Below, one piece after another: positions 1 through 48,040 of a stretch of DNA of 48,040 nt. The stretch spans positions 115,748 to 163,787 of the forward strand of contig WELB01000123.1 in assembly GCA_009602725.1 (NCBI GenBank), given 5' to 3'. Both the position numbers and the translations under genes were made by a program. The notes under the pieces are model-generated. The model worked only from the letters and a program-made list of their open reading frames with translations, was not told the origin of the DNA and did not search any database. The stretch comes from Spirogloea muscicola. Its lineage: Eukaryota > Streptophyta > Zygnematophyceae > Spirogloeales > Spirogloeaceae. Position 1 is the first letter of the stretch. Every line of letters begins with the position of its first letter.

Positions 1-486
1 TTCCTCAACCTCCTCTAGCAGCTCCACAAGCGGTACCGGTCGAGTCGACATGGCCCCCGTCAGCACGGCTCCCCCCGCTCTGTGGCACCTCCGGCCCTCC
101 TAGTATAGGGCGTCTTTTCATGTAGCCGCATTCTTTGCGCTGCATTCTTTGCACTTTCTGCATTTTCTGCCTGAACAATGTAATGGCTTGAATTGGCCTC
201 GCTTTAATTTCATGCGCACCGCGCGCCTTCTCTCTCTTGTCCTGATTTTCTTGTTGAATCTGCACACAGTAGTGTAGCAAATCCAACCCAGATCACAACA
301 TGGCACTCCCCCGCCCACGTCTTGCAAAGACCACTGGCGAGGCGGATCTGAATTTCAGAGGGTGTTTCAGTACCCACTCGTGCTCGTCACTTGCGTAGTA
401 GCTGTGTGATTTAGCCGGAAATCACGTTGTCACGACTGACTGCTTTGTTTCCACCAGCTAGCTACTCGGATCTGCATCTCCTGTCT
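1..486. other. No intact gene; retroelement tail at the right edge
   Basis: I recognise no gene in the first 440 bases. From about 445 to 486 the plus strand reads as the last residues of the family A retroelement protein (PASYSDLHLL) followed by the same sequence that follows the larger copy at 1018. This is therefore the extreme 3' end of a truncated element. Confidence 0.45.
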
Positions 487-1142
487 AGATGGTTACTGAG
501 CGTTCCCTGGCTGATGTCTTAGTCCTAGTCGTTCGCACTCTAAGCTCCCTCAGACCTTGTCCATTCTTTTGGGCTGGCCTTTCCCAGCCACCAGTCAATC
601 TGGCCGCGCTTTCTGCTTTGTTTCCAGCAGCGCCAAACGCTCGTCGGAGGAGGCGGGCTACGCAGTCGGCAAAGCGGGGGGCGAATGGGAACGGAAGTAC
701 TCGGACCACCCGGTGGGAGACGAGTTTGTTCCACTGGCAGTCGACGTGCACGGAGCCTTGTGCTCGAAATTGCTTGACTTGCTCCACCGCCTGGCGCAGC
801 GTGCAGCGGCCCGCCGCCTCGGGCAGCAGGGCGAGCAGCCCGGCTTCAACGTCGCCGGGTCCCTCGCTCAAGTCTTCCGTATGCGTTTGGCCGTCTCGAT
901 GCAGCGGTCCCTTGCCTTCGCGGTTCACTTGCGCGCAGGCCGAGCTTTGGCGGCGGCCTCCAGCTTCCGTCAGGGCAACGTCTTTCCGCCAGCTAGCTAC
1001 TCAGACTTGCATCCTGAATGGAGGTTACTGAGCGTTCCCTGGCTGATGTCTTAGTCCTAGTCGTTCGCACTCCGGCTCCTTCAGACCTTGCCCGTTCCTT
1101 TGGGCTGGCCTTTCCCAGCCACCAGTCAATCTGGCCGCGCTT
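487..1142 (+). repeat. Direct repeat pair flanking the family A fragment
   Basis: About 125 bases at 487-613 recur almost unchanged at 1018-1142. Both copies run from GGTTACTGAGCGTTCCCTGG through a GGGCTGG/CCAGCC stem-loop to GTCAATCTGGCCGCGCTT. The unit is the 3' untranslated tail of family A, so two truncated copies lie head to tail: tail, coding fragment, tail. A third partial copy of the same tail is at 13000-13078. Confidence 0.8.
632..1031 (+). pseudogene. Family A non-LTR retrotransposon, 3' fragment of endonuclease ORF
   Basis: The plus strand encodes the C-terminal part of the family A protein. The readable core starts with KYSDHPVGDEF and PLAVDVHGAL, continues through AGSLAQVFRMRLAVSMQRSL, and ends near PASYSDLH. 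The same order of motifs is seen in the longer ORFs at 27981 and 42956, where it follows a C-x-C...H-x3-C zinc knuckle and a PD-(D/E)XK-like (restriction-like endonuclease) domain. Everything upstream is missing, as expected for a 5'-truncated insertion made by target-primed reverse transcription. The frame is lost near the normal stop codon. Confidence 0.6.
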
Positions 1143-1144
1143 CT

Positions 1145-1980
1145 ACTAAGGAAGGCTTACTCTGGTGACGGGTACGACTTTGATGCGGTAATGGTGAAGG
1201 ACAATGAAGGCTTGTTTTCTTACATTCTTCTAATGGGAGAATACAAATTTGCCGCCTTCATCGTTGATGAAAGGTGGAGTGATGATGAACTCGCCGTAGA
1301 CTTCTCTGCTACCACTTACGCAGTCTACTTTACCTGGGCCGCATTTGCAGCCGGTACAATGATCACATGACTCGACGGCAATATTCAGCAACATCCATTT
1401 TCAGTGGCTTTATGTGTGTCTGGATAGAAGTGACTTCCTGCTTGCATCCTCGTATGAAGTATTTATGGCAAAAGCGGATTTGACAAGTGCGAGTTGCTTC
1501 GAGAACGACTAGTCAAGTGCAACCTGCCAGAGGTGCCCATCAATGGCATCACCGAAAATAGGAAGCGGTTTGACCTGGTAATGATGGCTTCTTCAGTACC
1601 ACGGGGCATTCGTTTGGTTGGTATCAGCATCTCCAAGTGCTGGCGTCAAGATCGTTCATGTTTCCATGAGCCTGTCACGTAATTGCAAGCTTGATAGACT
1701 TCGGCAAAACAAGGCCCTGCAAGCGGACATCAGTGCTGGTCTTTCTTGCTGACATCTGGGCCGTCACTTGCAGGACAAGTACGCTATTTTAGGTCACTCA
1801 GCTATTTTAGAAAAGCCAATCAATAAACGCAAAGCTGGCAAGAGGCTCGGCAACTACTTGAAAACATACAAACCGCCCTCAATTGAAATACGAGCTCGAC
1901 TGGAGCGAGGAGACATTGCAGAGGTCAAGATAGCGTCAAGATATCCCTTCATGGCTATAGCAAGGCGAGGTATTGCTTAG
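1145..1980 (+). pseudogene. Degenerate copy 1 of the phytochrome REC (receiver) domain
   Basis: Three blocks match the receiver exons of the phytochrome at 14209-15245, with intron sequence between them also recognisable. Block 1 (about 1150-1300) contains FAAFIVDERW, equivalent to FDALLLDER with the phospho-accepting Asp. Block 2 (about 1500-1565) contains KCNLPEVPINGIT, equivalent to DCNLPEVPIIGIS. Block 3 (1768-1980) contains KYAILGHSAILEKPI and TYKPPSIE, equivalent to KYAMSGYSAVMGKPI and TYKPPSLE. The donor after the first block reads AAAGGTGGAGTG instead of AAAGGTGAGT, which would spoil splicing, and no start or kinase lies upstream. Because intron sequence is shared, this is a genomic segmental copy and not a retrocopy. 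It begins directly after a retroelement tail. Confidence 0.72.
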
Positions 1981-3045
1981 CTGTTGGCCCTCTTCAATCC
2001 TGCAATTTCAAAAGCTCAGGTGTGTCTTGTGTGGCGTGATACACATTTGATGAAGAAAGGGAACTTTCTTCCAGTCTCTCGTGGCACCCTTAGTAAGAGC
2101 GCATACGAGTACCACTATGTCGTAGGGCTGGTGCTTTGTACGCCCCTCAGATTCTCAGCACACTGTATGAAGGCCACGCTCTGTCTATCCAAGACCAAGC
2201 TTTGGATCTCTTGGGTTGTGACATACAAAGAGCTTATAGCTTCAAGTTATGGAGGTGCTTGCGGTTACATTCAACATTTACTGTTGTCGATACAAGTCAT
2301 CATGTCATTGTGGGGCATCTCCTCGTCGCAGTTGAGCATGCCAACATCATCGTGAAGTATAGAAGGTCTTCTCTCCCTGTTATCACATATGTGAGGTTGT
2401 GTATGTGGGGTCAGCTTCGAAGCATCTACACAGCAGCTCCAACAGAGCACTCACACAACCTCACATGTGTGATAACAGGGAGAGAAGACCTTCTATACTT
2501 CACAATGATATTGTCATGCTCAACTGCAACGAGGAGATGCCCCACAATGACATGATGACTTGTATCGACCTCACATGAGGTTGTGTGAGTGCTCTGTTGG
2601 AGCTGCTAAGTAGATGCTTTGAAGCTGACCCCACATACACAACCTTACATATGTAATAACAGGGAGAGAAGACCTTCTATACTTCACGATGGTGTTGTCG
2701 TGCTCAACTGCGACGAGGAGATGCCCCACAATGACATGATGACTTGTATCGACAACAGTAAATGCAAGCACATCTTTCATTGAAGCTATAAGCTCTTAAT
2801 AAGTCACAACCAAAAGCTTTGACTTGGATGGTCAGAGTGTGTCCTGCATACGGTGCACATAGTACATGACGGGCGTAGAAAGTACCATCCTTATTACCTA
2901 GTGAAACTGGGATACGCTAGTATAAAGGGTGCAGGGAGACACTGGAAGAAATGCATTCTTACTCCATCAAACATGTATCACACTACACAAGACACACCTC
3001 AGCTTTTGATAATTGCAGGAGTGAACATGGCCAACAGCTAAGCAG
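1976..3045. repeat. Compound inverted repeat of about 1.07 kb
   Basis: The outer arms (about 1976-2280 and 2760-3045) are diverged reverse complements: CTTAGCTGTTGGCC at the left end pairs with GGCCAACAGCTAAG at the right end. Inside, a module of about 110 bases (2280-2390, containing CATGTCATTGTGGGGCATCT) occurs once forward and twice reversed (2463-2570 and 2650-2760). It is separated by a second module of about 70 bases (2391-2460, reversed at 2570-2650). The order is A-B-A'-B'-A'. The short open frames inside are mirror images of each other and are not taken as genes. The outer arms resemble the sequence 3' of the phytochrome REC domain (13990-14195), so the arms derive from that gene's 3' flank. 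Confidence 0.78.
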
Positions 3046-3082
3046 TATCTCGCCGTCCTAGATAAGTGCCATGAAGCCAATA

Positions 3083-3675
3083 ACCGGCGCAATGCGCGCC
3101 TTCAGGAGCTCCACGAGGCTGCGATCTCGGTGTGTGGGGGACCCTGCAGTGGCTTTCTCGAGAGCGCTGCTGGAAGAGGTGCAAGCGCTTGTCGCCCGGG
3201 TAACCAAGAGCGAGAAGCGTGTCCACAAACTGAAGGCCAAACTCCGTGAGTCGCAGGTGGGGCGTGCCAAGCCCGCCTCACCGGCCAAATTCAGTGGACA
3301 ATCCTGCCGTGGCGGCCTCGACGCTTGGCTTGCAGAAATCCTTGCGTGGTTCGTACAGTGTGGCACCGGCGCACAACGCCGTGTCGGGCTTGCGGTCACG
3401 TACCTCTCAGGCAATCCCGCCCAGTGGTGGGAAAGCGTGAAGAAATCATCCACCCCCGTAGTGTATAACCATTGGGATTTCTTCGTCAGATCGTTGTCAA
3501 GCATGTGTGGCGAGGTGCACGCCGAGCTCGATGCGCAAAACAAGCTTGATGTCATTCGCATGAGAAACAACGATATTGAAGACTGTGATGTGCGGCGGTT
3601 CCACATGTTGTTGTCGAAACTCAACAGCAAACCCATGGATAACGCTGACCAGTGCCAGAGGTTTAAGGCAGGGCT
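3083..3675 (+). pseudogene. LTR-retrotransposon gag fragment (left palindrome arm)
   Basis: The plus strand encodes a retrotransposon gag-type capsid domain of the Ty3/Gypsy kind. Recognisable features are a basic coiled segment (KSEKRVHKLKAKLRES), then AVTYLSGNPAQWWES, which matches the A-x-x-Y-L-x-G-x-A-x-x-W-W signature, then HWDFFV, a block around AQNKLDVIRMRNND, and FKAGLPEQM at the domain's usual end. The N-terminal third present in the minus-strand copy is missing, and no protease or polymerase follows. A small in-frame change near IEDCDVRRF relative to the other arm (FEDFVRQF) suggests drift. Confidence 0.75.
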
Positions 3676-4272
3676 GCCCGAGCAAATGACCACAAGCCCT
3701 GCCTTAAATCTCTGGCACTGGTCAGCGTTATCCATGGGTAAGCTGTTGAGTTTCGACAACAACATGTGGAACTGCCGCACAAAGTCTTCAAAATCGTTGT
3801 TTCTCATGCGAATGACATCAAGCTTGTTTTGCGCTTCGAGCTCGGCGTGCACCTCGCCGTACATACTTGACAACAATCTGACGAAGAAATCCCAATGGTT
3901 ATACACTACGGGGGTGGATGATGTCTTCACGCTTTCCCACCACTGGGCGGGATTGCCTGAGAGGTACGTGACCGCAAGCCCGACACGGCGTTGTGCGCCG
4001 GTGACACACTGTATGAACCACGCAAAGATTTCTGCAAGCCAAGTGTCGAGGCCGCCACGGCAGGATTGCCCACTGAATTTGGCCGGTGAGGCGGGCTTGG
4101 CACGCCCCACCTGCGACTCACGGAGTTTGGCCTTCAGTTTGTGGACACGCTTCTCGCCCTTGGTTACCCGTGCGACAAGCGCTTGCACCTCTTCCAGCAG
4201 CGCTCTCGAGAAGAAAGCCACTGCAGGGTCCCCACACACAGTCTCGTGAAGCTCCTGAAGGCGCGCATTGCG
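3083..4272. repeat. Large palindrome: two gag fragments in inverted orientation
   Basis: The left arm (about 3083-3675) and right arm (3695 to about 4272) are reverse complements with a few percent mismatch and one or two small indels. The spacer is only 19 bases (3676-3694). The left arm encodes retrotransposon Gag on the plus strand; the right arm encodes the same segment on the minus strand. The long open frames that read through both arms on each strand are half Gag and half antisense. Such an arrangement would form a hairpin if transcribed and is also prone to assembly artefact. Confidence 0.88.
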
Positions 4273-4890
4273 CCGGGCGTCATCGGAGGTCAGGACGTCC
4301 GCAGCCGTCGCCTGGAACTTCCCTAGATCGTCGGCAAGGTCCTCGACCTCAAGAGGTGGAACAGCCGGTGGAGGAGGACTTGGGCATGTAGTGGAGTCCG
4401 GCGACTGCATGCCTGATACCACACACTGACGGATCAAGTCAGATGTGGCAGACTTATCGAGGATCCATACTGGCAAGAAGTCCTCAGAAGGACTGGTGCC
4501 CCAGACCCACGAGCAATCAAGACAGCACATGTGACATACCTCCAAACCACAAAGCTGTACGAGCAGCAAGAGGGAGGGACCAGGAGTGGACGAACCAACA
4601 ATTCCTGGCATACGGTCAGACTTTGCCGCCCACCAGCGACCGGGTTCACTTCTGTGCTGTACTGGCCGGCAATCCGCTGGACACAGGTGGTTTACGCTGG
4701 TAAGATCTGACCTGGCACGGTAATTTGGTGCCGGGACGTAAGAGCCGCTTGGCATCTTGAGGTCCCCGTACGTGGATGTCGAAGGCGAGAGGGTGGCACA
4801 CGTGCCACTTTGTTGAGCTCCTCGTCTACTCTGGAAAAAATTTGCTCGAAAGTGGAAAATTAGTCCAGAATACAGGAGGGATCCATGCAC
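3695..4890 (-). pseudogene. LTR-retrotransposon gag, 5' portion (minus strand)
   Basis: Reading from 4890 downward, an open frame begins MHGSLLYSGL and runs through a poorly conserved N-terminal region. It continues with a Pro-rich stretch (TTCPSPPPPAVPPLEVEDLA), a coiled basic segment, and the gag capsid domain with TYLSGNPAQWWESV and FEDFVRQFHMLLSKLN. At FKAGL it reaches the palindrome centre and then reads antisense sequence. A tRNA-Met-type primer binding site lies 50 bases upstream at 4941-4952, so the order LTR, PBS, gag is as expected for a Ty3/Gypsy or Copia-like element. Protease, reverse transcriptase and integrase are absent: the element is truncated at the fold-back point. Confidence 0.72.
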
Positions 4891-4940
4891 TGTCAGCAGT
4901 AAAACACAACCTTATACTTGACTGGCTAGATGCAAGAACA

Positions 4941-4952
4941 CCTCTGATACCA
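4941..4952 (-). promoter_or_regulatory. Primer binding site (tRNA-iMet type) of the LTR element
   Basis: On the minus strand this reads TGGTATCAGAGG, the sequence complementary to the 3' end of initiator tRNA-Met that plant LTR retrotransposons commonly use as primer site. It is preceded by GATGTCACA, a plausible CA-ending LTR terminus, and followed 50 bases later by the gag start. Confidence 0.65.
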
Positions 4953-4953
4953 A

Positions 4954-5300
4954 TGTGACATCTCTGCATCTAATCACACAGTTAGAGTCAGGGTGTCCTA
5001 ATTTGGATTCGAGCATAACGTGTTTTGGAGACAACCCTCATACAGGAGAACGCCTACGCACATACGCTCACAGAGCGCAGCGGAAGTCTTACCCTGAGGC
5101 ACCGCCCTAGGGCGGTGACTCTACCAATAGACTTACGGAGAGCCGGCAGGGCCCGCACCGATGAGTTGCGGCGACGGGCTGGCAGCAGGCAGCAGCATTA
5201 GAGCTGTGGCGGCGGCGGCAGCAGCAGGCAGCAGGGGGGCTGGCTAAGCAGCAGCAGGGCTGTGTCTCTCTCGGGCGTTGGTCGGACTCAGGAGTCTGGC
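4954..5300 (-). mobile_element. Probable 5' LTR of the gag element (outer boundary uncertain)
   Basis: The sequence directly upstream of the primer binding site on the minus strand should be the 5' LTR. It ends in CA next to the PBS. I could not find the TG start or a second LTR in the window, so the length is a guess. It contains a perfect 18-base palindrome at 5100-5117 and, towards 5200-5250, a CAG/GGC-rich simple repeat. Confidence 0.4.
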
Positions 5301-5589
5301 CAAGGCCTACTACTCATAGCAATTCTCCTGCCACCCCTCCCCTGAGGGTGTGAGGAGGGTCGCCCCCAGGGCCCTCCCTCGGAGGGGCGGGCCTGACAAG
5401 GGGACACGATGAATACAAGAGGCTGGCACACAGGGCCAGTGGCCTGTAGCACGAGTCCAAGGGACTAGCGCCAAGATGCCGGCGCGCAAGTCCACGGGAC
5501 TGCCGCGCTGCACAGTGACTAGCGCAAAGGAGCTGGCGCGCCAGGCCAATTGCCTGGCTCACGGGGCCAAGGGATTAAGGCCATGAGGA

Positions 5590-6039
5590 CACAGGACCGA
5601 GGCCATGCGGCCATGAGGCCGAGAGAGCTGGCCAATCCAGCCAGCCCACAGGACGCTGGCCTGAGGGAGAAAGAAAGTGCTCGCCCATTGAGAATAGGGG
5701 CTGGAAAAGCCAGCCCAAAAAAGAATCAATAAAGGACGAGAAGGGGGCCAGGCGAAGCGCTAAGAAAGAAGCACACAAGGAAACAAAGTAGCTACGGATC
5801 ACTCAGTAACCCCTGCTAAGCAGCCTCAGGTCGGACAGGTCGGACGGGTGAGCTGGCCCATCTAAGAAGAAAGCGCGGCCAGATTGACTGGTGGCTGGGA
5901 AAAGAAGAAGGCTCGCCCATAAAGAAAGAGGGGCTGGCAAAGCCAGCCCAAAAAGAACGGACAATGTCCAAAGCCGAAGAATGAGAAGCCGAGGAAGGAC
6001 TCCTCTACTCTACCAATCACGACAACATACTAGGGAAGC
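5590..6039 (-). repeat. Nested family A 3' tails (antisense)
   Basis: At least two truncated family A tails lie here on the minus strand, marked by stem-loops at about 5697-5716 and 5931-5950 (GGGGCTGGAAAAGCCAGCCC and GGGGCTGGCAAAGCCAGCCC) and by the tail sequence GCTCGCCCATTGAGAATAGG. Stretches such as GGCCAGATTGACTGGTGGCT repeat the sequence seen near 590 and 13060. Confidence 0.65.
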
Positions 6040-6535
6040 TCAGTACCCGCGAGTGAGCAACATCAGGTCCGAGTAGCTCGAGGCAGGGAAGGAGGCACTC
6101 CGCCGAGACCCGGAGGCCGCGGCCAGAGCGCGTCCTGCGCGCGTGTGGACAGCGTGGGCAAGGGATCGCTGGAACGATACCGCCAAGCGCATGCGAAAGA
6201 CCTGGGCGAGCGACCCGGCGGCGTTGAAGCCGGGCAGCGCCCCGGGCGGACCCGACCGCCGATCAATAGCCTGACGAGCAAGCCGCTGGAGGAGATCCAG
6301 CCAGCGGCTGCCGAAGGCCCCGTGAACATCTATCGCCACGGCCGCGAACTCATCACCGACCGGGTGATCGGCATATTTTTTCCTCTTTTGCCCGGGCTGC
6401 TAGGCCGACCGCATGCCCTGCAAACGACGCCGACCTGGTGGGGTTGCCGGAGTCGTAGCTGTCCGTTGTCACCACATCAGTGATGATGCGGGGACCGCCG
6501 CTGGGCAGGATAGCGACCAGGTCGGCGCGCCGGGT
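6040..6535 (-). pseudogene. Family A endonuclease-domain fragment with frameshift
   Basis: From 6535 downward the minus strand encodes TRRADLVAILPSGGPRIITD, the catalytic core of the PD-(D/E)XK-like domain, then VVTTDSYDS and AARAKEEK. At about 6375-6381 an A-run carries an extra base and the frame changes. The second frame then gives YADHPVGDEFAAVAIDVHGA, AGSLAQVFRMRLAVSFQRSL and the usual end SDLMLLTRGY, stop at 6040. The zinc knuckle and everything N-terminal are missing. Confidence 0.7.
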
Positions 6536-6949
6536 TTAAGAAAGAGAAAGTGCTCGCCCATTGAGAATAGGGGCTGGAAAAGCCAGCCCAAAAAAGAATG
6601 AACAGAGTACGAGAAGGGGGCCAGGGGAAGCGCTAAGAAAACAAGCACACAGAGAAACAAAGCAGCTACGAATCACTCAGTAACCTCTGCTAAGCAGCCG
6701 CAGGTCGGAGGTGGGAAAGGCCTGCCCAAAGAAGGTGCTCGCCCATTGAGAAGAAGGTGCTCGCCCATTGAGATGGTGAACTCATCACCCCCAGGTGATG
6801 AGTTCGCGGCCCTTGCCATAGACGTCCACGGAGCTTACGGCAGCGGCTGGCTGGATCCCCGGCAGCTAGTCTGTCGGATCTGAGGCTCCTCACTCGTACT
6901 TATTGAGTGATCCATCCTCCCCCTATTTTACCATTGCATCCTCAGGCCC

Positions 6950-7371
6950 CTTTGTAGCTGCTCACCGCTCTTAGGCCCCTCTGAACCTTTGTGAATTCTT
7001 TTTGGGCTGGCTTTTCGCAGCCCTTGCCCCCATTGGGAGTGCCACTTCTTCTTGATCTCCTCCAGCGGGCTGGCTTTTCGCAGCCCTTGCCCCCATTGGG
7101 AGTGCCACTTCTCCAGCGGCTTGCCCGGCAGGCCATGGAGCGGCGGCCGGGTCCGCCAGGGGGGCTGCCCGGCTTCAACGCGGCCGGCTCCCTGGCCCAG
7201 GTTTTCCGGATGCGGCTCTCCGTGTCCCTTCAACGCTTTTCTTCAACGCTCACTCGCTCATGCCGTCCACTCGCGCGCGGGCCGTGCTCTGCTGCCTCTG
7301 GCTCTGGCCAGGGGACCCACTTCCAGGAGCCCAGCATCTCTGATCTGCGGCTGCTTAGCAGGGGTTACTGA
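6950..7371 (+). pseudogene. Family A 3' tail plus C-terminal coding fragment
   Basis: Two short, nearly identical segments (CTGGCTTTTCGCAGCCCTTG, about 7010 and 7072) precede a coding fragment beginning LARQAMERRPGPPG. It continues with AGSLAQVFRMRLSVSLQR and ends SDLRLLSRGY at the stop, 7371. A small insertion after SLQR (FSSTLTRS) disrupts the usual SLAHAVH motif. Confidence 0.62.
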
Positions 7372-8030
7372 GTGTCTCGTAGCAGCTTTGTTTCTGTTAC
7401 TTAGCGCTTCCCCTGGCCCCCTTCTCGTACTCTGTTCATTCTTTTTCGGGCTGGTTGTTCCAGCCCCTATTCTCAATGGGCGAGCACTTTCTGCTCTTGT
7501 TGCTGCTTCCGGGTCTCGCCCGGCTGCATCTTTTCCAGCCTCGAGCTACTCTGACCTGATGTTGCTCACCCGCGGGTATTGAACTTCGTGTGGTTCCGTC
7601 ATGTCTAGTTGTCTAGATGCCTAGCTAGTGTTGGAGCTCTTTGGATATTGTCCATTCTTTTTTGGCTGGCTTCTGCCAGCCCCTCTCTTCTATGGGCGAG
7701 CTCATCTTCATTGAGAAGAGGGGCTGGCAAAGCCAACCCAAAAAGAATGGACAATGTTCAAAGCCAAAGAAAGAGGTGCTGAAAAAGGACTCCCCCCCCC
7801 CCCCAAAGGAATGGACTAGGTCTGAAGGAGCCGGAGTGCAAAGAAAGAAGAAAGTGCTCGCCCATTGAGAATAGGGGCTGGAACAACCAGCCCGAAAAAG
7901 AATGAACAGAGTACGAGAAGGGGGCCAGGGGAAGCGCTAAGAAACAGAAACAAAGCAACGAGACACTCAGTAACCCCTGCTAAGCAGCCGCAGATCAGAG
8001 ATGCTGGGCTCCTGGAAGTGGGTCCCCTTC
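7305..8030. repeat. Inverted pair of near-identical family A 3' ends
   Basis: The plus-strand segment 7305-7490 (end of the coding region, stop, then a 3' UTR with a GGGCTGGTTGTTCCAGCCC stem-loop) reappears inverted at about 7850-8027 with very few differences. It also appears in direct orientation at about 42388-42573. Between the arms are further short tails, including a run of about 13 C at 7790. Such high identity in non-coding DNA indicates recent copying. Confidence 0.78.
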
Positions 8031-8118
8031 TGCAAAGAAAGAAAGAAAGCAAAGGACTTGGACTAAGACATCAGCCAGGGAAGAAAGGGCGGCCAGATTG
8101 ACTGGTGGCTGGGAACGC

Positions 8119-8320
8119 TTAGTAACCTCTAGTCAGGAGATGCAAGTCTGAGTAGCTAGCCGGCGGAAAGACGTCGCCCATCCGGCCAGCCCGCAAGGCG
8201 CTGGCCTGAGGGAGAAAGGAAGTGCTCGCCCCTATTAGGAGTAGGGGCTGGAAAAGCCAGCCCAAAAAAGAATCAACAAAGGACGAGAAGGGGGCCAGGG
8301 GAAGCGCTAAGGAAAACCGT
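8119..8320 (-). repeat. Family A 3' tail (antisense)
   Basis: This stretch again reads as the minus-strand end of family A (PPASYSDLHLLTRGY near 8130-8170), followed by a tail with the stem-loop GGGGCTGGAAAAGCCAGCCC at about 8245. It stops abruptly where the plus-strand family B tail begins, so one element was inserted into or joined onto the other. Confidence 0.6.
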
Positions 8321-8325
8321 GGTTT

Positions 8326-8455
8326 TTGACCCGTGGTTATTGAGCGGGTCAATCTGCTGTAGGTTATGTAGATTTCTAGATGTGCTTGCCTTTGTACCTG
8401 GCCATTTGGCCTACATTTCTTTCTAATACACGATCTCTTCCTAAGGAAAACAAGC
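8326..8455 (+). repeat. Family B retroelement 3' end with stop-codon hairpin
   Basis: The sequence TTGACCCGTGGTTATTGAGC followed by GGGTCAA forms an 8-base-pair stem with an 11-base loop, and the family B stop codon (TGA) lies in the loop. The downstream tail AGATGTGCTTGCCTTTGTAC recurs at 8575-8600 (inverted), 44745-44765 and 47710-47735 (inverted). Confidence 0.65.
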
Positions 8456-8529
8456 TGACCCACCCGGCCAGCTCGTAGGGCGCGAGCCCGAGGCGTGCGG
8501 ACGGGGTACGGAGCCCGGGACCCTCAAAC

Positions 8530-8850
8530 CGTACTTAGCTACACGAAATGCGTGTATATTAAGAGATGGGGAGGCCATGTGTGGCCAAGTACAAAGGCAA
8601 GCACATTGGACAAATGTACGTCACCTGCTGCTAAGCTGACCCGCTCAGTAACCACGAGTCAGCACATAGAGGTCGCTAGCTGACGCTCGAATACAGGACG
8701 GCAATTGACTAGCTCTTGTGCCAGCAGCTAAGGCTCGACCAGCTTTCTGATGCAGAGCATACGCCTGAGCTCGTTGCAGACAGGTTGACACTCGACGTCG
8801 CAGAAATGACAGATAGGCTGCCGGCATACCCATCTGGGCTGGGAGCATAT
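8530..8850 (-). pseudogene. Family B retroelement C-terminal fragment
   Basis: The minus strand encodes QMGMPAAYLSFLRRRV and LQRAQAYALHQKAGRALA, ending SDLYVLTRGY with the stop inside a hairpin (about 8634-8660), followed by the family B tail down to about 8540. The ending resembles family A (LTRGY) but the body differs, so this is a related but distinct non-LTR family. Together with the plus-strand tail at 8326-8455 it forms an inverted repeat. Confidence 0.6.
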
Positions 8851-8939
8851 CCTTGCTACACGGAGTGCTGCCAAGCTACCCGCACCGTTTGGGACTCCCA
8901 ACGGTTCACACGCTACGCTCATGTAAGGTCATCGCGCAC

Positions 8940-9780
8940 CGTTCGCACTCTCAAACGGAGGAAACTTTACAAGGGCAGTCCTTGTCACGGCTGCAGAGAT
9001 GCCAATGATGGGCACCTCAGGCTGGTTGCAATTCGCTGGCACGTACCAATAGTTTATAAAGAACCAGCTTCACACGAGGATGTAAGCAGATATTTAATGT
9101 TATCGGGCTATACATTAGGCCACTAAAGTTGGATGTTGCTGACTTTGCCGACGAGTCACGAAAATATTGTACTGGCTGCAGGTGCCGTCCAGGTAACATG
9201 GACTGCGTCAGAGGTAACAAAGAGAAATCCAAGGTGAATTCATCATCACTCCACCTTTTATCAATGAGGAAGGCGTCAGACTTCTCTTTTTCTCCTCCCA
9301 TGCCGCCAATGGACGACAGTATGTCATTGACATCTGTTCCTATCACCACATGGAAAATCGCTCTGTCACTGAATACAGCCGCATATATGTCAGTCGTCTA
9401 TAACGAAATGCAGTTATACTACAAAATTGACATAGTAGTCACCTGAAGAAGGGGATGACAACGAATGACACAAGCGTTGCACTGCAGTTTTTCTGAACTG
9501 CAAGTCAGCTTTCTGCCAGCCCGACACCACAACGCAGCGGTCAGACTTCACTGAAGGGGCAGTCAAATAAAATGGTAATAATAGTATTTGTCCAGCATAA
9601 CACAAGGACCAGTTGAGGTGCGTCAGGATAGTACTTGTCCAAAGCCTACTCGGCATCCCAGACCTTGGCAGTTCCGTCTCTACTTGACATTTACTCACAT
9701 ATTTAGGCTGGCAGGAGACACCGATAACAACGGCTTTGCTGGAAAGGGCGAATGATGATATCCTGCTATTTCTCAAATTC
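8940..9780 (-). pseudogene. Degenerate copy 3 of the phytochrome REC domain
   Basis: On the minus strand, a first block near 9755-9715 (KAVVIGVSCQP) sits where ALVIDDEPVN is expected, so the acidic Asp pair is gone. A second block (about 9240-9290) reads SDAFLIDKRWSDDEF, matching copy 1 (AAFIVDERWSDDEL). A third (about 8960-9050) reads CNQPEVPIIGISAAV. Former intron sequence between the second and third blocks is also alignable with copy 1. The donor after the Asp block is again GGTGGAGTG, as in copy 1, suggesting that copies 1 and 3 share an ancestor already damaged there. No downstream KPI block was found. Confidence 0.6.
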
Positions 9781-9933
9781 TACGACCCACTGAAGGAGCA
9801 ACTAAGGTATACTAAATATGTCATGTTGTTTTGAAGATACCTTATCTCAACCCTTGCTTTTCCAAGCATGCATATCAGCAGCAAAGATCTTGCATCACCG
9901 AACGTCACAACATTGTAAGAAAGTCTGTGACAA

Positions 9934-12513
9934 GTACGTAGGGAGGATGTTTGTACGACTTGGCAGCAAGCCAATGCACATCAAGAGCAAGTTAGCAAGC
10001 ATGGCAGGCATTCCACCGACTAAGGAGCTTCTCCATTATGAGGTGCTGCTTATTGTCGAGTATACAACTCCGACTTGTTCTCACTACAAGTGGATGATTT
10101 GCCGGCTCATAGATTCCCTGTTCCAGTCGCACCATTTCTAGCAGACTGCCATGTGTGGATGACATTCACCATGTCTGACATCTATGACAATGGGGTTGCA
10201 GGATGTTAGATCCGACGGAGCAAGCGTGATGTGCGAGTCTTTAGACAAGAAGGTGATATTCAGAAGCAGCCAGGTACCTGACATGCCTTACCCAATAGCA
10301 TACTGTAGCGTGCCTTGCTGCATCATGTCCTTTAGCACTGGCTGGTGTTCCCTCTAAGTGATGTCGTTGATGTCCGCAGCTAGGAGATGGTGATATTGTG
10401 TGCATGAAACGGCCTCCAGCAGCAATGCGGAAGAGGCTGAAGAGCCTATACGTTACCCAGATGTGCCTTCATTTCTGAAGTACGTTCGAGATCAGCAAGT
10501 GGTTCACTTAAGGCGATTGGAGAGGAGCAAGGAAGATGAGCTCTGCCTTGAGCTATCGAAGCAACACACTTACGACGATGTTGTGGAAAGAGTTGCTCAG
10601 CAACTTGGCTAAGCAGATCCGGCTCGCATTCGTCTCACCACACACAACTGCGACTCTCAGCAACCAAAGCTCCAGCCTGTGAAGTATCGAGGAATTGAGC
10701 GCCTCTTGGACATGCTGGTGTACAATAAGCAGGTGAGACTTTCCTCATGTTCCACACTCTAGCAGAATATAACCAACTAAGCGCACAGAGCTAATGGAAC
10801 TGATGTCCTCCTACTTGTTCGCAGACCTCGGACATCCTCTACTTTGAACCGTTTGACTTGCCTTTACCGGAGCTGCAAGGGTTGAAAATGTTGAAGGTGG
10901 CTTTCCACAATAGCAAAGCAGAAGAGGTGTTTGCCCTTCCGTCTTCCTTGCGGTTAGCAATCTTAGGCACCAACTTAGGTGCCAGACCAACAGTGACGCA
11001 CATCGTAATCACGAGAGAAATTTGCAATTTGCCCCTGCCCAGGACTCTTCGTATAATATTTGTTTGCCCAAGGAATCTATTGTTGGTGATATTCTTGCTG
11101 AGCTCCGAACGAAGGTGAGAACATCATTGAGAAAGACAATTCACAAGCTTGCTGGAGTTTCACATATGTTGAGCCTACTTGGGCAACGTCAATCTGAAAT
11201 TGTTGCAGATGCATAGCACAGAGAAGCTGGCACTGTGATTGACCTCAGCAGGTTGAGCCATCCCACCCAAAGGCTGAGCTTCGTTTGTTACTGATTTTCT
11301 CCCACAAGATCTTCGAGGCAAGAACTACGCTACTTTTGTGCATGGCAATTTTCGTGCAAGTTCGTGGAAGCTGTTCAAACTTCTCGTCGTGACCACGTTA
11401 TTGTCATCCACACAATTACTCTGCACTTATAGGGTACTGACTATGTTCTTCTTGTCGTGCGGAAATTCCCGCACACAGAGAAGTTTGACAAAATCAATGA
11501 CAAATATTGGACCCCTCGTGCAGAGGAAGTCCCGGATGAGGAGAGGGATATTGGGCCTAATGATCGACTTATCCATGTGAATTACTTCACTCGAGATGCA
11601 ACACAAGTCCACGTCGTATGTTGGTGGTCCTGTATGCTTTTTCGTGTTCTATGTGGTTGGCGCCTGTGACTGTGGGGAAGCAGCAACTTTGATTACCATC
11701 GATGTATGTATCAGGTTCAGTATTTTGGCGAGCCTTTCTTTCTTGTGGCTCATGAGAACGAAACAGCAGCTGAGAGTCGTAAACAAATGAAAGCTAAGCT
11801 TCAAATTTCAGATGAAGAGTTCGCAAAGGTAATGTACTACGCATGCACGGCCCACGATGAACTCACAAATGTCATAGCAGTACTTGAAGGATGCCTTTGC
11901 TATCGATGGCCGACATGGTTATGCCTTCTGCTTACTTGGATCTTCGGGGAACAGCTCAATGTCGGCTCAACGTCTTGATTTAGAGCTGTCCTTCTACATG
12001 TGCTCTATTTGTACGCCATGCAAGATTGAATGTGTGTTGTGAAGTTATTATGTTTGTGTGGTTGCATGATAGGCCCTGCTGGCTTGTGACTCCGCTTCAC
12101 AAGTGACGCATCTCATCGACTCGTAAGATTATTGTCTGTTGTTGACATATTGCTCATTGACTTGACGATGGATGTTATGCAGTGGAAGCTTGCCTTCTGT
12201 CAGGATATCCTGAGTACCTCATTGACACGGATGTGGTAGTAACTCGATTTCAGGTCTGCACATGATTGCAACGCTCCAGCCATTCTGTATCAGGTGTGAA
12301 TGAAGCTTAGCAACACCGCCAACATGCATAAAATGTTATAGTGTGCAGTCTGTTTATCTGGCATGCTTCTGCTGATTTTAGATGAAAGAGACGTACTGGG
12401 CTTGGGAGCACTTCTTAGGATCAGAGCACGCGGACACCAACCCCAAGCGCTCCCATGAAAGTAAATCAGGTAGATCTTCTCGACATCTTATTTCATCATA
12501 TCCTGCGCTCTGA
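9934..12513 (+). pseudogene. UBP12/13 (USP7-type) ubiquitin protease, C-terminal half, decayed
   Basis: About ten exons match the USP7 C-terminal region (ubiquitin-like and ICP0-binding domains) of plant UBP12/13, which positions substrates and stimulates the protease. In order: KYVGRMFVRLGSKPM (9934-10042); SVMCESLDKKVIFRSSQ (10202-10273); GDGDIVCMK, YPDVPSFLKYV and HTYDDVVERVAQQLG (10380-10732); DLPLPELQGLKMLKVAFHNS (10825-10926); LPKESIVGDILAELRTK (11043-11114); ELRLLLIFSHKI (from 11252); FDKINDKYWTPRAEEVP and IGPNDRLIHV (about 11450-11610); FGEPFFLV (11715-11828); YPEYLIDTDVVVTRFQ (12183-12253); AWEHFLGSEHADTNPKRS (from 12382). The catalytic domain is absent. Lesions: a frameshift after GDGDIVCMKRPP, TAA at 10610-10612 where the family has Leu, and a frameshift at 12197. 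It is either a pseudogene or a divergent fragment. Confidence 0.8.
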
Positions 12514-12999
12514 AAGATCTGCGAGGCGCATGTGATAGGTTTGCTTGTTGGCACGGCACTAAGGAGTGCCCTCCTTCGAAATTTTTTTCAGAAAGGACAT
12601 GGTTATGAGTAACCTTTGAAAATCTACAATCGAGAACTTAAGTTGAGGAGATGATGGATTAACGGTTCCTCCAAGTGTACTCTCTACGTCATAGCATTAG
12701 CATTCTAAGTAGTCATATTTGGACATCAGCCCATCCTTGACTGCGGTGTGAGAGCATGATCGTATGGCATCATTTCTGCTTGTTACACAATGTTCTACTG
12801 CCAATTTGCCACATAGCTTGACCACCATCACAATAACAAGGTCTAAGAGGCCTAGTACAAGTATGGCAGTCCTTTGTTGCAAGAGAGTATGCCCCTATGT
12901 GGTAGCCGCATATGCTAGACCACCAACCATTTTAACAACGCTGGCTGCCGATAATGTACACCACCCTCCATTTCCCCCATTTCTTCCCGCAAGCCTCTT
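12514..12999. other. No recognised gene
   Basis: This AT-richer stretch between the UBP12/13 remnant and the retroelement tail at 13000 shows no open frame with recognisable motifs on either strand and no obvious repeat. Confidence 0.5.
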
Positions 13000-13745
13000 C
13001 GCACTCAAGCTCCCTCAGACCTTGTCCATTCTTTTGGGCTGGCCTTTCCCAGCCACCAGTCAATCTGGCCGCGCTTTCTCTCTTCCCCCCCTCCTATCAG
13101 ATTGCCAAAGATAATTAGCCATGGGGGCAGGGAACTTGCTCTTTTCGGATTTGTGACTTTTCAGATTTGTGAACCCTCCAAGTGGCACTCTTAGGCGCAT
13201 GTTGTCGGCACTTGTAGGCCAAGGGGAAATGGACATTGCAAGTATCTCGTACAGTACTGTCTGCACACGTACTTCCGGTGATATACGAAAATGAAGAGAC
13301 AAAGAACATAGGTATAAAGAGGAAATGTAGATGAAGCGGCACTGGTTGGAACCGTCTGAGATCTCGCTTATCATTTCTGTGCTCGATAGTCAGTAAGTCA
13401 GTAAGTCAGCAGTACATTGATGCATTGATTGGTGTCACCTTGTCTACTTCTTGTCAATCAGACTGCCAAGCTCCGGAAGCTGCTCCGGAACACACTACAA
13501 TCACCACCTTTTATTTATAACTGGTAGGCGCAGGACCCTTTCGGCACCTTTTTGGCTTCGGACACTGTTCATTCGTTTTGAGCTGGCTTTGCCAGCCCTC
13601 TTCTCTATTGGCGAGCACTTTCTTCGTAGCTGCTTCGTTTCTCTTTGTGCTCGTTTATCTTAGTGCTTCCTCTGGCCCCTTCCAAACTTTGTTCATTCTT
13701 TTATGAGCTGGCCTTTCCCAGCCCCTATCCTCCATGGGCAAGCCC
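13000..13745 (+). repeat. Three family A 3' tails with unassigned sequence between
   Basis: Tails with the stem-loop occur at about 13000-13078 (matching 531-613), about 13555-13620 (GAGCTGGCTTTGCCAGCCC) and about 13680-13745. The 400 bases between the first two (13080-13500) contain CAGTAAGTCAGTAAGTCAGC but no recognised gene. Confidence 0.55.
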
Positions 13746-13989
13746 GTCATTTTTAGCGCGGAGGTTGATGGGCATGGCCCGTGGGCGGGCATTGAAGAGA
13801 CATTATCTATGCCTTAATTCAATCTATGCTTCATTGCATAACAGAGATGATGTCATTCTGCTTCAAACACAATGGGGATGTCACACACGGTCAGAATCAG
13901 ACAGGAATCTACAGCATCCACGTTCTTATATGTCAGGGCTGTGGGCTCTTTCTTTTGTCCTGAACTCATACTTTGATCAAGTCCTTCAT

Positions 13990-14195
13990 ACTTCAAATCG
14001 CTGAGTGTATAAGGAGGGGCGTTTAGGATTACCATCCCTAGTGACTAAAACACCTTGTATCTTGCTTGATCAAGGTTGCAAGGAGATACTGAAAGGAGTG
14101 CCTCCTTCCTAAATGACCGATGTACTAAGTCATAACACAACACACACCTGTGAATCTTATCCTGCAGGAGTGAACATGGCCAAGAGCTGATCAAA
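13990..14195 (-). repeat. 3' flank of the phytochrome gene, duplicated at 1976-2130 and 2880-3045
   Basis: Downstream of the phytochrome stop (minus strand) the sequence TCAGCTCTTGGCCATGTTCA and the following 180 bases are related to both outer arms of the inverted repeat at 1976-3045. This shows that the duplicated block which gave REC copy 1 extends past the coding region. Confidence 0.6.
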
Positions 14196-14208
14196 TAATG
14201 ACACCTTG

Positions 14209-17200
14209 CTATACAAACACAACAAAACCATCCAATTGCTTCTTGGCCTTCAAAATGGCTCCTTGCTTCAATTCAGCTCGTCTTTCAAGTGAGGGCGGTT
14301 TGTATGTCATCAAATAGTTGCGAAGCCGTTCGCCAGCTGTCCGCACATTGATTGGCTTCCCCATGACAGCCGAGTAACCCGACATGGCGTACTTTTTCTG
14401 CAAGTGACAGTGCTATAGTCAGCACAAGAAAAGGCAGAAAGCCGTTTGCAAGGCCTTCTTGTGCCTAGCAAGTACGAGCTTGAAATTAAGTAATATGCTC
14501 ATGAGACCATGACGTATCTTGGCGCCATGCTCATAATATCAGCCAAATGCATGACCCCCATAGTTGTTGGGCTGAGTTGATGACGATACCAGGTCAGCCC
14601 CCTCTACATTGGCGGAGATGCCAATAATGGGCACCTCTGGCAGGTTGCAATCAACTTCGTGTTGTCGAATGAGCTGGCAAGCTTCAGAGCCATTCATGAC
14701 TTTCAACCTTCACAGTTGGATGCAGGAAACATCATTACAACGTGGCAAATCCTCGCTTTATATGAGATACGTTTGAAGATATATGTTGCTGACTGAAGAC
14801 AGTCACGGTGCAGCCCAGGTGGCCTGGACACAGAGTCTGCAGCGGCAATTATAGTATTTACATCAAAGGACTCACCTTTCATCAAGAAGGAGAGCATCAA
14901 ACTTTTCTCCTAGCTCAATAACCCTCCAGATCACGTCAGTCCCATCTGTCCCAGTCTCCACCTCAAAGTTGGCTCTGTAAGAAGAACACAGCCAACGAGT
15001 TCTCAGTTGTCTACTTCAACAAAATTCAACTGGCACACAGACTTCAACAACCAGCAAGAGTATATCATGAATTGAGGACTTTGCACTGCAGCAGCCCAGT
15101 ATCTCTGAAGGAGCAGCCATCTCTAATCCAAAAGCATCTACCCTACTTAAGAGCCATTGCCCTGTTGAGGTCGGTCAAGATTGTACTTGTACAGTGCCCG
15201 CTTGACAACCATGACATTGACAGGTTCGTCGTCAATGACCAAGGCCTGCACAGGAGCACAAAGTCAAGCGCAAAGCTATCATGAGGATGTCCAAATCCTC
15301 GTCTACATGACCACTTCACCACACGCGCCAACATTGACTGCCTGGCATAGGCAAGCTAATACTCCAATAAGATGCTTGGTCCTTCTGTACAAGTTGAGCA
15401 GAATTTACCAGTACATGTTTGCAAACCTGCTACAGTTGAACAATGATGTCAATCGATGACATCATTGAGAGGGCAAAAGAGAAGGGTGACTCACCTTCAA
15501 GCCACGTGTTCCGGAAGGACCGGAACCAGGGGACTGTGCAATGGTCGACGGGCTGCTAAGCCTTGACTCACTCCCAGCATTGGTGCCAGAAGCGTGCCTG
15601 GGCGACGCGCACAACGAAGGAGGGACAGACGGCAGGATGGACATGTTAAATGGCAGCTTGCGGATGAGCTGGGGCCTCTGCGGTGGCGGGGACGACGGCG
15701 GCAGACGCGGTGCCGGGAAGAAGACGGAGGACCCTCCGGAGCTCGACCTTGCCAGCGGCGGCGCTGATTGCACGAGCCCCGACGCCGTCGGAGGAGCGTC
15801 CAGCGAGGCGTCTGCTGTGGCCAGCATGGGACCCTGTGTGCTGAGCTTCGCTGCTAATGGCCGCAGGCCAATGTTGGCAGCAAGCTGACCGCTGGAGCTC
15901 GTCTTGGCTGCCACCGCCGTCAGCAACGCCGTGTGCGCCGGCCCTGAGTGAGGCGAAGACGAGCCTACTGCAGTGCCAAGGTCCAGCGAATGCCAAGAGC
16001 TGGCGGGCTCTCCCTCACCGGCAGCGTGCTGCCATGCCGTCCTCTCGACCGGAACGCGAGGACTCAGCCTTGAGCTTGGAGTACCGGGCTGCGCCAAGCT
16101 AGGAACGTCATGCACGACGAGCGCCGGCGAAGAGCCAGAGCGACCGAATGCCCGTCTAAACGGAGACGCGCGCGTTGGCGAGGCTTGCGCTTCGCGGCCC
16201 TGCACAGCTGCTGCCCCTGACTCGGCCTTTTCCTGCGCTGCAACCGATCTCCAGAGAGACGGCACAGCAGCTGGCTGGTGCGCGGCCTCGGCGGCCAGCA
16301 ACGCGGCAGAGGGGAGGAACAGCCGCGCAGCATTCGCCAGGGCCCGCGCCGTCGCTGCTGGCAGGAGTGCAGCGCCGCTGTCGCCGCCACCCTGGCCCAA
16401 TGGCGCCGCCGCTGCCGGCGCCTCCTTAGCCGTCCCCCACTGCTGGCGGGCTGCGGCGCCGACCGTGATCTCCGCGAGCACCGCCGCCTCGCCTGGTGTC
16501 ACTGTCTCGCGCACCACCCGGAAGCTCCACGAGTCGCCGAACGCCAGGGCCAGCCGCTGCACCACCTGGTCCAGCTCCAAAGGAGGGGGGCTTGCACCGA
16601 CACTATGTGCCGTGGCTCGTGCGGGCTGAGGCTGAGCTGCCTGCTCGAGCTTGCGCCAAGGTGACGGCGGGGATTCAGTGTCCAGCGGCCTCGGCTCGTG
16701 ATGTGAGAGCGGCAGCTCCGCAGGCCGCTCGGCGGGCTGCGCAGCAGCCGGCGGCTGGGGCGGCGCCGCTTGGCGAACGTCGGCCGAGCTTGCAGCCGGC
16801 GGCTGGTCCGCTGCCTGGGCCGGCGAGCTGCCGAGGCGGCCGGCCTGGTGCCATGGAGCCAACGCTGGCACAACGCTGGCCGGCTGCTTGCTGAAGAACG
16901 GCGGCGGAGCACGGTGGTGCGCCGCCGGCTCCGGCCTCCCAGCCTCGGGGCCCAGGAGGACGTCGAGCATCGTGGCGTTCAGGGACCGGCGACGGCCAAG
17001 GTGCTGCTTGGCTTCCAGAAGCTCGGCCAAAGCTGGGCCCGGTGGGAACGCGGCTGCGGGAGCCTGCTGCTGCGCCGTCCTTATCTGGTCAGGTCCACTG
17101 TCCTCCTCGCCAGTCGGCTGCGCTTTGCTGGCTAGCAAGCTCGGTGGGTCGCTGGAGATGGAGGGCGGCTCGCCTGCACCATGCTCATTGTTGGCCTTGC

Positions 17201-20200
17201 TCGGCAGCGGGAATGCAAACTCCTCGTCCTCAATGCTGCTGCTCTCGAGCGAGTCACTGGGTGTCGGCTCGTCGAGCAGGTGCGAGAAGGGCGAGGGCTC
17301 CTTGGCACCGGCCGGCAGCACCTGCAGGTCCACGTCCAGCGAGAACGTGGAGCCCTTGCCCGGCTGGCTCTGGCACTTAACCTCGCCGCCCATCAGGTAC
17401 GCCAGCTGCTTCACGATGCTCAGGCCGAGGCCGGTGCCGCCGTACTGGCTTGTGCTCGTCTTGTTGCCCGTCGAGTACTCCTCAAACAGCCGTCGCCTCA
17501 GCGGCTCCGAGATGCCCTCCCCGCTGTCTGTGACCTTGAATGAGAACTTGGCGAACGTCCGGCCGCGGCTATCTGGGGCGCTCGGCTCCTGCATGGCGAT
17601 GCGGATGTCCACGTACCCGGTGTGCGTGAACTTGATCGCGTTCCACGCAAAGTTGGACAGCACCTGCTGCAGCCTCGGGGCGTCCCCGAGCGGCCGCCAC
17701 TGCAGGCACCTCGGCTCCACTGTGCTGAAGAGCTGCAAGCCCTTCTTGGTCGCTGCAATCGCAACCTGCACAACGTCACATAGATTAGCCCACAGCCAGT
17801 GACAGCTGTCAAGGAAGTGCAACTGCTGCATCACTGTGTGATCCTCGGTCCCTTTTAAGTGCAGGTTTTGCTGCATATGCGAGTCAATGCAGGGACAAAG
17901 GCATTCTCATGCACGTCCTGTGCTACACATACCTGGCTAATGATTGCATTCAGGATCTTCTGTAGCTTGAGCTCTTTCAACTCAAGCTCTGTCTTGCCCT
18001 CCTCGATCTTACTAATGTCCAGCACATCCTCCACAATCTTCCTCTGCTCAAGCCGAATTCATTTTCCGATGTGAGTCTGCAGCTTAGTTGCAACTTTACA
18101 TGACACTTTCTGCTGCTTGGACTTATTTGTACACCTGTTCACTGGAAGGCTTGACGCTGTGATATGACATTGTTGACCATCATAAGCAGAGTAAATGTCA
18201 CAAGCGACCCTTTGAGACTCTGAGGACATTAGTACCGGGTTCAAAACGTAGACCCAATGAGCATGAGTTCACATCGGGATTTCGATGAGCTGACCAGCTG
18301 GTGACCGCAGGTAGCTGTTGTTTCCACGAGCTCCCGCTGCTCCTCCGTGAGCGTCGTATCCTCCATGAAGGTGATGTTGCCCAAGATGCCATTCAGCGGG
18401 TTGCGGATCTCGTGGCAGAGGAACGCAAGGTGACGCGATTTGGCATCGGCGGCCGCCTCTGCAGCCAGCCTCACAGCGTTGGCCTTCTCCACCGCCTTGC
18501 GCATGCTCACGTCCTGCATGAAGCACAGGACACCGACGGCGTTCCCGGCTTCGTCCCGCCGCGTGGTCAAGTTCACCAGGCTCTCAATGTGCCGGCCCTC
18601 ATCATTGACAAACTTGAGGTGAGTGAGAGGCGTCTCGTGCCCAGCCAAAGCCCGCTGCAAGGCAAAGTCCAAGGACAGTAGCATCTCCTTGTCTGGCACC
18701 ATCAGGACCTTCTCGGACCCCACAAGATCCCCCATGAGCTGCTTCCCCAGGGCCTGCTCCTTTGATATGCCTGTGTAAGACGACCAGCTGTAAGTAGCTA
18801 ATAGGTCCATAAGCTTGGTAGAGCATGCACCCGAGCTGCATCGCAGCAAGCAAAGGGCGCCCAGCCCTGGAGCTCAGTGCCAGGTGTATGCCATGTAGTT
18901 GGCAACACGTTAGCAAAGAATAACTGTGATCTGCCAGCATCTATGATGGTGTATTCGTTCTAGACCACCTACCTAGAGGCCCTATGACCAACATGCTCAT
19001 GGTGCTCTGCCTCTTCTGAATGCACAAATGCAGGACACTATCCACAAGATAATAACAGTCTTACCAGAGGTCTTGGCCATGGCACTGTTCCACTCAACAA
19101 TGACGCCCTCTCGGTCGACACCCCAGATCGGCAAAGTGGCCTTGTCAATAATCTTCTTGTATGAAAGCTTCTCTGCTTCTCCCTCACCACCTTTGACTCC
19201 TCCATCAAGAAGAGCTGCCTTTCTCATCATCAACTTTTGCTCAGTGACATCCTGCCGGGTGAGAACAGTTCTTATCAGATCTCGGTGACATGACAATAAT
19301 GTCAAGGTGCAAGGACACTGATCAAGGCCAAAGATAAGACGGCTACAAAGCTCATCATCCCCTTATAGAGAAGAGGAGTAAGGTGGATGCAGACGGTGAC
19401 CTGGCCAATGATGCTGACGCCGATGACCTTGTTCGCAGAGTCCCACTGAGGAACCATGTTAACCATGAGTATTAGCAGGTCCTCCTGCAACTCCAGCAGA
19501 GACAGGCTTGGCTCTTTGCCACTAGCACGACCTTTCAACGAGGTGCCATTGACTGGCACCCTCTTCAGATTTATCTCCAAGTGATCCTGGGTGTTCCCTT
19601 GCAGCACTTTCTCGACTACTGCAATGACAGACTCTACACAGTCCGGTACCAACACATCAACCAAATGGCATCCCACCACCCTTGCCTGCACATGGAACAG
19701 CTCAACAGTGACTCTTCAGAACCAAAGTCATATTGCAGGACAGCATTTTCCCATGCTGGAATCAGCTCTATGCTGTTGGCTTCTTAGTGTAACTTTCTTG
19801 GTGGGCAAAGTGAGCAGCAGCTTGTTGTAACCCAAGCACTACTTAGCATCAATTGACAGTTTGCTTGTTGTCACAAGTCTATGCAGATGCAAAGTCAGTC
19901 CAGACTTAGAGCTGTGGCAGACTAACTTTTGGTTTGCCAGTGAGTTGAGCCAGCCTCTGGTTCCACTCCACAAGGACCATGTGCTCGTTGATGCTGAGAA
20001 TTGGAGTCTTGGCAATCTCCATCATGTGCGTGAGATCTCTTGCGACAATAGCCAAGTCCTGCATAGCTTTGAGCCTCTCTTCATTCAGTCGAACCTGTGG
20101 AAGTACGACACATAGCTGCCTTCAGAACGAGAGTAAAAGTGACAACAATAGTTTGACATGTAAGCAGGTAGAGCAAAGCTGGTCAGACATGACAGCCCAT

Positions 20201-23200
20201 TTTCTGTTATCAGGAGCACTGGGCAAGGACATGTAAGACCTACATCCTATCTCGTACTTTATAAGCAGACAATATACTAAGGATGCCCATCATATCCCAA
20301 ATCATCTCACCCCAGGCATCAGCAGGCTTGTGTGTGGGCAAGCTCTTCCACCTCTAGCCTTACCAGCATCATGGTTTTGATGGGCTCACTATTGCCCGTG
20401 AGAGCATCGTCAGCCATCTTCCGCAGACCTTTGAGGCAGTTCACCTGAACCACTCATGGAATGCGGACTGAGCTAGTCAAATGTCTACTCTGGTTAGGCA
20501 AACAAAGTAGATGCTACACTGATGCATCTCAGCAACTATTGCTTAGCTAAGCTCCCGTTTTCTGCCATCAGAATTTGTGGCATATTTTAACTCTTATGTA
20601 GCTTATAGCTCATAAAGGGCTTACGGCTTACAGCATCAGAATACTAGCCAAATGCAATAGCTTCGAGACGAATGTAGTATAGGTCCAAGTCAACCATGAC
20701 AGTGATAGTTCTTGATAGTCCTGAGTCCCTTCCACAGTGTTACATAGCAGCAATTCAAAGCAGCGCACATCTCCAAGTGCACCCACCTCAGCTGCGGTCC
20801 AGACATCTGATGACGCCTCTGAGGACTGGTACGCCTCAGCTTGAACAAGTGGCGACCCTGCTGCTGCTGGATGTGTCCATGCCCAGTCCTTCACCACATT
20901 CATTCCTGCCACACGTCCAATGGGAAGCTTCCGGCTCAGCTTAATCAGCTCACTCTCAAACAGCAAGAGCATAAGCAGCCTAGCCATGAGCAATATGCAT
21001 CCATGCAAGCTCCTTCCCATCAGCGTCGAAAACCTCCGGCCAGCACCAGGTGGCTGTTCTCACGTCTGCGGAACCAGAGCGCAAGGTCGTCTTCAGAGAT
21101 CGCCACAACCGCCAGGCTGCACAGACAAGAGTCTCGCAGGAGCTGGTCTGCCTCTGGGAAGCCTGCAGCCTTCAAGCTGGAGACGGTGTAGAGGCCATCG
21201 ACCATCATCTTCTTCTCCTCCACCCACCTTGTCAGCTTCAGAATCTGCACTTGTCAAATTGAAGATAGCTCACAACACGGCCTGGAATACGCTCTAATTA
21301 GTAAATTCACTTGATAGTTGAACCACTGATTCCAGGTATACCTGAGAGCAGACGCAATTTAGAATTTGCTACATTCATTGTGCAAGCAGTGAAGCTCGTC
21401 ATTAGCCGCGAAGACAAGGGCACTTCCCTACATAAAATGGGACAAGAACCGCTTGTGCTACAGAGCAGCAATTTTGCATCCGCGATTTACTGTCTCATTT
21501 GCCAGCATGCTAATCACAAGAACAAGACTACATCAGGACTACGTTTTCAACGAACTATCACAGGAGATGACAGCTGTCCTGGCTCTAATAACGCCAAGTT
21601 TCTCATATCTTAGCTTTCTGACAACCTTTGCTACTGCAGACACGAGACACAGCAGAATCCAGCTGAAGATATCGTCAATATTATCATGAGAATCAAGTAA
21701 GGTCTGTTCTTTTACCAGAGCATCTGTTGGGCAACATCCGTCTTTGACGATGCTCAACCCTTGGACATGTGCAACTCCTTCACAGGGGATGAGGTCAATG
21801 ATGGAAGGCTTCTCCACCACCAATGAGGTGGGAACTTGGTATGTGAGGTGGTCGCAGATGCTGGTCTGCATGGCTTGCATCTGGCGATCGGCAGCCCTTT
21901 CTTGAGCCTTCACTGCCGTCTCTAGGTGCGCTCTGAGGGCCTGTTGCAGGTGGCGAAAACAAAGCGATGCTTGTCACAATCATTGACAGCAGCAGCGGAC
22001 AGATAGTGAAAGTACCATGCTCGCAAGACACATCTACATGACAACTGTTGGAAATAGCTAGTCGCACTCATGACATGAAACTGGCACTTTAGGCCTGCAA
22101 ACAACATTGACTGGCATAGACTAGTTGGCTGCCTGTGTACCTGTATCAGGAAGGTGCAAGAAGCCCTCCGCGAGTTGGGGAGGAGCCACGGTGACTGATA
22201 GTGGTGGCATACTACAATGCCCCACAGCTTTGGCATTCCTCTTGAGGGGATCTCAATGGGCATGAGAAGGAGAGACTTGACCCCTAGCTTCTCAAGGACC
22301 TCGGTTTGCTTGTCATGAACTCCTGCAGATTGACACAAACAAGAAGGACCATGAGCAACCTGCAGTTATTGACATGGGACCCAAATAGTGTCACAAACAG
22401 GACACGAGCTTACCTGCAAGAGGAGAGTTGACCAAAGAAAGAGACTGCAACGAAGTTGCCTCCCCAGCTAGTGGGACCTGAGCAGCTCCAACACCGTAGA
22501 TGAGCCGCATTGGTACTGCTTTGCTGAGTCCATTCACCCAGTCCTGGATGACACAAGAGGATGTGACCAGAGACTAATCAGAAAACATGTCGAGTAAGTC
22601 AAAGCTTACACCCGATCAACATGGCAGCTGTGAATTGCATTCTGCTCACTGTTTCCATATTATGGCCCCAGTCACAGAAGATCTCGGGGACGTGTGTTTA
22701 GACAGGATGCATGCAGACAAGATGATAGAGAGAAAGATAGCCTGGAAGATGCTACAACCTGGGGCAAGGCCACCATTGGAAAATGCAAGCCTTTGTAGGG
22801 TGGGAGTGACTGTAGGCAACTCTCTGCAATGACCTGGAGAAGCCACTTCTGTCAAGTCAGCACAGAAGCAGAAACTGCCCACGTCTGGGCTGTGGTGTAG
22901 TCAGCTCCTCTGACCTTCCCTCAATCACACAGTACAGCCTGTAGGCGCACTACTTCAGGTGCTGGACATTTACGCTTGAAGCGCTTGCACGTTCGTCATT
23001 TGCAAGGTATTAAAAACATTCTGTATTGCAGGTGGCTCTGTATGTGGCAATGGAGAGGGAGGCCCAGTTTCAAGACCTCAGCAGTGTCCCCGTTCTCAGC
23101 AACCTGCCCAATGACAACCCTGTCATACCCTGCCATGTTACGGAGCTCCTGCAACCATGAGCATGCAGATAGACAGTGTTAGTAAGCACGCATCTGAGAG

Positions 23201-24543
23201 AGTCAAGTCAATCTGGAGTATGTAAGAATCTGATCAGCAAGGTCTCTGTTTGGCACTGTGAGCTCCAGTAGCTGAGATTGTGGTCTTGGCCATATGTACC
23301 TGGGCTGCAACTGCACAAAGACTAACTACATCTCGTGCCGGTACGGCTTGGAGGTGGTCGATGGCAACCCTCGCTAGTTGATGGAAAGGCAATTGAGGGA
23401 CGAAGGTGCGCTCGCTGTGCTCCTTTGAAGATTTCTTAGTTGCTGTCAGGTAGACAAACCAAATGCTCCATGAAAATTATGAAGGGGGAGTGGTCAGGAT
23501 ACATTGGAGATGGAGGGACGTCTTTCAGAGATGTCTTCTGCTCTGGTCCTAGTTTGGAAGTAGTCAGGGCAGACCTGCTTCAGTGTCTTCCTCAAAGCTC
23601 AGGTACACATATCCGCCTGATCGGTTGACAGTGACAAGGATACAGCACTCTGCAATAAAGGCGCAGCTGTTGGCTCTCACACCGGCTGGGTTTCACGAGG
23701 AAGGGGGAGACAGGTGAGGCGAACTTGCATGCTGAATGCCAACGTTGCCATTCTATGAGTACAACTGAAGTCACGGGGAGGCTACATATCCAGGTGTGGG
23801 CACAGGCGCAGCAGGAAGCACACAGGTAGAGGATCATCTCCTGTGATGTACCTCCTTCTGCAACAATGCGGCATGAGCTAGAACGGTAGTCTGCCCATGC
23901 AGATGCTAGCTGCATCTTGGCATACGCCTGCAATTAGGTCAAAAGTAGGTACTCAATAAGCTTCACAGCACTGAGGGGCCAATCACACCCTGTGCTACTT
24001 GGAGAAATTGCTCCCTGTAGTCTATGCCCTCCTGCTCTGCAGCAATGAAGGTCACCTTATACAACAATGTCTTCAATCGTTAACAGGCTTATGCAATATC
24101 TTTAGTCAAGCTGGCACACCTCTTCACTGAAGAGGTCCAACAGTGGCATGCCCACCAGGCTGGCAGAGTCAACTTTGCCAGCAACCTTGACCACATCGAG
24201 AAAATTCCTACTGTGTGCTAGGATCTGATGAGCAACATCGTGTGACAGCAGCAAGCCGTCAACCTCGTCGTCAACATCAGAGTTGCATATAGATTAGTAA
24301 ACCATAGCACATTTTGTGATTGCTTCCAGTCAGGCCAGTGCACAGTGCATACGTAATTTTCAAACACTCTGATCTTTCTGAGACAGATGCTGAAGTGCTC
24401 ACACAATGAGGATCAACCTGACACGGGGTAGCAAGTCAGGCCAGAAAGTCATTTACCTGGTAGTGCTTGCTGTCAACGACGAGTAGGCACCCATGGCCCT
24501 GGATGGTAGCCAGCGCTGGTGGCATGGTCTTATCTGCAACCAT
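14209..24543 (-). CDS. Phytochrome-type hybrid histidine kinase with receiver domain; GAF lacks bilin Cys
   Basis: Multi-exon sensor kinase. N-PAS: IQGHGCLLVVDSKHYQ (24457-24543), ILAHSRNFLDVV (24120-24224), VNRSGGYVYLSFEE (about 23570-23660). GAF: 23300-23442, GYDRVVIGQVAENGD (23077-23148), YKGLHFPMVALPQ (22759-22833), 22414-22543, then GVHDKQTEVLEKLG and KLWGIVVCHH (22141-22322). PHY: EKPSIIDLIPCEGVA (21716-21940), LKAAGFPEADQLL (about 21025-21244). PAS1: 19927-20094 and 19401-19685. PAS2: 19065-19251, continuing into 18295-18770, which ends with HisKA CHEIRNPLNGI. DISKIEEGKTELEL: 17933-18044. HATPase: NAIKFT, DSGEGI, GGTGLGLSI at the start of the 757-codon exon 15495-17765. REC: VIDDEP (15187-15245), ALLLDER (14876-14974), PIIGISAN (14590-14707), GKPI (14209-14397). 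Kinase and receiver residues look functional. The plant PxSDIP motif reads PMVALP and G-C-H reads G-V-H. The start ATG at 24541-24543 gives a short N-terminus, so an upstream exon is possible. The domain order matches prasinophyte and charophyte phytochromes. Confidence 0.88.
16295..16580 (-). other. Rad52/DdrA-like stretch inside the phytochrome tail
   Basis: Within the otherwise Ala/Pro/Ser-rich linker between the HATPase and REC domains, about 95 residues look folded. LDQVVQRLALAFGDSWSFRV is followed by VLAEITVGAAARQQWGTA, a Gly-rich turn and SGAALLPAATARALANAARL. This order (V-x-x-R-L, then a-x-W-S-F-x-V, then a beta strand with ITV and R-x-x-x-G, then A-x-x-x-A-L-x-x-A-A) is the pattern I know from Rad52/DdrA-type single-strand annealing proteins. 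It is a by-eye match only; alanine-rich bias could mimic the helix. Confidence 0.4.
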
Positions 24544-24756
24544 CTTGGCTGCCTCCAATGCACCAGGCCTTGGGCCAGGTGCCAGTCACCTTTGACTACA
24601 AGGGCCATCTGCCTGGCTCGGTGACAGCCATGCAGGCTTTTTCTTCAGGCTGCAAGACAGGCGAAGCAGCACAAGCTTGTTCAGTCCCATGTCTAACATC
24701 TGCTCGCCTGCAGCTCCCCAAAGTGCCTTTGCCACGCCATGTCAAGTAGTTCCATT
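24544..24756. other. Phytochrome 5' flank, no second gene
   Basis: Upstream of the chosen start, the minus strand remains open for 15 codons back to a TGA and then shows no family-like exon. A short plus-strand frame (24519-24749) is largely antisense to the first exon and is not credited. This stretch probably holds the 5' UTR or promoter, or a missed first exon. Confidence 0.4.
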
Positions 24757-24788
24757 AACCCTAACCCTAATTCTAAACCCTGAACCTT
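24757..24788. repeat. Interstitial telomere-like repeat
   Basis: The plus strand reads AACCCTAACCCTAATTCTAA followed by ACCCTGAACC, that is two perfect CCCTAA units and two or three degenerate ones. This is close to telomeric DNA (CCCTAA or CCCTAAA types) but short and internal. It coincides with the end of the phytochrome region and a change in composition to the GC-rich segment beyond 25100. Confidence 0.7.
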
Positions 24789-24799
24789 AGTGCTTGGTT

Positions 24800-25740
24800 T
24801 TTGAGTGCAGCGCTTAGATTTGCGACCATCAGGTTATACACCCAATGCTCTATAATTGGGTGCAGAGTTGGAGATTCTTAGGTCGCCAGCGCCAGCCCTG
24901 CTCCACTGTGCCAATTGAGCAGGCCGGCTTGCTTTTGCCAATGGCCTCTCAGCGTGCCCGTATTACATGCGCTGATGGGGCACCGTTCTATCTGGTGGGA
25001 CTCGCAGTCCTATTTGTCAGGCCGGGAGCCAAAGCACAAAACCCTGCCGATAACGAGAGCCTGCTAAACGGTCAGAGCTTGGCAATGAATCTTGGTGACG
25101 GGAGAACGTAAGCCCTGCCTTATGGCAACGGCGCCACCATTGCCTCCGCACTGAGAAGAGGACGCACCATGCGCAGGCTGGGCCTTGGAGCCCTGGAGGG
25201 GAGGCCGAACGGGGGCCTAATGGTGGGTCCCATCAAGGAGCCGCAGTAACACATGAAGCGCCGTGGCCATCTGGAGGGAACATCGTCACCGCTCACTGCC
25301 AGGAGGCGCGGCGGCCGGCCACGCCGAGCCTCCGGGCCGGGGTCAGGGCCGCCCGCAGGCACCGCAAGCGCCCGGGAGAGCTGTCCTCGCGGCCCTCAGG
25401 CGTCCGAGCCTCGGGAGCTAGCTCCGAGCAGGCGGCAGTGCCCACCCCGGCGTCGCCGCGGCGGCCGCCGCCAGGCGACTCCCGGGCGGCTTGCTGCGCC
25501 CAAGAGGCCAGCGACGGCGGCGGCAGCGGCACAGCGACAGCCGGCAGCACGGCGGNGGCGGCAATGGCGGCGGGGGTGAGGGGCGTGACAGGAGAACTCC
25601 TGGTGCACAGTAGTCCAGAGAGACAACGGAGACAAAAGGGCCGTCGCTGCGCTTCAGAAGACAGCCATGCGGTAACAGGATCCATTGCTCTGCGGCGAGA
25701 TCACTTTGCCCGGGAAGGAGGAGGGGGAGTCTAGATCGGG
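24800..25740. other. GC-rich stretch with one ambiguous base; no gene recognised
   Basis: The first 300 bases contain a plus-strand frame (24845-25111) without recognisable motifs. From about 25250 to 25620 the DNA is very GC- and CpG-rich with GGC/GCC triplets, and there is a single N at 25556 inside GGCGGNGGCGG. Open frames on both strands are compositional. It may be a CpG-rich promoter or first exon of a gene cut off at the N, as seen at 37090, but I cannot name one. Confidence 0.4.
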
Positions 25741-25899
25741 CACGTGGCGGCCGCTTGAACCCCCCGCCGGTCGCGCACGTGCGCCGGCCCGATCCCGCCC
25801 GGGGTGCTCCGATCGAAGAAAGTGCGATTTACACACGCCCGGGATACCCCGCCTCCCCCGCCGCAGAACGAGGCGGGCAATGGCGGCGAGCTCGGGGTC

Positions 25900-26345
25900 C
25901 AGGAGAAAGGGCGCGCCCACTGAGGATTGGGGCTGGAAAAGCCAGCCCAAAAAAGAGTGAACAAGGAACAAGGGGGCCAGGGGAAGCGCTAAGGAAAATA
26001 AGCACGAAAAGCAGCTACGAAGCACTCAGTAACCCTGCTGAGCGGCCTCAGGTCGGAGAAGCTGGGCTCCTGGAAGCGGGTCCCCTGGCTAGAGCTAGAG
26101 GCAGCAGCGAGGCCTCTCTGCCGGCACGCAGGTGCAGCGCGCGGGCTATAGACCTCTGCAGCGAGACGGCCAAGCGCATACAGTACACTTGCGCCAGCGA
26201 CTCGGCTGCAGGAAAGTCCACCGGCTCCCCATGGAAGCGGCGGACGATGGCGTGGCGGGCGAGCTGGTTGAGCAGCTCGAGCCACCGAGCGCCCAACGCC
26301 CCATGCGTGTCGATAGCCAGCGGGTTCCCAACCCAGAAGGACGCC
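25900..26345 (-). pseudogene. Family A C-terminal fragment with 3' tail (antisense)
   Basis: From 26345 downward the minus strand encodes PLAIDTHGALGARWLELLNQ, then RRFHGEPVDFPAAESLAQVY and MRLAVSLQRSIARALHLRAG, followed by a frame change. The usual end is at about 26040 and a tail has the stem-loop GGGGCTGGAAAAGCCAGCCC near 25930. It is very close to the ORF at 27981-29048 (the residues RRFHGEPVDFPAA are shared). Confidence 0.65.
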
Positions 26346-26449
26346 GGTGAACGCATCCTACCCTTGCTTCCAGCTGCTAGTCACTACCACTTGCGACTGC
26401 TGGCTTGGGGTTATTGAGCTCTCTCCGCTGTAGTCTCTTGCATAGCTGT

Positions 26450-26910
26450 GTCGCTTTGGCGCCTTTTGGTCATTCGAACCTTGTCAACTTTTTGTGGGCT
26501 GGCCATGAACACCCCCCGGCCCCTCTGGAAGAATTCAGTTCGCCCTTGCCATCGACTTCCACGGGGCGTTCGCCGCTCGGTGGCTCGAGCTCCTGCATCG
26601 ACAAGCGCGCACCGCTGTGTCCCGACGTCACCAAGCGGAGCAGGCCGACGCGGCAGGCTTTCTCGCCTGTGTCGCATGCGCCTGTCAGATCGCTGCAGCG
26701 GTCAATGGCACATGCGTTGCATCTGCGTGCCAGTCGCGTTTCGGCTGCTGCCTCTGGCTATAGACAGGGACCCGCTACCCGAGACTACTTTCTCTGACCT
26801 GAGGGCTGCTAAAAGCGGAGGCCAAAAACGCCAAGCCTTTGCCTTTGTGAAAGGCAAGCACATCTACTGACGAACATCACCCACTGCACATTGACCCGCT
26901 CAATATAAAC
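26450..26910 (+). pseudogene. Degenerate family A fragment, then family B tail
   Basis: At about 26530-26770 the plus strand reads FALAIDFHGAFAARWLELLH, QARTAVSRRHQAEQADAAGF, then a degraded version of the MRL...SLQR block. After that, 26845-26905 matches the inverted family B tail (AAAGGCAAGCACATCTACTG, then TTGACCCGCTCAAT). A family A tail precedes it at about 26460-26520. Confidence 0.5.
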
Positions 26911-27120
26911 GAACTACTACACGAAGGTCGCTAATCGATGCCTGAATACCAGATGGCAGCTTCGGTGCAAAGCATGAGTCTGAGCACGCATGAACACTAA
27001 ATGCTCAACAGAGGATGTTAAGCACAGTTGCAATTGAGTCGCAGTGTGCTCTAGGTTTTTCTGGCCCCTTCGAACTTTGTTAAGTCTTTCTCTGGGCTGG
27101 CCAATCACAGCCATCGCCCT

Positions 27121-27330
27121 CTACTGTACATCAAATCGCTCCACTATCAGGACAACTTTGCCTATGTGAGCACTGGAGTCAAGTTGCTCATGTGCTTTTG
27201 CAGCCTCTGCAAGAGGAAGGATGCAGTCAATGACTGCCTTAATCTGTCCACTCTCAATCAAAGGCCACACATTACTGCGCACCTCCGACACTGTCCGCGC
27301 CTTCTGGTCAAGTGGCCGTGCTCGGAGCCC
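27121..27330 (-). pseudogene. Quinone oxidoreductase (PIG3/zeta-crystallin type), last exon only
   Basis: The minus strand encodes about 70 residues: LRARPLDQKARTVSEV, then VWPLIESGQIKAVIDCILPL, AEAAKAHEQLDSSAHIGKVV and LIVERF before a TAG stop at 27121-27123. This is the C-terminus of medium-chain NADPH:quinone oxidoreductases, where the segment ending H-I-G-K-x-V-L forms the last strand of the catalytic fold. The exon starts after an acceptor (GCTGCAG) at about 27331. The upstream 600 bases hold GC-rich unassigned DNA and then a plus-strand retroelement, so the cofactor-binding domain is missing. It is an orphan exon, probably a broken gene, unless a very long intron spans the retroelement. 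Confidence 0.72.
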
Positions 27331-27513
27331 TGCAGCTGGATTACAAGACTGCCCACAACAAGTATGTGTTAGCGTGCTTTACCACCCAGGGAATCATTGA
27401 AGTAATACACTGTCAGGAAACTGCAATGAGCTTAGCTACGCCAATATTCAGCAACCTCACAAAGCAGCAGGCATAAGGCAATTAATGCCTAGCACTATCC
27501 TTTCTGCAAACCA

Positions 27514-27960
27514 CGGATGAGAGGAGACAGAAGCTTGCTAACAGAGAGACTCTGGACGAGTTTCTCTCTCAGGAAGCTCGCGCTCCGCGGCAGTTGCAAC
27601 TCTGGGGTCTCCGCTCAGCCCGTGGCTGGGCCCGCCTGGCCGGCCTCCTCGGCAAAGCGCTCGCTTGCTGCGTGGCCGCCGGCATGCTGGGCCGGCGGCC
27701 GAGAGCCCGGCGCCGCAAGCCCGGCGATGTCGGGAATGGCCGTTCAGTGCTATCTCCGTCGAGCTTGCAGCATCGGGGGCGCCGGCGGCCGTCGCGTGCA
27801 GTCGCCGCGGCGCGCGAGCGAGCGGGAGGCTGTCTGCCGAACCGCAGGCCCTCGGCTGCAGCTTCGTGCCGACTCAGCAACACGCCGACCGACTTAGCGC
27901 AGACAAGAAAACAAAAAACAAAGAAAAGCGGCTGCTGATGTTAAAGAATTGGCTGTAAAC
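27514..27960. other. GC-rich stretch; no gene recognised
   Basis: Several overlapping frames on both strands are rich in Ala, Arg and Gly and look compositional. The segment ends with TTGGCTGTAAACTGCCAGCC, a weak version of the family A stem-loop, just before the large family A ORF. Confidence 0.4.
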
Positions 27961-27980
27961 TGCCAGCCAGAGGCATACAG

Positions 27981-29048
27981 GTGTTCATGACGGAGCCAAA
28001 GGCTAGGCTGACAGGGCGCCCTCAATACCCCCGTGTCAGCAGTAGGAAGTCAGATGAGCACCCGGACCTGGCAGGCCAGGCGGTCTCCTTCGCGCACCTC
28101 GCGCACACCGCTGACCTGCGCGTCCAAGCGCGCTTCGCGGCTGTGGTCGACAAGGTCGCCTACGCCACCGCCGTGCTGCAGCTCCCTGAGGCCGACTTGC
28201 GCGGGCGCGCGAGACTTCAATCGGCCTCCTCCCCGGGGGCAGCGGCGTGGCTTCAGGCCCTCCCCATTAATGACGCCCTCGCTCTCCCCGATGAGGTATT
28301 TCGCACTGCCGTCCACCGGCTCCTGGGGCTACCGCCTCCATGTCTCCAGGGCGTGCGTCAGTGTGTATGCGGCGAGCGAGGGGCCGAGTCTGGGGAGCTG
28401 GCCGCTCATGTTCTGCGCTGCACCCACGGCGGCGAGCGGACAGCGGCCCACGACCGCCTCCGCGATGCCATGCATGGCATCCTGTTGGAGGCTGGCTTCT
28501 CCGTGGCAGCGGAGCACTCCGGCATCATGCCGATCCAGGAAAGGGCCGACGATCTCCACGCCCGGCGTGTAGACCTGGTGGCCACCCCACAGGCCGGCGG
28601 GCCACGTCTTCTCCTGGACGTGGTGACCACTGATGCCTACGACCGCTCACACCCAGCCCAATGTGCCACCACGGCTGGGTATGCAGTCGCCTGCGCTGCT
28701 CGGGCTAAAGAGCTGAAGTATGCAGACCATCCGCGGGAAGACGAGTTCTACCCGTTGGCCATTGATACCCATGGGGCGCTGGGCGCTCGGTGGCTCGAGC
28801 TGCTCAACCAGCTCGCCCGCCACACCATCGCCCGTCGCTTCCATGGGGAGCCGGTAGACTTTCCTGCAGCCGGGTCGCTGGCGCAAGTGTATCGAATGCG
28901 CCTGGCCGTCTCGCTGCAGAGGTCTATGGCCCGGGCGTTGCACCTTCGTGCCGGCAGAGCCCTCGCTGCTGCCTCTGGCTCTGGCCAGGGGACCCACTTC
29001 AACGAGCCTAGCATCTCCGACCTGCGGCTGCTTAGCAGAGGTTACTGA
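27981..29048 (+). CDS. Family A non-LTR retrotransposon: zinc knuckle and endonuclease domain (355 codons)
   Basis: This is the better preserved of two long family A frames. After a linker that follows the reverse transcriptase in such elements (FAHLAHTADLRVQARF, RLQSASSPGAAAWLQALPI, FRTAVHRLLGLPPP), it has a zinc knuckle (C-V-C-G...H-V-L-R-C). Then come HDRLRDAMHGILLEAGF, the PD-(D/E)XK-like core RRVDLVATPQAGGPRLLLDV, AKELKYADHP, and the C-terminal block THGALGARWLELLNQLAR ending LRLLSRGY. Such restriction-like endonucleases nick target DNA to prime reverse transcription in R2, NeSL and Dualen-type elements. No reverse transcriptase lies upstream, so the copy is 5'-truncated and the Met start is only the first in frame. 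Confidence 0.72.
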   Translation: MFMTEPKARLTGRPQYPRVSSRKSDEHPDLAGQAVSFAHLAHTADLRVQARFAAVVDKVAYATAVLQLPEADLRGRARLQSASSPGAAAWLQALPINDALALPDEVFRTAVHRLLGLPPPCLQGVRQCVCGERGAESGELAAHVLRCTHGGERTAAHDRLRDAMHGILLEAGFSVAAEHSGIMPIQERADDLHARRVDLVATPQAGGPRLLLDVVTTDAYDRSHPAQCATTAGYAVACAARAKELKYADHPREDEFYPLAIDTHGALGARWLELLNQLARHTIARRFHGEPVDFPAAGSLAQVYRMRLAVSLQRSMARALHLRAGRALAAASGSGQGTHFNEPSISDLRLLSRGY

Positions 29049-29175
29049 GTTATTCGTAGCTGCTTTGTTTCTGTTTCTTGGCGCACTTCCCCTGGCCCCC
29101 TTCTTATACTCTGTTCGTTCTTTTTCGGGCTGGCTTTTCCAGCCCCTACTCTCAATGAGCGAGCACTTTCTTCTT
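29049..29175 (+). repeat. Family A 3' UTR with conserved stem-loop
   Basis: Immediately after the stop, the tail contains CCCTGGCCCCCTTC, then GGGCTGGCTTTTCCAGCCCC (perfect 7-bp stem, 5-base loop, about 29129-29148) and ends GAGCGAGCACTTTCTTC. The same layout follows nearly every family A copy in the window. Confidence 0.75.
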
Positions 29176-29199
29176 GATGAGCTGAGGGGAGGAAGAGCA

Positions 29200-30163
29200 A
29201 CCGCTGCCCGAACCAGAGGCTGCTGCAAGGGCGCGACCAGCCCGGCGATGCAAAGCAATCGCCTGGGACCCCTGTAGGCACATGGACAAACGCATTCGGT
29301 AGCAGGACACAAGACCCAAAGGCATCGAGCCACCGGGAAGGGCTGCACCCTGTTCCCGGCGCCGCTGGTCAGCTTGAGAGGCCAGCAGCAGAAGTAACGA
29401 GGACCACCGACCCCCGTAACACCCATGGATGTCCATGGCCAGGGGGTAAAAGGTATCACCCGCCGGGTGGTCCTTGTACTTGTTCAACTTCTTCTGTTCG
29501 GCCACCTTCACGGCATAGCCGGTCTCAGAAGTAATGGGGCCCTTCGTCCGGAAGCTGTCGGTTAGGACGACGTCCATGAGGAGCCGCTTGCCACCTCCCG
29601 GGGGGACTCCAACCAGATCGACACGCCTCGTCCGAGGGACCCCGTTGCGGAGTTGGACGGGCATCACCCCGGTGCTCTCCAACCACTTCATATACCGCCT
29701 CCTTGACGATGCCATACATGGCGTCACGTAGGAGGTTGTGGGAGCCCGTGCGCTCACTGCCTCTGGCACAGCTGAGCATGTGGTCACCCATGAGCAATGC
29801 ATCATGCTCAATAAGCCCACATTCACTCTTGGTCACCCCTGCCAAGCACAGGGATGGTAAGACAAGGCGGCGGCACATAGCATCGCAAACCCAAGCATTC
29901 TCCATCTGCAAGCCCGCATGCAAAGGCAAAGCGCGGAGCCACTCAGACGCTCCCAGAGACGAAGCAGATAGGAGCCGAGCCTGGCCTCGAGCATCTCCTT
30001 GGAGGAGACTCTGGAGATGCTCCGGTGGTTGCTCATCTGCAACACGGGAAAACCGCGACTGAGCCTTAACAGCAGAAAGGAGAGAGGAGACTGCGCAGCA
30101 GTACGGACGGTAGAGTTCCTCCTCGCTTGCCCCGCCTGCCAAATTGGGCAAACCTTCCTCCAT
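29200..30163 (-). pseudogene. Divergent family A-like endonuclease ORF with frameshift
   Basis: From 30163 downward: SAVKAQSRFSRVADEQPPEH, RLLSASSLGASEWLRALPLH, CRRLVLPSLCLAGV, then a zinc knuckle lacking its first Cys (S-E-C-G...H-M-L-S-C) and HNLLRDAMYGIVKEA. At about 29650 the frame shifts. The other frame continues PRTRRVDLVGVPPGGGKRLL, MDVVLTDS, KLNKYKDHPAGDTFYPLAMD and a C-terminal block with CYRMRLSMCLQGSQAIALHR. The normal LTRGY ending is replaced. Identity to the other family A copies is much lower, so this is an older insertion or a third subfamily. Confidence 0.65.
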
Positions 30164-30299
30164 ATCTGGTCATCAGCTGTGCGGGCGTTGCTGCTGACAG
30201 CACTTTCTCGCCAGGGATTCCGCACCCGTTGGGCCAGACATGCACACCCTTTTTGCTAGTGAAAGGCCTCTTCTTCTGCAGAAAGATGGTGCTGACGAT

Positions 30300-31150
30300 C
30301 AAGGGACGATTAATACCTGCATGCAATCTCTAACCTGCGGCTCTGACCGAGGAAGCTAAGATACAATATAGGAGCAAATGACTGTACCTAGCTCAGCTCC
30401 AAATCACTTTCAGCTCAGTCGGGCAAGACGACACAGCGTTACACGCAGCCAAGTTCCTGGCTGGCGCCGACCCCCTTACACTACTGGCGGGGTCTTTGCT
30501 GGGCTGCGCTATCGAAGCAGCCCTCGCCCATAGAGCAGTTCACCTCCAAAGCTCAGCTCGGTGATGCTGATTGCTATGGAACGCGGCCCTTCACGCGGCG
30601 CGGATTCCTCGCGTTGGGATTCGACTCGTCTCTTGACAGACTGTCCTAGTGGCGTGCTTTACGAAGCGGCCTTGCTGGAGGTCCCGCCTCAGCGGTCCTG
30701 GTGAGGCAGCCGGACTGCACGACGTTCTCTTCTCCGATCCTCTCATTCGCTTTGAGAGAGACACGTGAAGGGGGAACTAAGGCTCGTTGCTGAAGCTGCC
30801 AAAGTAAGTCATAAGAGAAAGGACAGTGGGTGTAAAAGGCCAGCCTACTAATAGTCGGAAAGCTATTTGCAAAGGGGGGGAGGGCTGCAAAAAACCAGCT
30901 TTTGTAATTTACAAGCTGAAAGACGCTACTACAGAGCTATGCAGGTGGCTGCAGCAGATGTAGCTTCAGCAACCCCTTGTCAGCAGCCGTAGGTCGGAGT
31001 GACTAGCCCAGTGACAGTGGACGGAGTCGGAAAGTGCAGACCGTCAGGAACTGGGAGCTCTGCCGCCTCATGGAAGATGATTTTTGCAGCCGCATGGAAT
31101 TACAAGACCGGCTGTAAAAGCCAGCCAGGTTCATACTGAGGCAGGGCGCT
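30300..31150. other. No gene recognised
   Basis: I see no supported open frame here. The segment has the composition of intergenic DNA, with one short family A-like piece near 31110-31130 (GACCGGCTGTAAAAGCCAGC). Confidence 0.45.
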
Positions 31151-31570
31151 CTTAGTATCTTTAAGTGGACCTTGTCGGACCTTGTCACTTCTTTCGGGTT
31201 GGCTGTTCACAGCCCTGTGCCCCTAGGAGAGCCACTTTCTCCAACCGGAGGAGCTCCGCACTCGTCGCTCCACACTAAGAACAGAAGATAAGACGCTTCC
31301 AGGAGAGGGCGGTGGCTGTGAGAGGCCAGCCCAGGAAAAAGAGTGTTTAAGTGCGAAGAGGCCAGAAGGCGTTTAAGCACACAGAGAATCAAGTAGCCAC
31401 GAGACACTCAGTAAGCCGGTTGAGCAGCCGCAGGTCGGAGAACCTAGTGTTACTTGAGCACTTCGGCGGGCTCCGCAGCGTCGGCAGGGCGTTCCCCGTG
31501 GCCTTGGCCAGGCTGGCGTCACGGCAGCGCCCCGGAAGACTCCACGACCCCTCGGATGAACGCTGCAAAA
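31150..31570. repeat. Family A tails on both strands
   Basis: A plus-strand tail (stem-loop GGGTTGGCTGTTCACAGCCC at about 31197) is followed by a minus-strand tail (GGTGGCTGTGAGAGGCCAGC at about 31311) and a degraded minus-strand C-terminal fragment up to about 31500. The arrangement is head to head. Confidence 0.5.
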
Positions 31571-31872
31571 TAATATATGATCCACCGGTTACGGGCCTGT
31601 GGCGCGGGAACCGCGGCCGGAGCGCGGAGGGGGGGGTGGCGGCGGCTTCCCTCCCGGCTTACGGCGAGCTCTCTCGCCTCATTCTAGTCATAGATCAGTT
31701 AAAAGCCTCGCTTCGGAAGGGAGGGTCTCTTGCCCCGGGGCCCCGGCAACCGAACTGTCGGTCCGGAAGTGGCCCTCGCGCCGGCCGGAGCCCCAGCAGA
31801 AGCAGAGCCCGTCCCGCCCGCCGCGGCGGCCATGGCGGCGGCGGCGGCGACGNGGCTCCGGCGGTGGCGCAG

Positions 31873-33912
31873 GGTGGGCCACTACGGCGAGCTGGCGGCG
31901 GAGTGCGCCAGCGCCTACTTCAAGTATGGCGCCGCGCTGCTGGCCAAGGCGCAGGGCGAGGCCGACGCCCTGGGTCCCGCCGAGCAGGCCATCGCCGCCA
32001 AGCGCGCCTCCGCCGCCGCCGCCTCCACTGCCGGTGCCGGTGCGGCTCGCAAGCCGCTCCTTGGCAGCAATGCGAGCGATGAGGACGTGGGTTGGCCTGG
32101 TCTTGATGGGCGGTCGCCGGAGATGTGCCGTTAAGTAGAAGCGCACATCGCCAATGGCGGCAGCTGAGCGATGCCGCTGCCTCGGCCCCACAGACGATGC
32201 GGATGGCGAAGAGGAGGAGGGCGAAGACGGCGATGACGAGGCGGGGGAGGTGGACGATGGCGACGCCGCCGCCGTGGCGGCGGCGCCCACCGTCAAGGAC
32301 AAGGGCAAGGAGGTAGACTTAGATGGCGAAAACGGTGAAGCGGCTGACGAGGAGGAGGTGGACGACGACGGGGATGGAGGGGGGGAGGAGGAGGACGACG
32401 ACGAGGGCGACCTGGAGCTGGCGTGGAAGGTGCTGGAGACGGCGCGCCTGATCCACGAGAAGGCGGCGGCGCGCAGCATCGAGGAGGCCGAGGTCATCGC
32501 CACGCTGGCCGACATCAGCCTGGAGAAAGGTGCGGGCGTTCCCCACCCTCTCTCAGCACCCTTTGTGCAAAGCCGTGGAGCGAGCAAGAAAGTAAACTTG
32601 GGTTTGAAATCGATGGGCCAATACCATAATATAATGAGGGGTTGCAGGAGCTGCTCCTTCCTCCAGCTGCCCTTGGACGGTCGTCTGTCTCGCAAGGGCT
32701 GCGGCGCTGCCACGCTGGCGGTAGCAGGACTACAGCGTGCCTGACCAGCCCTGCGTGGCCGTGCGCCCCCCATGGCAGAGCAATTTGAGCTGGCGGTCGC
32801 CGACTACAGCAAGGCCCTGGGCATCCTGGAGCGCCTCCTGCAGCCGGATGACCGCATGCTCGCCGAGCTGTACCTCTCCCCACCTCCTCATCCCTCTCCG
32901 CCTCCCAAGCTGCTGTAGCCCTCTTCCACTTGTAGCAGTAGTAGTGGTGATTCGGTGGTACAACTGGCTTTAGTAGTGGTGATTTGGTACAACTGGCCTT
33001 TGCACGGCTTGTCAACTGCTGGCAGCAGGCATACCTGAATCGCCGCGCATGACATGCAGGTGCTTCAAGATCGCGCTGGCGCAGCAGCTGGACCACAACC
33101 CGCGCGAGGCTTTGGCGCACTGCCAGCGCGCCGCCGCTATCTGCCAGGCGCGCATCCAGAAGCTCAAGGTGGCGCTTGTTGGAGCCGGCGGGGAGCCCTC
33201 GGTGGGGTCAGCAAGCGGGGAGGCCAATGGAGCCGCCCTGCAGCAGGAGGTGGACATCTTGCAGGGCCTCATCGCTGACCTCAAGGAAAAGGTTCGCCAG
33301 TTCACATAATTGCCTGCCTTGATGATTGCTTTCACTGCTACAAGGATCCCTGACATTTACATGCATGGTGATCATGTGCAGGAGGAAGAGCTACGGGAGC
33401 AGGCGGAGGGCCCCTCGTTCATGCAGACGCTGGAGGCACAGAATCCCGAAGCCGCCGCCAACTTCCAGGCGCTGCGACAGGCATTTGGCGCCCTCACTGG
33501 AAAGCAGGACGGTGTTGAGAAGCAGAAGACAGCAGTGGCGGCTGCGACACTGGAGGAGAACACAGAAGCCACGGTGCCAGCTGTGACCACCGATCTGCTG
33601 TCACCGTCTGGACCCTCCCCTGCCTTTGACAAGCCGAAGCTGCCAGTGGCACCGCCTGCAGACGGCGCCGCAGTCGGGCTGGCACCCACAGCAGCGGCAC
33701 CAGTCCGCAGCATTGGCATTGTGGGTCGCGGCGTGAAGCGAGTGGCACCAACACCCGTTGGTGGGCCCGACGATTTGGTGCAGGAGCATGCAAGCAAGAG
33801 AATACCTCCCACCGAGGTGGTCATCAGGGCCAACAGCTTCACCACCTCACCAGATGCTGGCAAGGATGCCGAGGCACCTGCCGCTCCATCTGGTGGCGTG
33901 GAGAACCCATGA
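31873..33912 (+). CDS. NASP/Sim3/Hif1-type histone H3-H4 chaperone, first exon missing
   Basis: Five exons fit. Exon 1 (from about 31873): HYGELAAECASAYFKYGAAL, the family's first TPR. Exon 2 (32194-32529): a long Asp/Glu-rich insert interrupting the TPR, then LELAWKVLETARLIHEKAAA. Exon 3 (32779-32869): FELAVADYSKALGILERLL. Exon 4 (33060-33291): FKIALAQQLDHNPREALAHC and a coiled coil ending LQGLIADLKEK. Exon 5 (33382-33912): EEELREQAEGPSFMQTL and a disordered tail with IGIVGRGVKRVAPTPV, the plant NASP ending. NASP binds H3-H4 in the nucleus and buffers histone supply. The phases I checked for exons 2 to 5 agree (1, 2 and 0). The initial TPR helices expected before HYGEL are not present; instead there is a GGC-rich stretch with an N at 31853. 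The gene converges on the next one. Confidence 0.85.
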
Positions 33913-34374
33913 CCTTCGCAGTGCATGCAACTTTTCCCACAGGTTTTATTGAAATGACAATTCTACTGACAAAACAGCTGGAAGCCAAAGTGGTTTCTTT
34001 CTTACGAGTTCCAGGTGGTTGTGATTAATTGAAGGTGACGCGTATAGTCAGCAGTACGTATACGAGCAATGTAGTCATACAATGAAGACAAGGCCCCTGC
34101 AATGCTAGCATTGTGAATGCATGCACAGAGTTCAAGGGTGCATGACACTCGAGTCCTGCACTGACTGTGGCTGGAAAAGAGGTGCAACCCCAACAAAGAC
34201 TGGTAGCAATGTGGAAATGCTTGCAAGATAATAGCACAGCCGCAGCAGCCACCAAGCAGCATACTTTGGTTGCTGCAGGCTTTAGACTCGTAATGTGGGC
34301 AGCAACAGGTGCCATTGACTATGAATGACAGTGAGGTTCTCGAGAAGTGGAAGGATGTACAAGGAAGTCCAAGG

Positions 34375-36666
34375 TTATTGATCATGGGGCTTCTCAAAGC
34401 GGGACGGCGTGTCAACTTGTGCCATGCAGCACAAGCCCGAGATGAGGATAATTGCCAACACCACAACCTGGCAGGGAGGTACAGGACTAAGCATCAACAC
34501 TTGCCATGCGCTGCAGTAAGCAAGGATGTCAGAGGAGATCTGTAAAGCAGGTCATGTTGTGGGTGTCATATGTCATCTGGTCATGCCGTTGACACCGTTA
34601 CTTCTGGCAATGCTGACCAGACTTACCACCATGAACACTTCAAGTACAGTCGCCTTTGTGCGGCAGAGGGCATCGCAGGAGTCTTCCTCCTGCAGTACCC
34701 TGCGAGCATCTGATAGATGCTGAGCCTCACGAGGATCAGCCGTGTATATGACCGCATACTTGGGCACTGACTCCTTCACAGCCCCGTGAACAGCGTCGAA
34801 GATGTGACCTGCAAAGGCAGATAAAGGCCAGACATGAATGTGGCATTCACTGAATCGTAACAGCTTGTTGCTTGGCACTACAAGTGCGCAAATCTCATTG
34901 TATTGCAATACAATCTTCAGAGCTCCACGGACCTTCCTCGGTCAGGGCTTCCAGTGAGTAGTCCCCCCAGAGATCCTCATTGCACACAACGAGCACATCT
35001 GTTTGGCCTGGTTGCCTTGTGGAAGGTCTCGTCATAAGATGCTCCTGCAGTGGTCACATCCCTTTGTCATTGACAGCAAGCTCCTGCTGATCACTGCTTG
35101 GAGAAGCTAATAGATGAGCATTTTCAATGCCAAGCAGCAGGCCCTGCCATTCGGACAAGTCAAGAGACAGATTCCTCTGCAACTTCAGGACTGAAGACCT
35201 TGTCGAGCATCTGTATTTGTTCCTTACTTTCATCTGACAGTCGTTTGGAGGAGGTCAATGCTTACCTTCAAGTCTGCCACTTTGTCAAAGTTTGTAGCAT
35301 GTCCAGCATCCACCTTGCACGGCCCCACAGTGAGGAGCTCGCCAAGGTTTTCGCCGAGCTTTGCATGAAGAGCTCCTGCAAGTACTGAGGCTGCATAGCG
35401 TTGTGACCCACTCAAGCTGATGCTGGGAAAGCTGATTGACGTGTTGGCGTCATGCAAGGCACCCTGGACAACCCCAACAAAGCTGCATGCTGAGTCATCT
35501 CCTGCCCCTTGACTGTCTGCTTGAGCTATGACGCACAATGATCTACGTGAGCTGCAGAAAGCAATTAGAATCTTATATTAGGTACTGGAGTTTGCCAGGC
35601 TCAGGTATGCAGGCTGCCACAACTAGCAAGAGCCCAGGTCTTGAATTCCTGGTTGTTACAAAGAATTCACAGAGCTTGTGCTCTGTGCTCTACCATAAGG
35701 AAGACACAGAAAATGTAAAATGCTGGAGCATACAAGGTATGAGTACAACCTTGAGGGCTCTCAAAGGATCCGCGTCCTCGTCTTCACCTCGGTAGCGTGA
35801 GAGGTCGCTTGTCCTCAGCTGGCGCACATGCAAAGAATGCACGTTGATAACAAAGCAAGGTGGGCCACACACCAACTAACATACTCATCACAGAGCATGG
35901 AACAGGTGTCCATATGGACGCCTGACCGACTGTTGCTAAGCCACAGCTCTGATGAAGCACCCGAGTATCCAATGCCGGTGCCCTTGGGAAACACTTACTG
36001 TTGAGCCATCAGCCCATTCCAGAGCAACCTGCTGTTCCTAGCTCAATTAAAACCAACCTCTAACTTCAATCTACGGCTGCCTGCAACTATAATGAATACG
36101 GATTCAGCAAGGAATTCATACCTGTGTACCCACGAATATGAAGACTGCATCAACACTGTTGCCGCTGAGGATCTGGCTCTGTCCAAAGGGATGCAGGCCC
36201 GCTGCTTGAAGCTTGTCAGTGGCTTGCCTTGAGACAACTCCGCAAGCAGCGTCGCCAGACATTGCCCTCTCTGACGGACCATGAACTCGCTGACAGTGCC
36301 CACCTCATCGGCGAAGAGGTTCGTGGCAAGGGCGTCCATGGCAAGAGCTTGGTAATCAACAATTCCACTGCCACTGACGCAGCTGCCACGCAAGTGCATG
36401 TGTACCTATGTCAGACGACGGCTTGGGAGATCTATGAGCTGTCAGAGTTGATGCAGCAGACTGCGGTGCAGCAGCCGAGCCGACGGCCATGAAGTGAGGG
36501 ACCTAAGCCCTTCAGGGCCAGTCCAGGTTCCTTACTCTATGTTGGACCAGACGAAGGCGGGGACGACGGCAGCGGGGTCGAACGGCAAAGCCGCATCGCA
36601 AGTGAGCGCCGCCAAGCCCAACAGGAGCGCCGCCGCGCCAGCGGCGGCCATCTTGGGGAGCACCAT
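34375..36666 (-). CDS. ATP6AP1/BIG1-like type I membrane protein, plant type (intact)
   Basis: The start at 36664-36666 gives a signal peptide, AAAGAALLLGLAALTCDA, followed by VVPAFVWSNIE (exon 1, about 36536-36666). Internal exons include SGNSVDAVFIFVGT (about 36122-36200), VALEWADGST (near 36000), a lumenal block around SISFPSISLSGSQRYAASVL (about 35275-35530), TDVLVVCNEDLWGDYSLEAL (about 34930-35045) and HIFDAVHGAVKESVPKYAVI with YTADP (about 34625-34805). The last exon encodes VVVLAIILISGLCCMAQVDT, a transmembrane helix, then PSRFEKPHDQ and a TAA stop at 34375-34377. The pattern of VPAFVWS, VFIF, TD-VVxC, YxxDP and I-L-I-S-G-L-C-C-M plus D-T-P matches a plant family related to V-ATPase accessory subunit Ac45 and yeast BIG1. 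Function in V-ATPase assembly or in the ER is inferred from those relatives. Confidence 0.75.
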
Positions 36667-36995
36667 TGCCAGGCGAAGGCCGAGCGTCGCAAGTGGCCTA
36701 CACCATCTACGGGAGCTATTCGTCAGCTGGGACAGGAGCCGCGAGGGAGGCGCTCCGAGTGGCGCGCGGGAGCGGAGGCGCTCCGGGGAGGCGCAGCGAG
36801 GGGCCGCTGTGCTGGCCGTAGGGGAGCGACCTTGGCTGGCGCGCAGCCTCCGGAGCCTCGCCCTGCCGTGCCAGCGCTTGCAGGACAAGCGAGCGGGCGG
36901 GGCAGTGGCGCGCTCACCTGGCGGCGGCGGCGGCGGAGACGGCGGCGGCGGCGGCCGCGTTGCCAGCGGCAGGGGCGGCGGAGAGCCCTCCTCGC
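36667..36995. promoter_or_regulatory. Divergent GC-rich promoter region
   Basis: Only about 330 bases separate the start of the ATP6AP1/BIG1-like gene (minus) from the DPM1 start (plus). The stretch is GC- and CpG-rich, with many GCGC and GGCGG boxes and no TATA box that I can see. This is consistent with a bidirectional CpG-type promoter, which is an inference from layout. Confidence 0.4.
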
Positions 36996-37089
36996 ATGGG
37001 CGGGCGCGGCGGTGGCGTGCGGCTGTCGGTGCTCCTCCCGACGTACAACGAGCACCGAAACATCGCGCTCGTCACCGTGCTGCTCGTGG
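36996..37089 (+). pseudogene. DPM1 (dolichol-phosphate mannosyltransferase) first exon, cut at an N
   Basis: The ATG at 36996-36998 opens a frame reading MGGRGGGVRLSVLLPTYNEH and then RNIALVTVLLV. The motif V-L-L-P-T-Y-N-E is the GDP-mannose binding start of the GT2 catalytic domain in eukaryotic DPM1, which makes Dol-P-Man at the ER for N-glycosylation and GPI anchors. After LLV the next codon contains the N at 37090 and the sequence beyond belongs to another protein (BRICK1). The DxD motif and all later exons are missing. I read this as a chimeric join, probably in the assembly. Confidence 0.75.
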
Positions 37090-37090
37090 N

Positions 37091-37427
37091 GGCGGCGGCG
37101 GCGGCCGGCGGCGACGGCCTCGACGGCGCGCGGCTCGCGACGCGGCGCCTCTTCGAGACGCTCGCCCGGTTCGGTGAACGCCACGCCGGCCCTTCTGTAA
37201 GACCGCCGCCTCCCAATTGAGCAGCCCGCGTTCGATCGCGCCCGCCGCGGTCTGACGCGGAATGGCGGCGGCTCGCTGCAGAGGCGACGGCGAGGGAGCG
37301 GCTGGCGCACCTGAACGAGAAGGTGGTGTCGCTGGAGCGGCAGCTCAGCTACCTGGAGGCCCAGGCCGGGCCGGCCATCGAGGCACTGCGCCCGGACGTA
37401 GATGCGGCGACGACCTCTGAGCCATAA
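37091..37427 (+). CDS. BRK1: BRICK1 (HSPC300), SCAR/WAVE complex subunit, N-terminus missing
   Basis: Exon 1 (to 37173) encodes ARLATRRLFETLARF and ends at a GTGAAC donor. Exon 2 (37282-37427) resumes after GCTGCAG with EATARERLAHLNEKVVSLER and QLSYLEAQAGPAIEALRPDV, stop TAA at 37425. Together these reproduce the BRICK1 coiled coil (family pattern N-V-R-R-L-F-E-F-L ... L-A-x-L-N-E-K-L ... L-E-R-x-L). BRICK1 is a small helix in the WAVE/SCAR complex that activates Arp2/3. The family's first 25 residues are absent because the N at 37090 interrupts the sequence. The C-terminal tail after the coiled coil is longer than in plants. Confidence 0.78.
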
Positions 37428-37477
37428 GCCAGCCCAAAGGGGCCTTACCGTTTCTAGCGCCTCTTCCGTGTTGCTGC

Positions 37478-39478
37478 ATGGCTGCGATGCCGCTGCTGGA
37501 GGCCAGCTCTGCGCACCCTGGCTGCTGTGTGGCCACAAAGGAGCTGCAGAGTAAGTTAAGCGTAGCCTCTGTGCACGCTTTGGTGGCGGCCATTGGATTC
37601 TGCAGCCTGTGGCTATCAGGAAGAATAGATTCGCACGAGCGACGTGCATCCATGGGCACTGCCAGTCCACTGGGTGCAGCCGTGTTGCTTAGGAGTTGGT
37701 TAGGTGGCTGCGACTTTTGGGGTCCAATTTACTCAAATAATGTAGTAACAACTGCTACTATCAGCAGACGATGGTATCATCCACTGAGTCTGCGCGCTCA
37801 AGAGTATTGCTTCCATGCAACAGGGATCAGCAGGCCATGGCCCAGCAGCTTCTCAGCAGGCGGGAAGAGGGCTCATTGCTTGCGCAGTGGACATCAGGTT
37901 AGAATGTCAAGACTGCTGTTGATGGTATCAAGGACCATATATCCTTTCATTGTACCAAAGCATACCTGCATCGCAGTTGTTATTGTGCTTAATTTTTGTT
38001 GTTAGAAGAAGGGCAAGCTGATGGCATCCATCAGACGAGGCAGGATAAGGAGTGGCGGAAAGGGTCGATGTGTTGTGTGGGGCCTGACAACTTCTGTTGT
38101 TTTATCTCCAGGCTAGGAATGGGCTCTTGTGTCAAGCTGCACTGCTTGATGATATCCCATTTGCAGCAGCAATTGGCTGTGCACTCCTCAGCTCCGTCAC
38201 ACCGCTGGCTTTGTCCGCATCAAGCAGCTTGCGAAGGCAAACAAGACCCCAGATGAAGGAAGAACAAGAGGGCCCTTTCGGTTCAAACAGCATTCGCTAT
38301 GCAACCATGTCAATAATCAGCTTAATACCCCTCTTTGACTGGCTGGTAGATCGTCTTTGCCCAGCCTACGTTATGTCAATCCGGCAATCATTTCACCTCT
38401 GCTGGAAAGTCATTGATAGACAAGGCAGCAACAAGTCATCCTCTGTCAAGGTGATTCATTCAGTTCAGTTGTTTGACATGCTCTGGGTAGAGGAGACTAT
38501 TCTCCTGAGACCTGGAAAATATACTAACACCCTCTATTGGCCAGGCTTGGGTCTTTGCATGGCTTGACACCAACGACAATCGTTACCTTGCTTACGCCGC
38601 TATCTATGCGGCACCATACTTCAAGTACGTTGGGCATTCATCAGTACAATTTAGCTTTTTCAAGGAGCACCCATGATAGTCTTGATGTTGGGACCTGTTC
38701 CTGGACAAACTCAGAGGCTTGGTGCTTTGACTTTGTTAGATTTGTTAGTACAAGGACACGTTGAAGCTCATGTGCAAGCTTGTCAGCATATCTGTCAGCT
38801 TATTGGACTTGTTCCTCTCTGCCTCAGGAGTGGTCTGCAACTGTCACCTGATGATAGCTGGTTGCCACTTGCAAGCATATTGCTCTGCGCAGTTCATGTC
38901 CAGGTGTGCCTCATGCTATGCCAGACTCCTTGCAGCACAAGTGTGGAGTAGACAACTTTTCACCAGAGCTCTAGCTGTCGCACAAGATACTCCGGATTGT
39001 GGTGATTCAAGGAGCTCTTCATAATCCTATGTGCAGATCGACAACGGCGTTCATACTTCCGCCTCCTCAGACGAAGAGCAGGATGACTTGAGCGATGTCG
39101 ATGTACTGCCAACAGCTGGGTCGATCAAGGATTGGACAAGTAGACGTGTTGAGCCTGGCAAATCTGATGCTATTCCTGAGAGTGGTGGCCATGGGTGGGA
39201 TGAGGCAGTGGTGAGTGACATAGTCAGTCTCGTGCATATCTTGGCAGCCAGACATGGTCATCATAGTTGATGTCTTTGGTTACCTTGCTTGCATGTCTTG
39301 GTATATTGAGTAGATTCCTGGCTGAAGAATAAAGGGACTGTCTCAGGCCCCGACTGAGGAAGAAGCGAGGACTATGAGGGAGGCAGCAGAGGATCGATTG
39401 GAGGAGCAGAGTAGACGGAAGGAGCTTGAAGACTTCGATCAGAGGCTTTCGAAGGAGTCTGAAAAACACCGCAGTTAG
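37478..39478 (+). CDS. Unrecognised multi-exon gene with acidic/coiled-coil C-terminus
   Basis: Several exons look real but I do not know the protein. A start exon may be 37487-37551 (MPLLEASSAH region, donor GAGTAAGT). Next is 38112 to about 38250 (ARNGLLCQAALLDDIPFAAA, then a hydrophobic stretch), then 38545-38624 (AWVFAWLDTNDNRYLAYAAI, then YAAPYFK; donor GTACGT). 39037-39210 encodes an acidic segment (SSDEEQDDLSDVDVLPTAGS, then DWTSRRVEPG). The last exon, 39346-39478, reads APTEEEARTMREAAEDRLEE, QSRRKELEDFDQRLSKESEK and a TAG stop. Hydrophobic middle exons suggest a membrane protein with a charged cytosolic tail. At least one exon linking 38624 to 39037 is unassigned because the phases do not match directly. 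Confidence 0.5.
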
Positions 39479-39479
39479 A

Positions 39480-40053
39480 TATTCTTTGTATAGCTTAGAA
39501 TTTGTTGGCCTGGTCTTTGTCACAATTGTCACGACCTGAGTCATTGGACTTCCAATGTTTCTGTGCTCCCTGTCCTACAGCGACAGCCCGCCATTGCATA
39601 GAGAGAGATAGAGAGCCTGTTGAGCTCCTTTTGGGAGGTGGGAAGGCCAGTTAGCTGTGATGACCAGGCTATAAAAAGCCTCAATATTATGCAGTGTGGC
39701 TTTTGTGCAGAATTGTCATTGACTGGATATTGCAGAATCTTTATGGCAGTTATCTTCTGTACAACCAGCTAGTGCTGAGGCACACAGATTGTTGCCTGCT
39801 AGACCACTTCAGACCTTGCTGTCTAAGCCCAGGCTTGGAAATATCCCAGATGTATAGCTGTGCATCGAGCTCAAGTGGACCTGATGTCAAGTCGATTAGG
39901 TACTGTGGGCTTTACAACGAGAAGAACTTGTGCGACATTTGCATGTAAAGATCTTTTCTATGCTGCCAGATGCCTCAGATAACTCAGAGCTGTGCTCAAG
40001 CGAGCGACAAGCGCACCAGATGTATTGTGCCTGTTCATGCCTGCAAGCAACTA
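39480..40053. other. Intergenic; no gene recognised
   Basis: This lies between the end of the unknown plus-strand gene and the end of the unknown minus-strand gene, so it probably contains both 3' UTRs. I found no family-like exon or repeat. Confidence 0.4.
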
Positions 40054-40945
40054 TTATGGCCAAGCAGCGGTGATGGCGACCTCAATGGTATCGAGCACAT
40101 GGAGCAGCTTTCGGATCATGTCGTCCTAGAGCCTTAGAGCCCTGCTGTCACCTTCAGACCGAGAAATTTATGCTTGGGCCTGCTCCAGCAGTTCGTCTCA
40201 CTGGCTGTGCCTACTCACGTGCTTCACATGCATGCCGATGAAAAGGCCCATGCCAGTAGAGCGAACAAGGGTATCTTGCTTCAGACAGTGCTCTGTGCTC
40301 CTTGGGGCCTCTGGACGATTGAGAGGTGAGATCATGGCCTCACGTCAAGCCTTGAGCCCATCCAAATGGTCTCCTTGTGACAGCGCGCCACGTTGGCCTC
40401 ATGCAGTTAACTGTATTCTGAAGCATATGAAGCCACTTCTGCTACCTGCAGCAGGTAGTCATCATCCTGCTGTGTCATATGCCTTTCTTTGGAAAGCCAA
40501 GCAGGTAGCAGCCATGGTGGCGCTAGCTGGGTGATGGCATGTCAGAGTACGAGGCCAGCAAGGCACTTGATTCTGGCAGATGCCCCAAAGCTCAGAACAC
40601 TGGATCAGGCAGATCTGCGCTGCAAACACAGGATCAGCTGCCCATGCTACTGATATAAGCCTTGCGTATATGGACGCAACAATCGGAAGAGAACAATCTT
40701 ATTGCAATGTTTAATGATCAAGTGAGGTATAGACAGCTTGATTCACAGTTGGAGGGCTACCTCGCAGTCTACTGCTATTAGACAGGACATCAATTGTGTG
40801 TGGTATCTCGAGGTGGTAATGTTCAGGAGCAAGAGAGGCTGTCGCATCAGCGAACTTGGCAGCAACAAGACAGTGATCAACCTCTCTTTCATCTTGATCC
40901 TGCATCTTGACCAACTCGTTTGCTTGTGTGCTGTGAAGCGCATCT
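40054..40945 (-). CDS. Unrecognised minus-strand gene, 3' exons
   Basis: Three exons have protein-like sequence and splice signals. About 40760-40945: LVKMQDQDEREVDHCLVAAK, FADATASLAPEHYHLEIPHT, donor near GAGGTAGCC. 40219 to about 40290: LKQDTLVRSTGMGLFIGMHV, donor GTGAGT. 40054-40125: acceptor CTCTAG, then DDMIRKLLHVLDTIEVAITA and a TAA stop. I do not recognise the family. The plus-strand frames overlapping these exons are antisense. Confidence 0.42.
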
Positions 40946-41029
40946 CATCTGCCTTTCTCTAGAGATCACATAATGGTCAAAGATGTATCGTAAATAGCAC
41001 TAAGTGATATAAATCTTCGAAGCTGCCCA

Positions 41030-41960
41030 TAACCCACCGTATGCCGGCAAGAGTGAGGCAGCTCGGCTGAGATGTGTCTCCTCCAAGGGGGCTGTGAATG
41101 ACAAGCCCAAGAAGATATATAAAGAGATGGGCCAGAAATTGCTCGCCCATAGTAAATGAGGGGCTAGCATAGCCAGCCCAGAGAAGAATGGACAACATCC
41201 GAAGCCACAAAATGGTGCCGAAAAAGAATAAAGTAAATATCAGTACACGAAATGATGCAGATCAACGCTTAGTATCCGCGAGTGAGCAACAGCAAGTCAG
41301 AGTAATTCGAAGCTGGAAAAGCGGCACTCCGCCGATACCCTGAGGCAGCAGCCATAGCGCGGCCGGCGCGTGTGTGGACTGCCAGAAGGGTCCGGAATGT
41401 TGGGCCAGAAGAGTATTGCAAAGAAGGAGAGGTTGCCTAATCTACAAGGAGATAGACCGTGTATTAGAAACAGATCTTTACAAGGGAGTCCAGGGCCTTG
41501 ATGGCGAGCTCAACAGCCGCTAGTTTCTCCCCTGTATTTAAGAGCACATATATGTACGTGCAAGCCCTCGATATCTGAGTCCTAAGCCCAGGCTTTCCAT
41601 CAGCCGCGCCATACTAGCATCATGTGCAAATGGGCACCAGCCTGTTGGCAGCGGCGTTGTAGTTGACCAATTGCGTCAACAGCGAAGGAACAACATAGCT
41701 ATAGCTGCATCAGGCATCAAAGAGAATTGAGCTCTTCCAAAGGGAGAAAAATTCTTCCAGGAGAGGCCGATGGCAGAGAGTGGCCAGCGCAGAAGTGATT
41801 GAACAAGCGTCTAATGTGCCGGTTCCAGGCGGCGGGTGCTGTGAAAAGCCAGCCCAGAGAAAGAAGAAGTGGCTCTCCCGAAGGGGGCAAGGGCTGTGAA
41901 AAGCTAGCCCGAAAAGCGTTGACAAGGTTCGAAGGGGCCAATAGCGCTGCCTCAGAACTT
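41030..41960 (-). repeat. Family A fragments and tails (mainly antisense)
   Basis: At about 41277-41386 the minus strand encodes HTRAGRAMAAASGYRRSAAF and SDLLLLTRGY, the C-terminal end of family A. Its tail with GGGGCTAGCATAGCCAGCCC is at about 41160. Another tail (GTGAAAAGCCAGCCC and GTGAAAAGCTAGCCC) is at about 41840-41910. The 430 bases between 41390 and 41820 show nothing recognisable. Confidence 0.5.
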
Positions 41961-42099
41961 GGGTGAGATATATCACTCGATATCCACGAGTGAGGAGCCG
42001 CAAATCCAAAAGACTAGCAGTCGGAGAGTGTTTCGAAAGCTTGACGAAAGCCAGAGGCTGCAGCGAGAGCACGGCCAGCACGCAGGTGCAAGGCGTGGG

Positions 42100-42900
42100 C
42101 CATGGACCGCTGGAGGGTAATGAAGAGAAGTGCAAGTGTATCGAATGCGCCTGGCCGTCTCGCTGCAGAGGTCCATGGCCCGGGCGCTGCACCTTCGTGC
42201 CGGCAGAGCCCTCGCTGCTGCCTCTGGCTCTGGCCAGGGGAAGAAAGGGCTCGCCCATTGAGGATAGGGGCTGGACAAGCCAGCCCAAAAAAGAATGAAC
42301 AAAGAACGAGAAGGGGGCCAGAGGAAGCCAGAGGAAGCGCTAAGAAACCAAAGCACACAAAGAAAGAAAGCAGCTACAAAGAAAGCAGCCAGGGGACCCA
42401 CTTCCAGGAGCCCAGCATCTCTAATCTGCGGCTGCTTAGCAGGGGTTACTGAGTGTCAAGTAGCAGCTTTGTTTCTGTTACTTAGCGCTTCCCCTGGCCC
42501 CCTTCTCGTACTCTGTTCATTCTTTTTCGGGCTGGTTGTTCCAGCCCCTATTCTCAATGGGCGAGCACTTTCTTCTAATGAAGAGAAAGAGCACCTGCCA
42601 GGCGGCCTGCTGGCCCCGGCCTCGTTTGGATCGGAAGCCGACGAGTTGCGAGCGCTGGACGCTCCCGCTCGACGACTGGGATCTGCGGTCCCAGGGCGGC
42701 GCAGCAGGTTCAGCCGACGTTACGCTCGCAGCAAGGCGGCCAAACACGCCGACCACCCAGCTACAGATGAGTTCGTCCCCCCGGCTGTGGACATGCACGG
42801 GGCTCTCGAGAACGAAGGTGCTCGCCGATTGAGAAGAGGGGCTGGCAAAGCCAACCCAAAAAGAATGGACAATGTTCAAAGCCAAAGAAAGAGGTGCTGA
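42100..42900. repeat. Mosaic of short family A pieces in both orientations
   Basis: In order: a plus-strand coding scrap (MRLAVSLQRSMARALHLRAG, about 42145-42235), a minus-strand tail (42240-42370), a plus-strand end and 3' UTR nearly identical to 7305-7490 (42388-42573), and a plus-strand scrap KAAKHADHPATDEFVPPAVD (42733-42800). Last is a minus-strand tail identical to 7720-7790 (42825-42905). Junctions are abrupt, so these are successive truncated insertions or rearrangements. Confidence 0.6.
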
Positions 42901-42955
42901 AAAAGGACTACACTACAAAGTGCAAGATGGTGCAGAGGGAGATGCAGATGGCTGC

Positions 42956-44056
42956 TCAGTATCCACGTGTGAGCAACAGCAGATCAGAGTAACTCGGAGC
43001 AGGAGAAGCGGCACTTTGCCGAGACCCGGAAGCAGCAGCCATAGCACGGCCAGCCCGCGCGTGGACCGCATGAGCCAAAGAGCGCTGCAGCGAGACCGCC
43101 AGCCTCATCCGAAAGACCTGCGAGAGGGAGCCGGCAGCATTGAAGCCTGGCGAACCCTGCCGCCGCTCGATGGCCTCCCGGGCAAGCCGCTGGAGGAGAT
43201 CCAACCAGCCACTGCCAAATGCCCCGTGTACGTCAATGGCCAGTGCCGCGAAGGCATCGCCTGGAGGGTGGTCAGAGTACTTGCGCTCCTTACTCCGAGC
43301 CGCCAGAGCGACCGCGTGCCCGACGAGCGTCGCGGACCTCGCGGGGTTGGCCGAATCAACGCAATCGGCAGTTACCACATCAGCGATGATGCGCGGACCT
43401 CCTCCGGGCGGGATGGCAACGAGGTCCGCGCGGCGGGTGTGAAGCTGTCCATCGGCGCCCCGCAGGATGGGCATTATCGTGGAGTTCTCCACTGCCACCT
43501 TGTAGCCGGCCTCCAGGAACACACCCTGCATGGCGTCTCGCAGGAGGTCGTGCGAACCTGTCCGCTCGCCCCCGTGTGCACAGCGGAGCATGTGGGCCGC
43601 CAACGCAGCAGGGTCATCGTGGCGGGCACCGCACTCGCACTGTTGGACCCCGATGAGGCAGGGAGGGAGGAGGCCGAGGAGCCGGTGGGCCGCCGTCCTG
43701 AATACCGCGTCTGAAATAGTCAGCGCCGCGTAGATGGGGAGTGCTGCTAGCCACGCCGCCGCCCCAGGGAAGGAGGCGAAGAGGAGCCGGGCGCGCCCTC
43801 GGGTGTCGTGCGGCGGAAGGAGCTCCACCAACTGGTCGTAGGCCGCTTTGTCCACCAGCGCAGTGTAGCAGGCCTGGGCCCGCAGGTCGGGGGTGTGCGC
43901 AAGGTGGATGAACGGGACGACCTGCTTCGACATGTCGGGGTGGGCCGCCAGGAGCGCGTCGCGGGCAGCGCGGAGAGCAGGTCTCGGGTCCCAAAGCCTC
44001 GACCTGCTGGCCAGGCTCGCTGTGTCCCGCAAGCGCGGTGAGCCGGCTGACTTCAA
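42956..44056 (-). CDS. Family A non-LTR retrotransposon: zinc knuckle and endonuclease domain (366 codons)
   Basis: A long uninterrupted frame. Post-RT linker: FIHLAHTPDLRAQACYTALV, RARLLFASFPGAAAWLAALP, FRTAAHRLLGLLPP. Zinc knuckle: C-E-C-G-x10-H-M-L-R-C. Then HDLLRDAMQGVFLEAGYKVA, catalytic core TRRADLVAIPPGGGPRIIAD followed by VVTADCVDSAN, a conserved Lys-rich patch RSKERKYSDHPPGDAF, IDVHGAFGSGWLDLLQRLAR, AGSLSQVFRMRLAVSLQRSL and the ending SDLLLLTRGY. The Asp in ADLV and the Asp in IADVV fit the PD-(D/E)XK pattern. No reverse transcriptase precedes it: upstream on the minus strand (above 44056) lies another family A copy in the opposite direction, so the true start is lost. Confidence 0.72.
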   Translation of the reverse strand: MKSAGSPRLRDTASLASRSRLWDPRPALRAARDALLAAHPDMSKQVVPFIHLAHTPDLRAQACYTALVDKAAYDQLVELLPPHDTRGRARLLFASFPGAAAWLAALPIYAALTISDAVFRTAAHRLLGLLPPCLIGVQQCECGARHDDPAALAAHMLRCAHGGERTGSHDLLRDAMQGVFLEAGYKVAVENSTIMPILRGADGQLHTRRADLVAIPPGGGPRIIADVVTADCVDSANPARSATLVGHAVALAARSKERKYSDHPPGDAFAALAIDVHGAFGSGWLDLLQRLAREAIERRQGSPGFNAAGSLSQVFRMRLAVSLQRSLAHAVHARAGRAMAAASGSRQSAASPAPSYSDLLLLTRGY

Positions 44057-44330
44057 CGCCGCTGGCTCGTGGGATCAAGTCTATCGTATGAGATTATCAG
44101 CATCCCTTCAGCGGTCCGTGACCCACGCTCTGCATCTGCGTGCTGGCCGTGCTCTCGCTGCGGCCTCCAGCTTTCGTCAGGGTAATAGTTTTCCGGCAGC
44201 TAGTCTATCAGATCTAAGGCTCCTCACTCGTAACTACTGAGTGATCCATCCTCCCCCTGTTCTGACATAGCATCTTCAGGCCACTTTGTCGCTGCTAAAC
44301 GCTCGTAGGCCCCTCCAAGCCTTTGTCAAT
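43970..44330 (+). pseudogene. Family A C-terminal fragment, head to head with the ORF at 42956
   Basis: The plus strand encodes SLDLLARLAVSRKRGEPADF, AAGSWDQVYRMRLSASLQRS and HALHLRAGRALAAASS, ending SDLRLLTRNY with a stop at 44240. The tail follows. Its 5' end overlaps the 5' end of the opposite-strand ORF at about 44000, so one copy probably inserted within the other. Confidence 0.62.
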
Positions 44331-44332
44331 TC

Positions 44333-44720
44333 TTGTTGGGCTGGCTTTTCGCAGCCCTTGCCCCCATTTGGATTGCCACTGTATCTAATTACCCCCAATA
44401 TGATCAGCTCCTGCCAGCGGCAGTTGACATCTTTGGCTGCTTAGGTCCTCATTTTCTTACTCTCCTTTACAACTCAGCCAATCTAGGCTATTCACGACAT
44501 GCAAATGTGTTCCCGGCTGAGATGGGCTTGCCAGCTGCATATTTGTCATTTTTGCGACGATGAATTTCGGCCTATTCGCAGCGTGCTCAAGCTAATGCTT
44601 TGCACCAGAAGGCTGGGCGAGCTCTAGTTATTGGCAGAAGGTATTCGTATCTGCCATCTAGTATTCAGGCATCGTTCATAGACCTTCATGTTTCGACCCG
44701 TGGTTACTGAGCGGGTCAAT
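44333..44720 (+). pseudogene. Family B retroelement C-terminal fragment with frameshift
   Basis: After a family A tail (GGGCTGGCTTTTCGCAGCCC at 44338), the plus strand reads AAVDIFGCLGPHFLTLLYNS and AEMGLPAAYLSFLRR, then TGA. In another frame it continues SQRAQANALHQKAGRAL and ends DLHVSTRGY at the stop, which sits in the loop of a hairpin GACCCG/CGGGTC (44695-44717). It is the plus-strand counterpart of the fragment at 8530-8850. Confidence 0.6.
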
Positions 44721-45230
44721 CTATTGTAGTTTATGTGGGTCTTAAGATGTGCTTGCCTTTGTACTTTGCAATTTGGCCTCTTTTAAGACAAGGGATGTTT
44801 TCCTTATCCAGGGGAGACTCTCACGGCCCAATGAGACGGTCGGGATGTTTACTCAACCCGACCCTAATTCATTTTTAAACCATATTCAGGCATCGTTTTG
44901 CGACCTAGATAAATTGACCCGTGGTCACTGAGCGGGTCAATCTGCAGTGGCTGGCGCGCGGCGGGCATGGCAGCGGCGGTGGCGGCGGCAGCGGGGAGGT
45001 GCAATTCAGCTCGACACTTCTTGGCAAGTATTGAGGTGTGTATTTGGTACGAAGGCAAGGGGGCTGCTTTGCTCGGCTGGCTTTTCACAACCAATTTATT
45101 ACTCAGCAGCCGCATTCTTCTTTGCGGCTGCCTACATGGACCTTGCTTGATTAAGTCTTTCAGCGCTTTGCAGCCCCTTCGGACCCTGTCAAACTCTCCT
45201 CGGGCTTGTGTATTCCTCCACGATGTGCGG
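44721..45230 (+). repeat. Further family B and A tails
   Basis: The family B tail (AAGATGTGCTTGCCTTTGTA) runs on from 44745. A second stop-hairpin, TTGACCCGTGGTCACTGAGC plus GGGTCAA, is at 44914-44940, and a weak family A stem-loop (GGCTGGCTTTTCACAACC) is at about 45078. A GGC-triplet run occurs at 44970-44995. Confidence 0.5.
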
Positions 45231-45303
45231 GGGTAAGGCTTAAGGCTCATCCCGCCAAGAGGGCGGGCGGCACGAGGGTGATAGGAGAAGCGTTCGCGGC
45301 CAA

Positions 45304-45351
45304 CCAACTAGCGACAGAGCTTCTGTCCGTTGAGCTTCTGTCGCTAGTTGG
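45304..45351. repeat. Short inverted repeat (19-base arms)
   Basis: CCAACTAGCGACAGAGCT at the left pairs with AGCTTCTGTCGCTAGTTGG at the right (one mismatch or bulge, loop about 10 bases). It lies in non-coding DNA between retroelement tails and the LRR gene. Confidence 0.75.
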
Positions 45352-45539
45352 GTCCAGCCAGGGCCACCTGAGCGACCGAGGACCAGGTGCGGATCTTCAA
45401 CGCAGGAACCACCTTGAGCCACCACGGACTCCTAGAACAATGTGGGTACCCACCGCGAGCCACCTGGGACCCTGTGCGGAGCCACCGAGGGTCACCTGGC
45501 AAAGCCAGGTCAGCAGGTCAGCAGGACAATGAAAGCGAA

Positions 45540-45566
45540 GATGGCACCCCCAAAGGGGGTACCATC
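45540..45566. repeat. Short G/C-rich inverted repeat
   Basis: GATGGCACCCCC, a 3-base loop AAA, then GGGGGTACCATC: a 12-bp stem with one C/T difference. A family A-like CAGCCAGCCC tail follows at about 45595. Confidence 0.7.
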
Positions 45567-45689
45567 TTCTTCCAAGGGGGCAAGGCCTTCTAACAGCCAG
45601 CCCAAAAAGTTGTCGAGGTCAGGGGTGAGCGACAGCGCCATCCCTCTGCGCCGCTCCTGACTGCGCGGCCGTCATCTCTTGTATATTTG

Positions 45690-46925
45690 CACCGCAAGCA
45701 TACAAACATGAAAGACTGCAGCTGCAGTGGCTGCAGAAGGTTGTTTGCAGAAGCGCCTTAACCTTCGGCCTCCTGACGATGCAACACCACGTGCTGGCAG
45801 ACGAGGACACGCGCATCATCACGTCATTCTGCCGCTGTTTGACGTGTCTGGAGCTCTCTGATTTTAGCATTTACGGTAAAAGTGGTGAGACCTCGATATT
45901 AGACGAGGGGCTTGCGTCACGTGGTGGACCATTCAGAGCAGCTTCGGGTACTCGAGCTGGCATACATCCACACCGTCACGGCCTCTGGAGTTTTGCAGAT
46001 TGCAGCCAGTTGCCGCCAGCTTCAGAGTGTACACTTGGGGTGCTCAGTGCTGTCCACAGAGTTGGCACTGAGAAATATTGGCAGAGCGTCCCTTCCTCAC
46101 CAAGCTGGTCAGTGACCAATTCTGAGTTGGGCACTTGCATGACGAGCTGCAAGAGCTGGCTGGTCTGGCACACCTGGAGGTAGTTTCTTTGTTTCTAAAT
46201 TTCGGGGAGCCAGATGTGTTAGGTTCCTTCATCACCTCTTGCCCGCATTTGCGGATCTCTCCCTCGTAGGGAGAGATCCAGAGGATGATAGATCTGACTT
46301 AAGGAGGGCAGGACTTCGACTACTTGTCACCCGATCCCAGCGGCCAAAGGAAAGTTCTGGCAACGCTCACCTTGAGGCACTGCGCCATCAATTGGCCACA
46401 TCTGCTAGAGTTCCTCGTGCTGTGCACCCCAAGTCTGCAGGTCTCCAGCTACATGAAATCAGCTTCGATGAGGCCGCTGTTCCTCACCACCAAAAGCTGC
46501 CACTCTTGCGCTCCCTCAAATGCTCGTTCCTCTGAAGTGAAGGGCACATGGGGGAGCGACAATTCCTGTCCTTTGCACAATGATGCCCAAGTCTCACGTC
46601 CTTGAGCATCCTTCGATTCGACATCTGATTCGATCTCTCTCATCAAGAGCAAGAAGTTGGTGGAGATGCTCAGCAATCTTAGCTGCTTGGTTGGTCTTGA
46701 GCTTGAAGTTCCTGTACGTGATACGGATACACCACTTCGTTAGTGCTTCTTCACAACTGCAGGCATTGCACATGCAGGGCTGGCCCGAATCTGATATGAC
46801 TATTCTTCTTGGTGACATTTCCTCTACCTACCCAAGTATTTGCGAGATTGGCCTTGATAGGATTTCTTGCGAATTCCCAGGGGTTACAGTCCCGCTTACT
46901 GAAGCTTCAACACCTGCTGCTTAGA
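45690..46925 (+). pseudogene. Leucine-rich-repeat protein (FBXL/AMN1-like), decayed
   Basis: The plus strand carries cysteine-containing leucine-rich repeats spread over different frames. TRIITSFCRCLTCLELSDF is at about 45809-45865. After a frame change, LRHVVDHSEQLRVLELAYIH, TVTASGVLQIAASCRQLQSV and HLGCSVLSTELALRNIG follow (about 45912-46095). Then VLATLTLRHCAINWPHLLEF (about 46350-46415) and LKFLYVIRIHHFVSASSQLQ with ALHMQGWPESDMTILLGDIS (about 46700-46830), stop at 46924. The L-x-x-L-x-L...I-A-x-x-C-x-x-L spacing is that of F-box/LRR (FBXL) or AMN1 substrate receptors. No F-box is visible. Some frame changes may be introns, but stops between the blocks suggest decay. Confidence 0.5.
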
Positions 46926-46929
46926 GTTG

Positions 46930-47310
46930 TTTCTCTCACCTCGGCAGCTCTTTGAATACTTTCATGGTTCGCCAGAATTCGTGGACATTTATTATGTCCA
47001 TCGTGATGGCAACCACGACTCATAATGTCACTATCTGCTTTGCCTGTCATGAAACACAGATTCGTGACCAGCACTTGCCCATGCATATGGTCTCTTCTGC
47101 CAATAGATATTCTTGCTATCTGCTCATGTACCACATGCCAGCTGTAAGTAACTTCTGGACCAATAAGTTATTGCTGCAAGCTTTGCTGACATCTGCATCC
47201 CCACATCATTGATGTAGACCGAGAAAGCAGAATACAAGAAGGAGTACGAGGAATTTATGACCATAATCTATGATGGGTTTAGGGTCGGCCCTGGTTGGTA
47301 AGGCATCTTA
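46930..47310 (+). other. Possible exons of an unrecognised gene
   Basis: Two short protein-like pieces: RQLFEYFHGSPEFVDIYYVH followed by RDGNHDS (about 46940-47010), and TEKAEYKKEYEEFMTIIYDG followed by FRVGPG (about 47217-47299). The second starts after an acceptor-like TAG. I cannot link them or name a family; they could belong to the LRR gene upstream. Confidence 0.3.
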
Positions 47311-47319
47311 CTCCCTGCA

Positions 47320-47760
47320 GTATAGCCTAGCACATGCCTTGCATCTTTGTGCTGGTCGTGCCCTGGATCCGCCTCAGGCGGAGCGACTCGTTTCCTGATT
47401 CTGATCATTCAGCCTTGCGGCCTCTAACTACGATCACTGAGCAGGAACCCTGGGTTCTATTTCCTAGATTTATATTCTTCTCACAGCCCTTGCCCCCTTT
47501 GGGAGAGCCCTTTCTTTTCTCTGAGCTTTACAGCTCTTTCTGCCCCTTGTCGACTTACTTAAGCCCTCGCCCACTTTCAAGAGCTGCTTTTATCTTCGTT
47601 TGTAATCTTCCTTCCCTTGGGAGGAGATAAGAGACTGAAGAAGCCTTTCCAAATGTAAGCACCAACGAAAGCTCCAAAAGAACATCGTGTATTTGCAACA
47701 CTTGAAGGCCAATATGGCCAAGTACAAAGGCAAGCACATCTAATGACGTAGCAGCTAGCA
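47320..47760. repeat. Family A scrap (+) and family B tail (-)
   Basis: At 47328-47420 the plus strand resembles the ALHLCAGRALDPPQ...SD end of family A, and at about 47485-47520 its tail CAGCCCTTGCCCCCTTTGGG. From 47640 to 47755 the family B tail occurs inverted (GGCCAAGTACAAAGGCAAGC), ending at a stretch that repeats AGCTAGCAACTAGCAGCTCC. Confidence 0.45.
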
Positions 47761-47799
47761 ACTAGCAGCTCCTGGAGCTGCTAGAAGAAAGCGCGGCCA

Positions 47800-48040
47800 G
47801 ATTGACTGATAGAGGGGTGGGGCAGCAGCAGTGGCAGGAGGAATGGAGAGTGGGGGTAAAAGGGGGCCGGAAGTGCCAACAGCGGCGTTGTCGACCTGTC
47901 CTGCTGGAGCTGCTAAAGGAGTGGGGCAGCAGTAGTAGCAGGAGGGATGGCAGAGGGGGGAAGGAGAGCCGAAAGTGCCGATGAGGGCCTTGACGACCTG
48001 GCCTGGCAGCAGTAGCAGGAGGAGGGATGGCGGGGGGGGG
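47800..48040. repeat. G-rich minisatellite at the window edge
   Basis: A unit of roughly 100-125 bases is repeated about two and a half times: GGGGCAGCAG..AG..GCAGGAGGRATGG, a G/A-rich run, then AAGTGCCRA....GGC.TTG.CGACCTG. Copies start near 47818, 47923 and 48003; the last is cut by the window end, in a run of G. Confidence 0.65.

What the first reader, a model, noticed from the sequence alone, without database searches (positions are those of the whole stretch)
22141..22833. Phytochrome GAF domain without the bilin-attachment cysteine
After splicing the exons at 22414-22543 and 22141-22322, the chromophore loop reads S-P-L-A-G-V-H where plant and algal phytochromes have P-H-G-C-H. No Cys occurs in the 24 residues around the site. 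The preceding exon (22759-22833) reads YKGLHFPMVALPQ, so the P-x-S/T-D-I-P motif has lost its Asp. Elsewhere the fold is well kept (YDRV, KLWGIVVCHH) and the kinase looks active. Either bilin is bound non-covalently or at another Cys, or the protein now senses something else.
Basis: partly seen in the sequence, partly recalled or inferred. Interest (0 to 1): 0.9.

Follow-up and report, generated by a model that had tools for sequence, protein, structure and literature searches.

The report
Phytochrome relative with dismantled bilin pocket
This green-alga gene makes a phytochrome-like protein that has lost the parts needed to hold and switch a light-absorbing pigment but keeps an intact signalling kinase; such proteins were reported in 2015 as PHYX1, and what they sense is still unknown.

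Summary
The gene (minus strand, 24543-14209) encodes PAS-GAF-PHY-PAS-PAS-HisKA-HATPase-linker-REC. It is annotated as SM000123S25834, by inference Spirogloea muscicola (Zygnematophyceae). In correct register the P-H-G-C-H loop reads V-H-D-K-Q: Cys to Lys, His to Gln. The DIP Asp is Ala; one propionate-binding Arg, the pocket Tyr and the tongue PRxSF motif are gone too. Two further copies (about 85% DNA identity) and orthologues in Mesotaenium, Closterium and one unnamed transcriptome also lack the Cys; the nine other phytochrome copies found in this genome keep Cys, Asp and PRxSF. It is not a pseudogene: three open copies, dN/dS 0.09-0.15 in GAF and 0.03-0.07 in the kinase, dS equal to intron divergence. 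No micro-exon restores a Cys. The phenomenon is in print: Li et al. 2015 reported that charophyte PHYX1 lacks all known bilin cysteines, and this gene fits PHYX1. Added here: the whole light-switch circuit went, the same loops gained residues invariant only in this family (C192, W213, W460; Q260 in 5 of 6 rows), and the hybrid kinase stayed intact. Most likely it is a bilin-free sensor kinase responding to something other than light; the signal is unknown.

The parts
14209..24543 (-). Whole coding span, ATG to TAG, 23 annotated exons; annotated as SM000123S25834 (P0001, 1837 aa)
   Evidence: Three-copy alignment and exon model; annotated ends identical; annotated protein equals the model minus one 36-base exon
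23575..24543 (-). Exons of the N-terminal PAS (PAS_2), without a Cys upstream of its IQGHG motif
   Evidence: Pfam PAS_2, 32.4 bits over a cut-off of 21.4; Cys list
22141..23442 (-). Exons of the GAF domain, the former bilin pocket
   Evidence: Pfam GAF, 34.2 bits over 22.4; aligns with phytochrome B structures from residue 147 of the model
22816..22818 (-). Codon of C192, a Cys invariant in 6 of 6 family rows and absent from 16 of 16 other rows
22768..22770 (-). Codon of A208, in place of the DIP-motif Asp
22306..22311 (-). Codons of K259 and Q260, in place of the bilin-binding Cys and the following His
22323..22413 (-). 91-base intron next to the site; no Cys-coding in-frame micro-exon
20364..21940 (-). 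Exons of the PHY domain; tongue has WAWT and no PRxSF
   Evidence: Pfam PHY, 46.7 bits over 27
18412..18414 (-). Codon of the phospho-accepting His (FLCHEIRNPLNG)
   Evidence: Pfam HisKA; sequence; H box in 6 of 6 family proteins
17322..17687 (-). HATPase_c domain (coordinates by residue count), N, G1 and G2 boxes intact
   Evidence: Pfam HATPase_c, 87.3 bits
16296..16580 (-). Conserved block of about 85 residues in the long kinase-receiver linker
   Evidence: alignment A1; no Pfam family over its cut-off
14209..15245 (-). Exons of the receiver domain; acceptor Asp codon 14883-14881
   Evidence: Pfam Response_reg, 50.9 bits over 30.2; DD and LLLDE motifs in 6 of 6 family proteins

Best explanation
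The gene is the Spirogloea PHYX1: a hybrid histidine kinase on a phytochrome scaffold that no longer binds bilin. The PAS-GAF-PHY-PAS-PAS part still folds and dimerises (inferred) and passes a conformational signal to an intact histidine kinase, whose phosphate goes to the receiver at its own C-terminus and from there into a phosphorelay (inferred from intact motifs). The former chromophore pocket has been rebuilt with residues found only in this family and most likely answers to a small molecule, redox state or partner protein instead of light. Shown here: loss of the bilin-holding and bilin-switching residues, intact genes in three copies, purifying selection, intact kinase and receiver motifs. 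Inferred: absence of bilin, the new signal, the phosphorelay.
For: Of 10 residues whose roles in holding or switching bilin are given for oat phyA3 (passages of PMC5928327), 8 are lost (kept in at most 1 of 6 family rows), against 11 of 48 other near-invariant columns. The published salt-bridge and hydrogen-bond partners (Asp of DIP, tongue Arg and Ser, pocket Tyr) went together. 9 of 9 other phytochrome copies of the genome keep Cys, Asp and PRxSF. GAF dN/dS 0.085-0.146, kinase 0.028-0.073, dS equal to intron divergence. Kinase H, N, G1, G2 and receiver DD and LLLDE motifs in 6 of 6. New invariants C192, W213, W460 (6 of 6 rows, 0 of 16 others) and Q260 (5 of 6, 0 of 16) in or near the pocket loops and tongue.
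Against: No protein was made, so absence of bilin is not shown. Some pocket residues are kept: R287 6 of 6, P274 5 of 6, the first His of CHH 6 of 6, and Mesotaenium P0004 may keep an Asp at DIP. C192 could carry a bilin. Purifying selection on GAF would also fit a working photoreceptor. Three of the six rows are near-identical copies, and the tongue alignment is uncertain. Sequence identity of GAF between genera (40%) is far below that of the kinase (70-72%), which would also fit a weakening sensor.
Confidence: 0.65

Rival explanations
1. PHYX1 is still a photoreceptor: it binds bilin without a covalent link, or through a new Cys, most plausibly the family-specific C192 in the GAF domain.
For: C192 is the only GAF Cys shared by 6 of 6 family rows and absent from 16 of 16 others. 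One propionate Arg (R287) and the first His of CHH are kept in 6 of 6. GAF is under purifying selection. Li et al. 2015 left this option open.
Against: The Asp, His, second Arg, Tyr and both tongue residues that position or switch the bilin are lost. Bacterial phytochromes in the table that lack the GAF Cys (P0017, P0019) keep Asp, His and PRxSF. Whether C192 faces the pocket was not tested.
Confidence: 0.15
2. The sensory part is blind: PHYX1 works as a constitutive or partner-driven kinase, for example by pairing with the Cys-bearing phytochromes, and the GAF domain is kept only for fold and dimer contacts.
For: Kinase is the most conserved part between genera (70-72% against 40% for GAF and 30-40% for PHY) and between copies. 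The Mesotaenium model has an insertion at the loop and no Pfam GAF match. The N-terminal PAS and linker are the least constrained parts.
Against: Family-only invariant residues in the old pocket loops and a GAF dN/dS near 0.1 suggest a specific job there.
Confidence: 0.18
3. Artefact: a pseudogene, an assembly error or a missed exon that restores the Cys.
For: No transcript of this species was examined here.
Against: Same splice borders and open frames in three copies; dN/dS well below 1; no Cys-coding in-frame micro-exon; the site aligns without a gap to Cys-bearing phytochromes; P0148, by its name an assembled transcript of another species, reads through the same site without Cys.
Confidence: 0.02

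Closest known systems
Charophyte PHYX1 (Li et al. 2015, PMC4525182; passages and section 11 seen)
   Same: Zygnematophyte phytochrome outside the canonical clade, no bilin Cys, conserved kinase His, receiver domain in some members
   Different: No difference of kind shown. Li et al. name Zygnematales and Coleochaetales; here it is also in Spirogloea (inferred species), Mesotaenium and Closterium.
Canonical plant phytochromes (phyB and others)
   Same: PAS-GAF-PHY-PAS-PAS scaffold; GAF-PHY region matches phytochrome B structures at E down to 1e-45
   Different: Those keep Cys, DIP Asp, PRxSF; by Li et al. they lack the kinase His and a receiver
Prasinophyte and other algal HK-REC phytochromes (P0032, P0036; species unnamed)
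   Same: Histidine kinase, the conserved linker block and receiver
   Different: They keep Cys, Asp and PRxSF
Rhodopseudomonas palustris bacteriophytochrome described as having gone 'from light to redox sensor' (Vuillet et al. 2007; title seen in the reference list of PMC6879726; content recalled, paper not held)
   Same: As recalled, a phytochrome kinase that lost its chromophore and took another signal: a precedent for the mechanism
   Different: Bacterial and independent; its residue losses were not compared here

Membership tests
PHYX1 (charophyte non-canonical phytochrome) | PAS-GAF-PHY photosensory order | tested here: met
   Pfam PAS_2, GAF and PHY over their cut-offs in P0001
PHYX1 (charophyte non-canonical phytochrome) | No known bilin-binding Cys in PAS-GAF | tested here: met
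   No Cys at the GAF site (K) nor N-terminal to the PAS motif. The two other site classes that Li et al. count (CysA-D) were not mapped one by one.
PHYX1 (charophyte non-canonical phytochrome) | Conserved phospho-accepting His; receiver domain in some members | tested here: met
   H box, HATPase_c and Response_reg
PHYX1 (charophyte non-canonical phytochrome) | Found in zygnematophytes, outside the canonical plant clade | tested here: met
   6-row clade at 100/100, outside the land-plant phytochromes; species name inferred from gene identifiers
PHYX1 (charophyte non-canonical phytochrome) | Falls inside the published PHYX1 clade | not tested
   No published PHYX1 sequence appeared by name in the listed hits
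Canonical plant phytochrome | Bilin-binding Cys in the GAF domain | tested here: not met
   Lys259
Canonical plant phytochrome | No phospho-accepting His and no receiver | tested here: not met
   Both are present
Functional bilin photoreceptor | DIP Asp and PRxSF tongue motif | tested here: not met
   Asp is Ala and PRxSF is absent
Functional bilin photoreceptor | Binds bilin and photoconverts | not testable with these tools
   Needs expression with bilin and spectroscopy

The most novel reading that the evidence does not exclude
In the algae nearest to land plants a phytochrome was turned from a light receptor into a thiol- or ligand-sensing hybrid kinase, using a family-specific pocket around C192, W213 and Q260, in parallel with the light-to-redox change recalled for a bacterial phytochrome.
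Probability: 0.2. Interest if true: 0.8.

Novelty: new member of a known kind. Interest (0 to 1): 0.45.

Why it matters
PHYX1 was reported in 2015 as a Cys-less branch found in algal sequence data. Here it is an intact, constrained gene in three copies with orthologues in other genera; its residue losses match the published light-switch circuit, and its new invariants name the residues to mutate. That makes the question of what a phytochrome senses once it no longer sees directly testable in relatives of land plants.

Tried and rejected
Missed micro-exon restoring a Cys: not found. Pseudogene: rejected. A bacteriophytochrome-style Cys ahead of the N-terminal PAS motif: none in P0001. My 36-base exon 3 (24034-23999) was first included, then judged doubtful: the annotated proteins of the three copies lack it, by eye most of its few changes alter the amino acid, and by eye P0148 fits better without it. 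The dN/dS figures still include its 12 codons of 1849. P0137 (Closterium NIES-64) was read and set aside as an ordinary hybrid kinase. The linker block reminded me of a RAD52-like pattern; profile searches of PDB and Pfam gave no support (weak matches only, none over a Pfam cut-off). In the HK-only tree the neochrome row P0015, a very long branch there, falls among the six rows; the six-row clade is not rejected (p-AU 0.51). Of 262 proteins fetched, 22 rows went into the tree and 22 into the table, chosen by me; P0151 was used in neither, P0024 only in the tree. Structure prediction was not run: the family's proteins are longer than the 1200-residue limit. Two papers on bacteriophytochromes without chromophore are not held.

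Full report
What was checked. The window is G000:C123:115748-163787 of a 153 Mb assembly. The gene lies on the minus strand. Aligning it with two further copies (C331:15086-21674, 85% DNA identity; C16:655636-662319, in two pieces at 84 and 85%) gave a 24-exon model with GT-AG borders and open frames in the three. The protein database holds the same gene as SM000123S25834, s123:129956-140290, minus, which converts to window 14209-24543, exactly my ends. The annotated protein (P0001, 1837 aa) lacks one 36-base exon of mine, and so do those of the other copies; I follow the annotation and number residues by P0001. The prefix SM beside ME (Mesotaenium, jgi/Mesen1) and the three copies point to Spirogloea muscicola; that is inference. 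A published table gives S. muscicola as 174 Mb (PMC11096116, passages); its genome triplication is recalled.

The site. Without gaps, S-T-L-R-A-P-H-G-C-H-A-Q-Y-M of a phytochrome B faces S-P-L-A-G-V-H-D-K-Q-T-E-V-L. The Cys is Lys259, the next His is Gln260, the Arg of S-T-L-R is Ala, the Tyr is Val. P-A-T-D-I-P reads P-M-V-A-L-P in the window copy and P-M-A-A-L-P in the other two. The tongue has W-A-W-T and no PRxSF. In the same genome the nine other phytochrome copies that the PHY search brought up (C16, C101, C175 and tandem pairs on C48, C72, C146) all keep G-C-H, D-I-P or D-V-P, and PRxSF (9 of 9). That PHY search works exon by exon and did not list the window gene itself, so other diverged copies could have been missed.

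The family. Three protein searches (each scored only about 8,000 candidates) gave three orthologues: Mesotaenium P0004, Closterium sp. NIES-53 P0149 and P0148, by its name an assembled transcript of an unnamed species. With the three copies here they form one clade at 100/100 in a 22-row tree, next to P0005 plus land-plant phytochromes at 95/92; the clade stands at 100 (SH-aLRT) when pocket columns are left out. None of the six rows has the Cys; the residues there are K, K, K, Y (Mesotaenium, uncertain because of an insertion), Q and A. No published PHYX1 sequence appeared by name among the listed hits, so the assignment to PHYX1 rests on features and tree position.

Which residues went. Passages of PMC5928327 give roles in oat phyA3: D272 salt-bridged to tongue R552 in Pr and bonded to Y326 and S554 in Pfr, R317 and R287 sharing the B-ring propionate, I273 and P274 packing on the B-C plane, H323 and H372 near the chromophore. 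I mapped these by motif (constant offset; the oat sequence was not fetched; H372 was left out because CHH is ambiguous) and added the attachment Cys. Family rows keep D272 1 of 6, I273 1, P274 5, R287 6, R317 0, Cys 0, H323 0, Y326 0, R552 0, S554 0. Over 58 columns near-invariant in 16 other phytochromes, 8 of these 10 are lost against 11 of 48 others (one-sided Fisher p 0.001; related rows and an uncertain tongue alignment make this a guide only). Two bacterial phytochromes in the table without the GAF Cys (P0017, P0019) keep Asp, His and PRxSF, so losing the Cys alone need not bring the rest down.

What came in. Residues invariant in the family and absent or rare elsewhere include C192, W213, P222, Q233, P276, W460 and T461 (6 of 6) and Q260 (5 of 6) (where numbers are 12 higher). 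C192 is the only GAF cysteine shared by 6 of 6 rows and absent from 16 of 16 others. New invariants in loops that once held bilin suggest a new constrained job rather than decay (inference).

Is it alive? Between copies, over 1838-1847 codons, dN/dS is 0.18-0.20. By part: GAF 0.085-0.146, PHY 0.04-0.13, PAS-PAS 0.065-0.073, kinase 0.028-0.073, receiver 0.14-0.17, N-terminal PAS 0.31-0.41, linker 0.30-0.38. dS is 0.21 and introns differ by 0.20-0.21. Silent sites thus drift at the intron rate and the protein does not. The kinase keeps its H, N, G1 and G2 boxes in 6 of 6 family proteins and the receiver keeps DD and LLLDE in 6 of 6. The C-terminal Lys motif was not matched in the Mesotaenium model (5 of 6), and my ISAN pattern matched 4 of 6; P0148 and P0149 carry ISAN after a different residue (sequences). 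Between genera the kinase is 70-72% identical, GAF 40%, PHY 30-40%.

What is known. Li et al. 2015 (PMC4525182; [quoted passage not shown] PMC7027972 (passages) places PHYX1/PHYX2 as sister lineage of plant phytochromes. Searches for PHYX1 and for Cys-less or bilin-free algal phytochromes (lists capped) showed no functional study of PHYX1 in the held library, from which most subscription journals are missing.

Verdict. It is not a new phenomenon but a well-defined new member of PHYX1. The most likely reading is a bilin-free hybrid histidine kinase with a rebuilt sensory pocket; the signal is unknown. A photoreceptor using C192, and a signal-blind kinase or partner of the other phytochromes, remain possible.

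Noticed in passing
16580-16296 (minus), exon 20: A block of about 85 residues in the kinase-receiver linker is conserved in 8 algal phytochromes compared (5 of them outside or only distantly related to the window gene's species), with 9 invariant columns; no Pfam family over its cut-off and no convincing PDB match.
   Followed up: partly
G000 C48, C72, C146 (L016, L017, L022-L025): Each of these contigs holds a tandem pair of Cys-bearing phytochromes with a kinase His, PHYX2-like by my inference; the annotated SM000146S00945 (P0005, s146:67237-84897) spans both members of the C146 pair as one gene.
   Followed up: partly
24034-23999 (minus): A possible 36-base exon, in frame in three copies but absent from the annotated proteins; probably not coding.
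   Followed up: partly
3058-4911: Two long reading frames on opposite strands carry nearly the same protein, like an inverted pair of retroelement-type gag frames.
   Followed up: no
27945-30169 and 42956-44074: Several long reading frames on both strands repeat the same protein motifs and look like copies of one repeat family.
   Followed up: no
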